Source of the DNA: Desulfovibrio sp. G11
GTDB lineage: Bacteria > Desulfobacterota > Desulfovibrionia > Desulfovibrionales > Desulfovibrionaceae
DNA: 64,000 nucleotides
Direction: 5' to 3'
NCBI RefSeq assembly: GCF_900243745.1
Contig: NZ_LT984798.1
Coordinates: 434,001 to 498,000 of the forward strand
Positions 1 to 64,000 of the stretch are shown piece by piece. The position numbers and the translations under genes are program-made. The stretch's first letter is position 1. Each line of letters begins with the position of its first letter. The notes under the pieces were generated by a model, which saw nothing but the letters and a program-made list of their open reading frames with translations, did not search any database and was not told the DNA's origin.

Positions 1-1
1 C

Positions 2-364
2 GCTTGTCTGAAAATATTTCGGTTTGAGCGCTGTTTCTGGGTATATATACTGGCTTTTTTGAGTTTTTTTTGGGTTTCCATTAATCCTGTTGATGCGCAC
101 AACATACAAAAATATTGGCACCTTGAGTCCCTGAATTTTTATCTTGTATGGCGGGTCACAGTGGCATTGCAATGGACGGCAGTTGTCATACTCTTGTCAG
201 CAGGGCTTTATCTGTTAGGGTTTCGGCATACCGTTGGTTACACCGCCCTCATTAAAATACCCCTGACCATATTTTTCATATGCGTATTTTTACAGCCAGT
301 ATTCTTATTTTTTACCCTTAACATAGAAGGGAACATATTCGGCATTCTCGGCTTACACATGTAA
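2..364 (+). CDS. Membrane protein of unknown function, 3' end only
   Basis: The frame is open from the left window edge to the TAA at 362-364, so the real start probably lies outside the window; a TTG at 59 is the first possible start inside it. The visible product is about 120 residues with three hydrophobic stretches (around window residues 11-24, 52-72 and 85-105) separated by short polar loops. That pattern suggests the C-terminal part of an inner-membrane protein. I do not recognise a family. A hairpin follows the stop at 379-408. Confidence 0.45.
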   Translation, partial: ACLKIFRFERCFWVYILAFLSFFWVSINPVDAHNIQKYWHLESLNFYLVWRVTVALQWTAVVILLSAGLYLLGFRHTVGYTALIKIPLTIFFICVFLQPVFLFFTLNIEGNIFGILGLHM

Positions 365-378
365 TGCAAACTCTTCAC

Positions 379-408
379 ACCCGCGCTTTGTTCAGCGCTT
401 GCGGGTTT
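379..408 (+). terminator. Possible terminator after the membrane-protein gene
   Basis: ACCCGC pairs with GCGGGT around an inner GCGCT/AGCGC pair, followed by only three T. It lies 15 bases past the stop codon of the preceding gene. The short T-run keeps confidence low. Confidence 0.35.
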
Positions 409-488
409 GCCCAGCAATTGCCGCCACTTTTCCCAACCATCCAGTATACATACAAAACCCTCTTCAAGTTTTCAAAGTTTCAGCCTAG

Positions 489-634
489 GGGCTGTCTCTA
501 AATAAATGATTTTGCGCCAAGGGCAAGGAAAAAGGCTTTTTTACGAAAGGAGTGTACTTTTGCGGTACATGACTGGAATAAAAAAAGCCTTTTGACGCAG
601 CCAGTTGGACAAAAGAATTAGTTAGAGACAGCCC
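489..634. mobile_element. IS5-type MITE, 146 bp, with CTAG target duplication
   Basis: The ends are perfect inverted repeats beginning GGGGCTGTCTCTA, continuing imperfectly to about 28 bp. They are bracketed by CTAG at 485-488 and 635-638. CTAG fits the YTAR target duplication known for the IS5 subgroup. There is no ORF inside. A second inner inverted repeat (about 529-541 against 581-593, AAAGGCTTTT-type) would let the whole element fold into a long hairpin. The parent element is not in this window. Confidence 0.75.
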
Positions 635-722
635 CTAGTGGGCTTTTTGCTTTATCTACTTGATGGGGGTCACAGTATTGGCGAGGGTTCGTCATAGAGC
701 ATAAGGAAGTTATAAATATACC

Positions 723-1982
723 CATTGCTGTCCGGCTAAGGGGTAACAAAAAAGTCCAAAATCTCAGCAGTATGTGGTATAAGAAGTTACCACAACAACT
801 TGCCACACAAGGAGATTTTGGACTTGAGCCATCATACTACACTCTTCTCTCAACTGCTATCCCTGATACCGGGACATGTTTTTGAAAAACTCGAACGCAA
901 GCACAAAACTGGCCGCTCTTCACGCCAATTTGGATTCAAGGAGCAATTCACCGTCATGGCCTTTATCCAACTCGCTGCAAGGCGCTCTTTACGCGATGGG
1001 CTTCGCGCCTTGGAGGCGGCCAAGAGACGGCTGTATCACCTCGGCTTGAAATCAGTAGCGCGTTCCACGGTTGCCGATGCCAACAATTCAAGGCCTGTGG
1101 AATTTTTCAAAGACCTGTTCGCTGAAATGTATGGCCTGTGCCATCTTCGTGCGCCTCGTCACAAATTCCGCTTCAAGTGCAAGCTGTACAGCATGGACGC
1201 CACCACCATCAGCCTATGCCTGTCCATCTTTCCCTGGGCGTCGTTCCGGCGGAACAAGGCTGGCGTGAAAGTAAATACCGTGCTTGACCACGATGGCTAC
1301 ATTCCCGCTTTTCTCGATATCAACAATGCCAAAACCCACGAAAGCCGCATGGCCAAAAGTCTTTCATTGCCAAAGGGTTCCATCGTCACCTTCGATAAAG
1401 GCTATATCTGCTATTCCTGGTTTCGCATGTTGACCGCGAAGGGCATTTTCTTCGTAACCCGACTGAAGAGCAATGCTGCCTATAAGCTCGTTGATCGCCG
1501 CGCCGTAGACCGGAAAACCGGGGTCACGTCCGATCACATCATTGACGTGAGCAGCCGGGGAAAAACCACTCGTCTACGCAGAATCGGCTATCGCGATGCG
1601 AAAACCGGCAAACGGTACGAATTTTTGACCAACCATTTCCGCCTGTCCGCCAAGACAATTGCTGATATCTATAAAGAACGCTGGCAAATTGAAATATTCT
1701 TCCGCGAAGTCAAACAAAATCTGCATATTAAAAGCTTTGTCGGGCGCTCGGAGAATGCGGTGCACATCCAGATTTATACGGCCCTGACCGTGTATTTACT
1801 CCTGGCCTATCAGAAATTCCTGAGCAAGCTTGGGCTGTCGGTGCAACAACTCTTCGAGCTCATTTGCTTGAATCTGTTCGGCAAGGATTCTCTGGAAGAA
1901 CTTCTGAATCCACGAAGACGAAAAACTATAAACACCTATAGTTATAGCCTGTTAGCTATGGGTGCTTAACCGGACAACATTG
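723..1982 (+). mobile_element. IS4-family insertion sequence, complete, 1260 bp
   Basis: The ends are imperfect inverted repeats: CATTGCTGTCCGGCTAAG at the left, and CAATGTTGTCCGGTTAAG read inward from the right. A 9-bp direct repeat AAATATACC flanks the element (714-722 and 1983-1991), as expected for IS4-family transposition. The element carries one intact transposase gene. The insertion lies directly against the stop codon of mdtC. A nearly identical copy in the opposite orientation starts at 63676. Confidence 0.9.
824..1969 (+). CDS. IS4-family DDE transposase
   Basis: Cut-and-paste transposase of about 381 residues. I place the start at TTG 824 because AAGGAG lies nine bases upstream and the product then begins MSHHTTLFSQLL, the typical N-terminus of this group (DUF4372 region, then Transposase_11). 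Catalytic acidic residues expected for the family are visible in YSMDATTIS, VTFDKGY and, in the Y-(2)-R-(3)-E-(6)-K signature, YKERWQIEIFFREVK. The reading frame is intact with no frameshift, so the element may still be active. An alternative upstream TTG at 800 has no ribosome-binding site. Confidence 0.9.
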   Translation: MSHHTTLFSQLLSLIPGHVFEKLERKHKTGRSSRQFGFKEQFTVMAFIQLAARRSLRDGLRALEAAKRRLYHLGLKSVARSTVADANNSRPVEFFKDLFAEMYGLCHLRAPRHKFRFKCKLYSMDATTISLCLSIFPWASFRRNKAGVKVNTVLDHDGYIPAFLDINNAKTHESRMAKSLSLPKGSIVTFDKGYICYSWFRMLTAKGIFFVTRLKSNAAYKLVDRRAVDRKTGVTSDHIIDVSSRGKTTRLRRIGYRDAKTGKRYEFLTNHFRLSAKTIADIYKERWQIEIFFREVKQNLHIKSFVGRSENAVHIQIYTALTVYLLLAYQKFLSKLGLSVQQLFELICLNLFGKDSLEELLNPRRRKTINTYSYSLLAMGA

Positions 1983-1991
1983 AAATATACC

Positions 1992-4900
1992 CTATGTCCT
2001 TCTGCTCAAAACCTGCAATCTGCGCGCCACGGCTTCACCGTAGCGCAGGCGCCACCACCAGCGGCGTGTGCGCAGGCGGGCGCGGTCCAGGCACAGGTAG
2101 ACCACGGGCGTGGTGTACAACGTCAAAAGCTGGCTCATGAGCAGCCCCCCCACAATGGTCACGCCCAGCGGCTGCCGGATCTCCGCGCCGTCGCCCTGCC
2201 CCAGCACAAGCGGCACAGCGCCGAAAATGGCGGCAGCCGTGGTCATCATGATTGGCCGAAAACGCAACAAGCAGGCCTCATAAATGGCTTTGTCCGGCGG
2301 CAGATTGCGGCTGCGCGAGGCTTCAAGGGCAAAGTCGATCATCATGATGGCGTTCTTTTTGACAATACCGCACAGCAGCAGCACGCCGATAAGCGCTATG
2401 ACGCTGAATTCCAGCTTGAAAAGCATCAGTGCCAGCAAGGCCCCGCCCCCGGCTGAAGGCAAGGTGGATAAAATGGTCAGGGGATGGATAAGGCTTTCGT
2501 ACAGTACGCCAAGCACTATATACAGGGCCGCCAGGGCCGCCAGAATGAGAACCACCTGATTGCCCGCAGTATCGCTGAACATTTTGGCAGTTCCCTGAAA
2601 ACTGCCCACAATGGAAGACGGTACGCCGAGCCGCACCCGCGCCTCTTCAATGGCCTCCTGCGCCTGCGAGAGGGCAATCCCCGGCGCAAGGTTGAATGAC
2701 AGGGTGATGGCCGCAAACTGTCCCTGATGCGAAACCGAAAGGGGCGCAAATGACGGCGCTACCTCGGCCACCCCAAGCAGCGGCACAAGCCCGTCCTTGC
2801 CGGACAGGTAGACCTTGCCCAGCGCCTCCTCGCTTTGCAGCCAGTTTTCAGCGTATTCCAGCACCACACGATACTGGTTTTTGTCCCGATAGATGGTGGA
2901 AACCTGGCTTTGACCAAAGGCATTGCCCAGGGCTGCGTCCACATCCTTCATGCTCAGGCCGTGCCGCGCCAGGGCATCACGGCTGACCGTAACCATAGTT
3001 TGCAGGCCCCGCTCTTCAATATCGCTGTCCACGTCCTTGAACTGGGGCAGGTCCGCCAGAGCCTGCTGCATGCGGCGTCCCCAGGTACGCAGGTCGTCCA
3101 GCGTGTCGGCTTGCAGGGTATACTGATATTGCGCGCGCGAACTGCGCCCGCCCATCATGATGTCCTGTGCAGGTTGTAAAAAAATCTGCAAACCCGGCTC
3201 GCCGGAAAGTTTGCCGCGCAGCCTGCCTATAACGGCCTGCGCGCCGACTTTGCGCTCTTCCAGCGGCTTGAGGGCGATGAACACCCCGCCACCGCCACGG
3301 CCACCGGAAATATGGGCTGAAACCTGCCGCACCGCCGGGTCGGCGCGGATAACTTCCACAAGCTTTGCCAGCTTGCTTTGCATGGCCTGAAACGACGCGC
3401 TCTGGTCGGCGCGGATGCCGCCAATGATGACGCCGGTATCCTGCATGGGGAAAAATCCCTTGGGCACAATGATGTACATCCATACATTGGCCGCCACCAC
3501 CAGCAGCAGGACGAACATGGTCAGGCGCGGATGCCGCAGCACCACAGGCAGACTGCGGGCGTAGCCCGACTGCATGCCCGCAAGTACCCTGCCCCAGGCA
3601 TCACCCATCCCCGAAAAAAAACACCGCGCCGCATTCCATGCACGGTTTTTGCCCCAAAACACCGGCTTCAGGACCGCCGCAGAACTTCCGGCCGAGGGCA
3701 ATGCAGGCTCGGGCGCAGAACCATCGGGCTGGCTGGCACGAATGGGCCGCAACAGCCTGGCGCACATCATGGGCGTTGTGGTAAGCGAAACCACCATAGA
3801 TACCAGCACCGCCGTGGTCAGCACCACAGAAAATTCCCGGAACAACCGGCCCACCACGCCGCCCATAAACAAAATGGGGGCAAATACCGCCACAAGGGAA
3901 AGGGAAATGGAAACAACGGTAAAACCCACCTCCCGCGCGCCGCGCAGGGCGGCCCGCATGGGGCTTTCGCCAAGCTCAAGACGCCGGACGATATTTTCCA
4001 GCACCACAATGGCGTCATCCACCACAAAACCGGTGGAAACCGTAAGTGCCATGAGCGAAAGATTGTCCAGACTGTAGCCGCACAGGTACATGACGCCGAA
4101 CGTGGCAATAAGGGATACCGGAGCCGCCACCGCCGGAATGCAGGTGGCCCGGCCGTTGCGCAGAAAAAGAAAGGTCACCAGCACCACCAGCGCCATGGCC
4201 AGCATCAGGCTTTTTTCCACCTCGTGCAAAGACGCGCGGATGGTCAGCGAGCGGTCCATGCGCAGGCTCAGGTCCGCACTTTCCGGCAGCCAGGAGCGCA
4301 ACTGGGGCAGCATGTCCTTCACCCTGTCCACAGTTTCGATGATATTGGCGCCGGGAGAACGGAACACAATGAGCAGTACAGCCGGCTGGCCGTTGGACAC
4401 CGCCATGTTGCGCACATCCTGGGAGCTGTCTTTGACCTGCGCCACATCTTCGAGACGAATGACCCTGTCGCCCTTGCGCCCCACAACAAGCGACCTGTAA
4501 TCATCCGCCTGATGCAACTGGTCGTTGGCCCCCACCAGCCAGTAGTTCTGCTCGCTCTCTATCTGGCCCTTGGGCAGGTAGGCATTGGCAGCGGCCAGCG
4601 CCCTGCGCACATCGGCCATGCTCAGGCCCGCCCGGCTCAAGGCATCGGGGATGACCTCCACACGCACGGCAGGCAACGCCCCGCCGCCCACCACAACTTC
4701 GCCCACGCCCGCCAGCTGGGATATCTTTTGCGCCAGCACCGTGGAGGCCGCATCATACAGTTGTGAGCGGGTCAGTACGTCCGAGGTGACGGACAAGATC
4801 ATGATGGGCGCACCCGCCGGGTTCACCTTGCGGTAAGACGGGTTGGACGGCATAGTGGGCAGGGTTGAACGCGCGGCATTGATGGCTGACTGCACATCAC

Positions 4901-5321
4901 GGGCAGCGCCGTCGATATTGCGGTCCAGGTCAAACTGCAAAATAACATTGGTGGAGCCGAGGCTGCTGCTTGACGTCATTTCCGTCACCCCGGCGATGCG
5001 CCCCAGGGCGCGCTCCAGCGGGGTCGCCACAGTGGCGGCCATAGTTTCCGCGCCTGCGCCGGGCATGCGCGCCCGCACCATAACCACGGGAAAATCCGTT
5101 TCCGGCAGCGGGGCCACGGGCAGCAGGCCAAAGGCCACCAGCCCCGCCAGGGTGATGGCGATGGTCAGAAGAACGGTGGCGACAGGCCGCCGGATAAAGG
5201 GCGCAGAAATATTCAGGGGCAAATCAGCAGGTCCCAGGCGATGCCCGCGCACGGGCTTTTTACGAACCTGCTGCGCCGCGTCATGAGTATTTTCATGCGG
5301 GGCGCTGTGAGGGGCGCTCAT
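1992..5321 (-). CDS. mdtC: RND efflux pump inner-membrane subunit, MdtC-like
   Basis: Proton-driven multidrug exporter subunit of 1109 residues, in the range of the AcrB/MdtBC family (about 1025-1050) plus an N-terminal extension of some 35 residues before the first membrane helix. Twelve helices are expected; visible landmarks are the first helix after [11 protein letters not shown], the TM4 motif [10 protein letters not shown] with its proton-relay acidic pair, and [12 protein letters not shown] near TM10. Two large periplasmic porter domains sit between TM1-2 and TM7-8. Its ATG overlaps the mdtB stop by four bases, so the two are translationally coupled; MdtB and MdtC form a heterotrimer in Escherichia coli. 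The stop codon at 1992-1994 abuts the IS4 target duplication but is intact. Confidence 0.88.
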
Positions 5322-8300
5322 GTCCTGCTCCCGCCCGGCATGGCGCTTCCGCGGGCAGGGACGTCAGCCGCCCCATCGCCCCCCGATGCGTCCCCCCAGA
5401 CGTTCACCGGCTCGACCGCCTCATGAAGGCCATTTCCCCCATCCAGCGTATCTTCTGCATCAGATGCAGCCCCGCCACTACCCGCAGCTGCCGCCCCCCT
5501 GCCGCGCACCCGGCGGCTCAGACGATCGAACCACAGGTATATCACCGGGGTGGTAAAGAGCGTCAGCACCTGACTGACGATCAGGCCGCCCACCATGGTC
5601 ACGCCCAGAGGCCGCCGCAGTTCGGCGCCCATGCCCCAGCCGAGCATGAGGGGCAACGCGCCGAGCAGGGCCGCCATGGTCGTCATGAGAATGGGACGCA
5701 AACGCAGCAGACACGCCTGCCGTATGGCCGCCAGCGGCTCCTTGCCTTCATTGCGCTCGGCATCCAGCGCAAAGTCGATCATCATGATGGCATTCTTTTT
5801 AACAATACCGATAAGCAGGATAATGCCGATAATACCCACAACCCCAAGTTCCATACCGGCCAGCATGAGCGCCAGCAAGGCCCCCACTCCGGCCGACGGC
5901 AGGGTGGAAAGAATGGTTACCGGGTGAATATAGCTTTCATACAGCACGCCCAGAACAATATACATGGTCACAATGGCCGCCAGGATAAGCCAGACCTGAT
6001 TATTGGTGGACGCCATGAAAGCCTGGGTGGCCCCCTGAAACTGGATGCGCAGCGAATCCGGAACCTGAAGATGCTCAAAGGTGCTGTTGACAGCAGCCAC
6101 AGCCGCCCCCAGCGAGGAATCCTGCGCCACATTGAAAGCAATGGTGGCTACGGGAAACTGCCCCTGCCGCGCAATGGAAAGCTGGGTGGGCCGTTCCTCA
6201 ATGGTGGCGATGCTCGTCAGCGGCACCGGCTTGCCGTCACCGCCCTTGACGTAGATGTTTTCCATGTCTCCGGGACCCTGCCGAAAGCGCGGGGCCACCT
6301 CAAGCACAACCTTGTACTGGTTGGTCTGGGTGAAGATGGTGGAAATCAGCCTCTGGCCCAGGGCGTCATACAGGGCGTTGTCTATGTCCGCCATGCTGAT
6401 GCCGAGCCGTCCGGCGGCGTCGCGATTGATGTTGAGCCAGGCCATGCGGCCCGGAGCCTGATAGTCGCTGGTCACAAGCTCCAGTTCGGGCTGCTGCCTG
6501 AGGGCCTCAACCATGCGCCGCGCCCAGGTGTCCAGTTGCGCCCTGTCCAGCGCCTCCACCGTCAACTGGTACTGGCTGCGGGAAACACGGTCTTCAATGG
6601 TCAGGTCCTGCACCGGCTGCAGATACAGGGTCATGCCCGGCAGGGACGCGGCCCTGTCCATAATGCGTCGGGCAATGGCCGGAGCGCGGGCGTCCCGATC
6701 GGCCAGCGGGCGCAGCTCTATGGTCAGGCGTGAGGTGGCCATGGTCTGGTTGATGCCGTCCACTCCCACAAAAAAAACCACGCTTTCCACGGCCGGATCT
6801 TCAAGAATCACTTCGGCAAGTTCGCGCTGGCGACCGGCCATGGCCTTGAAGGAGGTGTCCTGCGGAGCCTCGGCCATGCCCTGGATAACGCCCGTATCCT
6901 GCACGGGAAAAAAGCCCTTGGGCACGACAATGTAAAGCAGCACGGTAAGCGCCAGAGTACCCACGGCCACGGCCAGGGTCAGGCCCTGATGCGCCAGCAC
7001 CCAGTCAAGCCGGTGCTCGTACCAGCCAAGCAGCCGGGCAAAAAAGCGCCCTTCACCCTTACGGTCCGCAGAGCGCGCTGGCCGCAGCATGACCGCGCAC
7101 AGCATGGGCGTGAGCGTGAGCGAAATGACTGCGGAAATAAGAATGGTCACGGCCAGGGTAACGGCGAATTCACGAAAAAGCCGCCCCACAACATCCCCCA
7201 TAAAAAGCAGGGGAATAAGCACGGCCACCAGCGAAACGGTAAGGGATATGATGGTAAAGCCGATCTGCCCCGCGCCCGTAAGCGCGGCTTGAAGCGGGCG
7301 CATGCCCTTCTCGAGATAGCGGGAAATATTTTCTATGACCACAATGGCATCGTCCACCACAAAGCCTGTGGCGATAACAAGAGCCATAAGAGTAAGGTTG
7401 TTGAGGGAATAGCCCGCAAGATGCATGACGCCCAGCGACCCCACCAGCGAAAGCGGCACGGCCAGCGCCGGAATGATCGTGGCCTGCGCATTGCGCAAAA
7501 ACAGCCAGATGACCCAGATGACAAGGCCCACGGCCAGCAGCAGTTCCAGTTGCACGTCGTGCACCGTGGCGCGGATGGTGGTGGTGCGGTCCGTCACCAC
7601 GCGCACCTCGACGTTGCCGGGCATGGTTTGCTGCAATACGGGCAGAAGCCGCGTCACGCTGTCGGCCACGCCGATGACGTTGGCGCCGGGCTGGCGCTGC
7701 ACGGAAAGCACGATGGCCGGGCGAAAGCCCAGGCCCTGCCCCGCCACATAGGCCGCCAGACGTGCATTTTCAGCCCCTTCCACCACCTCGGCCACATCTT
7801 GCAGGCGCAGGGGCGCGCCGTCCTTGTAGCCTATGATGGCACGGGCGTATTCCTCGGCCGAGGCAAGCTGGTCATTGGCATCAATGGTGCTCGCGCGCTC
7901 CGGGCCGTCAAAGCTGCCTTTGGCGTCATTGACATTGGCCTTTGCAATGGCAGTGCGCACATCGGCCAGGGTGAGGCCCGCATTGGCCAAAGCCCTGGGA
8001 TTCATCTGCACGCGCACGGCCGGGCGCTGCCCCCCCGACAGGGTGACCAGACCGACGCCCGGCAACTGTGAAATTTTCTGGGCCATGCGCGTGTCGACCA
8101 GGTCTTCAAGGCGGGTCAGGGGCATGGCGTCGCTGACTACCGCCAGTGTAATGACCGGCGGATCCGCCGGGTTTACCTTGTTGTAAACAGGCGGCGTGGG
8201 CAGGTCTGCGGGCAGCAGATTATCGGCCGCGTTGATGGCCGCCTGCACTTCCTGCTCGGCCACATCAAGAGCCATGGACAGGTCAAACTGCAGGGTAATG

Positions 8301-8569
8301 ACCGAAGCCCCGGCCGAAGAAAGGGAACTCATCTGCACAAGGCCGGACATGGTGCCGAACTGGCGCTCCAGCGGCGCGGTCACCACCGAGGCCATCACAT
8401 CGGGCGAAGCCCCCGGGTAGAGGGTCTGCACCTGGATGGTGGGGTAATCGATCTGTGGCAGGGCCGCCACGGGCAGATAACGATAGCCCAGCAGGCCGGA
8501 AAGAAGCAGGGCCACCATGAGCAGAGACGTGGCTATGGGCCGGAGAATAAAAATGCGGGAAAGATTCAT
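5318..8569 (-). CDS. mdtB: RND efflux pump inner-membrane subunit, MdtB-like
   Basis: Resistance-nodulation-division transporter of 1083 residues, partner of the downstream MdtC-like subunit. It begins [18 protein letters not shown], the usual cytoplasmic start plus TM1, and carries [14 protein letters not shown] in TM4 and [15 protein letters not shown] in TM10. The last 45 or so residues are Gly/Ala/Asp-rich and are an extension beyond the family's usual end. The gene lies 42 bases downstream of the mdtA-like gene. Two different RND subunits under one adaptor is the MdtABC arrangement. Confidence 0.88.
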
Positions 8570-8611
8570 GGCGGCATATATCCTGTGAGCCGGAGCGGCA
8601 CGAAAAAAAGC

Positions 8612-9934
8612 TTACGGTGCCCCGCCCGTGCCAGGAGCTGGCCCGGCCGGAGACGATGCGCCAGCGGATGGCGGAGTGCCGGGAGCGAACGCCGAAGCGG
8701 CGTCCGGGCCGTTTTCGGGCGCGGCATCGGCGCTTTCGGCCCTGGGCGTTTCCGTGGTGGCCGCAACGCGCACGGCAATGCCTTCGCGCAGGCGGTCCAG
8801 ACCGTCGACCACCACTTTTTCTCCAGGTTCAAGTCCTTTTTCAATGACCGTCAGGCCGCCGGCACTGATGCCCGGCGTGACCAGGCGCAGTTCCGCCTCA
8901 TCCCCACCCTTTTCACCCTGGCGCACCACATAGACATACGCGCCGCGCCTGCCAAGCTGCACCGCAGCGGCGGGAACCGTAATCGCGTCATGCAGCACGC
9001 GCACCAAAAGCCTGGCGTTGACAAACTGGTTGGGATACAGCGCTTTGTCCTTGTTGGGAAAAACTGCCTTGAGGCGCACTGTGCCCGTGGCGCTGTCTAT
9101 CTGGTTATCAAGAGAAATCAGGCGGCCTGTGCCCAGCAGGTGCTTCTGCTCCCTGTCCCAGGCCTGAACCGCCAGACGGTGCGGGGCAGGCTGCGCTTCA
9201 GCACGGCGCAGGGCCTGCACAACCAGCGGCACCTGACTTTCGGGCAGGGTAAAAATGACGTCACATGGGCTGATTTCAGTAATGCGCACAAGCCCGCCGG
9301 AGTCCGAGCTTTTGATCATATTGCCCTCGTCCACATTACGCAGGCCGAGACGGCCGCTGATGGGTGCGGTAATCCGGCTGTATTCCAGTTGCAGGCGCGC
9401 AGAATCCACGGCGGCCTGGTCAGCTTCAACCGTGCCTTCGTACTGACGCACCAGCGCACGTTGCGTTTCATACTGCTGGGCGGCGATAAAACTGCCCTGA
9501 ACAAGTTTGGCGTAGCGGGAAAGGTCTTTGCGCGCGTTTTCAAGCTGGGCCTTGTCTCTGGCAAGGTTGCCCAGGGCCTGGTCAAGGCTGGCCTGAAAAG
9601 GACGCGGGTCAATCTCGGCCAACAGGTCTCCGGCCTTCACGCGCTGGCCCTCGGCAAAGTGCAGGCGCAGCAACTGCCCGTCCACCCGGCTGGTCACAAG
9701 CACATCACCGGAAGGCAGCACCGTACCGAGACCATTGAGAAAATGAGGTACATTCTGGGCCAGGGCGGCGGCCACACGCACCGGCGGCGCATCCATGCTC
9801 ATGTCCGGGCGGCCCGCTCCCCTGCCCAACAGTTTCCAGCCCGCGGCAAGAGCCAGAAGGGCCAGTATCAGGACCACAGCCTTGCGGCGTCCTGAAAGCA
9901 GGCCGGAAACAGGCCTATGTTGAATAACGGGCAT
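8612..9934 (-). CDS. mdtA: Periplasmic adaptor (membrane fusion protein), MdtA-like
   Basis: Membrane fusion protein of 440 residues that would link the RND pump to an outer-membrane channel. A single N-terminal hydrophobic segment (residues about 18-35) anchors it. It is followed by a first barrel/lipoyl half (VTSRVDGQLLRLHFAEGQ), a helical hairpin (LDQALGNLARDKAQLENARKD), the second lipoyl half (ITAPISGRLGLRNVDEG) and the beta-barrel and membrane-proximal domains. The last 45 residues are Pro/Ala-rich and low complexity. The start ATG overlaps the kinase stop (TAATG), so translation is coupled. No TolC-like outer-membrane gene is in the window. Confidence 0.88.
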   Translation of the reverse strand: MPVIQHRPVSGLLSGRRKAVVLILALLALAAGWKLLGRGAGRPDMSMDAPPVRVAAALAQNVPHFLNGLGTVLPSGDVLVTSRVDGQLLRLHFAEGQRVKAGDLLAEIDPRPFQASLDQALGNLARDKAQLENARKDLSRYAKLVQGSFIAAQQYETQRALVRQYEGTVEADQAAVDSARLQLEYSRITAPISGRLGLRNVDEGNMIKSSDSGGLVRITEISPCDVIFTLPESQVPLVVQALRRAEAQPAPHRLAVQAWDREQKHLLGTGRLISLDNQIDSATGTVRLKAVFPNKDKALYPNQFVNARLLVRVLHDAITVPAAAVQLGRRGAYVYVVRQGEKGGDEAELRLVTPGISAGGLTVIEKGLEPGEKVVVDGLDRLREGIAVRVAATTETPRAESADAAPENGPDAASAFAPGTPPSAGASSPAGPAPGTGGAP

Positions 9935-11625
9935 TATACGTCTTCTCCTTGGGCTGCCGGGGGGAAAATAAGGCTGAAAACGGTCACTCCATCCACGCCT
10001 GCGGGAAGTGACGCAAGCTCGAGCCGCCAGCCCATACGCTCGCAGGCCCGCTGGGCAAGGGAAAGCCCCAGCCCGTTGCCCGCCCCTTCCCGGGCGGATT
10101 GCTGACCGTTGTTACAGGAGCGGCTGACGCCGCGCGAAAAAATATCCACATCACGAACAATGTGGCCCTTATTGCCGACCAGCATCCTGCCGGACTCAAG
10201 CAATACAAAAGCGCGCCTATTTTCGGTGTACTGGCGGGCATTGTCCAGCAAATTCTTGAATATGACGGTTATCAGCTCTTTTTGTCCGCATACCGGAACA
10301 GGCGAGGACAGGCCCACGGCCAGAAACACCCCGGCAGCGCCAGAGGAACGCGGATCAGCCGGGGCTGCTTCCTGTAGCCTGGACCAGACCACTGACGAAG
10401 CCGCCACCGGAGTCAATTCGGGCAGGCGATCGCCGCCCTCGAGCAGTGCCAGCATGGCGGCCAGACTGTCTGCCTGAGCGTGTGAAGGCGTCTGCGGAAA
10501 CTCCACCGGACATACAACACCTTCGCGCTCCATTTCGTTTATGATATCCCGCAAAATCAGCGAACAGTCCAGCGCAGCAGCCTGTATTTCTCCGGGTTTC
10601 CGGGCCAGCAAAAGAAGCGTGCGTACGGTGCGGGTCATGTCGGATGTGGTACGCAAAAGACGCCCCACAACAGGAACAAGCTCTCCGGCCTGAGGGGTCG
10701 CTCTGACCAGATTTTGCAGACGTGCCTCAAGAACTTCAAGCCCGCCCTGCATGACCGTCAGCGGTGTGCGCAGTTCGTGGCTTACGTCGCCGGTAAAATG
10801 GCTTTCGCGCTGCACGAAACGGTAGAGCGCCTCCTCACGGGCGGCAATGGCGCGGGCGAGAACACCCACCTCGTCGTCCATATCCGTCATGGGTACAGGC
10901 CCGGGCGACATGTGCGGACGCATGATCTGGCCCGGGTCTGCGAGCAGGACGGAATCCGGCGGACACGGAGTTTGCGTCAGACTCTGCCGGGCGGCGTCAG
11001 GTCCCCCGGGCATGGCGGTCGCCATATTTTCGGCCGCGCCTGTTGCGGAAAAAGACAGGCCGCCCGGCAGGCGGCTTTCCACCGCGAGGGTGAGACGGCG
11101 CAGCGGTCCGGTGAGGCGGCGGCTCAAAATAACGGCCAGAGCGACAGCCACAGCAAGCCCGGTCAGAGCGCAGAACAGCAGGATGCCGTTAAACCGGCTT
11201 TTCAGCGCCTGAAAAGCTCCCGTGCCGCCCTTGAGCGCGTACTCCACCCCATCACGACGCTCGATCAGAACAAATTCCTTGCCGTCATCCATAAAGTGCA
11301 GGCCATCGGGCAGTTCCCGCCATTGCGGCGAAACCTGCTTGCCCACAAGAAACGTCCAGTGCATGGCCGTTGCCAGATCTTCACCGTAATACAGCCGGTC
11401 CCGGCCACTGTCTTCCGCTTCCCAGGCGCGCTTTTCGGCCTCGATAAGGGTTTCCATCACCGGCCTTGCATGCCAGCCCACAAGATAGCTGCCCAGATAT
11501 TCAAAAGACAGATGCGCAGCAAGGCCAAGGGCAGCCCCCATGCCGAGGGCCAGAAACACAAAAGCCATAAGCATACGGCGCGCAAAAACCGGACGGCAGG
11601 CCCCCGGACGCGGAACGGCAGGCAT
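9934..11625 (-). CDS. Sensor histidine kinase for the efflux operon
   Basis: Two-component sensor kinase of 563 residues. TM1 is at residues about 15-38 and TM2 at about 148-167, enclosing a roughly 110-residue periplasmic sensor. The HAMP-like region is split by a Pro/Gly-rich insertion of about 60 residues before the DDEVGVLARAI segment. The phosphoacceptor histidine is in DVSHELRTPLTVMQ; the ATPase N box is FKNLLDNARQY and the G box GNGLGLSLAQR. The segment between the histidine and N-box regions is also longer than usual. Its ATG overlaps the response-regulator stop (TGATG). Context resembles BaeS-BaeR next to mdtABC, but I see no basis to assert orthology. Confidence 0.85.
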   Translation of the reverse strand: MPAVPRPGACRPVFARRMLMAFVFLALGMGAALGLAAHLSFEYLGSYLVGWHARPVMETLIEAEKRAWEAEDSGRDRLYYGEDLATAMHWTFLVGKQVSPQWRELPDGLHFMDDGKEFVLIERRDGVEYALKGGTGAFQALKSRFNGILLFCALTGLAVAVALAVILSRRLTGPLRRLTLAVESRLPGGLSFSATGAAENMATAMPGGPDAARQSLTQTPCPPDSVLLADPGQIMRPHMSPGPVPMTDMDDEVGVLARAIAAREEALYRFVQRESHFTGDVSHELRTPLTVMQGGLEVLEARLQNLVRATPQAGELVPVVGRLLRTTSDMTRTVRTLLLLARKPGEIQAAALDCSLILRDIINEMEREGVVCPVEFPQTPSHAQADSLAAMLALLEGGDRLPELTPVAASSVVWSRLQEAAPADPRSSGAAGVFLAVGLSSPVPVCGQKELITVIFKNLLDNARQYTENRRAFVLLESGRMLVGNKGHIVRDVDIFSRGVSRSCNNGQQSAREGAGNGLGLSLAQRACERMGWRLELASLPAGVDGVTVFSLIFPPAAQGEDV

Positions 11626-12404
11626 CAGGTGTTCTCCGCGCCGGCTATCTTCGTGCCGGAAGAGCCACTCCCCGCACCCGGCATGCCCGGTTCGGGTGCT
11701 TCGTCTTCTTCAGATGCGTCCGGACTCAGCCTGTAGCCGACATGAGGCACAGTATGCAGCAACGCCCTGCCGAAGGGTTTGTCCAGCTCACGCCGTAACT
11801 CATGAATATGCGTGCGCAGGGCGCTGCCTTCCGGCGGTTCGCTGCCCCAGAGCAGGCGCTCAAGATCCTGACGGCGCACAAGCCCCGGCGCAACGCGCAA
11901 AAGTTCCCTGAGGATGCGAAAGCCCGTGGGGCTTAGCCGCAAGCGCTGCCCCCGGCGCTCGGCCCAGTGCTCTTCATCATTAAAAACAAGGTCTGCGCAG
12001 GTCCAGAGACCGCCTGCGCCGTTGCTGCCCTGCAGATGGCCGCGCCGCAGCAGCGCCCGGATGCGGGCTTCAAGCTCCTTAAGGGCAAAGGGCTTGACCA
12101 GATAATCGTCTGCCCCGGCCTCAAGGCCCGCCACCCTGTCGGCAACGGCATCCCGGGCCGTAAGCATGATGACGGGAGTAGACACCCTGTATTCCTGCCG
12201 CAGGCGGCGGCACAGGCTTATGCCGTCCATGCCGGGCAGCATGACGTCCAGCACGATGCAGTCAAAACCGCGCCCGAGAGCCATCTCAAGCCCGGCTTTG
12301 CCGTTGCGGGCACAGTCCAGCGTGTAGCCCAGCGGTTCAAGGTAGGCGTACAGGTTGGCGAGGATGTCCTCGTTGTCTTCCACAAGCAGCAGGGAACAGG
12401 ACAT
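11625..12404 (-). CDS. OmpR/PhoB-type response regulator
   Basis: DNA-binding response regulator of about 259 residues. The receiver domain has the acidic pair EDNED near the N-terminus, the phosphoacceptor Asp in CIVLDVMLPGMDG, the Thr of MLTARD and the Lys of YLVKPFALKEL. A winged helix-turn-helix follows (LSPTGFRILRELL and HIHELRRELDKPFG through VGYRL). The last 30 residues form an acidic, Gly/Ser-rich tail not needed by the family. I prefer ATG 12404, four bases after the stop of the upstream BOF gene, over TTG 12437, which would overlap it. It probably activates its own operon. Confidence 0.87.
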   Translation of the reverse strand: MSCSLLLVEDNEDILANLYAYLEPLGYTLDCARNGKAGLEMALGRGFDCIVLDVMLPGMDGISLCRRLRQEYRVSTPVIMLTARDAVADRVAGLEAGADDYLVKPFALKELEARIRALLRRGHLQGSNGAGGLWTCADLVFNDEEHWAERRGQRLRLSPTGFRILRELLRVAPGLVRRQDLERLLWGSEPPEGSALRTHIHELRRELDKPFGRALLHTVPHVGYRLSPDASEEDEAPEPGMPGAGSGSSGTKIAGAENT

Positions 12405-12408
12405 GGCC

Positions 12409-12813
12409 TCAGCGCTCGGGCGTGTCCCGCACGTCAATGATGCCGATAATGGCCAGACCGTCCACCTCTACCTCATTGGGGCGCTTGCGGTTCCAGTCCA
12501 CATGACCGAGCAGGCGCACCTTGTCGCGCGGGGTTACGGTAAGATGGCCGAACACCTCATTCCTTATCTCCACCACTACTCTGCCGCTCTTATCTTCAAA
12601 CAGATAGCGATTTTTACGGCGGGGCAGTTTTTCCAGAATATGCCCCTCAAGCACACAGGGGGCATCATCTTGCGCGCCCAGCACATCCGCCGCGCGGGTA
12701 ATTGTGGATGCCACACCGGGACCTTCAAAGCCCGCAGCCGCCACACGGGCGCCCGGCGAAAAAACCCAGGAAAGCCCAAGAGTCAGAGCCAGCAGCACTG
12801 CCAGTACACGCAT
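12409..12813 (-). CDS. Periplasmic BOF/YgiW-type OB-fold protein, copy 1
   Basis: Small exported protein of 134 residues. A signal peptide (MRVLAVLLALTLGLSWVF, cleavage probably after VAAAG) precedes one bacterial OB-fold (BOF) domain, recognised by DDAPCVLEGHI, NRYLFEDKSGRVVVEI and TVTPRDKVRLLGHVD. This family includes Escherichia coli YgiW and YdeI, linked to envelope and oxidative stress. It has one cysteine in the domain (APCVL). The stop is four bases before the response-regulator start, which ties it to the two-component and RND genes. Confidence 0.75.
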   Translation of the reverse strand: MRVLAVLLALTLGLSWVFSPGARVAAAGFEGPGVASTITRAADVLGAQDDAPCVLEGHILEKLPRRKNRYLFEDKSGRVVVEIRNEVFGHLTVTPRDKVRLLGHVDWNRKRPNEVEVDGLAIIGIIDVRDTPER

Positions 12814-12865
12814 AACCGTTCTCCACTGCCGGGCGGCCGGGCTTGTGCCCGGCCGCCCACTGCAA

Positions 12866-13249
12866 TCAGTTCAGGACTTCCAGCACCTTGACATCAACCT
12901 TGACCGGCTTCAGCATATCCTTATCCACCTTGCCGGAAAGGCGCACGGTGTTTTCGGGTGTGACGGTATGGCCGGAAAAGATTTTTTTGTATATATCCAC
13001 CGTCATTTCACCAGTGGCATCCCTGAAAATATATTTGTCGTCACTGCCGGCCTTGCGACCCGTGATATGACCGGTAAGCATGACAGGGGTATTGTCCTTG
13101 CTGTCCAGCGCCTGCTTGACGGTCGTAACCTCAACTCCCACCGTCGGCCCTTTGAAGCCGCCGGAAGCGTCCGAACCGGGTCCCTGAAAAGCGGCGTAAG
13201 CCGGCAGGGCCAGAAGGCCCAACAACAGCAATGAAAGCACTACGCGCAT
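12866..13249 (-). CDS. Periplasmic BOF/YgiW-type OB-fold protein, copy 2
   Basis: Exported protein of 127 residues with signal peptide MRVVLSLLLLGLLALPAYA, then AFQGPG, the typical mature N-terminus of YgiW-like proteins. The BOF fold shows in DNTPVMLTGHITGRKAG, DKYIFRDATGEMTVDI and TVTPENTVRLSGKVD. An AAGGAGG ribosome-binding site sits at the usual distance upstream. It is separated from copy 1 by 52 bases on the same strand. It is the closest of the three to canonical YgiW. Confidence 0.8.
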   Translation of the reverse strand: MRVVLSLLLLGLLALPAYAAFQGPGSDASGGFKGPTVGVEVTTVKQALDSKDNTPVMLTGHITGRKAGSDDKYIFRDATGEMTVDIYKKIFSGHTVTPENTVRLSGKVDKDMLKPVKVDVKVLEVLN

Positions 13250-13318
13250 GGCAGCCTCCTTATGGATCAGTGTTTATTTTACAGCCGCTGCCGACAACGG
13301 GCCGGAAGCGGCCGACAT

Positions 13319-13349
13319 GCCCTGCGGGGTAAAAAACGGACCGCAGGGC
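13319..13349 (-). repeat. Hairpin between BOF genes 2 and 3
   Basis: GCCCTGCGG and CCGCAGGGC form a perfect 9-bp stem with a 13-base A-rich loop. It lies in the 265-base gap between the second and third BOF genes. No T-run follows on either strand, so it is more likely an RNA-processing or stability element than a simple terminator. Confidence 0.4.
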
Positions 13350-13514
13350 GCATACCGGCTCCGTCAGCCATAAGCAGCATGCCCGAATCTTCAGCGGTTG
13401 CAGGGCAAACCTGCTTTGACCGTTACGCCAAAGGAAATTACGGACCAGAACTGCAGCGCCGATTCACCGCCAGGCAACCATTTCAGGCGGTAACTGTTCC
13501 GGGTCCTATTGATA

Positions 13515-13943
13515 CTAGTTGAGAACGTGCAGGGCCTTGACGCCCACCACAGGCTCCTTGCCGTCCTTTGCTCTGACCTTGCCCACAAGGCGCACCTTCA
13601 TGTCGGGGGTAAGCGTTATTCCCTTGAGGGTTTTCTGGCCGATGGATACAGCCATACGGCCCGTACCGTCATCCACAATAAAGCGGTTTTTCTTGCTGTC
13701 CACCTTTTCCACAATTCGGCCCACAATCATGACAGGGCTTTTGTCAGGGGCTTTCAGCGCTTTTGCAACGGTATCCACCTCATGAAGATTTGTCATCCCC
13801 TGAACTTTTTCGTGCCGGGGTTTGCCCTTTTGCGGCGCAGGCGCGGTGACGGCCTGAGCGCCCTCGCCGGATACGGTTTTGTCAGCAGCATGAACGGGAA
13901 CAGTCAAAGCCATAGCCATAACCATAATAAGCAGATAGCGCAT
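13515..13943 (-). CDS. Periplasmic BOF/YgiW-type OB-fold protein, copy 3
   Basis: Exported protein of about 142 residues. I place the start at ATG 13943, where TTGGAGGATTAT gives a strong ribosome-binding site and the product begins with signal peptide MRYLLIMVMAMALTVPVHA. Upstream in-frame starts give no signal peptide. A 45-residue Lys/Gln-rich linker precedes the BOF domain (KSPVMIVGRIVEK, NRFIVDDGTGRMAVSI, TLTPDMKVRLVGKV). It is first in the putative operon, with 265 bases separating it from copy 2. The three copies are diverged paralogues, not recent duplicates. Confidence 0.72.
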   Translation of the reverse strand: MRYLLIMVMAMALTVPVHAADKTVSGEGAQAVTAPAPQKGKPRHEKVQGMTNLHEVDTVAKALKAPDKSPVMIVGRIVEKVDSKKNRFIVDDGTGRMAVSIGQKTLKGITLTPDMKVRLVGKVRAKDGKEPVVGVKALHVLN

Positions 13944-14107
13944 ATAATCCTCCAAAAAATTTACCGGGTGCGCGGAACGCATGTGCGGCCGCAGATAAAA
14001 CCTGCACCCACGCACGTCAGCGAAGCGTTAGGAACAAAAAAACACGAACCGCCGGATTCGCGCAGGCAGGACGCTGCCGCAGAAAAAATATGAAACAAAG
14101 CCTCTTC

Positions 14108-14136
14108 TTGTGAACATGAATCAAAGCTGCTATATT
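14108..14136 (+). promoter_or_regulatory. Sigma70-type promoter, probably giving a leaderless mRNA
   Basis: TTGTGA (14108-14113) and TATATT (14131-14136) are separated by exactly 17 bases. A start site about seven bases past the -10 box falls on the ATG at 14144, and no ribosome-binding site is present, so the Lar-like gene may be translated from a leaderless transcript. Confidence 0.5.
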
Positions 14137-14143
14137 GCCGCGC

Positions 14144-14353
14144 ATGAAAGAGCTTGATCCGCATACGATCCGCCCCTGCCTGGCCTGCGGCGGAACCAAT
14201 GTTCATCTGGAGTCCATGTTGCCGCCAGGCAGGCGGCAGGAAGTCTGGCGGGTAGTCTGCTCCTGTGGGCAGACATCGCAGCAATGGTCAGTTTCTCAAG
14301 GCGCGGCTATCCGTGCCTGGAACCGCAACCTGGCCTGCGCAAACGAACTTTGA
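14144..14353 (+). CDS. Lar-like (restriction alleviation family) zinc-ribbon protein
   Basis: Protein of 69 residues matching the pattern of the Lar_restr_allev family. RPCLACGG near the N-terminus is the first metal-binding knuckle, VVCSCGQ the second, and AIRAWNRN is the family's conserved ending. The second knuckle is CxC instead of the common CxxC. Lar proteins of phages and plasmids modulate host type I restriction; whether this one does is inference. An in-frame TTG at 14135 is possible, but it would lie before the predicted transcription start. It sits next to the prophage remnant and could belong to it. Confidence 0.6.
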   Translation: MKELDPHTIRPCLACGGTNVHLESMLPPGRRQEVWRVVCSCGQTSQQWSVSQGAAIRAWNRNLACANEL

Positions 14354-14986
14354 TCCCAGCGCATGGGCGGACCAACAACCCATCCGCCGGTAATCTTTTG
14401 CAGGCCGCTACAAATAGCTTTTTCTATACAAAGAAACGACAGAAAGCCCTCCCCAATGCCCACGCCGGAAAGGATCTGCCGGGCAACAGCACCCTCCGCC
14501 CAGATGGCTGCCACATACACCGGGCATAAAGGTGGCGCCAAAAACGACTTGCCCGTGTACGCGCACTGACAGGCCAGAACCCTTGGAGTTCCGGCCTTTT
14601 TTGTTGCAGACCGGCCCGGCATGTACCCGCAGGCATTGCTGCCGCCCCTCAAGCCGTTTTCCAGGGCATTTTTACCCTTGAGGATCACATCCCCAACGCT
14701 TTTAGGGCGCGCGGCAACGTAGATGCGCGGACACTGCATTCACTCACAGGCCGGAGCAGCGGCGTAAAACGGCTTGTGCCTTTGTGGCGGACGTGACTCA
14801 CGCAGCCGCCGGAGCCACACTGAAACAGCATTGCTCCGGGCAAGGGCATGACGTCAGAACAAGAAAGAGAACTGCTGTGAAAGGAATGTTTTTCCATGCC
14901 GGGTCATGGGGGATCTGCTGGAATAAAAAACCTTGCCACACAATCGGCTGCACTCTGGCGCTTATACATCGAAAGGCAAGGGTAAC
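14354..14986. other. Gene-free stretch with one terminator-like hairpin
   Basis: About 630 bases between the Lar-like gene and the end of the repressor gene. I see no frame with both a ribosome-binding site and a plausible protein. The only structure I can support is the hairpin at 14571-14602. Confidence 0.5.
14571..14602 (+). terminator. Rho-independent terminator
   Basis: AGGCC-a-GAAC pairs with GTTC-c-GGCCT, followed by a run of six T. It is oriented to stop plus-strand transcripts such as that of the Lar-like gene 220 bases upstream, or an unrecognised small RNA ending here. Confidence 0.6.
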
Positions 14987-15664
14987 CTAGTCCAGTTCCC
15001 GTCCAACCCACACGGCACGTCCGATAACCCGCACAAGATCGGCCAGTTGCTCGCCCGTATCCGCCTCAATGGGCGCGTAGTCCGGATTGAAGCTTGTCAG
15101 GATAAGCCTGCCCGGCATGGCATTGACCACCTTGAGATACACCATATCCTCCACACCCACAGCGTATATGCGCCCCGGCACGGGATCGCGCTGAGTCTGG
15201 TCTATCAGCACAACGTCATTGTGCATGATGCGCGGCTGCATGCTGTCGCCAGATACCCGCAACAGCACCATCTGCGACGGATTGCCCTTGCGGCGCAAAA
15301 AATCCCAGCGAAAGGCATAGTGACGCAGCACATCACCGCCGGTTTCAAAGCTGCCGGTTCCCGCCGAAAGACGCGCCTCCACCATGGGAACCATCACCAG
15401 TCTGGCCTCTCCGCAGTTTTGCCCGCTGCCGTCTGCCGCGCCCTTGCCGGCAAGCAGCCAGTCCAGCGAGCAGTCCAGCGTGTCCGCCAGACGCACAGCG
15501 TATTCGCCCTTCGGCATCTGCCCGTTTTCATATTTCTGAATGGTGGTAAGGCTCACCCCCACCCTGGCGGCCATATCCTGCTTGTGCATGCCAAGTTCTT
15601 CGCGGCGCTGGCGAAGGCGCTGCGCAAAAGCCTTGGTCAATCCAGCCTGGGAGAATGTTTTCAT
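14987..15664 (-). CDS. LexA-type phage repressor (HTH plus S24 peptidase)
   Basis: Prophage repressor of 225 residues. The N-terminal XRE-type helix-turn-helix runs from about residue 14 to 70 (MAARVGVSLTTIQKYENGQM). The C-terminal S24 domain has the catalytic Ser in VSGDSMQP and the Lys in MVYLKVVN. In this family RecA-stimulated self-cleavage normally occurs at an Ala-Gly or Cys-Gly bond in the linker; the linker here holds GKGAADGSGQNCGEAR, so CG is a candidate. It is divergent from the prophage early gene at 15989 across an AT-rich control region. It would keep the prophage silent, but what remains is defective. Confidence 0.85.
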   Translation of the reverse strand: MKTFSQAGLTKAFAQRLRQRREELGMHKQDMAARVGVSLTTIQKYENGQMPKGEYAVRLADTLDCSLDWLLAGKGAADGSGQNCGEARLVMVPMVEARLSAGTGSFETGGDVLRHYAFRWDFLRRKGNPSQMVLLRVSGDSMQPRIMHNDVVLIDQTQRDPVPGRIYAVGVEDMVYLKVVNAMPGRLILTSFNPDYAPIEADTGEQLADLVRVIGRAVWVGRELD

Positions 15665-15988
15665 AGAATTTCCATCACATGCGGTTTCAGCATGTTAAAA
15701 CTTTTCTTTTAAAACAGCCCCCGATCAGGGCAGTTTCACTCTGCCTACCAGAAAACTACCTTTTTTCTTTTCAAGAATCAATATTTTCTTTATAAATACA
15801 AGAATAAAATAGAAAACACACTCAAAAATAAAAACATATATGTCTCATGTAAAGAATAAAATTATTATAAATCAATTAATTAAATCTTTTCTTTTAATTA
15901 TAAACTTTAAGCTTGATTCATAAAACAAAAAGTTATAAATCCCAAATACGCCCCGTATATTTCACATCTATATTTCAGGGAGCATAGC
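15665..15988. promoter_or_regulatory. AT-rich divergent control region of the prophage
   Basis: This 324-base stretch between the repressor and the first plus-strand prophage gene is far more AT-rich than anything else in the window. It contains recurring short motifs, such as AAGAATAAAAT twice (around 15800-15870) and TTTCTTTT/TCTTTTAA several times. By position it should hold the early promoters and repressor operators, as in Mu-like phages. I cannot define operator boundaries by eye. Confidence 0.5.
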
Positions 15989-16252
15989 ATGTCCGATCTT
16001 CAAGACAACTTTCATAACCTGAGCGCTGTGCTGGATATTCTGCAAAACAACGCCCATCCCGCCCAAAGACCTGTTTTACGCCTGGTGGGCGATCATCTGC
16101 GCCTGCTCGCACTCTGCATGGATCTTCCCGCGCGCTGTTCACCGCACATGCCACCGTCAGGCGCAGGTCAGAGTGCACGTGATTCTTCAGATCCCGGCCG
16201 GTTTGCCCGGCTCGCCGCGCAAACCGGCGAGGCCCGCTATGTACGCCAGTAG
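15989..16252 (+). CDS. Prophage early protein of unknown function
   Basis: ORF of 87 codons with a good ribosome-binding site (CAGGGAGCATAGC before ATG). The first 45 residues (MSDLQDNFHNLSAVLDILQN, then a Leu-rich helix) look like genuine protein. The remainder is Arg/Pro/Ser-rich and may be read-through after a frameshift or deletion. It sits where Mu-like phages place ner and the transposase genes, but I see no resemblance to either. It is probably the 5' end of a decayed early gene. Confidence 0.45.
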   Translation: MSDLQDNFHNLSAVLDILQNNAHPAQRPVLRLVGDHLRLLALCMDLPARCSPHMPPSGAGQSARDSSDPGRFARLAAQTGEARYVRQ

Positions 16253-16546
16253 TCCCGCCAGCAAAGCAAAGGCCGTGGCGTGCTCCCGGCCTGCCGCCAG
16301 CGCCGCAAGGCCCCGCGGCAGCGCGGCCCGGCGGCCTTCGTCTTCCAGCGAGCGCCAGTCGTGGGGGCAGGCCATGCAAAAGGCCGGGAAGGAGCGGCAG
16401 TGGCGCCAGTTACTGGAGCACCTGCCGGAAAACGTCCGGCAGATATGGCATGCCCTGGGGGGACATGAAAAGGGATGTAAAGTCCCCGTAAAGTAGGTCC
16501 ATTGCCAAGTAGAGACTTCTGGCCCAAAATGGGACAGGAGTTTTGA

Positions 16547-16813
16547 ATGCGCAAAACGAAGTTCAGCGAGTACCAGATCGTCAAGATCTTGAAGGCAGTG
16601 GAAGGCGGACGGACTGTCGTCGATGTCTGCCGCGAGCACGGCGTGAGCAGCGCCACGTACTACAAGTGGAAGTCAAAGTATGGCGGCATGGAGGCATCCG
16701 ATATCCAACGGATGAAGGATCTCGAAGCGGAGAACCGCAAGCTCAAGCAGATGTTCGCCGACCTCAGCCTGGAAAACATGGCGCTCAAGGATGTGATCGA
16801 AAAAAAACTCTGA
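16547..16813 (+). CDS. IS3 OrfA, helix-turn-helix protein
   Basis: OrfA of 88 residues with the InsE/transposase_8 helix-turn-helix (FSEYQIVKILKAVEGG, then VCREHGVSSATYYKWK) and a C-terminal Leu-zipper segment (LEAENRKLKQMFADLSLENM). It recognises the element's ends. Just before its TGA stop is a run of eight A (16800-16807) followed by C, a classic slippery site for -1 frameshifting, by which part of translation continues into OrfB. Confidence 0.9.
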   Translation: MRKTKFSEYQIVKILKAVEGGRTVVDVCREHGVSSATYYKWKSKYGGMEASDIQRMKDLEAENRKLKQMFADLSLENMALKDVIEKKL

Positions 16814-17688
16814 GGCCAGTTCAACGCAAGGAATTTGTCATGCACATGGTCAACGCGTTTGAGTTGAGCTTGCGCAAGGCATGCGCGGCCATGGGCATCA
16901 GTAGGAGCTACTACGCCTACAAGCCGCATCCGCGGGACGACAGCGATGTCATCGCAGCCTTGACTGAACTGGCCGAGAAAAAGCCTACATGGGGCTTCAG
17001 TAAGCTTTTCAACGTCCTTCGCCAGCAGGGCAAGCCCTGGAACCACAAGAAGGTTTGGAGGGTTTACTGCCTCTTGAAAATGAACCTGAAGCGCAAGGCC
17101 AAGAAGCGGCTTCCGCAAGCCTCTCGGACGGCAGTAGCCCAGCCGCTTGCGCCAAACCATTGCTGGTCGATCGATTTCATGCGGGACACCCTTTACAGCG
17201 GTCGCGTCTTCAGGACTTTCAACGCTGTAGATGATTACAACCGTGAGGCCTTGGCCGTGGAAATCGATACCAATATGCCAGCAGGACGAGTGGTAAGGGT
17301 GCTGGATCGGGTCGCCGAAGAGCGTGGCTGCTATCCCGAAAGGTTGCGAATGGACAATGGTCCGGAGTTCTCGGGGACTGTCATGGCGGCCTGGGCAGAA
17401 TCGCATGGCGTGAATCTGGAGTTCATTCAGCCTGGCAAACCCACCCAGAACTCATACATCGAGCGGTTCAACCGGACCTACAGAGAGGAAGTCCTGGATT
17501 TGTACGTGTTCAACAGCCTGAGCGAAGTTCGGGCCATTACGGAGGACTTTATTCGTGAGTACAACGAGGAACGTCCTCATGAATCTCTGGGGAATATGTC
17601 GCCGATAAATTTTGCTGCCCAGAGGGCAGGGGGATCCCCCTGCCCTCTGGGCAACCCCCCGAAAACTGCCGGGAGTCTCTACAGCTAA
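16801..17688 (+). CDS. IS3 OrfB, DDE integrase domain
   Basis: The catalytic part is read in the -1 frame after the A8 run, producing an OrfAB fusion; an internal ATG at 16840 could also start OrfB alone. The rve integrase core shows D in WSIDFMRDTL, D in LRMDNGPEF and E in YIERFNRTYREEV, the family's DDE triad. The frame is intact to the TAA at 17688, ending after a short GC-rich tail. Together with the A-run, this resembles the IS407-type branch of IS3. Confidence 0.88.
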   Translation, partial: KKTLRPVQRKEFVMHMVNAFELSLRKACAAMGISRSYYAYKPHPRDDSDVIAALTELAEKKPTWGFSKLFNVLRQQGKPWNHKKVWRVYCLLKMNLKRKAKKRLPQASRTAVAQPLAPNHCWSIDFMRDTLYSGRVFRTFNAVDDYNREALAVEIDTNMPAGRVVRVLDRVAEERGCYPERLRMDNGPEFSGTVMAAWAESHGVNLEFIQPGKPTQNSYIERFNRTYREEVLDLYVFNSLSEVRAITEDFIREYNEERPHESLGNMSPINFAAQRAGGSPCPLGNPPKTAGSLYS

Positions 17689-17802
17689 CTGGCCCTAGGA
17701 AAGGGGACTTTACACGGCCTTGGCTGCAAGCTTGTTCAGGAGGACACATTCTTTTACGAACTGGCCGAGACTGATTTGGCCAGCAACCAGTAGGAGGTGC
17801 GT

Positions 17803-18306
17803 ATGAGCAGGCTCATGGGCATGATCCGCGTGGCCAAGGCACAGCTTGGCATGGATGAGGATACCTACCGAGAGTTTCTGCACAATACCCTGGGCAAGCG
17901 GTCTCTGGCAGGCAGCACGGACAAGGATCAATGGCGCGTGGTGGAGGCGCTAAAGAGACTGGGCTTTCAGCCCCGCCCCGTCCACAAGGGCAAAGAATTG
18001 CCCAGTGACCCACAGGCGAAAAAAATACGGGCTCTGTGGCTGACCATGGCGGATTGCGGCATCGTCAAAAACCGCTCAGAAGAGGCGATTGCCAGCTATG
18101 TAAAGCGTATCACCGGGCAGACTCTTGACACTGCAACGGTAAAGCAGTGCCAGGTGGTCATTGAGACTCTCAAAAAATGGTGGGATCGTTGCGATGACCC
18201 TGCCATCAGGGCAAAATGCCTCGCCGTGTTGCGGGACGAGACCGATGCGCCGTCCGCCATTAATGGCGCGCCGGTCACTGAGGTAGAGTATGGGCGCATA
18301 CAGTGA
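17803..18306 (+). CDS. gemA: Mu-like regulatory protein GemA
   Basis: DUF1018/GemA protein of 167 residues, as in phage Mu gp16 relatives. Diagnostic features are the start MSRLMGMIRVAKAQLGMDED with YREFLHNTLGKRS, the central KKIRALWLTMADCGIVKNRSE-type segment and the end CQVVIETLKKWWDR. GemA in Mu modulates host gene expression and DNA supercoiling. ATG 17803 is chosen because AGGAGG lies five bases upstream. It overlaps the mor-like gene by 17 bases. Confidence 0.85.
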   Translation: MSRLMGMIRVAKAQLGMDEDTYREFLHNTLGKRSLAGSTDKDQWRVVEALKRLGFQPRPVHKGKELPSDPQAKKIRALWLTMADCGIVKNRSEEAIASYVKRITGQTLDTATVKQCQVVIETLKKWWDRCDDPAIRAKCLAVLRDETDAPSAINGAPVTEVEYGRIQ

Positions 18307-18622
18307 CAGAGCAGCGGAAATTCTGGAAATGGTGACCAGCATCATTGACCAGGAGGCTGCCAAGGGCACCAAAGGGCTCGGTAAGCGTGTGGCGGACATC
18401 GTTGCAGACCAGTTCGGCGGGCAACAAGTGTATTTCCCGTTTGACCGCAAGCGTCGGGACGCGCGTATTTATGCTGATTTCCGTGGCGATAATATCCATG
18501 CGCTGGCAACGCACTACAGGCTCTCAACGAAACAAATCTATGAAATATTGGATAAAGAGCGTGCAAAAAGACGTCAGAAACAGACATTACTGCCCGGCGT
18601 GAGCCTTGGAGGTCAGCAATGA
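18290..18622 (+). CDS. mor: Mor-family middle transcription activator
   Basis: Protein of 110 residues of the Mor/C family, which activates middle or late promoters in Mu-like phages. The N-terminal dimerisation part includes LEMVTSIIDQEAA and VYFPFDRKRRDARIYADF; the C-terminal helix-turn-helix is IHALATHYRLSTKQIYEIL. It is intact, although the genes it should switch on (Mu-type late genes) are absent from this remnant. Its stop overlaps the next start (ATGA). Confidence 0.85.
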   Translation: MGAYSDRAAEILEMVTSIIDQEAAKGTKGLGKRVADIVADQFGGQQVYFPFDRKRRDARIYADFRGDNIHALATHYRLSTKQIYEILDKERAKRRQKQTLLPGVSLGGQQ

Positions 18623-19200
18623 TCTGCCCCCGCCATGATCCACGAGCGCCATTGTATACATGCTGGCAGCGGATTCCAGACATCACCGATCCTCTGGAGA
18701 TTTTGCGCTGCCAGCAGTGCGCACATGGGCGAGCGCTCATTGCAACTGTCAAAAGACATCTGGACGCGGATCAGGAAACGTCCGGCGCGGTGGAGGCTCC
18801 GCCGCAGGAGGATATTATTATGGATAAGAAAACCTACACCGTGTCGGAATTGGCTGATTTGCTGGGCGTAGAGTCCAAGCACATATATAACGCCAAGGCG
18901 TCTAAGGGGATCCCATCGTCGGGTTCCATGAAAAGGGTCGTCGTCGATGAAATGCGCAAGCGCGGTATCACTTTTGATCAAGTGGTACCCGCCCCAAGGG
19001 TGGGTGGCAAATCTAAAAAGCCCTTGAGCATCCAGTCCGATGAAGGCCAGCCAGAACGAGGGTGGCAAGAAGCAACTATGATGACTGCCGGCACTCGGAT
19101 AGCCGATGTCGACCTCTGCGCCGAATGGCCGTTTGACTTACTCGTCCAGGCCGTCAGGACAAAGCTGCCCGTTAACACGTCCATCACGATCAACAATTAG
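18619..19200 (+). CDS. Prophage protein with a helix-turn-helix segment
   Basis: ORF of 193 residues starting at ATG 18619 with GGAGG upstream and coupled to mor. The N-terminal third has Cys pairs (ICPRH, LYTCW, LRCQQCAHG) that could bind metal. A second possible start at 18820 has its own ribosome-binding site (CAGGAGG) and begins MDKKTYTVSELADLLGVESK, which looks like an excisionase/MerR-type helix-turn-helix. Two genes may have fused here, or both starts may be used. The C-terminus gives no clue. A terminator follows. Confidence 0.5.
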   Translation: MICPRHDPRAPLYTCWQRIPDITDPLEILRCQQCAHGRALIATVKRHLDADQETSGAVEAPPQEDIIMDKKTYTVSELADLLGVESKHIYNAKASKGIPSSGSMKRVVVDEMRKRGITFDQVVPAPRVGGKSKKPLSIQSDEGQPERGWQEATMMTAGTRIADVDLCAEWPFDLLVQAVRTKLPVNTSITINN

Positions 19201-19216
19201 GATTTACGTGAAAGCG

Positions 19217-19245
19217 AAAAAGGGAGGTTTAAGCCTCCCTTTTTT
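19217..19245 (+). terminator. Rho-independent terminator closing the Mu-like operon
   Basis: AAAAAGGGAGG pairs with CCTCCCTTTTT around a six-base loop, 16 bases after the preceding stop. It marks the boundary between the Mu-like regulatory genes and the podovirus-like structural genes. Confidence 0.85.
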
Positions 19246-19414
19246 ATTTGCATCCTCTGCAATCTATTTGCACATACGTTTCCAGATATATCCCGGCTCT
19301 TCCCGTATTATCCCGGCTCTTTCCCCATAGTTATTACGTTCCCCGTCAGGAAAGGCCGCAGCATATCCTTCCATCTAAACATTCATCCCCTGAACATTCA
19401 CCCCAGGAGATTTC

Positions 19415-20005
19415 ATGACTATCAGCCAGATAGACGTGTGGAACCGCGCCCTCGGCTTTCTGGGCGCGCGCAGCGTGGCTTCCGAGCGCGAAAGCACACC
19501 GGAGGCCCTGCAATGCAGCCTGTACTGGGATTCTGCCCGGCGTCAGGTCTTGCGCGACTTTCCCTGGAGTTTTGCCCAGCGCCGGGCATGGCTGGCGCTT
19601 CAGGCCCTGCCTCAGGGCTATGCGCCGGAATACCGCTTTGCTTACGCCCTGCCCGAAAACTGCCTCAAGGTTCACGAGGTCCGCCACGAAGGCCTTTCAC
19701 CACGACCGTTCTGCCTGGCCATGAGTCCTGCGGGCGACAGCTCCCTGCTGGTGACCAACGCCTCGCGCGCACTGGTTCTGTATACCGAGGATGTGCGCAA
19801 CAGCCGCCTGTTTGATGACCTTTTCGCCCACATGCTGGCGCGCAAGCTTGCCGCCCTTGTCTCTGTACCGCTGCTCAAGGGCAGCGGGCAAAAGGCTGCG
19901 GAACTGGAACAGCTTTACGCAGCCAGTCTGCCGCCGGCCAGAGGGGCCGCCGCTTCCGAACGCAGTGAAAAGCCCGCGGAAGACGCCTGGCTTGCCGTGC
20001 GCTGA
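19415..20005 (+). CDS. T7 gp11-like tail tubular protein A
   Basis: Protein of 196 residues starting MTISQIDVWNRALGFLGA, with LYWDSARRQVLRDFPWSFA and FAYALPENCLKV, a pattern typical of podovirus tail tubular (adaptor) protein A. In T7-like virions gp11 forms the ring joining portal to nozzle. CAGGAGATTTC provides the ribosome-binding site. It opens a block of tail and ejection genes with no portal, capsid or terminase gene upstream. The assignment is from sequence style and gene order. Confidence 0.65.
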   Translation: MTISQIDVWNRALGFLGARSVASERESTPEALQCSLYWDSARRQVLRDFPWSFAQRRAWLALQALPQGYAPEYRFAYALPENCLKVHEVRHEGLSPRPFCLAMSPAGDSSLLVTNASRALVLYTEDVRNSRLFDDLFAHMLARKLAALVSVPLLKGSGQKAAELEQLYAASLPPARGAAASERSEKPAEDAWLAVR

Positions 20006-20116
20006 AACGGCGGGAACCTGCACAGCCATGTACCGGCCCAGTCTTGCAGCAAGCTGGCTGCGCCGCTCCCAACAGGTATTTCCGACACAAAATACCCTGA
20101 AAATGAGGATACCCGG

Positions 20117-21622
20117 ATGACCATGCCCTACAGTCCCAGCCGCGCCGTATATGAAGGCAACAATGCGGCCACGAGCTTTCCGTTCTTTTTTCGGGTCTGG
20201 ACCGCCTCGCAGCTTGTGGTCACCCTGACCTCGCCGGAAGGAGTCACATCCGAAGCTGCCGGCTGGACAGCAGACCTCGGTGCTGCCGGAGGCGAAATTA
20301 CCTACCTGCACCAGAATGCCCCCCTGCCCAACGGCTGGAAGCTGGCCATAACCCGCAACATGCCGTTCACGCAGGAAGTCAATCTTGTGTCCGCCTCGCG
20401 CTTTGACCCGCAGGTTATTGAAGATGCCCTGGATCAGGCCACGGCAGAACGCCAGCAGACCCTTGAGATGATGCGGCGTTCCGTCATTCTTCCCGCCACC
20501 AGTTCCGAGACCCCGCAGGATGTGGTGCAAAACATTTTTGCCGCCCGCGACCACAGCCAGGCTGCCCGTGCCTTCAGTCAGGCCGACCGCGCCAAAACAG
20601 AAGCCGACCGGGCGCAAAACCTTGCCAATATCGGGCCGGCAACGCAGGAAAAATTCGGCATGGTCAAGATTGGTGAAGGCATTGCCGTGAAGGACGATGG
20701 AACCATCTCCGTACCACCCCCGCCGAAAATCAGTCTTGCCACAACCGCCTCTGCCGGAACGGTGATCATCGGCGAAGGTCTGGAAATAGCCGGGGCTTCT
20801 TCCGGCGAGGATGCGCAGGCACAGCCAAATCCGGGAACCGTCTCCCTTGGGGGGCATGCCTCGGAAAACGGTGAGAAGTACGGTCGGGGTAACTTCCAGT
20901 TTTTCGGGCATGTCAGGCTGACGGATGACTTTGAAGAAACAGCCTCTGCCAGTGAGGGCATCGGCCTTTCCCCAGCGGGGGCCAAAGCCATGTATGACAA
21001 GCTGCTGGGGCTGAAGGGCACGACAACCATCACCTCTTCACGGGACTTTGTTGCCCCCGAGGCCGCCACGTACCGTGTGACTGTTGTGGGCGGCGGAGGA
21101 AGCGGTGGCAGCGGCGGGACAGCGTATGACTGGTCTGAATATGTGAATGATGCATATTGGTCCTATACAGCCTATTCCGGCGGCGGTGGCGGAGGTGGAG
21201 GCGCAGGAGAAACGCTGGTCAGGGATGTCACCCTGGCAAAGGGCGAAAGTGTACCTGTGATAGTTGGTGGCCCTGGTGGAAATTCCTCGTTTGGCTCGCA
21301 TGCGGTTGCCCGGGGAGGAGGACGTGGCGGCAACGGGGGCAGTGGTTCCCGAGGCAGTGGAATCCCAAATGGCGGAGGGGGCGGAACATCATACGGAAGC
21401 GGAGCCGGTTCCGGTGGCAGGGGCAGTTGGGACAACAATGAAACCCCCTCCATAACTGGCGGATCCGGAGGTGCAGGCGGCCGCTCCACGCACGGTCAGT
21501 ACGGCCACGGAGGAAATGGCGGTCCCGGCGGCGGCTATTCCAGCGGCAGACGCACTTCTCCATCAGGCGGCGTATCCGGCACGCAAGGCGTCGTCATCGT
21601 AACCCTGAACCTTGGAGGTTAA
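20117..21622 (+). CDS. T7-type tail fibre with glycine-rich C-terminal domain
   Basis: Fibre protein of 501 residues. The first 150 residues resemble the virion-binding N-terminus of T7 gp17-like fibres (YSPSRAVYEGNNAATSFPFF, then VVTLTSPEGV, WKLAITRNMPFTQEV and an Ala-rich helical segment rich in AEADRAQ-like repeats). Residues about 300-500 form a Gly/Ser-rich domain with many GGGG and GGSGG runs interspersed with aromatic residues, typical of receptor-binding tips of glycine-rich tail fibres. The C-terminus (GTQGVVIVTLNLGG) is the usual ending of that domain. It is followed immediately by a chaperone-type gene. Confidence 0.72.
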   Translation: MTMPYSPSRAVYEGNNAATSFPFFFRVWTASQLVVTLTSPEGVTSEAAGWTADLGAAGGEITYLHQNAPLPNGWKLAITRNMPFTQEVNLVSASRFDPQVIEDALDQATAERQQTLEMMRRSVILPATSSETPQDVVQNIFAARDHSQAARAFSQADRAKTEADRAQNLANIGPATQEKFGMVKIGEGIAVKDDGTISVPPPPKISLATTASAGTVIIGEGLEIAGASSGEDAQAQPNPGTVSLGGHASENGEKYGRGNFQFFGHVRLTDDFEETASASEGIGLSPAGAKAMYDKLLGLKGTTTITSSRDFVAPEAATYRVTVVGGGGSGGSGGTAYDWSEYVNDAYWSYTAYSGGGGGGGGAGETLVRDVTLAKGESVPVIVGGPGGNSSFGSHAVARGGGRGGNGGSGSRGSGIPNGGGGGTSYGSGAGSGGRGSWDNNETPSITGGSGGAGGRSTHGQYGHGGNGGPGGGYSSGRRTSPSGGVSGTQGVVIVTLNLGG

Positions 21623-21623
21623 T

Positions 21624-21980
21624 ATGCCCACATTTTATTCCCCTGCAGGCAACGCCGAGATATGGGATGAGCAGCCTGAAGGCCATGTTTCTGCCGAAGA
21701 ATGGGAACGCGCCCGCGCTGCTGAAGAAGCCGCAGCCGAAGCCGCCCGCCTTGCAGAATACAACAGTACGGCGGCCAGGGCAGCCCGCTTGCGCACAGAG
21801 CGCGACGCCCGCCTTGTCGCCACTGACAAATACCTGCTGGCGGACTACCCCATCAGCCCGGAAGAGCTTGTGACTATCAAAGCCTACCGTCAGTTTTTAC
21901 GTGATCTGCCCGCGCAGGAAGGCGCGCCTTTTGACGGTGGCGGCGAACTGACGCCGTGGCCGCATATGCCGGAGGTATGA
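21624..21980 (+). CDS. Phage tail assembly chaperone-like protein
   Basis: Protein of about 118 residues. The start is ATG 21624, with GGAGG in the end of the fibre gene as its ribosome-binding site. It has a central Ala/Glu-rich coiled coil (EWERARAAEEAAAEAARLAE) and a C-terminal block RDARLVATDKYLLADYPISP with LTPWPHMPEV, typical of tail-assembly chaperones encoded after fibre genes. It probably assists folding or attachment of the glycine-rich fibre. Confidence 0.62.
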   Translation: MPTFYSPAGNAEIWDEQPEGHVSAEEWERARAAEEAAAEAARLAEYNSTAARAARLRTERDARLVATDKYLLADYPISPEELVTIKAYRQFLRDLPAQEGAPFDGGGELTPWPHMPEV

Positions 21981-21982
21981 TC

Positions 21983-24052
21983 ATGCCCATACGCATTGCC
22001 TGCAACAACTTTACCGGCGGCGAAATAGCGCCCACCCTGTCTGCGCGCTATGATCTGGCCCGTTACCGCAACTGCCTGTCCTGCATGGAAAACATGCTGC
22101 CCGGCCTGCACGGTGACACGGCCCGGCGCCCCGGCACACGTTTTGTGGCGAATCTGGACGGACATTCCGTTCTCATCCCTTTCAGTTTCAATGCCCTGAC
22201 CAGTCAGAATTTTGTGCTTGTTTTCGGCAGTCACTGCCTGCACATCGCGGGCGAACAGGGTCTTGAAAATATTCCTGTGATTGAAACGCCATATGCCCCC
22301 GGTGAATTACAGGACATTTCCTACGCCCAGGTGGGCGATACCGTGTACCTGGCTCACAGCAACCACCCTCTGCACAAGGTGGTACGGCGCGATGCGCCGG
22401 AAAACCGGACGCAATTTGAAGAGGCGGCCTATGCCTGGAGCCTTGAAAAAGTGGCGCTCAACGCATCCCTTGCTGCGCCCGAGTTACCTTCGGTGACATT
22501 TTCCGGCAGCGCGGGCAGCTATACCCTGCGCTACAAGGTTGCTGCCGTGGATGCCGCCGGGCGTGAGTCTCTTCCTTCACCCGCCGGGCAGTGCGCCAAT
22601 GGCCGCCACCCGTCCGACTGGGTGCAGGGCAACAGCGCAGCCATAAGCTGGGCCGCAGTGGAAGGAGCCGTGGAATACAATATCTACAGGGAAGAAGCAG
22701 GCTACTTCGGCTTTATCGGCGTATCCGGCGGCCTGAACTTCAATGACCAGAACTATCAGGCCGATACAGCGGATACGCCCAAGGAAGACTGGGACCCGTT
22801 CGCCGATGGCAACTATCCCGGCATTGTGGCCTTTCATCAGCAGCGTATGGTTCTGGCCGCCACTCCCAAAAATCCACAGGCATTTTACATGTCGCGCGTG
22901 GGAGATTTTGAAAACTTCCGTAAATCAAGACCATTGCAGGATGACGACCCTGTGGAATACCTCATTGCCTCCGGCTCCATCGATGCCGTCACCTGGGCAG
23001 CCAGCTTCGGCGACCTGCTCATCGGCACGTCGGGCAGTGAATACAAGGCCTCAGGCGGCGATGGCGCGTCCATAACCGCAGGCAATATCAGCATCACGGC
23101 CCAGAGCTACTGGGGCAGCGCGGGCCTTGCGCCCATCATTATCGGCAACTCCATCCTGCATGTGCAGCGTCACGGCTCCCGCGTGCGCGACCTTTTCTAC
23201 TCACTGGAAAAGGACGGTTACGCGGGCAACGACCTTTCTATCATGGCCCCGCACCTTTTTGAGGGGCATACCATCCTTCAGTGGGCCTACCAGCAGACGC
23301 CGGGATCTACCATCTGGTGCGTACGTGACGACGGCCTGCTGCTGGCCTTCACCTATATGAAAGAGCACGATATCTGGGGCTGGTCGCGTCAGATCACGCA
23401 AGGCAGGGTACTTTCGGCAGCGGCCATTTCCGGCGAAAAAGGCGACACCCTCATGCTGGTGACGGAACGCCGCATTGACGGGCAGCCGCGCATCTTTCTG
23501 GAGCGTCTGGCGGATCAGTGGCAAGACCACGAACCTGTGGAAGAAGCGTACTTTGCGGACTGCGGCCTGACGTTCCGGCTTCCCGCCCCCGCCCTGACCC
23601 TGGAGGGTCTGGATCATCTTGAAGGCTGCGAGCTGGCCGTGCTGGCAGACGGCAGCCCTGTGGAAGGCTGCGTGGTGCATCAGGGCCGCATAAGCCTGCC
23701 CTATGCGGCAAGCGTGGTACAGGCGGGCCTGCCTTACGCCTCGGCTCTTTCATGCCTGCCTGTGGAGCACGACAGCCAGTACGGCACAAGCCTTGGCCGC
23801 CAGCGCGCCTACGGCATGTGCACGGCGCGCCTGTACCGGAGCGTGGGCGGCAAGTACGGCCCGGACAGGCATGAACTGTATGATCTGCCCTTTTTGCCGG
23901 ATCACTGGGGCCAGGCTGTTCTTCCCTATTCCGGCGAAGTATCGTTTGCGCCCGGCGGCTCGTGGGAGACTTCCGGCAGTTTGTGGCTGGTGCAGGACAG
24001 GCCCCTGCCCTTCAGGCTGCTGTCTCTGGTGCTGGAGGTAAACTTTTCCTGA
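21983..24052 (+). CDS. T7 gp12-like tail tubular protein B (nozzle)
   Basis: Protein of 689 residues. ATG 21983 is preferred because GGAGG (21971-21975) lies seven bases upstream; an ATG at 21977 is too close. The start NNFTGGEIAPTLSARYDLAR, then CLSCMENMLPGLHGDTARRP, is a hallmark of podovirus nozzle proteins. A fibronectin-like stretch (YTLRYKVAAVDAAGRESLPS) and VAFHQQRMVLAATPKNPQAF follow, also usual for the family. It forms the tail nozzle with the gp11-like protein. The frame is complete. Confidence 0.7.
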   Translation: MPIRIACNNFTGGEIAPTLSARYDLARYRNCLSCMENMLPGLHGDTARRPGTRFVANLDGHSVLIPFSFNALTSQNFVLVFGSHCLHIAGEQGLENIPVIETPYAPGELQDISYAQVGDTVYLAHSNHPLHKVVRRDAPENRTQFEEAAYAWSLEKVALNASLAAPELPSVTFSGSAGSYTLRYKVAAVDAAGRESLPSPAGQCANGRHPSDWVQGNSAAISWAAVEGAVEYNIYREEAGYFGFIGVSGGLNFNDQNYQADTADTPKEDWDPFADGNYPGIVAFHQQRMVLAATPKNPQAFYMSRVGDFENFRKSRPLQDDDPVEYLIASGSIDAVTWAASFGDLLIGTSGSEYKASGGDGASITAGNISITAQSYWGSAGLAPIIIGNSILHVQRHGSRVRDLFYSLEKDGYAGNDLSIMAPHLFEGHTILQWAYQQTPGSTIWCVRDDGLLLAFTYMKEHDIWGWSRQITQGRVLSAAAISGEKGDTLMLVTERRIDGQPRIFLERLADQWQDHEPVEEAYFADCGLTFRLPAPALTLEGLDHLEGCELAVLADGSPVEGCVVHQGRISLPYAASVVQAGLPYASALSCLPVEHDSQYGTSLGRQRAYGMCTARLYRSVGGKYGPDRHELYDLPFLPDHWGQAVLPYSGEVSFAPGGSWETSGSLWLVQDRPLPFRLLSLVLEVNFS

Positions 24053-24063
24053 AATAGAGTAAT

Positions 24064-24150
24064 TTTGAAATGCTTTGTGGGGGAGGGACACTTTTGCAAA
24101 AGGGTCACCTCCCCCACACCCCCACCCCCTAAAATCTTTACTCTTGTTTC
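24064..24150 (+). repeat. REP-like palindromic intergenic repeat, copy A
   Basis: The order is TGAAATGCTTTGTGG, a hairpin (GGGAGGGACACTTTTG against CAAAAGGGTCACCTCCC), a CCCCCAC-rich run, then TAAAATC and TTGTTTCAA. The same order of blocks occurs in copies B (25404-25500) and C (34700-34776, reverse). It lies in a gap of 241 bases between the nozzle and acetyltransferase genes. Confidence 0.75.
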
Positions 24151-24293
24151 AACCTGTCACAGGAGTTCTTCCGATCTGAGGCGGGGGCCAGAAAGCAGCG
24201 TTTTACAGGCAGAACACTGTTTCAACGTGGCAATGCTCTGGACAGTGTCCAGGCAGTTTGCGGCGTCTTGCTTGAGTCACAAAGGAGAACACC

Positions 24294-24752
24294 ATGCTGG
24301 CATTTGCCACCGAATCCTTTACAGAACTGGAATCCGAGGCCCGGCCCCTCACCGCCGCGCACTGGAACGAGGTGGAAGCCCCCCTGCACGGCCAGGCCGA
24401 CTATCGGCTTGACACAGAGCGCTACCGACATCTGGAAACACTGAACATGCTGCACGTCAGCGCCGCGCGCACACCAAACGGTACTCTGGCTGGCTATGCG
24501 GCCTTTACCCTTGTTCCCTGTCCGCACCGTCCGCAAACGCTTCTGGCCGCACTGGACGGCCTGTATCTGGCCCCGCAGGCACGTGGCGGCTTCACGGCCC
24601 TGCGCCTGCTGCGCCATGCCGAAACAGCGCTCAGGCAACGCGGCGCGGGCCTTGTGCAGTACAGCTCGCCCGCCTCGCGCCCCTGTGATGCCCTGTACCG
24701 GCGCCTGGGCGCGCACCATACCGAAACCGTCTGGCACAAGGAGATACGCTGA
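24294..24752 (+). CDS. Phage-encoded GNAT-type acetyltransferase
   Basis: Protein of 152 residues with the GNAT pattern: GTLAGYAAFTLVPCP (beta strands), LDGLYLAPQARGGFTALRLL (acetyl-CoA loop and helix, degenerate R/Q-x-x-G-x-G) and GLVQYSSPASRPCDALYRRL near the end. GNAT proteins occur at this position, between nozzle and internal virion proteins, in many podoviruses. The substrate is unknown. Its stop overlaps the next ATG by one base. Confidence 0.62.
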   Translation: MLAFATESFTELESEARPLTAAHWNEVEAPLHGQADYRLDTERYRHLETLNMLHVSAARTPNGTLAGYAAFTLVPCPHRPQTLLAALDGLYLAPQARGGFTALRLLRHAETALRQRGAGLVQYSSPASRPCDALYRRLGAHHTETVWHKEIR

Positions 24753-25327
24753 TGGCCATAGCAAGCGGCACAGCCGCCGCCATTACCGCGGCCATGGCCC
24801 TGGCCGGGGCCGCAGTGGGTACGGTCAGTTCCATCCAGCAGGCAGAAAGCCGCCGACAGCAGGCCGAATACCAGTCCAAACTGGCAGAACGCAACGCGCG
24901 TCAGGCCGGGCAAAGTGCCGAACTGGCCGATGAGGCCGCCCGGCGCGAAAAACAGGCCGGGTATGAATCTGCGGTCAAAAAACGGCAGGAGGCTGCCCGC
25001 ATCATCGGCAGCCAGCGGGCGCAGGCTTCTGCCTCGGGCGCGCAGGCAGACGCCGGAAGCCAACTGGACCAGATCATGGATACGGCGGAAAAAGGCGAAC
25101 TTGACGCCCTGTCGCAGGAACAGCAGGGCGCGGACGCGGCCTACGGCCAGCAACTGCGCGCCTGGAACCTGCGCAACCAGTCCGCGGGAGCCATGCTGAA
25201 TGCAGAGAATCTCAACAATCACGCCCAGACAGACTATCTCGGCCTGACCACCACCCTGCTCAATGGGGCCAACCGCATGGGCCGGAATTTCTACACCCTC
25301 GGCACGCGCGGGCCGCTGCTGCCCTGA
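24752..25327 (+). CDS. T7 gp14-like internal virion protein
   Basis: Protein of 191 residues: an N-terminal hydrophobic Ala/Gly segment (ITAAMALAGAAVGTVSSIQQ), then a long Ala/Gln/Glu-rich helix, and an ending that includes DYLGLTTTLLNGANRMG. This matches the character of podovirus internal core protein gp14, which enters the host envelope during DNA ejection. The partners gp15 and gp16 should follow but are missing; the next 200 bases hold a repeat and a truncated gene. Confidence 0.55.
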   Translation: MAIASGTAAAITAAMALAGAAVGTVSSIQQAESRRQQAEYQSKLAERNARQAGQSAELADEAARREKQAGYESAVKKRQEAARIIGSQRAQASASGAQADAGSQLDQIMDTAEKGELDALSQEQQGADAAYGQQLRAWNLRNQSAGAMLNAENLNNHAQTDYLGLTTTLLNGANRMGRNFYTLGTRGPLLP

Positions 25328-25403
25328 AGTATTGTGGGGAGAGTGCACACAAGTGAGTGTTTGAGATGCGTTGTGGGGGAGGAATTTTTTAGAAGGAATG
25401 AGA

Positions 25404-25500
25404 GTTGAAATGCTTTGTGGGAGAGGGACCCTTTTGAAAAAGGGTCTCCTCCCCCACACCCCCACCCCCAAAAACTTTTATTTTGTTTCAATCGGTTGCA
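25404..25500 (+). repeat. REP-like palindromic intergenic repeat, copy B
   Basis: TTGAAATGCTTTGTGGGAGA leads into a stem (GAGGGACCCTTTT with AAAAGGGTCTCCTC), then CCCCCAC runs, AAAAACTTTTATT and TTGTTTCAA. A partial copy of its first half (GAGATGCGTTGTGGGGGAGG) lies just before it at 25356-25392. The repeat is next to the deletion point where the phage ejection genes are lost. Confidence 0.78.
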
Positions 25501-25539
25501 GAAAGTCTCCCGGCCTGAAACAGGACTCCCAAACGGAGA

Positions 25540-25806
25540 TTGCTCAGAATTTTTACTGCAAAAAACAAAACCTCTTTGCTTCAAGGCGGAACCGTGGCAG
25601 TCAGCACCAGTGGAGTGCTGCGCAGCAAGCAGGACAGAGACTATTTCAAACAGGGCCTGGCCGTTATGATTGAAACGCTCCGGCCGCAAACCATCGTCAA
25701 CTACAGCCGGATGCCGGATGATATTTTTAAACCCTATCGAAAGAACGGGCCGGAACCCATTGAACTGCCATATTACGCATTTTCTGTTCGTAAGGAGGTT
25801 GCGTAA
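25540..25806 (+). pseudogene. C-terminal remnant of a DUF4417-family gene
   Basis: The 88-codon frame ends with a recognisable DUF4417 C-terminus: VAVSTSGVLRSKQDRDYFKQ, then LRPQTIVNYSRMPDDIF and KPYRKNGPEPIELPYYAF. Full-length family members run to roughly 200 residues or more; here the N-terminal part is missing and the frame starts just beyond repeat copy B. No ribosome-binding site is seen before the first ATG. The stop overlaps the next start (TAATG), so the downstream gene was coupled to it. Confidence 0.55.
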
Positions 25807-26156
25807 TGGGTGGAGGCAGAGGTGCTGGATTCTTTGCCGGAACAGACGGCTGGCGCGCGTCAGAGGCTTTTGCCAAAGGTACGCTGGTTGCGGCCGCCCA
25901 AAACACGGTCACAGACGCTGGCGGCCCCTCCGGCGGTATACTTGACGTCTTGCGCCCGTGGTGGTTTTACCCCTATGGGCATCCGGAAAAAAACAAAAAA
26001 ATTGAGATGCTGCAAAAGGCTCTCAAGCCAAGGGCGGAGCAATTATCAAGTGGCTTTAGAAATCTTTTTGATCCGGAGCTAGCTATAATAAAATACGGTG
26101 TTGAATTACTCAAAGAAGTAACCACCAAAGGCAAAAAGAGCAGTAAAAACAAATAG
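25806..26156 (+). CDS. Small Gly-rich-start protein following DUF4417
   Basis: Protein of 116 residues beginning MGGGRGAGFFAGTDGWRASE and continuing with LRPWWFYPYGHPEKNKKIEM, then a basic Lys-rich end (KGKKSSKNK). The ATG overlaps the preceding stop. The last third is more AT-rich than the first, and codon use resembles acquired DNA. I do not recognise the family. Five bases after its stop is the target duplication of an IS30 element, so its original downstream neighbour is lost. Confidence 0.5.
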   Translation: MGGGRGAGFFAGTDGWRASEAFAKGTLVAAAQNTVTDAGGPSGGILDVLRPWWFYPYGHPEKNKKIEMLQKALKPRAEQLSSGFRNLFDPELAIIKYGVELLKEVTTKGKKSSKNK

Positions 26157-26161
26157 CATAA

Positions 26162-27243
26162 CGCGGTTTCAAGTTCAAAGTGCAACACCCAGTCCTTGGG
26201 TATTGGCGTCTTCTAAAAAAACTTCATAGGGTGTCTTAAACCCAAGGCATTTTCTAGGCCGCCAGTTCAAGCGGCACATTGCCGCTATGATCTCATCTTG
26301 CGTGACCGATGCCAAGCTTACCCCCTTGGGGAAGTATTGGCGTAGAAGGCCATTGGAGTTCTCGTTCAAGCCACGCTCCCACGAATGGTAGGGGTGCGCA
26401 AAAAATCCCTGAGCCTCGAGTGTAGCTGACACATCGGCATGGTAGCTGAACTCCTTGCCGTTATCATAGGTAATAGTCTGAACAAAGTCCTTAATGGGTG
26501 TCAAGAGTCCTTCAATGACCCGCCTTACTTCGCTGGCGCTTTTGTTGGGAGCCTTGCCAAACAGGAAAAGACGGCTTTTACGCTCTGCTAGTGTTACCAA
26601 AACGGGGCCTCCTTTACTCCCTTCAACGGTATCAGCCTCCCAGTCACCAAGGCGCGAACGCTCGTCAACAATAGGCGGCCGTGTGTCTATGCTGATACGC
26701 CCCTTGATTTGACCTCGTCTGTCAGGTTTGCCATATCGTCGTTTGCGTTTGCGCTGGCAGCGCAAATGGCTGTGCAGCGTCCCTCCTCGCCTTTTGTCCG
26801 CCAGAATGTACTGGTAAATCCATTCATGACTGAGGGCAAAACCTTTGCGTTTGAGAACTCCAGAGATTTGCTCCGGACTGAAGTCCTGGTGCAGACACTG
26901 TTCAACATACGTCCATACCTCAAGGCCAATGCGCTTCTTCCCTTTACTGGTCTGCCTTTTCTGACTGCGCTTGTGTGCCTGCCTGTAGCGGTAGCCACGC
27001 GCCCCGGTATTTCGCGCAAGTTCGCGGCTTACAGTTGAGACGCTACGGCCTATCGCTTTGGCTATGGCCCTCAGTGACGTTCCACTTTTCACTGCCTGGC
27101 AGATGTAGTACCGTTCTTCCCTGGCAAGGTGTGCATAGCCCATACGCCCCTCAATCTTTGGTTGGATGGAGAGGCTAAAGTGCTATACCACCTTGCCTTT
27201 TCATTCAACCTTGAGGGTGTTGCACTTGCAAGTTGAATCCGCC
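26162..27243 (-). mobile_element. IS30-family insertion sequence, copy 1, 1082 bp
   Basis: Terminal inverted repeats of about 27 bp (GCGGTTTCAAGTTCAAAGTG at the left, GCGGATTCAACTTGCAAGTG read inward from the right). The flanks carry a 3-bp duplication TAA (26159-26161 and 27244-27246). The same length and ends as copy 2 at 45587, with few substitutions, point to recent spread. Confidence 0.9.
26175..27143 (-). CDS. IS30-family transposase, copy 1
   Basis: Transposase of 322 residues. An N-terminal helix-turn-helix (GTSLRAIAKAIGRSVSTVSR, then ELARN) binds the ends. A second DNA-binding region is DFSPEQISGVLKRKG. The DDE core is GDWEADTVEG, TYDNGKEF and NENSNGLLRQYFPKG. The full length and intact frame suggest it is functional. 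It differs from copy 2 at a few residues (for example RPPIVDE against RPSIVAE). Confidence 0.92.
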   Translation of the reverse strand: MGYAHLAREERYYICQAVKSGTSLRAIAKAIGRSVSTVSRELARNTGARGYRYRQAHKRSQKRQTSKGKKRIGLEVWTYVEQCLHQDFSPEQISGVLKRKGFALSHEWIYQYILADKRRGGTLHSHLRCQRKRKRRYGKPDRRGQIKGRISIDTRPPIVDERSRLGDWEADTVEGSKGGPVLVTLAERKSRLFLFGKAPNKSASEVRRVIEGLLTPIKDFVQTITYDNGKEFSYHADVSATLEAQGFFAHPYHSWERGLNENSNGLLRQYFPKGVSLASVTQDEIIAAMCRLNWRPRKCLGFKTPYEVFLEDANTQGLGVAL

Positions 27244-27252
27244 TAATTAAAT

Positions 27253-27299
27253 ATAAAGACCAAGCAATAACAGTAACTCAGCTATTGCTTGGTCTTTAT
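27253..27299 (-). terminator. Strong terminator overlapping a stop codon
   Basis: A perfect 17-bp stem (ATAAAGACCAAGCAATA with TATTGCTTGGTCTTTAT) around a 13-base loop. On the minus strand it is followed by a T/A-rich tail. The stop codon TAG of the gene at 27282-27722 lies inside the first arm, so its last codons (KTKQ) are part of the terminator. The symmetric stem could also work on the plus strand. Confidence 0.82.
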
Positions 27300-27722
27300 T
27301 AATTTGTTTCTATTAGTATATTTTCCAGAAAAGAAATATGCACTTAATATAAAGTATAAATAAATTACAGCCGCAAGAAATCCGTGATCAATGGGAACAA
27401 GGCGTTTTTTTTTGAACCAAAAAACATTGTCCACCGAGCCGGGCACTTCGGAAAAGTTCGTTTTATCCGTACCGCCAATAAAGTTTAACAACATCATAAT
27501 TGCGCAATATGATAATATAAAATTAACGCTTATCTCCAGAATCTTTTTATAAAAAAAGCTTACCACAAGAGCAATGCCCACAAAAATCCGTATACATTCC
27601 GTCAGGACCACATAGGCAAACGACGCCTGTTCCCAATGCCCGCCATACAGCCATATGAAATGGTCAACGATAACAAAGAGCAACAGCACTATTCTGTGGC
27701 GATTATCAACAGAGATACGCAT
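27282..27722 (-). CDS. AT-rich integral membrane protein of unknown function
   Basis: Protein of 146 residues with four likely membrane helices: about residues 10-28, 38-58, 65-85 and 112-132. A short exposed stretch (GGTDKTNFSEVPGSVDNVFW) lies between the third and fourth. Base composition is much lower in GC than its neighbours, so it may be horizontally acquired. It starts 17 bases after the preceding gene on the same strand, with GAGG as ribosome-binding site, and ends inside a terminator, so it closes the operon that begins at 30557. No family recognised. Confidence 0.55.
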   Translation of the reverse strand: MRISVDNRHRIVLLLFVIVDHFIWLYGGHWEQASFAYVVLTECIRIFVGIALVVSFFYKKILEISVNFILSYCAIMMLLNFIGGTDKTNFSEVPGSVDNVFWFKKKRLVPIDHGFLAAVIYLYFILSAYFFSGKYTNRNKLIKTKQ

Positions 27723-27739
27723 CTAAACCTCGGGTTGGT

Positions 27740-28417
27740 TTATTGCATACTGCGGCTTTCGTCGGCTACCTGCCCCATGAGGGCGTCCAGATTTTCCACC
27801 GCCACGAGACGGGCTTTGCCGTCATTAAAGCGTACACGCCCGGTCACCCGGTAATTTTCGCCATTGCCATGGTCATACACCGTAAATGGAACCAGCCAGT
27901 CGCCGTTCTTGGCGCGGGCTTCGCCCACCTGCCGCACTTCCTTACGGCCAGTGGAAGCATCGGCAAAAAGCGGCGCCAGCACGCCCTGGGCTGCTCGCCC
28001 TTCTACCCTGCGCCCGGCAAAAGCCCCGGAGATTATGCCGTTCATGACAAAAGCGCGGGATTCGCTGAGCAGCACGGCGCGTACCGTGGCATTGCCCTGC
28101 TCGCCGGGTGCCGCCTGCGCAAACAGAATAGCCAGCATGGGCGGCAGTTCTTCCGCCACCCTGGGATCCCGCGCCCGCTGTACAAAGATATCAAGGGCAG
28201 CGGCCAGAATCGTATCCACATCCACAAGTCTTTCAAAGGCTGCGGCATCGGCCCTGTCCACGGCCAGTCCGATATCCGTTACGCACTGGCGCGCCCCGGA
28301 GGCCGTACCCGCTGCGATGACAGACCCGGCAAGAAGAAATAGCAGTAAAAAAGCCACAGGTAACGGTAAAATGGCGGCTCGTGCCGCCGCGCAGCCCAAA
28401 CGGGCAAATTTCAGCAT
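27740..28417 (-). CDS. Exported or membrane-anchored protein of unknown function
   Basis: Protein of 225 residues. ATG 28417 is chosen because GGAGGAATT precedes it; the longer frame has no ribosome-binding site. An N-terminal hydrophobic segment (LPLPVAFLLLFLLAGSVIAA) serves as signal peptide or anchor. The mature part is mixed alpha/beta, with an Ala-rich helical half and a C-terminal segment (WLVPFTVYDHGNGENYRVTG, then RVRFNDGKARLVAVENL) that resembles small secreted domains of the NTF2/DUF2939 style. It overlaps cobU by seven bases. Function unknown. Confidence 0.55.
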   Translation of the reverse strand: MLKFARLGCAAARAAILPLPVAFLLLFLLAGSVIAAGTASGARQCVTDIGLAVDRADAAAFERLVDVDTILAAALDIFVQRARDPRVAEELPPMLAILFAQAAPGEQGNATVRAVLLSESRAFVMNGIISGAFAGRRVEGRAAQGVLAPLFADASTGRKEVRQVGEARAKNGDWLVPFTVYDHGNGENYRVTGRVRFNDGKARLVAVENLDALMGQVADESRSMQ

Positions 28418-29172
28418 AATTCCTCCGGCAGCCCCCCCTTGAGAGGCAGGGGCAGGCCGCAACTGACAAAAACAACATGACGGCAGGCACGCGCCAGTTC
28501 CTGATTGGCCAGACCTAGAACGTCATTGAAGGTCCGCGCCAAAGGCGACATGGGCACAAGCCCCAGCCCCGTTTCGGCGCTGACCACAGCCACGGGCAGG
28601 GGAGGCGCTGCCAGCCGCTCGCCGAGGGCCGACACCTTGCATAAAATATCTTCCTGCCCCAGGTCACAGGCCAACAGATTGGCAATCCACAGACTTATGC
28701 AGTCCAGCAGGAGAACGCCCGGCTTCGGAGCAGATTGCTGGGCAGCCTCCTGCTCAGGCCGTGCGCCATGCTCCATTTCGGACAGCATTCCGGGCTGCAT
28801 TTCCGACTTTATCCCAAGCTGTACGCCGGACAGACCAAGACCAGGCACTTTACCCACAACTTCGGCAGGCATGTCAGCGGACACACAAACGGGCAGGCCG
28901 CCACGCACACCTGTAACCATCGCGCCCGCCTGCGCAACATCCGCAAAAATGCGGTCAAAAGCGCCCGCAAGCTCCAGCGGTTCCTCAAGGCACTGCCAGC
29001 CTGACCCGCGCATGGCCTGATGCCGGGCCACGCGCCGGTTCATTTCTTCATCTTCCGCCCGGCAGGTCGCAAGATACAGCCGCTGCGGGGCCACGGCCTC
29101 GGCCCAGCGCTGGGCCATGCCGCTTTTTCCGCTGCGCGTGCCGCCCACAAAAAAAACACAAGGCGCGCTCAA
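28411..29172 (-). CDS. cobU: Adenosylcobinamide kinase/guanylyltransferase CobU
   Basis: Bifunctional enzyme of cobalamin nucleotide-loop assembly (cobinamide to cobinamide-phosphate to GDP-cobinamide). The P-loop GGTRSGKS follows directly after the start; RLYLATCRAEDEEM with RVARHQAMRG and DCISLWIANLL match the family. TTG 29172 overlaps the upstream stop (TTGA) and has AGGGG upstream; longer frames lack the signal. The product is 253 residues against about 180 in Salmonella, because of a roughly 65-residue Gly/Met/Glu-rich insertion before VLLLDCISLW. The conserved end (TFNDVLGLANQELA) is present. Confidence 0.85.
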   Translation of the reverse strand: MSAPCVFFVGGTRSGKSGMAQRWAEAVAPQRLYLATCRAEDEEMNRRVARHQAMRGSGWQCLEEPLELAGAFDRIFADVAQAGAMVTGVRGGLPVCVSADMPAEVVGKVPGLGLSGVQLGIKSEMQPGMLSEMEHGARPEQEAAQQSAPKPGVLLLDCISLWIANLLACDLGQEDILCKVSALGERLAAPPLPVAVVSAETGLGLVPMSPLARTFNDVLGLANQELARACRHVVFVSCGLPLPLKGGLPEELC

Positions 29173-30557
29173 CGCCCCTGACCGCCCACCTGAACAGGTG
29201 CATCCACGGCCTCGGGCCGCGCCGGGGGCGGCGTAAGCGCCGGAGAAGCCTGCGGCACAGTGGACACTGCCGGAGCCTGAGGAACAGAAGCAGCGGGGGG
29301 CAGCGCGGATGATGGAGCAGCTGACGGCGAAGGCAAAGCCCCCTGCCCTGTCTCCGGCGTGCGGCCAGTAGCAGCAGGCGTGCCCGTGGCAGCCTGGGCG
29401 CAACGCCGGGCAAGGTCGCGCAAAACGCCTGCTGATGTCCGCACTGCGCTCATGGCCTGCGGATCCTGCTTCAGGCGGCGGTCTGCCCACCGGGCCACAA
29501 AGATAAGTTCATCGTCGTCCATAGCCTGGCCGGCTCCACGACGAATGGCGCTTACCAGCGCCCGCTGCGCTGTGGCCTGCTCTTCCAGCGCCCGCCGGAA
29601 GCGCGCGCCAAGGCCATCCACACGCAACTGCGCCGTGCCGAGCTGCGATTGCGAAGCGCCGGACTCACGCAACTGGTCATAATCAAAAACGGCTTCAGCC
29701 ATTTGCCCGTTTATTTCCACGGCATTGCGCGCCGCCGCGTCCACCTGCCGCAAGCGGGCATCCAGGTCAGGCGTGGCCGCCACGCCTTCCAGTGCTCCGG
29801 CCAGCATCACAAAGCGGCCCGCAAGCGCCATTTCAAGCTGATGCATCTGCTCGGCGTTAAAATCCCTGGCGCGAGCCTCACGCGCTATGGCCTCCAAAAA
29901 GCGGTCTACATAGAGGCTGTAAAGCCCCTGCACCATTGTGGGATGAAAAGCATAACGCAGCAGGGCCGCCCTGCCCCCGGCATCACCCTCGGCAAGGCCG
30001 GTAAGCTTGGAGCCAAAGCGCTGGTTTACGCTCTGCACCGAAGCGCTGAGAGTTCCGCCCCGTGGGCCGGGCTTGAAACGCGAAACAAGATAGGCCGCCA
30101 GGCTTTCCACAAACTGCGGGCGCACGCGGCTGTCTTCGGTAACACGCGGTCCCGGCTGTCCGGGTATGTCTGCCCCGGTAAAAGGAGCGGCGGTGCTGCC
30201 CTGCGCAGCCATATCCGAAGGCGAAGCCACAGTGCCCTGCACGTTCTGCCCGGCCAGCGTGCCCGGAGCCGTATAGGGGCTGACCACCGAAGGCGGAGGC
30301 GGCGGCGGGGCATCGCGCAGCACACCACTCACCCCTGCCAGCGGCGTGCCGCTTGTGGCATTGTCGATGACGGCGGCGGCCTGTTCGCGCCACTGGTCGC
30401 GCGTGTCCTTGTCCCGCGAGAGCCAGAACGCCGCGCCACCCACAAGCAACACCGCCAGAAGGGCCAGAACAGCCACCTTACGTCCGCCCTTGCCGGGGGC
30501 AGGCTCCGGCAGATTGACGATGCCCGGCACGCCGGGTTGTTTTTTATCCAGTTTCAT
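29169..30557 (-). CDS. Membrane-anchored Pro/Ala-rich protein of unknown function
   Basis: Protein of 462 residues. ATG 30557 has AAGGAGTTGCGC upstream. One membrane helix at residues 28-45 follows a basic cytoplasmic N-terminus, so the bulk is periplasmic. Residues about 80-150 are Pro/Gly/Ser-rich (PPPPPPSVV). The middle 250 residues are helical with many Arg/Ala/Gln residues and probable coiled coils. The last 70 residues are a Pro/Ala/Ser-rich tail. No family recognised. It is first in a four-gene minus-strand operon with cobU and two envelope proteins. Confidence 0.55.
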   Translation of the reverse strand: MKLDKKQPGVPGIVNLPEPAPGKGGRKVAVLALLAVLLVGGAAFWLSRDKDTRDQWREQAAAVIDNATSGTPLAGVSGVLRDAPPPPPPSVVSPYTAPGTLAGQNVQGTVASPSDMAAQGSTAAPFTGADIPGQPGPRVTEDSRVRPQFVESLAAYLVSRFKPGPRGGTLSASVQSVNQRFGSKLTGLAEGDAGGRAALLRYAFHPTMVQGLYSLYVDRFLEAIAREARARDFNAEQMHQLEMALAGRFVMLAGALEGVAATPDLDARLRQVDAAARNAVEINGQMAEAVFDYDQLRESGASQSQLGTAQLRVDGLGARFRRALEEQATAQRALVSAIRRGAGQAMDDDELIFVARWADRRLKQDPQAMSAVRTSAGVLRDLARRCAQAATGTPAATGRTPETGQGALPSPSAAPSSALPPAASVPQAPAVSTVPQASPALTPPPARPEAVDAPVQVGGQGR

Positions 30558-30963
30558 GCGCAACTCCTTTACGGCGGCGCGCAGAGCGTTATACAGGTAA
30601 AACAAGAAGCCCCGCCCAAAAAATACAAGGCGGACACGGCGTTCCCGTGGCGCTCAAACCGCTTGGGCCGATGCTAGCATCGCTTTATGGGCCTGTGAAG
30701 ACTTTTTCCAGACATGAGGCTGCCGTGAAACCGGCGCGGCAACGTCCTGCCACCGGGCAACCGCGGACGACAGATGCGCGGGGCGCAGCCCGGCCGGACC
30801 ATGGCTCAAACACGGCATGGCAGGCCCCACCACACATCGCCGTATCTGGCGGCACAGGGGGTAATACGGCCATACGATGCGGACGCGGGCCGCACATTGC
30901 ATCAGTCAACAGGGAAGGCTATAGTATACCCGGCTCACATAAAATACATACCTAGAGGGCAAG
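30558..30963. other. Divergent intergenic region upstream of thiD
   Basis: A 406-base region between two divergently transcribed genes. It holds the thiD promoter at 30897-30925. I searched by eye for the TPP riboswitch core (CTGAGA and ACCTGATCTGG) and for cobalamin riboswitch blocks and found neither. No credible gene is present. Confidence 0.5.
30897..30925 (+). promoter_or_regulatory. Sigma70-type promoter of thiD
   Basis: TTGCAT (30897-30902) and TATAGT (30920-30925) are separated by exactly 17 bases, 38 bases upstream of the thiD start. Confidence 0.6.
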
Positions 30964-31773
30964 ATGCAGACTCCTCCCAATATCCTGACAATCGCCGGTT
31001 CCGATTCCGGCGGCGGCGCGGGCATTCAGGCCGACCTGAAAACCATTATGGCCTTGGGCGGCTACGGCATGAGTGTCATCGCCGCGCTCACTGCCCAGAA
31101 CGGTCAGGGCGTCACGGGCATACACGCCCCGGACCCGGACTTTGTAGCCCTGCAGCTCTGCACCGTGCTTGACGGTTTTCCTGTAGCGGCCGCGAAAACA
31201 GGCATGCTGTTTTCAGCCCCCATCATCAAGGCCATTGCCCCCATACTGCGCAAGCGCGACTTTCCGCTTGTGGTAGACCCGGTTTCCATAAGCCAGAGCG
31301 GCAGCGTTCTTCTGCAGGAAGACGCGGTAAAAGCACTTGTACAGGAAATCCTGCCCGGCTGCGATCTGCTGACGCCCAACAGGCCCGAAGCGGAAATGCT
31401 CACCAACATGACCATTGATAATCTTGACGACGCGGCGGCGGCCGGTGAAAAACTGCTGCAAATGGGCGCACGGGCCGTTCTTATCAAGGGCGGTCATATG
31501 GAAAGCAATGTGGTTGTCACCGACTGCCTGTGCATGGAGGGACAAGCTCCCAAACACCTGCCGCAGGCCAAGGTAGAAACCGTCAACAACCACGGCACGG
31601 GCTGCACCCTTTCCGCCGCCATTGCCACCGGCCTTGGCAAGGGGCTGCCCCTGCAGGTGGCGGTAACCCGCGCACAGGAGTTTCTCAATCTTGCCCTGCG
31701 CCGCAGCTACAGCCCCGGCAGCGGATGCGGTCCTGTCAACCACTCGGCCGGGTTGAACCTTCAGGGCAGTTAA
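30964..31773 (+). CDS. thiD: Hydroxymethylpyrimidine/phosphomethylpyrimidine kinase
   Basis: ThiD of 269 residues phosphorylates HMP and HMP-phosphate in thiamine pyrophosphate synthesis. Its landmarks are the N-terminal TIAGSDSGGGAGIQADLKTI, LLTPNRPEAEML, GARAVLIKGGHME and the C-terminal anion-hole motif NHGTGCTLSAAIATG of the ribokinase-like fold. Length and ends are normal for the family. It stands alone with its own promoter; no other thiamine gene is in the window. Confidence 0.92.
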   Translation: MQTPPNILTIAGSDSGGGAGIQADLKTIMALGGYGMSVIAALTAQNGQGVTGIHAPDPDFVALQLCTVLDGFPVAAAKTGMLFSAPIIKAIAPILRKRDFPLVVDPVSISQSGSVLLQEDAVKALVQEILPGCDLLTPNRPEAEMLTNMTIDNLDDAAAAGEKLLQMGARAVLIKGGHMESNVVVTDCLCMEGQAPKHLPQAKVETVNNHGTGCTLSAAIATGLGKGLPLQVAVTRAQEFLNLALRRSYSPGSGCGPVNHSAGLNLQGS

Positions 31774-31990
31774 ACTTTCTTAAAGATAAAAGGCCCTGAA
31801 ACCGGCGCATGCCGCAAAAAACAGTTGAAGGCGCTTGAACGCCCGCTGCGGTAGACTGCACTTTTCGTGGCATGGTGGCTGCGCAAGGCCGAAGCATCTT
31901 GTCAATACAACAAACAGCGGGCTTGGCCCGCTGTTTGCACTCTATTGAATATGGATGCCGTGCAGGCGTCAAAATCAAGGCGGTGTGCGC

Positions 31991-32428
31991 GTGCCATTTC
32001 GTTTCAAAATGCAAAAAGTTCTGGACTACCGGGAACAACTGGAAGAAGAAGCCAAGGTCAATCTGGCCGTTCAGCAGGCCCGGCTGGCCGAGGCACGCGA
32101 GCGTCTCGAGCAGATACGGCAGGAACTGCATCAGGCTGAAGACGGGCTTATGAACGCCGCCCTTATGGACGCGCCAGAACGCTGGCTGCGCGAGCAGTAC
32201 GTCAAGGGGCTGCGGGCCGACGCCGCCCACGAAGCCATCCAGGTGCGCATGCTGGAACAGCTGGCCGAAGAGGCCCGCCAACTGCTTGCCGCGCGTGCCA
32301 TAGACAAAAAACTGCTGGAAAAACTCAAGGAAAGGCAAAAGCAGCATCATGTTCGCGAGGAACAACTCAAGGAGCAACGCATCAATGACGAAACAGCCAC
32401 CCTCCGCTACAAAGCTCCGACTTTCTAA
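31991..32428 (+). CDS. fliJ: Flagellar export protein FliJ
   Basis: FliJ of about 145 residues, a coiled-coil component of the flagellar type III ATPase complex that interacts with FliI and FlhA. The start is GTG 31991, giving MPFRFKMQKVLDYREQLEEE, the typical FliJ N-terminus. Almost the whole protein is a charged antiparallel coiled coil (ARLAEARERLEQIRQELHQA and similar). The following MotE-like gene overlaps its end by 44 bases, so the two are coupled. No other flagellar gene lies in the window. Confidence 0.75.
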   Translation: MPFRFKMQKVLDYREQLEEEAKVNLAVQQARLAEARERLEQIRQELHQAEDGLMNAALMDAPERWLREQYVKGLRADAAHEAIQVRMLEQLAEEARQLLAARAIDKKLLEKLKERQKQHHVREEQLKEQRINDETATLRYKAPTF

Positions 32429-33767
32429 GCTGTTCCGCTGGCTGGCGGTGCTCTGCTTTATCAAGCTTGCCATGCTTGCCATGCTTCTGCTGGATGTGCC
32501 GTTGCCCGCATGGCTTGACGGCCGGCCCTCGCAGCTTGCCTCAAACGACCCGTCACAGCTGCCCGCTGATGCTCCTTCCGACGCCGACATAATGGAAAGG
32601 CTCACCGCTCTTGTGGCCGCCAGTCAGCCCAAAGACAATGAAGGTCCCACCCATTCCCCGGTCAGCAGTGCAAACACGGTCCCTGAGCCCCTCCCGGCAA
32701 CCCCTGCCGTAAACCACAACCCGGCGCAGGCCCGTGGCGAAGCCCACGGCAGTGCCCCCCAGGGTTCGGAAGCCGCACGGCTGGCCGCAGCCGCACGCCC
32801 CAGACAAAGGGATACCACCCCGACCACAGGCCGCATGCTTGATGCCGACGCCCTGCCCACGCCGCTGGTCACTGCCGGAGTACATCCGGCCGGCCCCGCC
32901 GAGATCCAGATTTTTACCCCTGACAGCACGGACAGCCCCGCCCCTCTGCCCGCACCCCTTGCCCAGCCGGGCATCAGCGCTCCCCGCCAGGATACTATGG
33001 GGGTATCTGCCAATGCCGCGGATAAAAACGCCGCAACCCGTCATGGCTGGCTTGAATCCCTAGGCCTTGCCGGGCTGCCGGTCCCCGCGCTCGGCAGCGT
33101 GCAGGCCGCCCATGCGGCGGCACTGGATATGCCCGTGCCGCAAGCGCCGTCTTCTGCGCCGACCTCACCCTTTGCCCCGGCAGAGCAGGCCGCGCCCTAC
33201 TCCTTGCCGGGAGCGCCCGACATTCCGGCCAATATTCCGCGCGGGCAAAGCACGGACGGCGCCCCCCTGCCCCCACGCGGCGCTTCCGGTTCCAACAGTT
33301 TCGGCTCCGCATCCGGCTCGGGTGCAGCGGGCATACCCGCCCTGCCCCAGAGCAACCAGCCGGGGCTGCCCGCCGTGCCGCCCCCGGCAGTCCGTCCGGT
33401 CCCCTCGGGGACGGATCCCAACCTCAAGGCGCAGGAACTTGCCCGGCAGCAGCAGGATATTCTCATGCTGCGCCAGCAGATGGACCAACGGCTCAAGGAC
33501 ATCCAGAACGCCGAACAAAAAATGAAAGACATGATCCGCGAAGCGCGCGGTATTGAAGACGAAAAAATCCGCCGTCTCGTGCTCACCTACACCCAGATGA
33601 AGCCCAAAGCCGCCGCCAAGGCGCTGGAAAGCATGGATGAGCGCGTGGCTGTGCGCATTCTGACGGGCATGTCCCCCAAGCAGTCCGGCGACATCCTCAC
33701 CTACGTCAACCCGGCAAAAACCGCCAAACTGACGGAAATCATCACCCGCATGAAGCTGCCAGAATAA
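32385..33767 (+). CDS. MotE-like flagellar chaperone with Pro-rich linker
   Basis: Protein of 460 residues. ATG 32385 has AAGGAG upstream and lies inside fliJ. One membrane helix at residues 15-37 (FRWLAVLCFIKLAMLAMLLL) is followed by a Pro/Ala/Ser-rich periplasmic linker of about 300 residues. A coiled coil (QQQDILMLRQQMDQRLKDIQ) and a MgtE_N-like helical domain close the protein (LTYTQMKPKAAAKALESMDE, VAVRILTGMSPKQSGDILTY). MotE proteins stabilise the MotC/stator or switch assembly in some flagella; the linker here is far longer than in typical members. It overlaps truA (stop TAATG). Confidence 0.65.
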   Translation: MTKQPPSATKLRLSKLFRWLAVLCFIKLAMLAMLLLDVPLPAWLDGRPSQLASNDPSQLPADAPSDADIMERLTALVAASQPKDNEGPTHSPVSSANTVPEPLPATPAVNHNPAQARGEAHGSAPQGSEAARLAAAARPRQRDTTPTTGRMLDADALPTPLVTAGVHPAGPAEIQIFTPDSTDSPAPLPAPLAQPGISAPRQDTMGVSANAADKNAATRHGWLESLGLAGLPVPALGSVQAAHAAALDMPVPQAPSSAPTSPFAPAEQAAPYSLPGAPDIPANIPRGQSTDGAPLPPRGASGSNSFGSASGSGAAGIPALPQSNQPGLPAVPPPAVRPVPSGTDPNLKAQELARQQQDILMLRQQMDQRLKDIQNAEQKMKDMIREARGIEDEKIRRLVLTYTQMKPKAAAKALESMDERVAVRILTGMSPKQSGDILTYVNPAKTAKLTEIITRMKLPE

Positions 33768-34546
33768 TGCGCCTGAAACTTCTTATTTCCTACGTGGGCA
33801 CTGGCTACAGCGGCTGGCAGATTCAGGAAAAACCCAAACCGCCGCCTACGGTGCAGGGCGCTCTTGAAGCCGCACTGCGTACCATTGCCGGTAAAGCCGT
33901 GCGCGTTCACGGTTCGGGCCGCACTGATTCCGGTGTGCATGCCCACGGCCAGGTGGCCCATTGCGACATCCCCGATACCCGGGCCGGGCTTGACTGGCGG
34001 CACAGCCTCAATGCCGTGCTGCCGCGCGATATCCGCGTACTGGACGCCTCCCCCGCTGCCCCGGACTTTCATGCCCGCAAAGACGCCCTGCGCAAAACCT
34101 ATGCCTACCAGTTCTGGCAGGACCGCCGCTTTCTGCCGCCGCACGTGCGCCCGTATGTATGGAACTGCGGCATGCTGGACCTGGACGCCATGCGCGATGC
34201 CCTGCCCTTTCTTCTGGGCAGGCACGACTTCGCCGGCCTGCGTAATGCCGGTACGGATGTGGAGAGTACCGAACGTACCATTATGGACGCCCGCCTGGAC
34301 GCACTGGCCCCCTGCGAATACTACCCCCCCCATGCCCCCATGCTGCGCCTTACCATTACGGCCGACGGCTTTCTGAAACAGATGGTACGCAATGTGGCCG
34401 GTCTGCTTGCCGCGTGCGGTCAAGGCAAAATACAGCCCGCGCAGATACCTGCGCTGCTTGCAGCCCGCGACCGCCAGGCAGTGCCTTCGGTAACGGCCCC
34501 ACCCGAGGGGCTGGCGCTGGTGAGTGTGAAATATCCAGAGCCATAG
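33767..34546 (+). CDS. truA: tRNA pseudouridine(38-40) synthase TruA
   Basis: TruA of 259 residues makes pseudouridine at positions 38-40 of the tRNA anticodon arm. It opens MRLKLLISYVGTGYSGWQIQ, carries the catalytic Asp in HGSGRTDSGVHAHGQ, then LRKTYAYQFW and the C-terminal GFLKQMVRNVAGLLA. Full family length. Its ATG overlaps the MotE-like stop, a linkage with no obvious functional logic. A good terminator follows at 34605. Confidence 0.93.
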   Translation: MRLKLLISYVGTGYSGWQIQEKPKPPPTVQGALEAALRTIAGKAVRVHGSGRTDSGVHAHGQVAHCDIPDTRAGLDWRHSLNAVLPRDIRVLDASPAAPDFHARKDALRKTYAYQFWQDRRFLPPHVRPYVWNCGMLDLDAMRDALPFLLGRHDFAGLRNAGTDVESTERTIMDARLDALAPCEYYPPHAPMLRLTITADGFLKQMVRNVAGLLAACGQGKIQPAQIPALLAARDRQAVPSVTAPPEGLALVSVKYPEP

Positions 34547-34604
34547 CTTTATATGCTGCCCGCAGCACACATTGGCAGCAAACCATTCTTTCGCTCACTA
34601 ACGC

Positions 34605-34640
34605 AAAAGTCCCCACCGCAAGATGGGGACTTTTATATAT
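34605..34640 (+). terminator. Rho-independent terminator after truA
   Basis: AAAAGTCCCCA pairs with TGGGGACTTTT around an eight-base loop, then a T/A-rich tail. It lies 59 bases past the truA stop. Confidence 0.8.
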
Positions 34641-34699
34641 TTCACGCTTGAAACAGTACCATGCCTGCAAGACACTGTTTCTGGCCCGCACGACCAGGA

Positions 34700-34776
34700 A
34701 TAAAACTTTTAGGGGGGGGAAGAGGGCGAGGAACTTTTTTACAAAAAGGTCCCTCGCCACGCAACACTTCAAAGCG
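34700..34776 (-). repeat. REP-like palindromic intergenic repeat, copy C (inverted)
   Basis: Read on the minus strand, it has the same blocks as copies A and B: TTGAAGTGTTGCGTGG, a hairpin (GCGAGGGACCTTTTT with AAAAAAGTTCCTCGC), a C-rich run and TAAAAGTTTTATT. It lies between truA and the convergent YbjQ-like gene, and the stem could help terminate both. Confidence 0.7.
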
Positions 34777-34789
34777 AAAAAACGCTCCC

Positions 34790-35212
34790 CTATATCATTT
34801 CATTCAGGTCAGAAGACTGTTCCTGCGCCCTGAATTTTTGTTGCAGCATGATGGGCAGGGCTTCGGGGTCCATAGGGTCATACTCAAACATGACTGCCGT
34901 GCCGAAGCAGGAAAAATACTTGCTGCCGTCAGGGTGAAAGGCCACGTTTTCGCTATACCCAACGATGGCCTGCGCCCCCTTGTTCATGGCACGCGCTGCC
35001 ATGCCGAAAAAGGCTTCGTCAGAGTCAAAGCCCCGGCAGCACACAAGGCCCAGTACCTTGGCAATACGGCGGCCTTCCACCTGATGCGTGGTCACCACGG
35101 GAAAACGCCCGGCCATAAAAACCTCGCGCACCCGCGCGTTGGCGTCCGACATGCGCACCTGCTTTTCAGCCTTACGCGCCTTTTTTTCATGACCGCCCAG
35201 TAAGAAGAACAT
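34790..35212 (-). CDS. YbjQ/UPF0145-like small protein
   Basis: Protein of 140 residues. ATG 35212 is chosen because CTGGAGGTCAGGC precedes it. The central part (RRIAKVLGLVCCRGFDSDEA, GAQAIVGYSENVAFHPDGSK, YFSCFGTAVMFEY) follows the order of the YbjQ-type fold: a strand with GLV, a helix, then GANAIVG-like and FGTAV strands. It adds a charged N-terminal 45 residues and a C-terminal tail. YbjQ proteins form pentamers of unclear role, with metal binding suggested; two adjacent Cys (VCCR) are notable. Isolated between convergent repeat C and a 400-base gap. Confidence 0.5.
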   Translation of the reverse strand: MFFLLGGHEKKARKAEKQVRMSDANARVREVFMAGRFPVVTTHQVEGRRIAKVLGLVCCRGFDSDEAFFGMAARAMNKGAQAIVGYSENVAFHPDGSKYFSCFGTAVMFEYDPMDPEALPIMLQQKFRAQEQSSDLNEMI

Positions 35213-35620
35213 GCCTGACCTCCAGAAGCAGTGGAATGGCAGCGCGGCACGCTGCCGGATACAAACCATATGCAAAGGTCTTGCCAAAAAAATTTATCCA
35301 TATAAATCAACATAATTGTGCGGAAATTTTTTCTCTCGTCATCAAATTGACGGGACATGCTGGTGCCGCCAGTCAGCAGCGCCCGCATAGCGGATGCTTT
35401 TTGTTGTGCTCGCCGGGCCAAGGCAGATTACCTTTGAGAATATGTCTCCGCAAAGTTTAAAACACACTTACTTCGGCGTTTAACCGCGCAGATAACCTGC
35501 GCTTACGCCTCTGTAGCGAACGTTCGCTCACGCAGCCGTCAGAAATTGCTCTAAAACCATAACCTGAAAAGCCCGCTTACGCGGGCTTTTCAGGTATACT
35601 CTGCCGTTGCCAAAGTGATT
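35213..35620. other. Gene-free stretch with the lon terminator
   Basis: 408 bases between the YbjQ-like start and the lon stop. It must contain the promoter for the YbjQ-like gene (TATCCATATAAATC-type AT-rich DNA around 35290-35340). The terminator of lon is at 35562-35595. No gene seen. Confidence 0.5.
35562..35595 (-). terminator. Terminator of lon, probably bidirectional
   Basis: A perfect 15-bp stem, ACCTGAAAAGCCCGC with GCGGGCTTTTCAGGT, and a four-base loop TTAC. It lies 26 bases past the lon stop; the A/T arms give T-runs in both directions. Confidence 0.82.
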
Positions 35621-38062
35621 TTATTGGGCAGGCTGTTTTTTGTCTTCTTCGCCATGCTTTTCGGGCCGCAGGATACGGCAGATGGGCTGCGCCGTAGCCC
35701 GGCCGGAGAATATTTCCTCCACACCGGCATCCAGGGCATGGGGCAACACTTCATCCACATGATCCACAAAAACAATTTCAAGGTCTTTCAGCACCTCGTC
35801 CGGCACTTCCTTGAGGTCTTTTTCATTGTCGCGAGGCATAAGCACTTTTTTGATGCCGCTGCGCCGCGCGGCCAGCAGTTTCTCGCGCAGGCCGCCAATG
35901 GGCAGCACACGGCCCCGCAAGGATATCTCGCCCGTCATGGCCACATCGTTGCGAACCGGAATGCCCAGCAAGGCCGAGGTAATTGACGTGGCAAGGGTAA
36001 TGCCTGCCGAGGGACCGTCCTTGGGCGTGGCTCCGGAGGGTACATGCACATGAATATCCACCTTGCGGTGGAAGCGCGGGTCAAGCCCCAGCACCTCGGC
36101 CCGCGAGCGCACATAGGAAAGCGCGGCCTTGGCCGATTCAGTCATGACCTCACCAAGTTTGCCAGTGGTCACCACCTGACCAGAACCGGCCATGAGCGTT
36201 GTTTCCACCAGCAGAATTTCGCCGCCGCGCTGATTGTAGGCAAGCCCGGCGCACACGCCCACCTGCGGCTCAGCCTCGCGCTCGTCATGCCGGTATTTTT
36301 TGACGCCAAGCATGGAGGGCAGACTCTGGCACGAGATGTTCACGCATTTGTCCAGATTTTCCTCTTCCACCAGCTTGATGGCTGTTTTACGGCACAGGGC
36401 CGCAATTTCGCGCTCAAGGTTACGCACGCCCGCCTCGCGGGTATAGGAACGGATGATCTCAAGAACGGCATTATCCGAAACCCGGATGTTGCTCTCCTTG
36501 AGTCCGTGCTCTTCTATCTGGCGGGGCAGCAGAAAGTGTCGCGCGATATGGCGCTTTTCTGTTTCAAGGTAGCTGTTCAGCTCTATTATCTCCATGCGGT
36601 CCAGCAAAGGCACGGGAATGGTGTGCAGCGAGTTGGCCGTGGTGATAAAGAATATCTTGGACAGGTCATATTCCAGGTCCAGATAATGGTCCATAAAGGT
36701 ATGGTTCTGTTCCGGATCCAACACTTCCAGCAGGGCCGATGCCGGGTCGCCCCGGTAGTCGGATGTCATCTTGTCCACTTCATCCAGGCAGAAGAGCGGA
36801 TTGTTGTATTTCACCCGCTTGAGAGACTGGATGATCTTGCCCGGCAGCGCGCCCACATAGGTACGGCGGTGGCCGCGAATTTCGGCCTCATCGCGTACGC
36901 CGCCGAGTGACAGACGCACGAAATCCCGCCCTGTGGCCTTGGCCACAGACCGCGCCAGAGACGTTTTGCCCACGCCCGGAGGCCCCACAAAACAGAGAAT
37001 CGGCCCCTTCAGCCCCTGGGAAAGCTTTTGCACTGCCAGGTATTCAAGGATGCGCTCTTTGGGCTTTTCAAGACCATAGTGGTCGCCGTCCAGAATATTG
37101 CGGGCCTTTTCGATATTGATATCAACCTGCTTGAGGTCATTCCACGGCAGATCGAGAATCCAGTCCACATAGTTGCGCACAACCGTATATTCGGCAGCCG
37201 AAGGCGGCATGCTGCGCAGTTTTTTGGCTTCGCCAAGGGCTTTCTGGCGCGCTTCTTCGGGCATGTCGCGCGCCTTGAGCTTTTGCTCTATCTCGTCCAC
37301 CTCGGCCTGGGGGTCGTCGTCGCGCCCCATTTCCTTGTTGATGGCCTTGATCTGCTCGTTAAGGTAATACTCGCGCTGATTGCGCTCCATCTGTACCTTG
37401 ACACGATTTTTAATGCGCTTTTCCACCGTGGCCAGCGCCACCTCACCGTGAAGCAGCTCATAGGCCAGCTCCAGCCGCTCGGTCACGTCGTCCATCTCCA
37501 GGGCCTGCTGCTTTTTGCGGTAGTCCACCTTGAGATTGGGGATAATGGAATCGGCCAGCGGGCCTGGCTCATGCAGCGCCATCATGGAAAGCACAGATTC
37601 CTGCGAGAGCTTCTTGTTGCCCTTGGCAAACTCTTCCAGAGCCTCATGCACTGCGCGCACAAGAGCTTCGCGCTCCTCGGGGCGGCTTTGCGCCTCGCCG
37701 CGCCGGGCCGCGCGCACAACGGCGCACTGCTCGTTTTCGTGCATATCTTTCCAATCGGCACGATACATGCCTTCAAACAGCACCTTTATGGTGCCGTCAG
37801 GCAGGCGCAGCATCTGCAGAACCTTGCTGACCACACCCACGGGAGCCAGGTCTCCGGCTTCGGGTTTTTCCAGTTCCGGCTCGAGCTGGGCCACCAGAAA
37901 AATCTGTTTGCTGTAGCTGGCCTGAGCGGCCTCTATGGCCTTGATGGAGGCTTCACGCCCCACAAAAAGCGGCATGATGGAGCGCGGAAACATGACCACC
38001 TCACGCAGAGGCATGACGGGCAGTTCCACAAGTTTTCCAGTACCGCGTACGGATTCAGTCAT
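35621..38062 (-). CDS. lon: ATP-dependent protease Lon
   Basis: LonA-type protease of 813 residues that degrades misfolded and regulatory proteins in the cytoplasm. ATG 38062 (MTESVRG) has AGGGGAAAACT upstream; an in-frame start 36 bases earlier is less likely. The order is the N-terminal substrate domain ([20 protein letters not shown]), coiled coil, AAA+ module ([30 protein letters not shown]) and the proteolytic domain with the catalytic Ser in [12 protein letters not shown] and Lys in [10 protein letters not shown]. The C-terminus is Lys/Glu-rich. It stands downstream of tig-clpP-clpX, the classic proteostasis cluster, but 675 bases from clpX, so it has its own promoter. Confidence 0.95.
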
Positions 38063-38737
38063 AGTTTTCCCCTGAAAGGCCGTGGGCCGCATTGGCACGG
38101 CCCCATAGCTTGGGAGATTAGAGCGGATTACGGTAAAGACGGGTTACACTCTGTCGCCGCGTGCGCCACAGCGCACCGCCAGGCGGCATAAACACAGCCG
38201 GGAGCATACCCCGGGGCGCATACGTCAAAAGTCCGGTACTTCTGTACCCATCTGGACCCGGCGTCCTTGCCTGCACTGCCGGGGCATTCCGGGCAGGGGT
38301 ACAGCCGCGCGACAGAATGGCCTGTAGATCGTGCAGCGCCCGACCTGTCAGAGCGGAAAAAACCCAGCCGTGCCACGATGTCATGGCATTGCGGCAGCAG
38401 GCCGCCCAAATTCCGGATTAAAATTTCCTTTTGCGCGAAGAACGGCATACGCCACGCCCCTCGAGCGCATTTCACAATATGCAGTTCCGGCAGGCACACG
38501 GCTGCCGCGGCAAACCTGTCCTGGGCCTGCGTGGTTTTGCCCGAAACTGGAAGCAAAACCACGCGAGCCACCGGATATTTCAAGAAAAAGCTGTTTCAGC
38601 GGCGAATTTTTCCGAAAGCCGCCGGAGCAGCAGCCGCTGCCCGCCCAAAACCGTCTTCAACCGTTGCGGCAAAGACAGGCAGCCAGAAGCAAGAACCATG
38701 TCACACCGCCATCCAAGCATTTTACAATAAAAATGCC
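38063..38737. other. Long gap between clpX and lon with an inverted repeat
   Basis: 675 bases without a credible gene on either strand; the frames present have no ribosome-binding site and shadow-like composition. The one clear structure is the 12-bp inverted repeat at 38529-38564. A weak stem (GCATTTT with AAAATGC at 38717-38736) follows the clpX stop directly. The lon promoter must lie here, but I could not fix a sigma32 or sigma70 match. Confidence 0.5.
38529..38564. repeat. Perfect inverted repeat upstream of lon
   Basis: GCGTGGTTTTGC and GCAAAACCACGC form a perfect 12-bp stem with a 12-base loop. No T-run flanks it on either strand, so it is not a simple terminator; it may be an RNA element or a protein-binding site. 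Confidence 0.5.
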
Positions 38738-40030
38738 CTAGGATGCCCGGTCGCCACCTGCCTGCTTTTTTTCCTGCACAAGGTTTTCGTCCGCCTCACC
38801 GAACAGGAGCACAGGTTCCTTGCCCTTTTCGATCACGGCGCGGTTGATGAGGCATTCGCGCACATTGGGCATGGAGGGCAGCCTGAACATGATATCAAGC
38901 ATAATGCGCTCCATCACGTTGCGCAGGCCGCGCGCGCCGGTTTTGCGCTCAATGGCCTTGGAAGCAATGGATTTGAGGGCATTGGGCGTGAAACGCAGGG
39001 TCACATTTTCAAGGCCGAACAGCTTCTGGTACTGACGCACCAGGGCATTTTTCGGCTCGGTAAGGATGCGCACCAGGTCCGCTTCGTCCAGCTCATCCAC
39101 GTGGGTGATGATGGGAATACGCCCCACAAATTCGGGAATCAGGCCGAATTTGACCAGGTCCTGAGGATGTATCCTGTCCAGCAGTTCGCCCAGGGGCAGT
39201 TCCTTGCTGGAGCGGACTTTGGCCCCGAAGCCCATAGCCCCGCCGCTCATGCGCGATTCCACAATCTTGTCCAGGCCCACAAAGGCTCCGCCTACGATAA
39301 ACAGGATATTCCGCGTATCCATGCGGATAAATTCCTGCTGCGGGTGCTTGCGCCCGCCCTTGGGAGGAATGTTGGCCTCGGTGCCTTCAATGATTTTCAG
39401 CAGGGCCTGCTGCACGCCTTCGCCCGACACGTCGCGCGTAATGGAGGGGCCGTCGCCCTTGCGGGAAATCTTGTCGATTTCGTCCACGTAGATGATACCC
39501 TTGCTGGCGGCTTCAAGGTCATAGTCGGCATTCTGCAGCAGCTGGACCAGAATGTTTTCCACATCCTCGCCCACATAACCCGCCTCTGTAAGGGTGGTGG
39601 CGTCGGCTATGGCAAAGGGTACGCGCAGCACACGGGCCAGAGTTTTTGCCAGCAGCGTTTTGCCGCTGCCCGAAGGCCCCACCAGCAGGATATTGCTTTT
39701 TTCCAGTTCCACGTCGTCGCCCAGGGCGTCGGCATAGAACACGCGTTTATAGTGATTGTGCACGGCCACGGAAAGAATTTTCTTGGCTTCGTGCTGCCCT
39801 ATGACGTACTGGTCGAGCCTGTCCTTGATTTCCTGAGGCGAGAGCAGCGGCCCGTCGTCCTCGGTAACTTCCATCTGGTCGCGCACAATGATGTCGTTGC
39901 AGGCCTTGACGCATTTGTCGCAAATGCTCGCGCCGTCCTGCACGATGAGGTTGCGCACCTCCAGTTCGCTGCGCCCGCAGAAGGAGCAGCTCAAAGGTTC
40001 GCTGACCTTGTTCTTATCGTTCTTGGCCAT
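38738..40030 (-). CDS. clpX: ATP-dependent Clp protease unfoldase ClpX
   Basis: ClpX of 430 residues unfolds substrates for ClpP. The N-terminal zinc-binding domain has two Cys pairs ([11 protein letters not shown] and [11 protein letters not shown]). The AAA+ core carries [18 protein letters not shown] (Walker A) and [10 protein letters not shown] (Walker B); the IGF-type ClpP loop falls in [20 protein letters not shown] or nearby. The C-terminal small domain is complete. It starts two bases after the clpP stop, so the two are translated together. Confidence 0.95.
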
Positions 40031-40032
40031 GA

Positions 40033-40641
40033 TTATTCGCTCTTTTCCTGAGCCATGTCCTGGCGCGAAACCAGTACGCGGTCGATAATGCCCAGGTCTT
40101 TGGCTTCTTCAGGAGTCAAAAAGTTATCGCGTTCGGTCGCCTTGACAATATCCTTGTAAGGACGACCGGTATTTTCGGCAAGTATGCGGTTGAGGCGCTC
40201 TTTGAGCCGCAGCACCTCTTTGGCATGAATCTCTATATCAGTGGCCTGCCCCTGATACCCGGCCGAAGGCTGGTGAATCATGATCTGGCTGTTGGGCAGG
40301 GCGTAGCGCAGCCCCGGTTTGCCCGCGGCCAGCAAAAAAGCGCCCATGCTGGCAGCACGCCCCATGCACACCGTGGAAACAGGCGCGGAAATGAAGCGCA
40401 GGGTGTCATAGATGGCAAGACCAGCGGTAACCGAGCCGCCGGGCGAGTTGATATAGAGAGAAATTTCCTTTTCCGGATCCTGCGATTCAAGAAAAAGCAG
40501 CTGGGCGCAGATCAGCGAGGCCACGGTGTCGTTGACCTCGGACCCCAGCAGAACGATGCGGTCCTTGAGCAGGCGCGAATAGATATCGTAGGCGCGTTCG
40601 GAACGGCCGGTGGTTTCAATAACCATAGGTATAAGCGACAT
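40033..40641 (-). CDS. clpP: ATP-dependent Clp protease proteolytic subunit ClpP
   Basis: ClpP1-type serine protease of 202 residues. The catalytic Ser is in [14 protein letters not shown], the His in [15 protein letters not shown], and the Asp in the segment with [17 protein letters not shown]. Start [20 protein letters not shown] is typical, with a short propeptide. It lies 93 bases downstream of tig with a terminator between, so it may also have a separate promoter. Confidence 0.95.
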
Positions 40642-40690
40642 GAAAGCCTCACTGACATGGCCCGGGGGCCGATATATGCGGCATCGAGCC

Positions 40691-40725
40691 GCGAAAAAAG
40701 CAAAAGGCGGCCCAGAGGCCGCCTT
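40691..40725 (-). terminator. Terminator between tig and clpP
   Basis: AAGGCGGCC pairs with GGCCGCCTT around a CAGA/TCTG loop. On the minus strand it is followed by TTGCTTTTTTC, giving a rho-independent terminator just after the tig stop and before the clpP start. Confidence 0.8.
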
Positions 40726-40734
40726 CCCTGATTA

Positions 40735-42093
40735 TTATTTGCTTTCCTGAGCGCTGGCGGATGCGCCCGGCGCGGCATCGGCCTCTGCTCCGGTTTCGGG
40801 AGCTTTTGGCTCCACTTCCTTGACATTGGCCTTGGCGTAGATGAGATCCATGGCCTTGTCCGCCAGCATGCGGTCGCGCAGCACAAAGATCATGCCCGAG
40901 CGCTCATACTGTTCGCGCAGGGCCTTGAAGTCTTCACCGGTGCGCATGGCAAGCTGGTAAATCTGCGTGGTAACTTCGTGGTCGGTAACGTCCAGACCTT
41001 CTTTTTTGGCAACAGAAAGCAGCAGCACCTGGGCGCGGGCCAGTTCGTCAGCCTGGGGCTGCATGTCCTTGCGCAGGTCTTCCATGCTTTTGCCGAGGCT
41101 TTCGAGGCTGCGGCCCTGACGTTCCAGGCGGCCGGCCATGTCGGCCAACAGCGTGTTCATCTGGGTTTCCACCAGGCTCGGGGGCAGCTCAAATGCAACC
41201 ATCTTGAGCAGGCCGTCCAGCAGGCTCTTCTGGGCCGCGCTCCTGTTCAGGCCGGTGCGGCTTTCAGTGTAGCTCTTGGTGATGGCTTCTTTCAGCTTTT
41301 CAACGCTTTCAAGGCCAAGGCTCTTGGCCAGTTCATCGTCAAGCGCGGGCAGCTTGCGCTCCTTGATGGCATGCACCTTGACCTTCATGGTCACGGTCTT
41401 GCCAGCCAGATCCTTGGCAATGAAGTCTTCGGGAAAGTGAATCTCGCCCTCACCTTCTTCGCCATAAGGAATGGTCTTGACCAGAGCTTCAAAATCTTCC
41501 AGAGCCTGGCGCTCGCCCAGGGCCAGATCAAAGGATTCGGCCTTGACGCCTTCCACGGGTTCGCCGTTTTCAAAGGCGGCAAAGTCAACGGTGGCTATCT
41601 GACCATCCACAGCGGGGCCTTTGCCCTCCACGGGCACAAGCTGGGCGCGGTCGCGCAGGATGCGGTCGAGCACTTCCTGCACTTCTTTTTCGTCCACCAC
41701 AACTTTTTCCTGCTCCACATCCATACCTTCGTAAGGGGGCAGATCAAACGTGGGCAGCACTTCAAATTCGATGGTATAGGCAAAGCCCTTGCCGCGCTCG
41801 AAAGCGTCGGGCGTGTCTACATCAAGACCGGCCAGCGGCATGACGTCGAGCTTCTGCATCACGTCATTGATGTGCACGTTGATGAGGTCCTGACGGGCTT
41901 CTTCGTAAATCTTGTCGCGAAAGCGCTGCTCGATGACCGAGGCCGGAACCTTGCCCTTGCGGAAACCGTCAACCTGTACGGAAGTCTTGTACAGGGCGAT
42001 CGTGCCCATGATGGAAGCTTCAACTTCCTGGGGTTCCGTAGTGATGACGACTTTTTTTCTGACCGGCGAAATGTCTTCAGCGCTATATTCCAC
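40735..42093 (-). CDS. tig: Trigger factor
   Basis: Ribosome-bound chaperone and peptidyl-prolyl isomerase of 452 residues. The N-terminal domain has the ribosome-docking signature [18 protein letters not shown]. The PPIase domain spans about residues 150-245 ([37 protein letters not shown]). The C-terminal substrate cradle is full length, with an Ala/Glu-rich tail. The start is GTG 42093 with AAGGAGTCCCTC upstream. The tRNA-Leu gene lies 28 bases upstream on the same strand. Confidence 0.94.
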
Positions 42094-42121
42094 GAGGGAC
42101 TCCTTTTCTGGGTGGGCGTGA

Positions 42122-42205
42122 TGGTGCGAGAGGGGGGACTTGAACCCCCATACCTATGGTGCTGGATTCTAAGTCCAGTGCGTCTACCAATTCCGCCACT
42201 CTCGC
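42122..42205 (-). tRNA. tRNA-Leu (anticodon UAG)
   Basis: On the minus strand the acceptor stem GCGAGAG pairs with CTCTCGC, with CCA encoded after the discriminator A. The anticodon loop CTTAGAA carries TAG between CTGGA and TCCAG. The D-arm GCGGAATTGGTAGACGC and the T-arm GGGGGTTCAAGTCCCCC are standard, with a short variable arm of class II type (84 nt including CCA). Confidence 0.95.
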
Positions 42206-42624
42206 AAAGCGTGTTTCCATAGCACACTTGCTCTCGGCCCGCAAGCGGCGTCCGGCCACGCCGGCTGTGAAAAACCGGGCGGCGGAGCATGCGGAAACAA
42301 TGGCGGAGACGCAACTTCCTTAAGATAATACTTCCAGGCCTTATGGCAAGCCGGAGGCATAAAAAAACAGCAATACCCCCTATAGCATGTTACCTTTGCG
42401 AATACACACCCTCAAAGGCTGGGACACGCCTACCCGGTCTTGACCGCACAGGCAGGTTACGCCCCCCACGGCGGACGCCTGCTTGCGCGGCGGCCGGAGC
42501 GTTTTCAAGGTGAAACTCTCTGGCCCATGCACCCGGCAACGGGGCAAAGGCCCCAAATACGCCGTTACCGACGATGTGGCAAAAGCATGAAAACATCGTG
42601 CGGATATCTGTTGTCCGAAAAATA
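42206..42624. other. Gene-free stretch between selD and tRNA-Leu
   Basis: 419 bases holding the tRNA promoter at 42216-42244 and a hairpin (ACGATGT with ACATCGT near 42573-42600) that may end the selD message. The long minus-strand frame covering it is a shadow of selD. Confidence 0.5.
42216..42244 (-). promoter_or_regulatory. Probable promoter of tRNA-Leu and tig
   Basis: On the minus strand, TTGCGG (42239-42244) and TATGGA (42216-42221) are 17 bases apart, with the tRNA 5' end ten bases past the -10 box. The same promoter may drive tig. Confidence 0.5.
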
Positions 42625-43683
42625 TCAGCGCAGTACCAGTGCCTTGCCGTCCGGCCTCGGCTCTGCAACCTCGCCCACAAGACAGGCAAGGTCACCGCCG
42701 GCATGCAGCAGGGCGCACGCCTCATCCACCTGATCCGGAGGCACGGCAAGCAGCAGCCCCCCCGACGTCTGGGCATCAAAGGCCAGACTTTCCAGCGCTT
42801 CATCCACGCCTTTCTCCACCAGGGAAGAACAGGCGCAATGCTTGCGGTTAAGGTGGCTGCCAGCGGGAATAAGGCCGTCGCGCGCATACTCCAGGGCACG
42901 CGGCATGAGCGGCAAGGCTTCGGTTTCAAAAACCACACACACGCCGGACGCCAGCGCCATCTCGAGGGCGTGGCCCCCCAGGCCGAAGCCGGTAATATCC
43001 GTGGCCGCAGCAAGCCTGAGCGTACGAATGACCGCACCGCCCACACTGTTAAGGCGTGAACACCAGCGTATAAGCTCCGCTTCGCTTTGGTCCGCGCCGT
43101 CCCACCCGGCCTTGACCCCGGTAGCCAGTACACCTGTACCCAGCGGCTTCGTCAGCAGAAGCTTTTGCCCGGGCTGCAGGCCGTCATTACGCGCCATGTG
43201 ATCCGGATCAATAATGCCTGTGACGGCAAGGCCGTACTTCAGCTCTTCGTCCTGAACCGTATGGCCTCCGGCCAGCACGGCTCCGGCCTCATTCATGGCC
43301 TCAAGACCGCCACGAAGGATGCTTGCAAGAATGCCGTCAGGGTCCTCTTCGGCCAGAGCCTGCGGAAAAAAAGCAACGTTCATGGCACTCCACGGCTCAC
43401 CGCCCATGGCGTACACGTCTGAAAGCGCATTGGCCGCAGCTATACGGCCAAAGTGAAAGCCGTCATTAACAATGGGCGCAAGTATATCTACGGTCTGCAC
43501 AATGGCGCGACCGGGCGGCACGGTAAGCACCACCGCATCTTCATTGCGGGCGCGGCCTGCCAGCACACGGGCTTCGAGATCCGGCCGGGTGCCTAGCGGC
43601 AGTCCATGCAAAAGCCGCTCCAGGGCCCCTGGAGCAAGTTTTGCGGCTCAGCCGGCAGCGCGAGCTTTTTCCAGAAGCTTCAT
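42625..43683 (-). CDS. selD: Selenide, water dikinase, a selenoprotein
   Basis: SelD makes selenophosphate, the selenium donor for selenocysteine. The conventional frame starts at 43611, but upstream in the same frame a single TGA (43648-43650) is followed by conserved SelD sequence. From ATG 43683 (AAGGAGACGCGC upstream) the product reads MKLLEKARAAG-U-AAKLAPG. The U sits exactly where family members have catalytic Cys or Sec, with Lys three residues later (C17/K20 in Escherichia coli). Downstream are ATP-binding segments NEDAVVLTVPPG, FGRIAAANALSDVYAMGG and AGGHTVQDEE. Full length is 352 residues including Sec, as expected for SelD. Confidence 0.9.
43614..43650 (-). promoter_or_regulatory. 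Selenocysteine UGA codon and SECIS-like hairpin of selD
   Basis: The in-frame TGA is at 43648-43650. Immediately downstream, GCCGC can pair with GCGGC, and inside it GCTCCAGGG pairs with CCCTGGAGC with only a one-base loop or a small GGGG/CCC apical loop. Bacterial SECIS elements are hairpins in this position, within the coding sequence just after UGA, and are bound by SelB. I did not compute a fold. Confidence 0.7.
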
Positions 43684-44205
43684 GCGCGTCTCCTTGCGTA
43701 AATTTGCTGTTGTAGTATGCGCTCTTCCGGCACAAAGGTCAAAACAGCCAGCAGGGCCGCTATTGCCGCCCCGCCCAGGCGGGTCACAGCAGGCAGTGAC
43801 TGCTCGCCACCCGTTTCTGCCTCAAGCATACATGCCACGCCAATGCCGCCCTTTCGCTGGCTGCCCGGCTGTACGGGACATAGTGGCAGCCACGGAACAC
43901 GTGTAACTCAAACATGCCGCATGGGTGCAAGCAGGCATGTGCCTGTGCGGTCGTTGTCCGAAAGGTTTTACGCCGAAGGCGCCACCAGTGAGTTATGCTA
44001 TTGTGCGCCTTTAACATTTTGAGAATATATATTATCAAAGGTAAGGGGTTCCAGATCCGGCACGGCCCGCCCCCTCCTGTATCTCTTGGATATGCTGAAA
44101 AAAGAACAATTTATCCATAACAACAGCAAATTATACGAGAATAAAGTTACATCACAAAAATTCGTCCCGACACCACGGTCGAATATTTTATATGGAGAAA
44201 GTATA
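43684..44205. other. Intergenic stretch upstream of the SDR gene
   Basis: 522 bases between divergently transcribed selD and the dehydrogenase. It contains a candidate promoter at 44001-44029. Part of it, 44020-44180, is AT-rich. No supported gene. Confidence 0.45.
44001..44029 (+). promoter_or_regulatory. Candidate promoter of the SDR gene
   Basis: TTGTGC and AATATA with a 17-base spacer, about 175 bases upstream of the start. The long leader makes this tentative. Confidence 0.35.
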
Positions 44206-44919
44206 ATGAATATCAATGCACAGACCATTCTTGTCACAGGCGCCAACGGCGGCATTGGCAAGGCGCTGATCAACGCCTTTCTGGCAGCCGGAGCCAAAAA
44301 GATTTATGCCTGCGCCCGCGATACGGCATCACTGGAGCACTTGCGGAATAACGAAAAAATCCTACCTGTCCAACTCGATATCTCCAAGCCCGCCGCCATT
44401 GAAAATGTCGTTGCCGCATGCGGCGACACTACTATCCTGGTGAACAATGCGGGCATGGGCGGCAGCGGCCTGCTCGGCGCCCCCCAGGCGGCGCGGGCCG
44501 AAATGGAGGTCAACTACTTCGGTACACTGGCCATGTGCTCTGCTTTCGCGCCGGTTCTGGGCAACAATGGCGGCGGTTGCATAGTAAACATCATTTCTGT
44601 CATCGGCCTGGTAAATATGCCCTCCATCGGCACCTACTGCGCCTCAAAGGCAGCCCTGCATTCACTTACCCAGGGGCTGCGCGGTGTACTGGCCGGACAA
44701 AAAACGACTGTCATCGGCGTATACCCAGGTCCTGTCGATACACGCATGACTGACGGTCTTGAAATGCCCAAGGCCCGCCCTGAAGCTGTCGCGCTGGAAA
44801 TTCTCGAAGGCATGAAAAACGGCACCGAGGACATCTACCCTGATGCGTTTGCCAGGAGCATTCAGAAAGGCCTCGCCGCTGATCCCAAAAAAGTGGAGCG
44901 GGAACTGTCGGAATACTAG
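44206..44919 (+). CDS. Short-chain dehydrogenase/reductase
   Basis: NAD(P)-dependent SDR of 237 residues. ATG 44206 (MNINAQTILVTGANGGIG) has GGAG eight bases upstream; the longer frame from 44086 adds a Lys/Asn-rich leader with no family match. Visible are the dinucleotide motif TGANGGIG, LVNNAG, the catalytic Ser region (NIISVIGLVNM) and Tyr-x-x-x-Lys in YCASKAAL. A C-terminal PGPVDTRMTD follows. The substrate cannot be predicted. It has no operon partner. Confidence 0.85.
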   Translation: MNINAQTILVTGANGGIGKALINAFLAAGAKKIYACARDTASLEHLRNNEKILPVQLDISKPAAIENVVAACGDTTILVNNAGMGGSGLLGAPQAARAEMEVNYFGTLAMCSAFAPVLGNNGGGCIVNIISVIGLVNMPSIGTYCASKAALHSLTQGLRGVLAGQKTTVIGVYPGPVDTRMTDGLEMPKARPEAVALEILEGMKNGTEDIYPDAFARSIQKGLAADPKKVERELSEY

Positions 44920-45586
44920 AGCGATTAACGCTTCAGATGATTGCTTAACGGTCGGCAAATCCGCCTTACAAAGATTTGTCTTCAACTCCTTGTAGAGCAT
45001 GTGGCACTTGCAATAGCTCATATCCACAATTCATGAAAAAATTCTTGGGCATCGCCTGCGCAAAACGGACACGTGCGCCGGCGATGCCATTTCTTAATGC
45101 GGTATATGGTCGTTCTTCCATGCCGTGCAATAGCTGCCTACCTTTGTTCCCAATATCCTTGATGAAATTCAAGGCAGGACCATACGCGGCAAATACAAAA
45201 ACTCCACGCCACTGTTTTTAATATCCGACAACTGTAGTGCAGGTAGAGTAATCTTCCTTGAAATCGTCTCCGGCTTATGCCCGAAAAGGTATAAGCTGGC
45301 GGACTGCACCATTTTGCGGGTAGTTTCCAGATCCAGCCTGACCTTGCTGGGGCATTGCGCTACGCGAAAGGAGACCATCAGGCGGCGAGAAGAGGCTCCG
45401 GAGCATACGCTGCGCACCCATCGCACAGCAGCCATCTGAAAACGCTGAAAATATCCAGAAGGAGTACAAGGAGGCCCTGGAGGAGGTGCAACCCTGGCAG
45501 GCCCCATTGCCGCCACCACACAGGCGAACCAGATGAAGATCATGGGAGCATTTCAAGTGGTGGTTGCTGTAGTAGGTTTTTACTTA
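44920..45586. other. Gene-poor stretch with a possible gene remnant at IS30 copy 2
   Basis: About 670 bases without a supported gene. From roughly 45446 a plus-strand frame after a stop reads KYPEGVQGGPGGGATLAGPI, then AATTQANQMKIMGAFQVVVA, and VVGFYL before running into the IS30 end. It looks like the end of a small helical membrane or phage-like protein, but it has no start. It may be the remnant of a gene truncated by the IS. Confidence 0.4.
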
Positions 45587-46668
45587 CGCGGTTTCAAGTT
45601 CAAAGTGCAACACCCAGTCCTTGGGTATTGGCGTCTTCTAAAAAAACTTCATAGGGTGTCTTAAACCCAAGGCATTTTCTAGGCCGCCAGTTCAAGCGGC
45701 ACATTGCCGCTATGATCTCATCTTGCGTGACCGATGCCAAGCTTACCCCCTTGGGGAAGTATTGGCGTAGAAGGCCATTGGAGTTCTCGTTCAAGCCACG
45801 CTCCCACGAATGGTAGGGGTGCGCAAAAAATCCCTGAGCCTCGAGTGTAGCTGACACATCGGCATGGTAGCTGAACTCCTTGCCGTTATCATAGGTAATA
45901 GTCTGAACAAAGTCCTTAATGGGTGTCAAGAGTCCTTCAATGACCCGCCTTACTTCGCTGGCGCTTTTGTTGGGAGCCTTGCCAAACAGGAAAAGACGAC
46001 TTTTACGCTCTGCAAGTGTCACCAAAACGGGGCCTCCTTTACTGCCTTCAACGGTATCAGCCTCCCAATCACCAAGGCGTGAGCGCTCGGCAACAATGGA
46101 CGGGCGTATGTCTATGCTGATACGCCCCTTGATTTGACCTCGTCTGTCGGGTTTGCCATATCGTCGTTTGCGTTTGCGCTGGCAGCGCAAATGGCTGTGC
46201 AGCGTTCCTCCTCGTTTTTTGTCCGCCAGAATGTACTGGTAAATCCATTCATGACTGAGGGCAAAACCTTTGCGTTTGAGAACTCCAGAGATTTGCTCCG
46301 GACTGAAGTCCTGGTGCAGACACTGTTCAACATACGTCCATACCTCAAGGCCAATGCGCTTCTTCCCTTTACTGGTCTGCCTTTTCTGACTGCGCTTGTG
46401 TGCCTGCCTGTAGCGGTAGCCACGCGCCCCGGTATTTCGCGCAAGTTCGCGGCTTACAGTTGAGACGCTACGGCCTATCGCTTTGGCTATGGCCCTCAGT
46501 GACGTTCCACTTTTCACTGCCTGGCAGATGTAGTACCGTTCTTCCCTGGCAAGGTGTGCATAGCCCATACGCCCCTCAATCTTTGGTTGGATGGAGAGGC
46601 TAAAGGGCTATACCACCTTGCCTTTTCATTCAACCTTGAGGGTGTTGCACTTGCAAGTTGAATCCGCC
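45587..46668 (-). mobile_element. IS30-family insertion sequence, copy 2, 1082 bp
   Basis: Same length and terminal repeats as copy 1, with a 3-bp duplication TTA (45584-45586 and 46669-46671). The right end lies one base from the poly-A/T tract of the rplQ terminator. Same orientation as copy 1, 18.3 kb away. Confidence 0.9.
45600..46568 (-). CDS. IS30-family transposase, copy 2
   Basis: Intact 322-residue transposase, nearly identical to copy 1, with the same GDWEADTVEG, TYDNGKEF and NENSNGLLRQYFPKG catalytic motifs. The few differences are ILADKKRGG against ILADKRRGG and RPSIVAE against RPPIVDE. Either copy could mobilise both elements. Confidence 0.92.
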   Translation of the reverse strand: MGYAHLAREERYYICQAVKSGTSLRAIAKAIGRSVSTVSRELARNTGARGYRYRQAHKRSQKRQTSKGKKRIGLEVWTYVEQCLHQDFSPEQISGVLKRKGFALSHEWIYQYILADKKRGGTLHSHLRCQRKRKRRYGKPDRRGQIKGRISIDIRPSIVAERSRLGDWEADTVEGSKGGPVLVTLAERKSRLFLFGKAPNKSASEVRRVIEGLLTPIKDFVQTITYDNGKEFSYHADVSATLEAQGFFAHPYHSWERGLNENSNGLLRQYFPKGVSLASVTQDEIIAAMCRLNWRPRKCLGFKTPYEVFLEDANTQGLGVAL

Positions 46669-46672
46669 TTAC

Positions 46673-46698
46673 AAAAAAAGGGCGCCGTAGCGCCCTTT
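46673..46698 (-). terminator. Terminator of the ribosomal protein operon after rplQ
   Basis: AAAGGGCGC pairs with GCGCCCTTT around CGTA; on the minus strand it ends in seven T. It lies 45 bases after the rplQ stop. IS30 copy 2 is inserted directly beyond the T-run. Confidence 0.88.
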
Positions 46699-46742
46699 CA
46701 TATCAATAACCTTAAACCCGTGAAGAATCTTCGCCTACCGGC

Positions 46743-47255
46743 TTAGTTTTCTTCCTTGGCAGCTTCAGCGTCAGCTTCGTCAGCCTTGGGCTTGCGGGTA
46801 CGTTTGGGTTTGGCCGGAGCTTCTTCAGCAGCGGGCTTGGCTTCCTTGACGGGAGCGGCCTTGGCGGCTTTGGGGGCTTCGGCGGCAGCGGTTTCACTGC
46901 TGCGGCTCAGTTCAATGATCGCCATGGGGGCGTTATCGCCCTTGCGGGGCATGGCCATCTTGAGAATACGGGTGTAGCCGCCGGGTACACCGGCGAAGAC
47001 AGGGCCGATCTCGTCAAAAAGACGCTTGACCAGGGCATGATCGTTAAGCACACGGTAGGCCTGACGGCGAGCGTGCAGGTCGTTGCGCTTGGCAAGGGTA
47101 ATCAGAGGCTCCACAACCCGGCGAAGCTCCTTGGCCTTGATTTCCGTGGTGCGGATTTTGCCGTGGATCAGCAGCGCCTTGGCGAGATTGTGCAACATGG
47201 CCTTACGGTGCGCAGGGGTACGCGAGAATTTCCTGCCGGAATTGCTATGCCTCAT
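46743..47255 (-). CDS. rplQ: 50S ribosomal protein L17
   Basis: L17 of 170 residues. The conserved core ([20 protein letters not shown] through GYTRILKMA) occupies the first 120 residues. The rest is a Lys/Ala/Glu/Pro-rich tail not found in short L17 proteins (about 127 residues), probably disordered. It overlaps the end of rpoA by 11 bases, the last gene of the cluster, and precedes the terminator. Confidence 0.95.
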
Positions 47256-48288
47256 TTTGCTGCTTCCTTTTCCATTCCTGATATTTTTTGTCGAAGGAGT
47301 CGACCTTCATGCCGAAGTCAAGCCCCATGCCCAAAAGCACACCCTTAATTTCGTCCAGCGATTTGCGGCCGAAATTCTTGGTCTTGAGCATCTCGGCTTC
47401 AGTACGCTGCACCAGTTCACCCACAAGGCCGATATTGGCGCTGCGCAGGCAGTTGGTGGCACGAACGGAAAGCTCAAGATCGTCAATGCTTTTGAACAGA
47501 TGTTCGTTCACTTCTCCGCTTTCGCCGCTGCCGTTGCGCATGTCGCCGGATACACGTTCATCAAAGTTGATGAATACGGATATCTGATCCTTGATGATCT
47601 TGGCGCTGTAAGCAATGGCATCTTCAGGCGTCAGCGAGCCGTCGGTCCACACTTCAAGCAGAAGACGGTCATAGTTGGTCATCTGGCCCACGCGGGCCTG
47701 TTCCACCGTATAGGCGACCTTGCGCACCGGGGAAAAGCTGGAATCCAGCTTGATGAGGCCGATTTCATCGGCCAGGCCCTCGTGCATGTCGGCGGGCACA
47801 TAGCCCTTGCCCATGCGGACCTCCAACTCCATCTCCAGCACCACGTCTTCGGTAAGAGTGGCGATGTGCAGATCAGGGTTAAGCACTTCAACGTGCTGAT
47901 TGGCCACAATGTCGGCCGCCGTCACCGGTCCCTTGCGCTCAACGCGCAGGGTCAGACGCTGGGGTTCTTCCGTATCCATGCGCAGTCGAACCTGCTTGAT
48001 GTTCAGGATGACATCAGTGATGTCTTCCAGCACGCCATGGATGGTGGTGAACTCGTGCTGTACGCCGATGATTTTCACCGACACAAAGGCCGCCCCCTGA
48101 AGGGAGGCCAGAAGGACGCGCCGCATGGCATTGCCGATGGTGGTGCCGTAGCCCCGCTCCAAAGGCTCGCAGACAAACTTGCCGTGCGTGCCGCTGGCCG
48201 TCTCTTCTTCGCGCAAAATCTGGTCGGGCTTGACAAGCTCGGACCAATTGCGCGCATTGATAAGGCGTTCGCCCTGTTTGATAAGCAT
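47245..48288 (-). CDS. rpoA: RNA polymerase alpha subunit
   Basis: Alpha subunit of 347 residues that starts polymerase assembly and contacts activators and UP elements. The N-terminal assembly domain shows [20 protein letters not shown]; the C-terminal domain shows [20 protein letters not shown] and [19 protein letters not shown]. Length is slightly above the Escherichia coli protein (329). It lies 12 bases after rpsD, in the usual alpha-operon position. Confidence 0.96.
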
Positions 48289-48300
48289 GCGAACCCCCGG

Positions 48301-48927
48301 TTATTTCGAGTAAAGTTCGACGATAAGCTGCTCGTTGACGGGGAACTGGATGTCGTCACGCTGCGGCATTGCCTTGACAGTACCCTTGAAAGCGGCGCCG
48401 TCGGCTTCCAGCCAGGCGGGGCAGCCGCGGCGGGCGATAACTTCCTGAGCTTCAGCGAGCACGGGAATCTTACGATTCTTTTCAGGCACTTCGATGGTAT
48501 CGCCCAGACGCACCTGCAAGGAAGGAATGTTCACCTTGCGGCCGTTGAGGGTGAAAACACCGTGACGCACGAGCTGGCGGGCCTGATTGCGCGAGTTGGC
48601 GAAACCAAGGCGGTAAACCACGTTGTCCAGGCGGCGTTCAAGAATGACGAGCAGGTTGGTACCGGTAACGCCCTTCTGCATGTCGGCTTTAACAAAGTAG
48701 CCGTGGAACTGGCGCTCCAGAATGCCGTAAATACGGCGGGTCTTCTGCTTCTCCCTCAACTGCACCGCGTATTCGCTCACCTTTTTGCGGGCGCGGCCAT
48801 GCTGGCCGGGGGCATAGGGGCGGCGATCATAGGCGCATTTGTCGGTAAAGCAACGGTCGCCCTTCAAAAAGAGCTTGCAGCCCTCGCGACGACACATGCG
48901 GCACTTGGCTTCAGTATATTTTGCCAT
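48301..48927 (-). CDS. rpsD: 30S ribosomal protein S4
   Basis: S4 of 208 residues, an early-binding 16S rRNA protein. It carries the four-Cys zinc-type N-terminus seen in many bacteria ([18 protein letters not shown]), the S4 RNA-binding segment [20 protein letters not shown] and [20 protein letters not shown]. In enteric bacteria S4 represses this operon by binding its leader. Confidence 0.95.
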
Positions 48928-48971
48928 TTATCAATACCTCTTACGTTACGGACTCTGCCGGGGCAGGCCGG

Positions 48972-49361
<390 letters not shown>

Positions 49362-49485
49362 AACTATCCCTCTGGATGGAGCTTGTCAGATTTATGCTCC
49401 GCGCGCGGCGGAAAATCCGTTCGTCCTCACGGCAGCACGAATGCTGCGTCCGCTTTACAAACTGCGACAAGCGCAGCCGCACGCC

Positions 49486-49854
49486 CTACTTCTTTTTGCC
49501 CACGGCTCCGCGACGGGGACCCTTGCGGGTACGCGCGTTGGTATGGGTGCGCTGGCCATGCACGGGCAGGCCGCGACGGTGACGAAGGCCACGGTAGCAG
49601 CCAATGTCCATAAGGCGCTTAATATTGCTGGATACTTCACGGCGAAGATCGCCTTCCACCTTGTAGTGCTGCTCGAGTTCCTTACGGATCTCGTTCACTT
49701 CGTCAGCAGAGAGATCGTCGATACTACGCTCCCAGTTGACGCCGGTGGTGTCCAGAATTTTCATGGCCGTGGTGCGGCCGATGCCATAAATATAGGTGAG
49801 CGCAATGTCCACCCTTTTGCCGCGAGGCAAATCAACACCTGCTATTCTCGCCAC
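49486..49854 (-). CDS. rpsM: 30S ribosomal protein S13
   Basis: S13 of 122 residues beginning [20 protein letters not shown] with the helix-two-turn-helix [13 protein letters not shown] and the conserved tail ([20 protein letters not shown]). It contacts the 30S head and 50S bridge. It lies 15 bases after rpmJ. Confidence 0.96.
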
Positions 49855-49869
49855 AATACGTCTCCTGCC

Positions 49870-49983
49870 CTAGCCCTGGCGCTGCTTGTGCCGGGGGTTT
49901 TCGCAGATAACTCGAAGCACTCCCTTGCGCCGGATAACCTTACACTTGGGGCATATTTTCTTGACGGAAGGTCTTACTTTCAT
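49870..49983 (-). CDS. rpmJ: 50S ribosomal protein L36 (zinc-binding form)
   Basis: The 37-residue L36 [20 protein letters not shown]... retains the Cys/Cys/Cys/His zinc ligands (CPKC, then ICENPRH). ATG 49983 has GGAGAAATGGA upstream; longer frames are artefacts. It is downstream of map, as in many Desulfovibrionaceae clusters, with no infA or adk between secY and rpsM. Confidence 0.93.
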
Positions 49984-50120
49984 TCCATTTCTCCAATAAG
50001 AGCCTTTGCTTTGACAGATAAAGTCTCCGGCATACCGGCACAGGCCGCACAGACGGCTGACCGACGTCCTCCAAACAAAAGGACGTGAACGGAAATCTTT
50101 ATCCGGCTTTACCTGTTCTG

Positions 50121-50915
50121 TCAACCTTCGATGGTGTGCCGGTTGAGTCCACGATCCGAGATGCTGAGGATTTGCGGCCCGGACGGCGTAATGGCAACAC
50201 TGTGTTCGAAGTGCGCGGCCCAAAGGCCGTCGCGCGTCACCGCAGTCCACTGGTCGTCAAGTATGTCGACCTCGTAGGTCCCCATGGTGACCATTGGTTC
50301 AATGGCTATCACCATGCCGTTTTGCAGGGTCAGCCCGCGCATGCCGGGCCTGAAGTTGGGCACCTCGGGCTTTTCGTGCATCTTGGCGCCCACGCCGTGC
50401 CCCACAAAACGCCGCACTACGTTAAAACCTGCGGCTTCCACATAATCCTGCACGGCGGCGCCGATGTTATACACATCATTGCCTGCCCGCGCCTGCTCAA
50501 TGCCGACATAGAGGCTTTCCTCGGTAATCCGCATGAGTTTTCTGGCTTCGTCGCTCACCTTGCCCACAGGAAAGGTGCGTGCCGCATCGCCAACAAAGCC
50601 TTCAAAGACTACGCCCATATCCACACTGACAATATCCCCTTCCTCAAGCAGCCGCCCGGAAGGAAAACCATGCACCACCTGCTCGTTGACCGAGCAGCAC
50701 AGGGCATATGGATAGCCGCAGTAGCCCAAAAAGGCCGGTTTGACCTTGTAATCGGCGCACATATCGCGCGCCAGCTCTTCAAGGCGCATAGTGGGAAGGC
50801 CGGGAGCCACCATGTCGCCCACGGCATCAAGAACGTTGGCGACCATGCGGTTAGCTTCGCGCAGGCAGCCGATTTCACGCTCATTCTTGATGTACGCGCC
50901 GTGATATTTCTTCAT
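50121..50915 (-). CDS. map: Methionine aminopeptidase, type I
   Basis: Metal-dependent peptidase of 264 residues that removes the initiator Met. Metal ligands are in [19 protein letters not shown] (two Asp), [16 protein letters not shown] (His), AIEPMVTMG (Glu) and AHFEHSV (Glu); the substrate-contacting His is in the [14 protein letters not shown] segment. It follows secY by 17 bases and precedes rpmJ, which links protein export, maturation and ribosome synthesis. Confidence 0.95.
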
Positions 50916-50932
50916 ACTCCATCACCCGTTGG

Positions 50933-52246
50933 TTACAGCCGGCCGCTTTTGCGCGCCTTGGCCATCAGGCCCTGATACTGGCTGGAAATCATATGCGATT
51001 CCACCTGATTCATAAAGTCCATAGCCACGCCCACAAGAATCAGCAAGCTCGTACCACCAAAGAAGAACGGCACGTTAAAATTGCTGATGAGCAACATGGG
51101 CAGAAGACATACGATGGAAATATAGGTGGCCCCCGAAAGGGTCAGCCGCGTCAGTACAGTATCAATATATTCCTGTGTCTTTTCGCCGGGACGTATGCCG
51201 GGGATAAAGCCGCCGTTCTTCTTGAGGTTTTCAGCCATATCCTTGGGATCAAAGATGATGGCAGTATAGAAGTAACAGAAGAAGAACATGAGGGCCACAT
51301 AAAGCACGTTGTAAGCCACGCCCTGGGGAGAGAACAGCTCGGCCGCATGCTTTACATACTCATTGCTGGAAAACTGGCCGATGGTGGCCGGAAAAAGCAG
51401 CAATGAAGAGGCGAAAATAGGCGGAATAACGCCAGCCGTATTGAGACGCAGGGGCAGATGCGAGTTCTGCCCGCCGTACATTTTACGGCCCACCTGCCGC
51501 TTGGCATAACTTATGGGTATACGCCGCTGCGACCGTTCCACAAAAACAATGGCCACAAGCACTGCAGCCATGAAGACCACGATGACCACTGCCATGAAAA
51601 TGCTCATGTCCCCAGCCTGTATAAGCGCCACGGACTGAATGATCCCACGGGGGATGCCCACAACGATACCGCAGAAAATGATCAGCGAAATGCCGTTACC
51701 GATGCCGCGTTCCGTAATCTGTTCGCCAAGCCACATAACCAGCACCGAACCGGCGGTAAACGTGGTCATGGTCACCATGCGGAACTGCCAGCCCGGGTTA
51801 AGCACCACGGGCGTACCTGCAGGGCTTGTCATGTTCTCAAGGCCTACGGCGATGCCCAGGCCCTGCACCAGAGTGATGAGCACGGTAAGGTAGCGGGTGT
51901 ACTGGGTGAGCTTGCGCCGCCCGGCCTGCCCCTCTTCCTTTGCCATGCGCTTCACGTCCGGGCTGATGACCTGGAGCAGCTGCATGATGATGCTGGCCGA
52001 AATATACGGCATGACGCCCAGGGCAAAGACGGAAACGTTGGACAGGCCACCGCCGGAGAACATGTCAAAAAGGCTGAACAGCGTCCCCTGCATGCTTTGA
52101 AAAAAAGAAGCAAGGGCGGAGGCGTCCACACCCGGAATGGGCACATGCACACCAATACGGTAGCAGCACAAAATCAGGAAGGTCCAGCCAAGTCGCTTGA
52201 ACAGCGAAGGCTGACCCGCCACAGTGTTTGCCGTTCCTACTGCCAT
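50933..52246 (-). CDS. secY: Protein translocase subunit SecY
   Basis: Channel subunit of 437 residues with ten membrane helices. The N-terminal amphipathic segment (PSLFKRLGWTFLILCCYRIG), the plug region (GGGLSNVSVFALGVMPYISA) and LSGATYISIVCLLP are diagnostic. It is separated from rplO by a 226-base gap with three hairpins, unlike the tight spacing elsewhere in the operon. Confidence 0.96.
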   Translation of the reverse strand: MAVGTANTVAGQPSLFKRLGWTFLILCCYRIGVHVPIPGVDASALASFFQSMQGTLFSLFDMFSGGGLSNVSVFALGVMPYISASIIMQLLQVISPDVKRMAKEEGQAGRRKLTQYTRYLTVLITLVQGLGIAVGLENMTSPAGTPVVLNPGWQFRMVTMTTFTAGSVLVMWLGEQITERGIGNGISLIIFCGIVVGIPRGIIQSVALIQAGDMSIFMAVVIVVFMAAVLVAIVFVERSQRRIPISYAKRQVGRKMYGGQNSHLPLRLNTAGVIPPIFASSLLLFPATIGQFSSNEYVKHAAELFSPQGVAYNVLYVALMFFFCYFYTAIIFDPKDMAENLKKNGGFIPGIRPGEKTQEYIDTVLTRLTLSGATYISIVCLLPMLLISNFNVPFFFGGTSLLILVGVAMDFMNQVESHMISSQYQGLMAKARKSGRL

Positions 52247-52265
52247 GTAAGACTCTTTGCGTTTA

Positions 52266-52461
52266 TGCGCCTCAGGCGCAGTATATGCACAGCCTCATTC
52301 CCTTCGCTCACGAAGACAATGAGGCCAATGCCAGGCATTGACAGGGCCATGCCCTGAAGGCCGCCGGAATCGAAATGGAGTATTCGTTGCAGGGCCTTCA
52401 CCTTTTCCGCCCGACAGTCCGGAAGCGGAACAAACCGGCTGGTCGTTAAACCAGCCGGTTT
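52266..52461 (-). promoter_or_regulatory. Three hairpins in the rplO-secY gap
   Basis: TGCGCC/GGCGCA (52266-52280), CCTCATT...TTCG/CGAA...AATGAGG (52293-52324) and an 11-bp stem AAACCGGCTGG/CCAGCCGGTTT (52432-52461). The last, which is the first transcribed, is followed on the minus strand by a modest T-rich stretch and could be an attenuator reducing read-through from the ribosomal genes into secY-map. Confidence 0.55.
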
Positions 52462-52472
52462 GGCGTCAACTG

Positions 52473-52934
52473 TTAAGCCGCAGGAACAGCTTCAAGCTCG
52501 CTCACTTCGCCGCCGGCGCCACGGATTTTTTCCGCAGCAGTCTGGCTGAACTTGTGAGCTTCGACCTTGAGAGCGCTTTTGACTTCACCGCGCGAAAGAA
52601 TTTTCACGGGCGCACCCATACGGGCGAGGCCGCGGGCGTAGATGTCGTCCAGCGTAATAGTATCCTTGCCTTCAAAGGCTTCCAGCAGACGGTCAAGATT
52701 GATCACGTCGTAGGTTACCTTGAAAGGGGCGTTCTTGAAGCCGTGCTTGGGCAAACGGCGCTGCAGGGGCATCTGGCCGCCTTCAAAGCCGGGGGCCACG
52801 CCGCCGCCGGCACGAGCATTCTGGCCTTTGTGGCCTTTGCCCGCCGTGCAACCCAGACCGGAGCCGGAGCCACGACCCACCCTGCGGCGGGTTTTGCGCT
52901 CTTCCGGGAAAGGATAGAGATTGTGCAGTTGCAT
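52473..52934 (-). CDS. rplO: 50S ribosomal protein L15
   Basis: L15 of 153 residues from ATG 52934 (MQLHNLYPFPEERKTRRRVG), with GRGSGSGLGCTAGKGHKGQN and the Gly-rich GGVAPGFEGGQMPLQRRLPK. Longer frames upstream are not coding. The last gene before the hairpin-rich gap. Confidence 0.95.
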   Translation of the reverse strand: MQLHNLYPFPEERKTRRRVGRGSGSGLGCTAGKGHKGQNARAGGGVAPGFEGGQMPLQRRLPKHGFKNAPFKVTYDVINLDRLLEAFEGKDTITLDDIYARGLARMGAPVKILSRGEVKSALKVEAHKFSQTAAEKIRGAGGEVSELEAVPAA

Positions 52935-52953
52935 GGTATATGTCCTCCGGCCG

Positions 52954-53130
52954 TTATTCGACAACGGCCACCATATGCGGAACTTTGGCGATGATGCCCC
53001 GGATGGCCGGGGTGTCCTTGAACGTCTTGACCATCTCGCGGCGCTTGAGGCCAAGGGAGTCCAGCAGCTTGCGCTGCGCCGGCGAAGCGCCGATGCGCGA
53101 ACGCACGAGTTTTACCTTGATTTCTGCCAT
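52954..53130 (-). CDS. rpmD: 50S ribosomal protein L30
   Basis: A 58-residue L30 starting MAEIKVKLVRSRIGASPAQR and ending KVPHMVAVVE, with the typical GLKRREMVKTFKDTPAIRGI core. It is easily missed because it is so short. It sits between rpsE and rplO with two to nineteen bases on each side. Confidence 0.93.
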   Translation of the reverse strand: MAEIKVKLVRSRIGASPAQRKLLDSLGLKRREMVKTFKDTPAIRGIIAKVPHMVAVVE

Positions 53131-53132
53131 GA

Positions 53133-53645
53133 CTACTTCCTCGGAGCTTCCAGCTTCTTGCCGCGCAAAGCCGACACGTCATCGGCGCTGCGCAGGGCGG
53201 TAAGGCCCTGCATGGTGGCGCGAAGCACGTTGTGCGGATTATTGGTGCCAATGGCCTTGGTCAGCACGTCGCGCACGCCGGCAGCTTCCATGATGGCGCG
53301 CACAGCGCCGCCGGCGATGATGCCGGTACCTTCGGAGGCAGGCTTGAGCATGACGCGTCCGGCGCCGAAGCGGCCCAGAATTTCATAAGGCAGGGTGCCG
53401 TCCACAAGAGCCACCTGAACGCGGTTCTTGCGGGCGCGCTCTGTCGCCTTACGCAGGGCTTCGGGCACTTCCTGGGCCTTGCCCAGGCCAAAGCCCACGC
53501 CGCCCTTTCCGTCACCCACCACCACAAGAGCGCTGAAGCTGAACCGGCGTCCGCCCTTGACCACCTTGGCCACGCGGTTGAGGGAAACGATCTTTTCGAT
53601 TTCGCCCAACTCGTTCTGCTGTGTTTCGGTATTTTCCTGACGCAT
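53133..53645 (-). CDS. rpsE: 30S ribosomal protein S5
   Basis: S5 of 170 residues from ATG 53645 ([20 protein letters not shown]). The double-stranded RNA-binding-like domain ([20 protein letters not shown]) and [20 protein letters not shown] are intact. Antibiotic-resistance residue changes cannot be judged here. Confidence 0.95.
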
Positions 53646-53646
53646 A

Positions 53647-54006
53647 TTAGAACTCCAGGCCGCCTTCGCGGGCGCCATCGGCTACGGCTTTGACGCGACC
53701 GTGATAAAGATACCCGTTGCGATCGAATACGACCTTGTCGATATTCTTTTCCTTGGCCATGCGGGCAATTTCAATGCCCACCTTCTCAGCGCCGCCCTTG
53801 TTGCAGTGCAGCCCCGATTCGTTCTTGCCAAGCGCAAGGGTGGAGGTGGCCACCAGAGTGGCTCCGTCCAGATCATTCACGATCTGGGCGTAGACATGCA
53901 GGTTGGACCTGTAAACGACCAGACGCGGGCGCTCGGCGGTGCCGCTGACCTTTTTGCTGATGCGGATCTTGCGGCGCTGCCGCGATTCATTCTTGCTGTA
54001 CTTCAT
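53647..54006 (-). CDS. rplR: 50S ribosomal protein L18
   Basis: L18 of 119 residues, a 5S rRNA-binding protein, from ATG 54006 ([20 protein letters not shown]). [20 protein letters not shown] and [20 protein letters not shown] are characteristic. It lies one base from rpsE. Confidence 0.95.
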
Positions 54007-54016
54007 GACGCGCCCC

Positions 54017-54556
54017 CTACTTCTTGCCGCCGGACTTGCCGACCTTGCGGCGAATCGTCTCGGTAGCGTACTTGATACCCTTGCCCTTGTAGGGTTCGGG
54101 CTTGCGGATGCGACGAATCCTGGCGGCCATTTCGCCCACCAGTTCCTTGTCAATACCGCTGATGGTCAGCACCTGGCCTTCCACAGTGGCCTTGAGACCT
54201 TCGGGAAGTTCCACCAGCACCGGATGGGAATAGCCCACCTGAAGCTCGATGATATTGCCTTTCACCGCCACGCGGTAACCAACGCCGATGACTTCCAGGG
54301 CCTTGGAAAAGCCCTTGGTGACGCCGTCGATGCAGTTGGAAAGCAGCGAGCGGCGCAGGCCGTGCTGGGCGCGGGTAACGCGGTCGTCTTCGATGCGGGT
54401 CAGTACAACATGGCCGTCGGCCTGTTCGTACTGGAGCAGGGAGCAGACAGGCGTGCTCAGCGAGCCTTTGGGGCCTTTCACTTCCACAACATCCGTTCCG
54501 ATCTTGACTTCAACGCCATTGGGAACGGGAATGGGCAGTTTACCTATTCTGGACAT
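54017..54556 (-). CDS. rplF: 50S ribosomal protein L6
   Basis: L6 of 179 residues, MSRIGKLPIPVPNGVEVKIG at the start and PEPYKGKGIKYATETIRRKV near the end. Two tandem L6 folds; normal length. Ten bases from rplR and eleven from rpsH. Confidence 0.96.
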   Translation of the reverse strand: MSRIGKLPIPVPNGVEVKIGTDVVEVKGPKGSLSTPVCSLLQYEQADGHVVLTRIEDDRVTRAQHGLRRSLLSNCIDGVTKGFSKALEVIGVGYRVAVKGNIIELQVGYSHPVLVELPEGLKATVEGQVLTISGIDKELVGEMAARIRRIRKPEPYKGKGIKYATETIRRKVGKSGGKK

Positions 54557-54567
54557 GCTCGCACCGC

Positions 54568-54948
54568 CTACCAGATTTCACACAGAAGTTCGCCGCCCAC
54601 CTTCTTTTCATGGGCGGTCATGCCGTCCAGCACGCCGCTGGACGTGGACAAAATGCATATGCCGAGGCCATTCTGCACCCTGGGGATCTTGTGAGCGCCC
54701 ACGTACACGCGGCGGCCAGGAGTGCTGATGCGCTTGAGGCCGCTGATGACGGGCTTGCCCTTCAGATACTTGAGGGTAATGGTAATGTTGCTGTCGGCCA
54801 CGGCCACGTCTTCGACGTAACCTTCCTGCTTGAGGATGGCGGCTAACGATTCCTTCATCCTCGAGCGCGGCACATTTACTTCCTTGTGCAGGGCCAAATG
54901 TGCGTTGCGGATGCGGGTCAGCATATCCGCAATGGGATCTGTCAACAT
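54568..54948 (-). CDS. rpsH: 30S ribosomal protein S8
   Basis: S8 of 126 residues, with DPIADMLTRIRNAHLALHKE, and the C-terminal LGICILSTSSGVLDGMTAHE. In enteric bacteria S8 is the translational repressor of the spc operon, acting at the L5 start; no similar site is evident to me here. Confidence 0.95.
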   Translation of the reverse strand: MLTDPIADMLTRIRNAHLALHKEVNVPRSRMKESLAAILKQEGYVEDVAVADSNITITLKYLKGKPVISGLKRISTPGRRVYVGAHKIPRVQNGLGICILSTSSGVLDGMTAHEKKVGGELLCEIW

Positions 54949-55051
54949 CGAGAAGCTCCTAAGAGTTTGGGGGCGGGGTTAACGGCCCAATGCCGCCACT
55001 TCCCGCGGCGCGCCAAAAACGCGCCATCCGGGCGCTTTCGCGCCCGGAAAT

Positions 55052-55237
55052 TTACCAGCTCGACTTGCGCACGCCGGGCAGCTCGCCACGAAGGGCCATA
55101 TTGCGGAAGCAGATACGGCAGATGCCGAACTGACGCAGAAAAGCCCGGGGCCGGCCGCAGAGCGGGCAGCGATTGTAAGCGCGAGCGCTGAATTTGGGCT
55201 TGCGCTTGGCCTTTACTTCCAAAGAAGTACGGGACAT
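55052..55237 (-). CDS. rpsN: 30S ribosomal protein S14, zinc-binding type
   Basis: S14 of 61 residues, the short type Z with two Cys pairs ([20 protein letters not shown], then RICFR). The long zinc-free form is about 100 residues. It is located between rplE and rpsH as usual. A 103-base gap separates it from rpsH, with a GC-rich repeat GGCGCGCC-like stretch. Confidence 0.94.
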
Positions 55238-55247
55238 AGCTTAACTC

Positions 55248-55787
55248 CTACTTGCGGAACGGCATGCCCAGCTGGTCAAGAAGGAACTTGCCTTCCTTGT
55301 CCGTGGCCGCCGTGGTGACAATGGTGATGTTCATACCCTTGGGGTTTTCCACACGGTCGACCTCGAGTTCGGGGAAGATGGTGTGTTCCTTGATGCCCAG
55401 GGTGAAGTTGCCGCGCCCATCGAAACCACGATCAGGAATACCGCGGAAGTCACGTACCCGGGGCAGGGCAAAGTTCATGAGCTTGTCAAGAAAGTCCCAC
55501 ATGCGGTCCCTGCGCAGGGTGACGCGAGCGCCGATAGGCATGCCTTCGCGCAGCTTGAAAGCAGCGATGGATTTTTTGGCGCGTGTCACCACGGCCTTCT
55601 GGCCGGCAATGGCCGAAAGTTCAGCCACGGCTTCTTCCATCAGCTTATTGTTCTGGCTGGCGGCGCCAAGGCCGATGTTCAGAGAGATCTTTTCAATCCC
55701 GGGCAGTTGCATTGATGAGGAGTAACTGAACTCCTTCTGCATTACCGGAACCACCTTCTCTCTATATATCTTTTCAAGGCGTGTCAT
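55248..55787 (-). CDS. rplE: 50S ribosomal protein L5
   Basis: L5 of 179 residues, a 5S rRNA-binding protein. It begins [20 protein letters not shown] and carries [20 protein letters not shown] and [20 protein letters not shown]. Ten bases before rpsN. Confidence 0.96.
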
Positions 55788-55796
55788 CGTATCACC

Positions 55797-56129
55797 TTAT
55801 TCCATGACTTCATTGCACTTTTTGCAGAAGCGCACTTTCTTTTCCTTGCCCTCGGACTCAATGGTCTTGTAACCCACGCGAGTGGCCTTGCCACAAGCGG
55901 AGCAGACAACCATGACGTTGGACACGTGGATCGGCATTTCCTTTTCCACGATACCGCCGGGCTGCTGGGCATAGGGGTTGGGGCGCATGTGGCGCTTGAC
56001 CATATTGGTCTTTTCCACCAGCACGCGATCCTTCTTGCGCAGGATCTTGAGCACCTTGCCGATTTTGCCCGCGTCCTTGCCGGCGATTACCATCACCTTG
56101 TCGTCCTTGCGGATACGATACATTTTCAT
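55797..56129 (-). CDS. rplX: 50S ribosomal protein L24 with Cys-pair extension
   Basis: L24 of 110 residues. The KOW core ([20 protein letters not shown]) and [10 protein letters not shown] are standard. The C-terminal part contains [15 protein letters not shown] and [11 protein letters not shown], two CxxC pairs that could form a zinc ribbon, a feature absent from the Escherichia coli protein. Confidence 0.94.
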
Positions 56130-56138
56130 GACGGTCTC

Positions 56139-56507
56139 CTACAGCACTTCCGGGGCCAGCGAAATAATTTTCATAAAGTTCATGGCGCGCAGCTCACGGG
56201 CCACGGGGCCGAAGATGCGGGTGCCGATAGGCTCACCCTGAGTGGAGAGCAGCACCGCGGCGTTGCCGTCGAACTTGATGTAGCTGCCGTCCATGCGACG
56301 CACTTCTTTGGCGGTGCGCACGATAACAGCTTTCATAACGTCGCCCTTTTTCACTTTGCTATGTGGTATGGCTTCCTTGACGGAAACCACCACGATGTCG
56401 CCGACAGAGGCGTAACGGCGGTGTGAACCGCCCAGCACCTTGATGCAGGCAACCTTTTTGGCGCCGGAATTGTCGGCAACCTGGAGCGTGGATTCTACCT
56501 GAATCAT
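56139..56507 (-). CDS. rplN: 50S ribosomal protein L14
   Basis: L14 of 122 residues, [20 protein letters not shown], with [20 protein letters not shown] and [20 protein letters not shown]. Standard length, ten bases from rplX. Confidence 0.96.
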
Positions 56508-56516
56508 GGCACTACC

Positions 56517-56780
56517 CTATACGGCTTTTTCAATGATGGAGACCAGATGCCAACGCTTGTTGCGCGAAAGCGGACGGAACTCCACAATTTTGACCTTATC
56601 GCCCATACCGCATTCGTTCATGGGATCATGAGCCGTGAACTTCTTGCGGCGCCTCACATACTTTTTGAGCAGAGGGTGCTTGACCAGGGTCTCAACGCGC
56701 ACGACAATGGTCTTGTCGTTCTTGTCGCTCACCACAATGCCGGTCAGCGTTCTGCCCTTACGATCTTCCAGAGCTTGCAT
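56517..56780 (-). CDS. rpsQ: 30S ribosomal protein S17
   Basis: S17 of 87 residues, an OB-fold 16S rRNA-binding protein with [20 protein letters not shown] and the conserved [20 protein letters not shown]. One base after rpmC. Confidence 0.95.
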
Positions 56781-56781
56781 T

Positions 56782-57012
56782 TTAGGCCCTCTGTTCCTTT
56801 TCGTTCAGTACAGTCTCGATGCGCGCCACCTGCTTCCGCATGGCTTTCAGCTCGGAAGTCTTCTCAAGCTGCGCGGCGGCATGCTTGAACCGGGCGGTCA
56901 TCAGTTCCTGGCGCTGTTCGGCCAGCTTGCCGCGCAGCTCTTCAACGCTCATGGAGCGAAGATCAGCGGCGACGGGCCGGGCGCCCTTGTCGTTTTTTTT
57001 CTTGGCGGCCAT
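56782..57012 (-). CDS. rpmC: 50S ribosomal protein L29
   Basis: L29 of 76 residues. A basic N-terminal extension of about 18 residues ([20 protein letters not shown]) precedes the two-helix core ([20 protein letters not shown]). The core lies at the nascent-chain exit. ATG 57012 overlaps the rplP stop by one base. Confidence 0.92.
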
Positions 57013-57425
57013 TAGATGCCCTCCCTCACCACGATGACGGTCTTCACGGGCAGCTTGTGCGCGGCGCGGGTGAGCGCTTCGCGAGCAAGGTCAAGGCTGA
57101 CGCCCTTGATTTCATACAGCACGCGACCGGGTTTCACCGGAGCGCACCAGCCGACCGGCGCACCCTTACCGGAACCCTGACGGGTTTCCAGAGGTTTGGC
57201 GGTCACGGGGCGGTCGGGGAACACGCGGATCCACACTTTACCGCCGCGTTTGATATGGCGCATCATGGCGATACGCGCGGCTTCGATTTGCTGGCTGGTG
57301 AGCTGGCCATGCTGTACGGCCTTCAAACCAATATCGCCAAAGGCAACGGTGGCGCCGCGGGTGGCCAGACCGCGCAGGCGGCCCTTCTGCCATTTGCGGA
57401 ATTTAACTTTTTTGGGCGCAAGCAT
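57012..57425 (-). CDS. rplP: 50S ribosomal protein L16
   Basis: L16 of 137 residues, [19 protein letters not shown] with the Gly-rich [20 protein letters not shown] segment near the peptidyl-transferase centre. It overlaps rpsC and rpmC by a single base each, a translational coupling chain. Confidence 0.96.
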
Positions 57426-58066
57426 TACTGATCAACCTCTTTGTCAAGGATTTCACCCTTGTATATCCACACCTTGACACCAATGATGCCGTAGGTGGTG
57501 CGCGCTTCGGCAAAGCCGTAATCGATATCGGCGCGCAGGGTCTGCAAGGGCACCCGGCCATCGCGGTACCATTCGGTACGGGCGATTTCAGCACCGGCCA
57601 GACGGCCGGAGCACGTTACCTTGATACCTTCGCCGCCGAACTTGCGGGCCATGGACACGGTGCGCTTCATGGCGCGCCGGAAGGCCACACGGCGTTCCAG
57701 CTGCTGGGCGATATTTTCGGCCACAAGCTGGGCGTCCACTTCAGGACGGCGGATTTCATTCACTTCCAGAGAAAACTCGCGTCCGAACTTCTGACGAAGG
57801 TCATTGCGCAGCTTTTCAATTTCCACGCCTTTGCGCCCGATAACGATGCCGGGACGCGCCGTGGACAGAATAAGCCGTACCTTGCCGCCAGCACGTTCAA
57901 TCTCGATCTTGGAAAGCCCTGCATGATAGAGGAGCTTTTTGACGAACGCGCGGATCTTGCTGTCTTCGTAGACAAAGGCAGGGTATTCCTTCTTGCTGAA
58001 CCAGCGGGACTGCCAATTCTTGTTGTACCCAAGCCGGAACCCGAACGGATGTACTTTCTGACCCAT
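57425..58066 (-). CDS. rpsC: 30S ribosomal protein S3
   Basis: S3 of 213 residues, [20 protein letters not shown], with a KH domain ([20 protein letters not shown]) and the C-terminal [20 protein letters not shown]. It lines the mRNA entry channel. Three bases after rplV. Confidence 0.96.
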
Positions 58067-58069
58067 AGC

Positions 58070-58408
58070 CTATTCCTGCCCTTCTGCGAGTATAACGGTG
58101 ATGTGGCTCGTGCGCTTGTTGATCTTGGTAGCCCGGCCCTGAGCACGGGGCATGAAGCGCTTCCAGGTGGGACCTTCGTTAACAACGACTTCCTTCACCA
58201 CCATGGCATCCACATCAACGCCGCCCAGCTGGGAGGCATTAGCCAGCGCGCTCTTGAGCACGCCGTAAAGAACCCCCGCGGGCTTGTTGGGCGTGAAGCG
58301 CAGAAGGTTCATAGCCTCCTCCACTCCAAGACCCTGCACGTTCTTGGCCACAAGACGGGTCTTGCGCGGCGAAACGCGCTGGAACTTCGCAATAGCTTTA
58401 GATTCCAT
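58070..58408 (-). CDS. rplV: 50S ribosomal protein L22
   Basis: L22 of 112 residues with KFQRVSPRKTRLVAKNVQGL and the extended hairpin segment that lines the exit tunnel (GPTWKRFMPRAQGRATKINK). Nine bases from rpsS. Confidence 0.95.
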   Translation of the reverse strand: MESKAIAKFQRVSPRKTRLVAKNVQGLGVEEAMNLLRFTPNKPAGVLYGVLKSALANASQLGGVDVDAMVVKEVVVNEGPTWKRFMPRAQGRATKINKRTSHITVILAEGQE

Positions 58409-58417
58409 ATCGCTACC

Positions 58418-58702
58418 CTACTTCCTGCCGGCCTTGGCCTTTTTGTCGGCGGCATGCCCATGGTAGGTACGGGTGGGCGAAAATTCGCCCAGCTTGTGGC
58501 CCACCATGTTTTCGGTGACGAACACCGGCACGAACTTCTTGCCATTATGCACCGCAAAGGTCAGTCCCACCATTTCGGGCAGGATGGTCGAGCGGCGCGA
58601 CCAGGTCTTGAGCACGCGGCGGTCACTGTTGGCCACAGCGGTGTCGACCTTTTTCATCAAATGGCCGTCAACAAACGGCCCTTTTTTCAATGATCTCGGC
58701 AT
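58418..58702 (-). CDS. rpsS: 30S ribosomal protein S19
   Basis: S19 of 94 residues, [19 protein letters not shown], with [20 protein letters not shown] and the ending [18 protein letters not shown]. Standard. Nine bases after rplB. Confidence 0.96.
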
Positions 58703-58711
58703 GAGCTACTC

Positions 58712-59560
58712 CTACTTCTGGCCGCGGCGTTTAACAATAAGCCTGGAAGAGGCCTTCTTTTTGTCGCGGGTCTTGTACCCCTTGGCAGGCATGCCCCAGG
58801 GCGACACAGGATGGCGGCCGCCGGAGCTTCTGCCTTCGCCACCACCCAGGGGGTGGTCGATGGGGTTCATGGCCACGCCACGGACCTTGGGACGGCGGCC
58901 GAGCCAGCGGTTGCGGCCTGCCTTGCCCAGCCTGATGCTTTCGTGGTGCACGTTGCCCACCTGGCCCACAGTGGCCACGCAGGTAACCAGCACCTTGCGC
59001 ACTTCGCCCGAGGGCAGGCGCAGGAGAGCATACTTGCCTTCCTTGGCTACCAGCTGGGCGTAGGTTCCGGCGGCGCGGCAGAGCTGGCCGCCCTTACCGG
59101 GGTACAGCTCGATGTTGTGGATGACCGTGCCCACAGGAATGCGCTGCATGGGCAGGGCATTGCCGGGCATGATGTCGGCCACTTCGCCGTTGCGGTCGTT
59201 GACGCCGCTCATGACCACATCGCCCTGCTTCAGGCCCACAGGGGCCAGAATGTAGCGCTTTTCGCCGTCTGTATAATGCAGCAGGGCGATACGGGCAGTA
59301 CGGTTGGGATCGTACTCGATGTGCGCCACGCGGGCTTCAATGCCGGTCTTGTCGCGTTTGAAGTCAATAATACGGTACAGACGCTTGACGCCACCGCCGC
59401 GACGGCGGCTGGTGATGCGGCCCAGATTGTTACGGCCGGACTTTTTGGTCAGACCGACAGTGAGGGACTTCTCGGGGCGCGTCCGGGTGATTTCCTCAAA
59501 ATCGGAAACCGTCTGGAAACGACGCCCAGCGGAAGTCGGTTTCAGCTTGCGGACAGCCAT
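58712..59560 (-). CDS. rplB: 50S ribosomal protein L2
   Basis: L2 of 282 residues, needed for subunit association and peptidyl transfer. It has [20 protein letters not shown], and the C-terminal catalytic-site loop [20 protein letters not shown] containing the conserved His. Slightly longer than the Escherichia coli protein (273). Confidence 0.96.
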
Positions 59561-59562
59561 GC

Positions 59563-59853
59563 TTATACTCCCTCGAAGAACTCGATTTTATCGCCCTGGC
59601 GCAGCGTCACATACGCTTTTTTCCAGCCGGGCTTGCGGCCGACAACGCGGCCCTGGCGCTCCCTGTTCAGGGGCGCGCGGCGAACCACGTTAACCGCTTC
59701 CACTTTAACATCAAAAGCCTTTTCCACGGCCTGCTTGATTTCAAGCTTGTTGGCCTGGGTGTGGACCATAAAGGCCACCTGCTGCGCTTCGTCCTTGAGC
59801 ATGGTCGTCTTTTCGGTCAGCAGGGGCTTGAGCAGAACAGAAGTGATTTCCAT
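59563..59853 (-). CDS. rplW: 50S ribosomal protein L23
   Basis: L23 of 96 residues at the tunnel exit, where trigger factor docks. [20 protein letters not shown] and the [19 protein letters not shown] ending are typical. Two bases between its neighbours. Confidence 0.95.
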
Positions 59854-59855
59854 AA

Positions 59856-60488
59856 CTAAGCTCCCTTCTTCTCGAAGCGCGCCTGCACAGATTCCACAGC
59901 GCCTTCCAGCAGCACAAGCTGCTTGTGCTTCAGGATTTCAAGCACGCTCAGGCGGTCCACCGTGGTCAGGGTGAGGCCGGGGATGTTGCGGGCCGAACGG
60001 GTCAGGTCCGCATTTTCCTCGGGCGCCACAATGAGGGCCTTGGTAAGACCCAGGGTGTCGGCCACCTTGGCAAAATGTTTGGTTTTGGCTTCGGGCAGCA
60101 CAATGCCCTTGACCACCATCAGGCTTTCAGCGGCCAGACGGCTCGAAAGGGCCATCTTGAGGGCCAGGCTGCGCACCTTGCTGTTCACCTTGAAGGTGTA
60201 GTCGCGGGGGCTGGGGCCGAAGGTGATCGCGCCGCCGCGCCAGATGGGCGAACGGTTGGAGCCGGCGCGAGCGCGACCGGTACCCTTCTGCTTCCAGGGC
60301 TTGGCGCCGCCGCCGGAAACAAAGGCGCGGGTTTTGACATTGTGCGTCCCGGCGCGTTTGGCCGCCATCTGCGCACGTGCCACGAGGTTGAGGATTTCGG
60401 GCCTCACCTCGATTTCGAACACGTCGGAAGCCAGCGTAACTTCACCGCTTTCCTGCTTGTTCTGGTCATATACTTTCACGGTAGCCAT
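59856..60488 (-). CDS. rplD: 50S ribosomal protein L4
   Basis: L4 of 210 residues, with the basic loop WKQKGTGRARAGSNRSPIWR reaching the exit tunnel, and PRDYTFKVNSKVRSLALKMA. In enteric bacteria L4 autoregulates the S10 operon through its leader. GGAAGCAGCA before ATG 60488. Confidence 0.96.
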   Translation of the reverse strand: MATVKVYDQNKQESGEVTLASDVFEIEVRPEILNLVARAQMAAKRAGTHNVKTRAFVSGGGAKPWKQKGTGRARAGSNRSPIWRGGAITFGPSPRDYTFKVNSKVRSLALKMALSSRLAAESLMVVKGIVLPEAKTKHFAKVADTLGLTKALIVAPEENADLTRSARNIPGLTLTTVDRLSVLEILKHKQLVLLEGAVESVQARFEKKGA

Positions 60489-60499
60489 TGCTGCTTCCT

Positions 60500-61129
60500 C
60501 TACTGCTTGCGGATCAGCACCAGCCCGTTCTTGGGGCCGGGCACGGAACCTTTGACCAGAATGACGTTGTCTTCAGGACGCACGTCAACGATGGTCAGGC
60601 CCATTTCCGTAACGGTTTCATTGCCCCAGTGACCGGCCATTTTCCGGCCCTTGAACACGCGACCGGGAAAAGTGTTGTTACCGATGGAGCCGTTGTTGCG
60701 GTGCACCTTTTCGCAGCCGTGCGAATCCTTGGAACCGGCGAAGTTCCAGCGGCGCATGCGGCCCTGGTAGCCCTTACCCACGCTCTTGCCGGTCACCTTG
60801 ACGGTGTCGCCGGCAGCGAACATTTCAACGGTAAGTTCCTGTCCCAGTTCCTGCTCAGGAGCAGCCGTAAGACGGATTTCGCGCAGATGGCGGAAGAGGC
60901 CCTTGCCAGCCTTGGCAAAGTGGCCCTGCATGGCCTTGCTCACATGCTTTTCCTTAGCGTTGGTCATCGCGATCTGCACGGCGTTATAGCCGTCGGAATC
61001 CGCGGTCTTGACCTGGGTGACGGGGCAAGGCCCTGCCTCAATCACCGTGACGGGCACGGCTGCGCCGTTACCGTCAAATATGCGGGTCATACCGAGTTTG
61101 CGACCCAAAATTCCCATTTTCTCAGCCAT
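60500..61129 (-). CDS. rplC: 50S ribosomal protein L3
   Basis: L3 of 209 residues, [20 protein letters not shown], the extended loop [20 protein letters not shown] and [20 protein letters not shown]. One of the two proteins that initiate 50S assembly. Twelve bases after rpsJ. Confidence 0.96.
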
Positions 61130-61141
61130 GACTGCCTCTCG

Positions 61142-61459
61142 CTAGAGCTTGATTTCCACGTCCACACCGGCGGGCAAGGAAAGCTTGCCCAGCGCGTCGA
61201 CGGTCTGCTGCGTGGGTTCCAGAATATCCATAAGGCGCTTGTGGATACGCATCTCAAACTGTTCACGGGACTTTTTGTCCACGTGCACGGAACGCTGGAT
61301 GGTGTACTTGTGGATGTTGGTGGGCAGAGGGATTGGCCCTGCCACTCCAGCACCCGTATTGCGCGCCGTATCCACGATTTCCGCAACGGCTTTATCCAGT
61401 ATGCGGTAATCGTAGGCTTTGAGCTTGATCCGAATGCGATCGCTGCTAACTGTCGTCAT
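61142..61459 (-). CDS. rpsJ: 30S ribosomal protein S10
   Basis: S10 of 105 residues from ATG 61459 ([20 protein letters not shown]), with GGAGTAGGCACA upstream, and the conserved [20 protein letters not shown]. Upstream in-frame codons are not coding. It also serves as NusE in antitermination. First gene of the cluster; tuf, fusA, rpsG and rpsL, which often precede it, are not here. Confidence 0.96.
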
Positions 61460-62063
61460 TGTGCCTACTCCGTTTGCAAAAACATCCCACCTGCCGACCA
61501 CCGGCAGTGCGGGCTTCTTCACAGCATACGCGGGGCCATGAAGTATGACCCGAAGGCCGACCTCACCCTGGAAGGGACGGAACGGAGCAACGTAAGGGGC
61601 TGCGCTAATGCGCGCATCATGCCTGATAATCAGGAAATTCGGAAGATTTTGGACGCCTGAACGCGCCTGCATCATCCGCATGATGCTCCCCGGCGTCGCC
61701 CAGGCCAGGCCACCAAGAAAAGGTGGCAAGGCGGTCCCGCAGGGTCACCAAATGAGGGGTATACCCCTCTACCTTACAGCCCCGGGTCACGCGCGCCTCC
61801 GGGGCAGCGGTGGGATCCGTCTTTGGGCTGGAACGGCTCGACATTGTCCGGCATCTGGTAACGCCTGCACATGTCAAATCCTGTGCGATCGCGATTGACC
61901 GCGCCAGGTGCAGCAGAGCAGGCTCGACCTGCCCTTCCCTGCCGTCCAGGGAAATACCCATTGAAGACACCTGTCCTCATGGGCAAGCGTTGTTCTAGCT
62001 AACACACGGCGCGGCGTCAAGGCTTTTTGCCATATTTTTTGTTTTTGCCTCTGTCGCGCGCAC

Positions 62064-62092
62064 TTGACAACACACTAAAAAACTACGTATGA
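62064..62092 (+). promoter_or_regulatory. Promoter of the pseudo-receiver/TPR gene
   Basis: A perfect -35 TTGACA (62064-62069) is followed after 17-18 bases by a weak -10 (GTATGA/TATGAG). The gene starts 112 bases further on. Confidence 0.45.
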
Positions 62093-62154
62093 GCCAATAC
62101 AATTCCGCCATGCTGTGGCCTGCCACGGAGACGGAAAACATTTCCCCTGTTTTC

Positions 62155-62184
62155 ACGGCCGGTTCCGGCCGTTTTATTCTTTTG
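62155..62184 (+). terminator. Attenuator-like stem in the leader of the pseudo-receiver gene
   Basis: ACGGCCGG-TT-CCGGCCGT followed by TTTATTCTTTTG is a good rho-independent terminator, but it lies between the only candidate promoter and the start codon at 62204. It may stop most transcripts early, or terminate a short RNA. Confidence 0.55.
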
Positions 62185-62203
62185 AATCCCCAAAGGAGAT
62201 GTC

Positions 62204-63565
62204 ATGGCATCCGACCCGGCCCTGAAAGCCCGGCAGACATCCTATCAGGACACTGTCATCAATTATATAAGCAAGGAAGGCGGGCACGTCATTGCCCTTA
62301 CTGATGACCAGGCCTTCAGCACGCAACTACGCCTTACCCTGGCGAAAGAACTGGGCCTCTCCGCCCCCGGGCAGTTTACCGCCCTTACTGACCCCCGCCA
62401 CCTGCCCGACGAACTGCGCAACCTTCTGCAACGGCACCCTGCCCCTCTGCTTTTTCTTGAACGCAGCATTGGCGGACAGGACCTGAGCTTTCTTGTAGGC
62501 CAGATCAAGCAGGCCTATACCGCGCTCAAGATTATTATTCTCACCAGTGAGGTGCAACGCGACAGGCTCATGCTGCTGCACGAAGTCGGCGCGGACAACT
62601 TCATTGCCAAACCTGTTTCAATGAACACGCTTATTGAAAAAATGGCCTTTACCATTAAACCCCAGGGCAAGCTTGGGCAGGCCATTGACCTGGCCAAGGG
62701 CCTGCTTGAACGCAAGGAATATACACAGGCTCTGGCCGCCAGCCGCAAAATTCTTGAAATCAAGCCCGGCAGCGCCGCCGCCTACCTCGTTATGGGTGAT
62801 GCCCACCGGGGCCTTGCCGAGTATGACCTTGCCAGAGAGGCCTATGAAGCCGCAGCAGCCGCGGCCGACCTGTACCTGGCCCCGTTGCAGCGGCTGGCAG
62901 AAATGTACGAATACCTGGGCGACAGGGAAAACCAGTTGCGCTACCTGCAAAAGCTCGACCACATTTCACCGCTCAACGTCAACCGCAAAGTCAGCCTGGG
63001 TGAAGTGCATCTGGCCCTGGGCAATACGGAGCAGGCGGAAGACTTTTTTGACAGGGCGCTTGTGCAGATGAACCGTGAGGCAGTGGAGGGGCTAAGCGCA
63101 CTCTCCGGCCGCATAGCCGGGGTGTACGCGGAGCGCGATCCGCTCAAGGCCGAAAAATTCCTGCGCAACAGCCTCGATGTTAAAGGAAAATATCTTTCCA
63201 AAAGTGATCTTGCGCTATTTAACCAGCTTGGTATCAGCCTGCGCAAACAGGGCCGCTGGCAGGACGCCATTACGGAATACAAACGGGCAGTCAGGATTGC
63301 GCCCGAAGATGCCAACCTCTACTATAATATGGGTATGGCCTTTGCCGAAGGGCAGGATTTTCTGCAGGCCAAGGCCAACCTGCTTAAGGCGCTGGATATG
63401 GACCCGGACCTGTATCGGGCCAGCGTAACCATTGCCTACAATTATGGCGCTGTTTTTCTTCAGTCACGCGAAAAGCAGCGTGCGGCCCAGTTCTTTCAGG
63501 CGGCCCTTGATATGGAGCCTGGCCATGCAGGTGCGCGGCGCGGCCTTGAGCGCAGCATGATGTAG
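62204..63565 (+). CDS. Pseudo-receiver/TPR protein
   Basis: Protein of 453 residues. Residues about 25-150 have the receiver layout: ALTDDQAFSTQLR at the first strand, LLFLERSIGG where the phosphoacceptor Asp should be (Glu instead), the hydroxyl residue in IIILTSEVQ, and Lys in FIAKPVSMNTLIEK. The rest is at least seven TPR-like helical pairs (for example YTQALAASRKILEIKPGSAA, WQDAITEYKRAVRIAPEDAN). Such proteins usually act as scaffolds, for instance in chemotaxis or secretion. AAAGGAGATGTC is the ribosome-binding site. No operon partner; a terminator follows at 63636. Confidence 0.8.
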   Translation: MASDPALKARQTSYQDTVINYISKEGGHVIALTDDQAFSTQLRLTLAKELGLSAPGQFTALTDPRHLPDELRNLLQRHPAPLLFLERSIGGQDLSFLVGQIKQAYTALKIIILTSEVQRDRLMLLHEVGADNFIAKPVSMNTLIEKMAFTIKPQGKLGQAIDLAKGLLERKEYTQALAASRKILEIKPGSAAAYLVMGDAHRGLAEYDLAREAYEAAAAAADLYLAPLQRLAEMYEYLGDRENQLRYLQKLDHISPLNVNRKVSLGEVHLALGNTEQAEDFFDRALVQMNREAVEGLSALSGRIAGVYAERDPLKAEKFLRNSLDVKGKYLSKSDLALFNQLGISLRKQGRWQDAITEYKRAVRIAPEDANLYYNMGMAFAEGQDFLQAKANLLKALDMDPDLYRASVTIAYNYGAVFLQSREKQRAAQFFQAALDMEPGHAGARRGLERSMM

Positions 63566-63635
63566 CGACAGCAAAAAACCGCCCCGCGGCGGCGGCCCCT
63601 GTACTGCCGCCCGTTCTTCCCGCCCCAGAGCGACA

Positions 63636-63664
63636 AAAAGCGGCCCGTCAGGCGGACCGCTTTT
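63636..63664 (+). terminator. Terminator after the pseudo-receiver gene
   Basis: AAAGCGG-c-CCG pairs with CGG-a-CCGCTTT, with a few T at the end, 70 bases after the stop. The IS4 copy 2 end lies 12 bases further. Confidence 0.65.
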
Positions 63665-63675
63665 GCATATCGGCA

Positions 63676-64000
63676 CAATGTTGTCCGGTTAAGCACCCAT
63701 AGCTAACAGGCTATAACTATAGGTGTTTATAGTTTTTCGTCTTCGCGGATTCAGAAGTTCTTCCAGAGAATCCTTGCCGAACAGATTCAAGCAAATGAGC
63801 TCGAAGAGTTGTTGCACCGACAGCCCAAGCTTGCTCAGGAATTTCTGATAGGCCAGGAGTAAATACACGGTCAGGGCCGTATAAATCTGGATGTGCACCG
63901 CATTCTCCGAGCGCCCGACAAAGCTTTTAATATGCAGATTTTGTTTGACTTCGCGGAAGAATATTTCAATTTGCCAGCGTTCTTTATAGATATCAGCAAT
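63676..64000 (-). mobile_element. IS4-family insertion sequence, copy 2, cut by the window edge
   Basis: It starts at the same right end as copy 1, CAATGTTGTCCGGTTAAG, and runs in the opposite orientation off the window. In the 325 bases visible I note one clear mismatch to copy 1 (GCGGATTC against GTGGATTC). The far end and the target duplication cannot be checked. Confidence 0.88.
63689..64000 (-). CDS. IS4-family transposase, 3' end of copy 2
   Basis: The last 103 codons of the same transposase as at 824-1969, open through the window edge. It includes the family's Y-(2)-R-(3)-E-(6)-K block (YKERWQIEIFFREVKQ) and ends with the same YSYSLLAMGA. The rest is outside the window. Confidence 0.88.
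   Translation of the reverse strand: MADIYKERWQIEIFFREVKQNLHIKSFVGRSENAVHIQIYTALTVYLLLAYQKFLSKLGLSVQQLFELICLNLFGKDSLEELLNPRRRKTINTYSYSLLAMGA

Follow-up and report, generated by a model that had tools for sequence, protein, structure and literature searches.

A probable selenocysteine-containing SelD in Desulfovibrio sp. G11, of a type already known and ordinary in its family

The gene on the minus strand at 42625-43683 of the window, by which we mean the whole stretch of 64,000 nucleotides analysed from Desulfovibrio sp. G11, is selD, encoding selenide, water dikinase. Its product is very probably (we put this at about 0.97) an ordinary selenocysteine (Sec)-containing SelD, in which an in-frame UGA is recoded as Sec12. 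The finding is true but already known. Sec-SelD is nothing out of the ordinary in this bacterial family, and the literature has recorded it since 2006, when Zhang et al. listed SelD as a selenoprotein of both Desulfovibrio vulgaris and D. desulfuricans (PMC1794560, Table 3). The enzyme recorded there is the same, the species were then in the same genus, and it stands beside the Sec protein FdhA (3), just as three formate dehydrogenase-type matches of the present genome contain a TGA. The difference is that another genome is concerned. The sequence-only reading of this DNA was right that Sec-SelD is known in anaerobes, but left unsaid the record in Desulfovibrio itself that this table contains.

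The coding sequence runs from an ATG at 43683-43681 to a TGA stop at 42627-42625 and specifies 352 residues, reading MKLLEKARAAG-U-AAKLAPGALERLL and then on to that stop. Six bases 5' of the ATG a Shine-Dalgarno sequence, AAGGAG (43690-43695, minus strand), can be read directly from the sequence, and the UGA taken as residue 12 occupies 43648-43650. The list of ordinary open reading frames holds only 42625-43611, a frame of 328 amino acids that starts at a TTG (43609-43611) and lacks the active-site segment, with both Sec12 and Lys15 (codon at 43639-43641). It had been claimed from the letters that the frame continues upstream of 43611 through one TGA to the ATG at 43683 with its ribosome-binding site, and that ordinary ORF calling misses the N-terminus of SelD; every coordinate of the former proved correct, and the listed frame is indeed so truncated. 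Elsewhere in the window, at 45600-46568 (minus strand), lies a 322-residue protein with an HTH_38 match and an integrase-core match under its cut-off, which is presumably an IS30-type transposase.

With the upstream segment included, the protein matches TIGR00476 (selD) from profile position 2 at 314.7 bits, against a curated cut-off of 125 bits. Without that segment the match begins at profile position 35 and scores 290.8 bits. The Pfam domains are AIRS and AIRS_C. A match to an oxidoreductase/SelD-related fusion (TIGR04369) reaches 125.7 bits and was set aside, the curated cut-off for that family being 700. Aligned with solved SelD structures, the TGA residue takes the place of the Cys, and residue 15 that of the Lys, in the GCGCK of 3u0o (chain residues 17 and 20) and likewise in the GCAAK of 2yye. 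We take 3u0o to be SelD of E. coli. Cys-SelD of this type resembles the present protein in that its Cys17 and Lys20 align with Sec12 and Lys15, and differs in carrying Cys, which involves no recoding. An in-frame UGA in place of the catalytic Cys codon, with a Lys codon three places further on, corresponds to the UxxK motif of Sec-containing selenophosphate synthetase (PMC13188914, Table 1). The N-terminus thus aligns with Cys-SelD proteins, in agreement with the earlier suggestion of a catalytic Sec followed three residues later by a Lys.

Were the UGA a true stop, SelD would be translated from the TTG at 43611 as a protein of 328 residues, which is the frame that mechanical ORF calling yields and which has a GGAG six bases 5' of the TTG. 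However, that product would be devoid of the two residues, Cys/Sec and Lys, matched to solved SelD, and the GGAG belongs to the 3' arm of a hairpin described below, with the TTG itself lying within the 3' arm of the lower stem. In addition, the 11 codons upstream of the UGA are under protein-level selection: the N-terminal 11 residues are identical in 12 of 14 near relatives, and third positions hold 64 of the 77 base differences over the 14 comparisons. The codon at the Sec position is TGA at 70 of 74 loci and TGT or TGC at the remaining four (L061, L072, L074 and L084), which also argues against a stop. We consider termination at this UGA very improbable.

Decoding of the UGA as Sec is consistent with the gene content of the genome, a single contig of 3,416,440 bases with a completeness of 99.99%. 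It holds selA (583.6 bits), selB (314.7 bits, or 344.8 together with its neighbour, a C-terminal piece in the same frame) and a tRNA-Sec (77.8 bits) with the anticodon TCA (UCA). These are the selA, selB and selC genes on which the sequence-only reading had made its case depend. The three formate dehydrogenase-type matches have one TGA each, in the contexts VUHSPTVA, LUHSASVPGL and TUHAPTVAGL, the second of which departs from the UHxP motif tabulated in PMC13188914. Only one SelD exceeds the cut-off, with two weaker matches besides, and no SelU (TIGR03167) over cut-off was found in the genome. Sec synthesis is therefore the only use of selenophosphate found there, SelU being the other use searched for.

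A hairpin directly following the UGA had also been pointed out from the letters alone. It extends over 43608-43644 (minus strand) and is a candidate bacterial SECIS on the evidence of its fold, its stem pairing and its synonymous constraint. Counting from the base after the UGA, the lower stem pairs +4 to +9 with +35 to +40, the upper stem pairs +11 to +20 with +24 to +33, and the apical loop is GGC at +21 to +23. The published constraints on bSECIS elements are a loop of 3-9 with G in the first two loop positions, an upper stem of 4-16 bp, a spacing of 16-37 nt and an energy of at most -7.5 (PMC13188914). Compared directly with the fold, all four agree: the loop is of 3 with G as its first base, the upper stem of 10 bp, the spacing 20 nt and the energy -24.4 kcal/mol. 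This energy is for the 53 bases that begin just before the UGA; shuffles of the stretch average -17.3 kcal/mol (sd 2.65), and 3 of 200 fold as well. The fold of a single sequence is, on its own, only suggestive of a SECIS. Because the bSECIS model is permissive and a few shuffles fold equally well, the hairpin was tested by comparison.

The comparison began from 74 loci, namely the window, 30 loci from a search of 149 genomes of the family and all 43 from a second search. With seven further stretches it came to 75 Sec loci (60 distinct hairpins) and 6 Cys loci (5 distinct); identical hairpins were counted once, as certain loci come from one genome or from genomes that scarcely differ (L084 and L098 are identical here). 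Across the 60 distinct Sec sequences, several codons after the UGA are nearly fixed. The Ala codon at +5 is GCT in 42 of 43 cases, against 12.4% of the 2554 Ala codons from +16 on. The corresponding figures are 46 of 49 against 22.2% for GGG at the Gly codon +7, 57 of 60 against 48.5% for CTG at the Leu codon +9, and 57 of 57 against 51.1% for GAG at the Glu codon +10. No bias was seen at the Ala codon +8 (GCC in 7 of 12). Since the sequences are related, Fisher p-values for these biases are not the probabilities of independent events. At codons +5, +7, +9 and +10 the entropy of the third base falls to 0.42, 0.33, 0.0 and 0.24 bits, respectively; constraint is weaker at +6 and +8 (1.37 and 1.12 bits), and codons +11 to +30 have 1.64-1.99 bits.

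The tests of stem pairing covered the pairs between +13 and +31. Of the 420 stem cells in the 60 distinct Sec hairpins, 400 are paired, whereas redrawing synonymous codons leaves 268 paired (sd 7, maximum 291 in 1000 draws). The paired count drops to 98-217 of 420 after slides of 1-3 bases; for slides of 6 bases it is 149 of 420 and 196 of 360. Every one of the 60 has a G at position 20 or 21. Pair 13-31 is G-C in some hairpins and C-G in others, the swap being made by paired changes of amino acid, mostly Ala with Arg or Gln versus Pro with Glu, Ala, Gly or Val. This basal pair is unformed in 10 of the 60 hairpins (8 of 57 in a smaller set) and pair 18-26 in 6 of them, and at some loci, such as L078 and L044, the fold is unlike the rest. 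A compensated stem is also seen on a very long branch, at L035 (genome G018), where CCAAA...TTTGG stands in place of the usual CCAGG or CCGGG...CCTGG. Rfam at its gathering threshold matched only a tRNA in the whole window; with E raised to 10, 161 bases gave four matches, all far below gathering scores and with no SECIS among them, a negative that extends to the families that Rfam holds. Judging from the pairing and the codon biases, the hairpin is under RNA-level selection. The hairpin noticed from the letters thus holds as a bacterial SECIS, and it strongly shapes the codons that follow the UGA.

The family is represented by 149 genomes: 128 carry a SelD containing one TGA, two carry a Cys-SelD and 19 show none over cut-off. 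For 35 of the 128 the TGA was confirmed to stand at the Sec codon (the window, the 30 family-search loci, G017, G135, G081 and G022), while for the others the count means that the SelD match spans one TGA. In G017 and G113 the match over cut-off starts downstream of the UGA; the TGA of G017 was confirmed at the locus and that of G113 falls in another fragment, which scores below the cut-off. A tRNA-Sec was detected in 130 of the 149 genomes: in 125 of the 128 with TGA-SelD, in one of the two with Cys-SelD and in four of the 19 with no SelD over cut-off. The three TGA-SelD genomes that lack it (G022, G135 and G145) are 62-75% complete. One genome has, besides its normal tRNA-Sec, a second and weaker match of 53.6 bits that is over the gathering score (G088:C1:586440-586531). 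A sequencing error or a pseudogene could be suspected from a single in-frame stop in an otherwise open gene. Yet 70 of 74 loci share a TGA at this codon, the SelD match spans one TGA in 128 of 149 genomes, and the rest of the frame is intact, so that the probability of such an accident is negligible. At another locus (L082, 3001-4055) the selD match spans 1055 bases, which is not a multiple of three, and its best segment stops at residue 236; this points to a frameshift, either genuine or introduced by the assembly.

The frequency of Sec in this family exceeds that seen more widely. In the reference set of Mariotti et al. (2015, PMC4561486), Sec occurs in 19% of SelD genes, always at the same position, and bacterial SECIS elements were recovered in the genes that contain it. 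The present case shares that position and a bacterial SECIS element, but here 128 of the 130 genomes of the family that have SelD over cut-off have the TGA. A tree was built from 72 SelD proteins of the 81 loci, leaving out short and identical ones and masking the Sec/Cys residue. On it, the Cys state requires two changes (2-3 in bootstrap trees; mean 4.9 in shuffles, with 0 of 500 as low). The Cys protein of L061, encoded by TGT, is sister to the Sec protein of L095, on starred branches. As this pair lies within the window's own clade, a change from Sec to Cys is likely at L061. Support for the other Cys clade is weak (93/49). At L078, whose hairpin is off the family pattern, a Sec-SelD stands in the tree beside four Cys-SelD proteins and may be an intermediate.

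The same Cys proteins bear on another account of the UGA, namely that a near-cognate tRNA reads it through as Cys, Trp or another residue without any Sec. Cys does work at this position in other SelD proteins (PMC4561486). Against this stand the Sec machinery of the genome and the conservation of the hairpin at synonymous sites. At L061, where the codon is TGT, the fold is only -10.0 kcal/mol and no tRNA-Sec, selB or selA was found in a search covering 1.4 Mb of the genome (G149). We therefore hold readthrough of this kind to be extremely improbable. What L061 retains after its TGT is a decayed hairpin. In a second Cys-SelD genome (G008, locus L097) the assembly likewise yielded no tRNA-Sec, selB or selA, while three others (G150, G151 and G152) combine Cys-SelD with selA, selB and tRNA-Sec, all kept. 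SelU (TIGR03167) was sought as a use for Cys-SelD where the Sec machinery is missing, and was rejected, none of the 15 genomes having it over cut-off. The proteins of L061 and L097 are orphan SelDs that perhaps serve a selenium cofactor.

The converse situation, a tRNA-Sec with no SelD over cut-off, occurs in four genomes (G010, G014, G047 and G146), for which an assembly gap, loss and displacement were weighed. All four have selA, and all save G014 have selB. Mariotti et al. (2015) state that every genome encoding selenoproteins conserves SPS, with a few exceptions given in their supplement (PMC4561486), and the portions of the literature on SelD absence available to us contained no report of Sec decoders without SelD. 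Assembly gaps are the likely cause in G010 and G014, since these are in 330 and 430 contigs and G014 has a SelD fragment. G047 (L113-L116), by contrast, is a near-complete assembly of 1.7 Mb in 4 contigs, the main one of 1,457,619 bases. It has selA, selB and tRNA-Sec yet seems to lack selD, which is more unusual than the SelD of the window. Because no formate dehydrogenase match was found in it, its Sec machinery may be a remnant. G146 (L111) belongs to the same genus as the window; its draft assembly, in 60 contigs, has a formate dehydrogenase holding one TGA. It keeps tig and tRNA-Leu; the position that selD occupies in its relative G040 is taken by a gene for adenylate kinase. This shows that selD is absent from its ancestral place, and does not imply absence from the cell; the gene could lie in a gap of the draft.

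The proposal that the UGA is decoded as Sec is supported by the reading frame, its homology and the alignment of residue 12, by RNA-level constraint in the hairpin and by the selA, selB and tRNA-Sec genes of the genome; actual Sec insertion and the activity of the enzyme are what we infer from the sequence. Translation would initiate at the ATG at 43683, and SelB carrying Sec-tRNA-Sec, bound to the hairpin just after the UGA, would recode 43650-43648 to Sec12. Sec12 and Lys15 would then lie at the active site of an enzyme making selenophosphate from selenide and ATP. As SelA uses selenophosphate to make Sec-tRNA-Sec, SelD would need its own product.

The case is one in which a recoded start region, truncated by mechanical ORF calling, was called correctly by eye. 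As Sec-SelD is already known, the self-dependence of the selenium-activating enzyme follows, and the biological point, namely the dependence of this enzyme on selenium, was published years ago. In Methanococcus maripaludis, whose sps is itself a selenoprotein gene, the transcript level is unchanged with selenium (PMC11097638). A bolder idea, which we think unlikely, is that a lone SelD with no SelU over cut-off constitutes a closed positive-feedback loop, in which cells switch all-or-none between Sec-competent and Sec-incompetent states with selenium. If this were true, SelD would be made only when selenophosphate already exists, and G047 and G146 would represent lineages that have fallen out of the loop or that have another source of selenophosphate.
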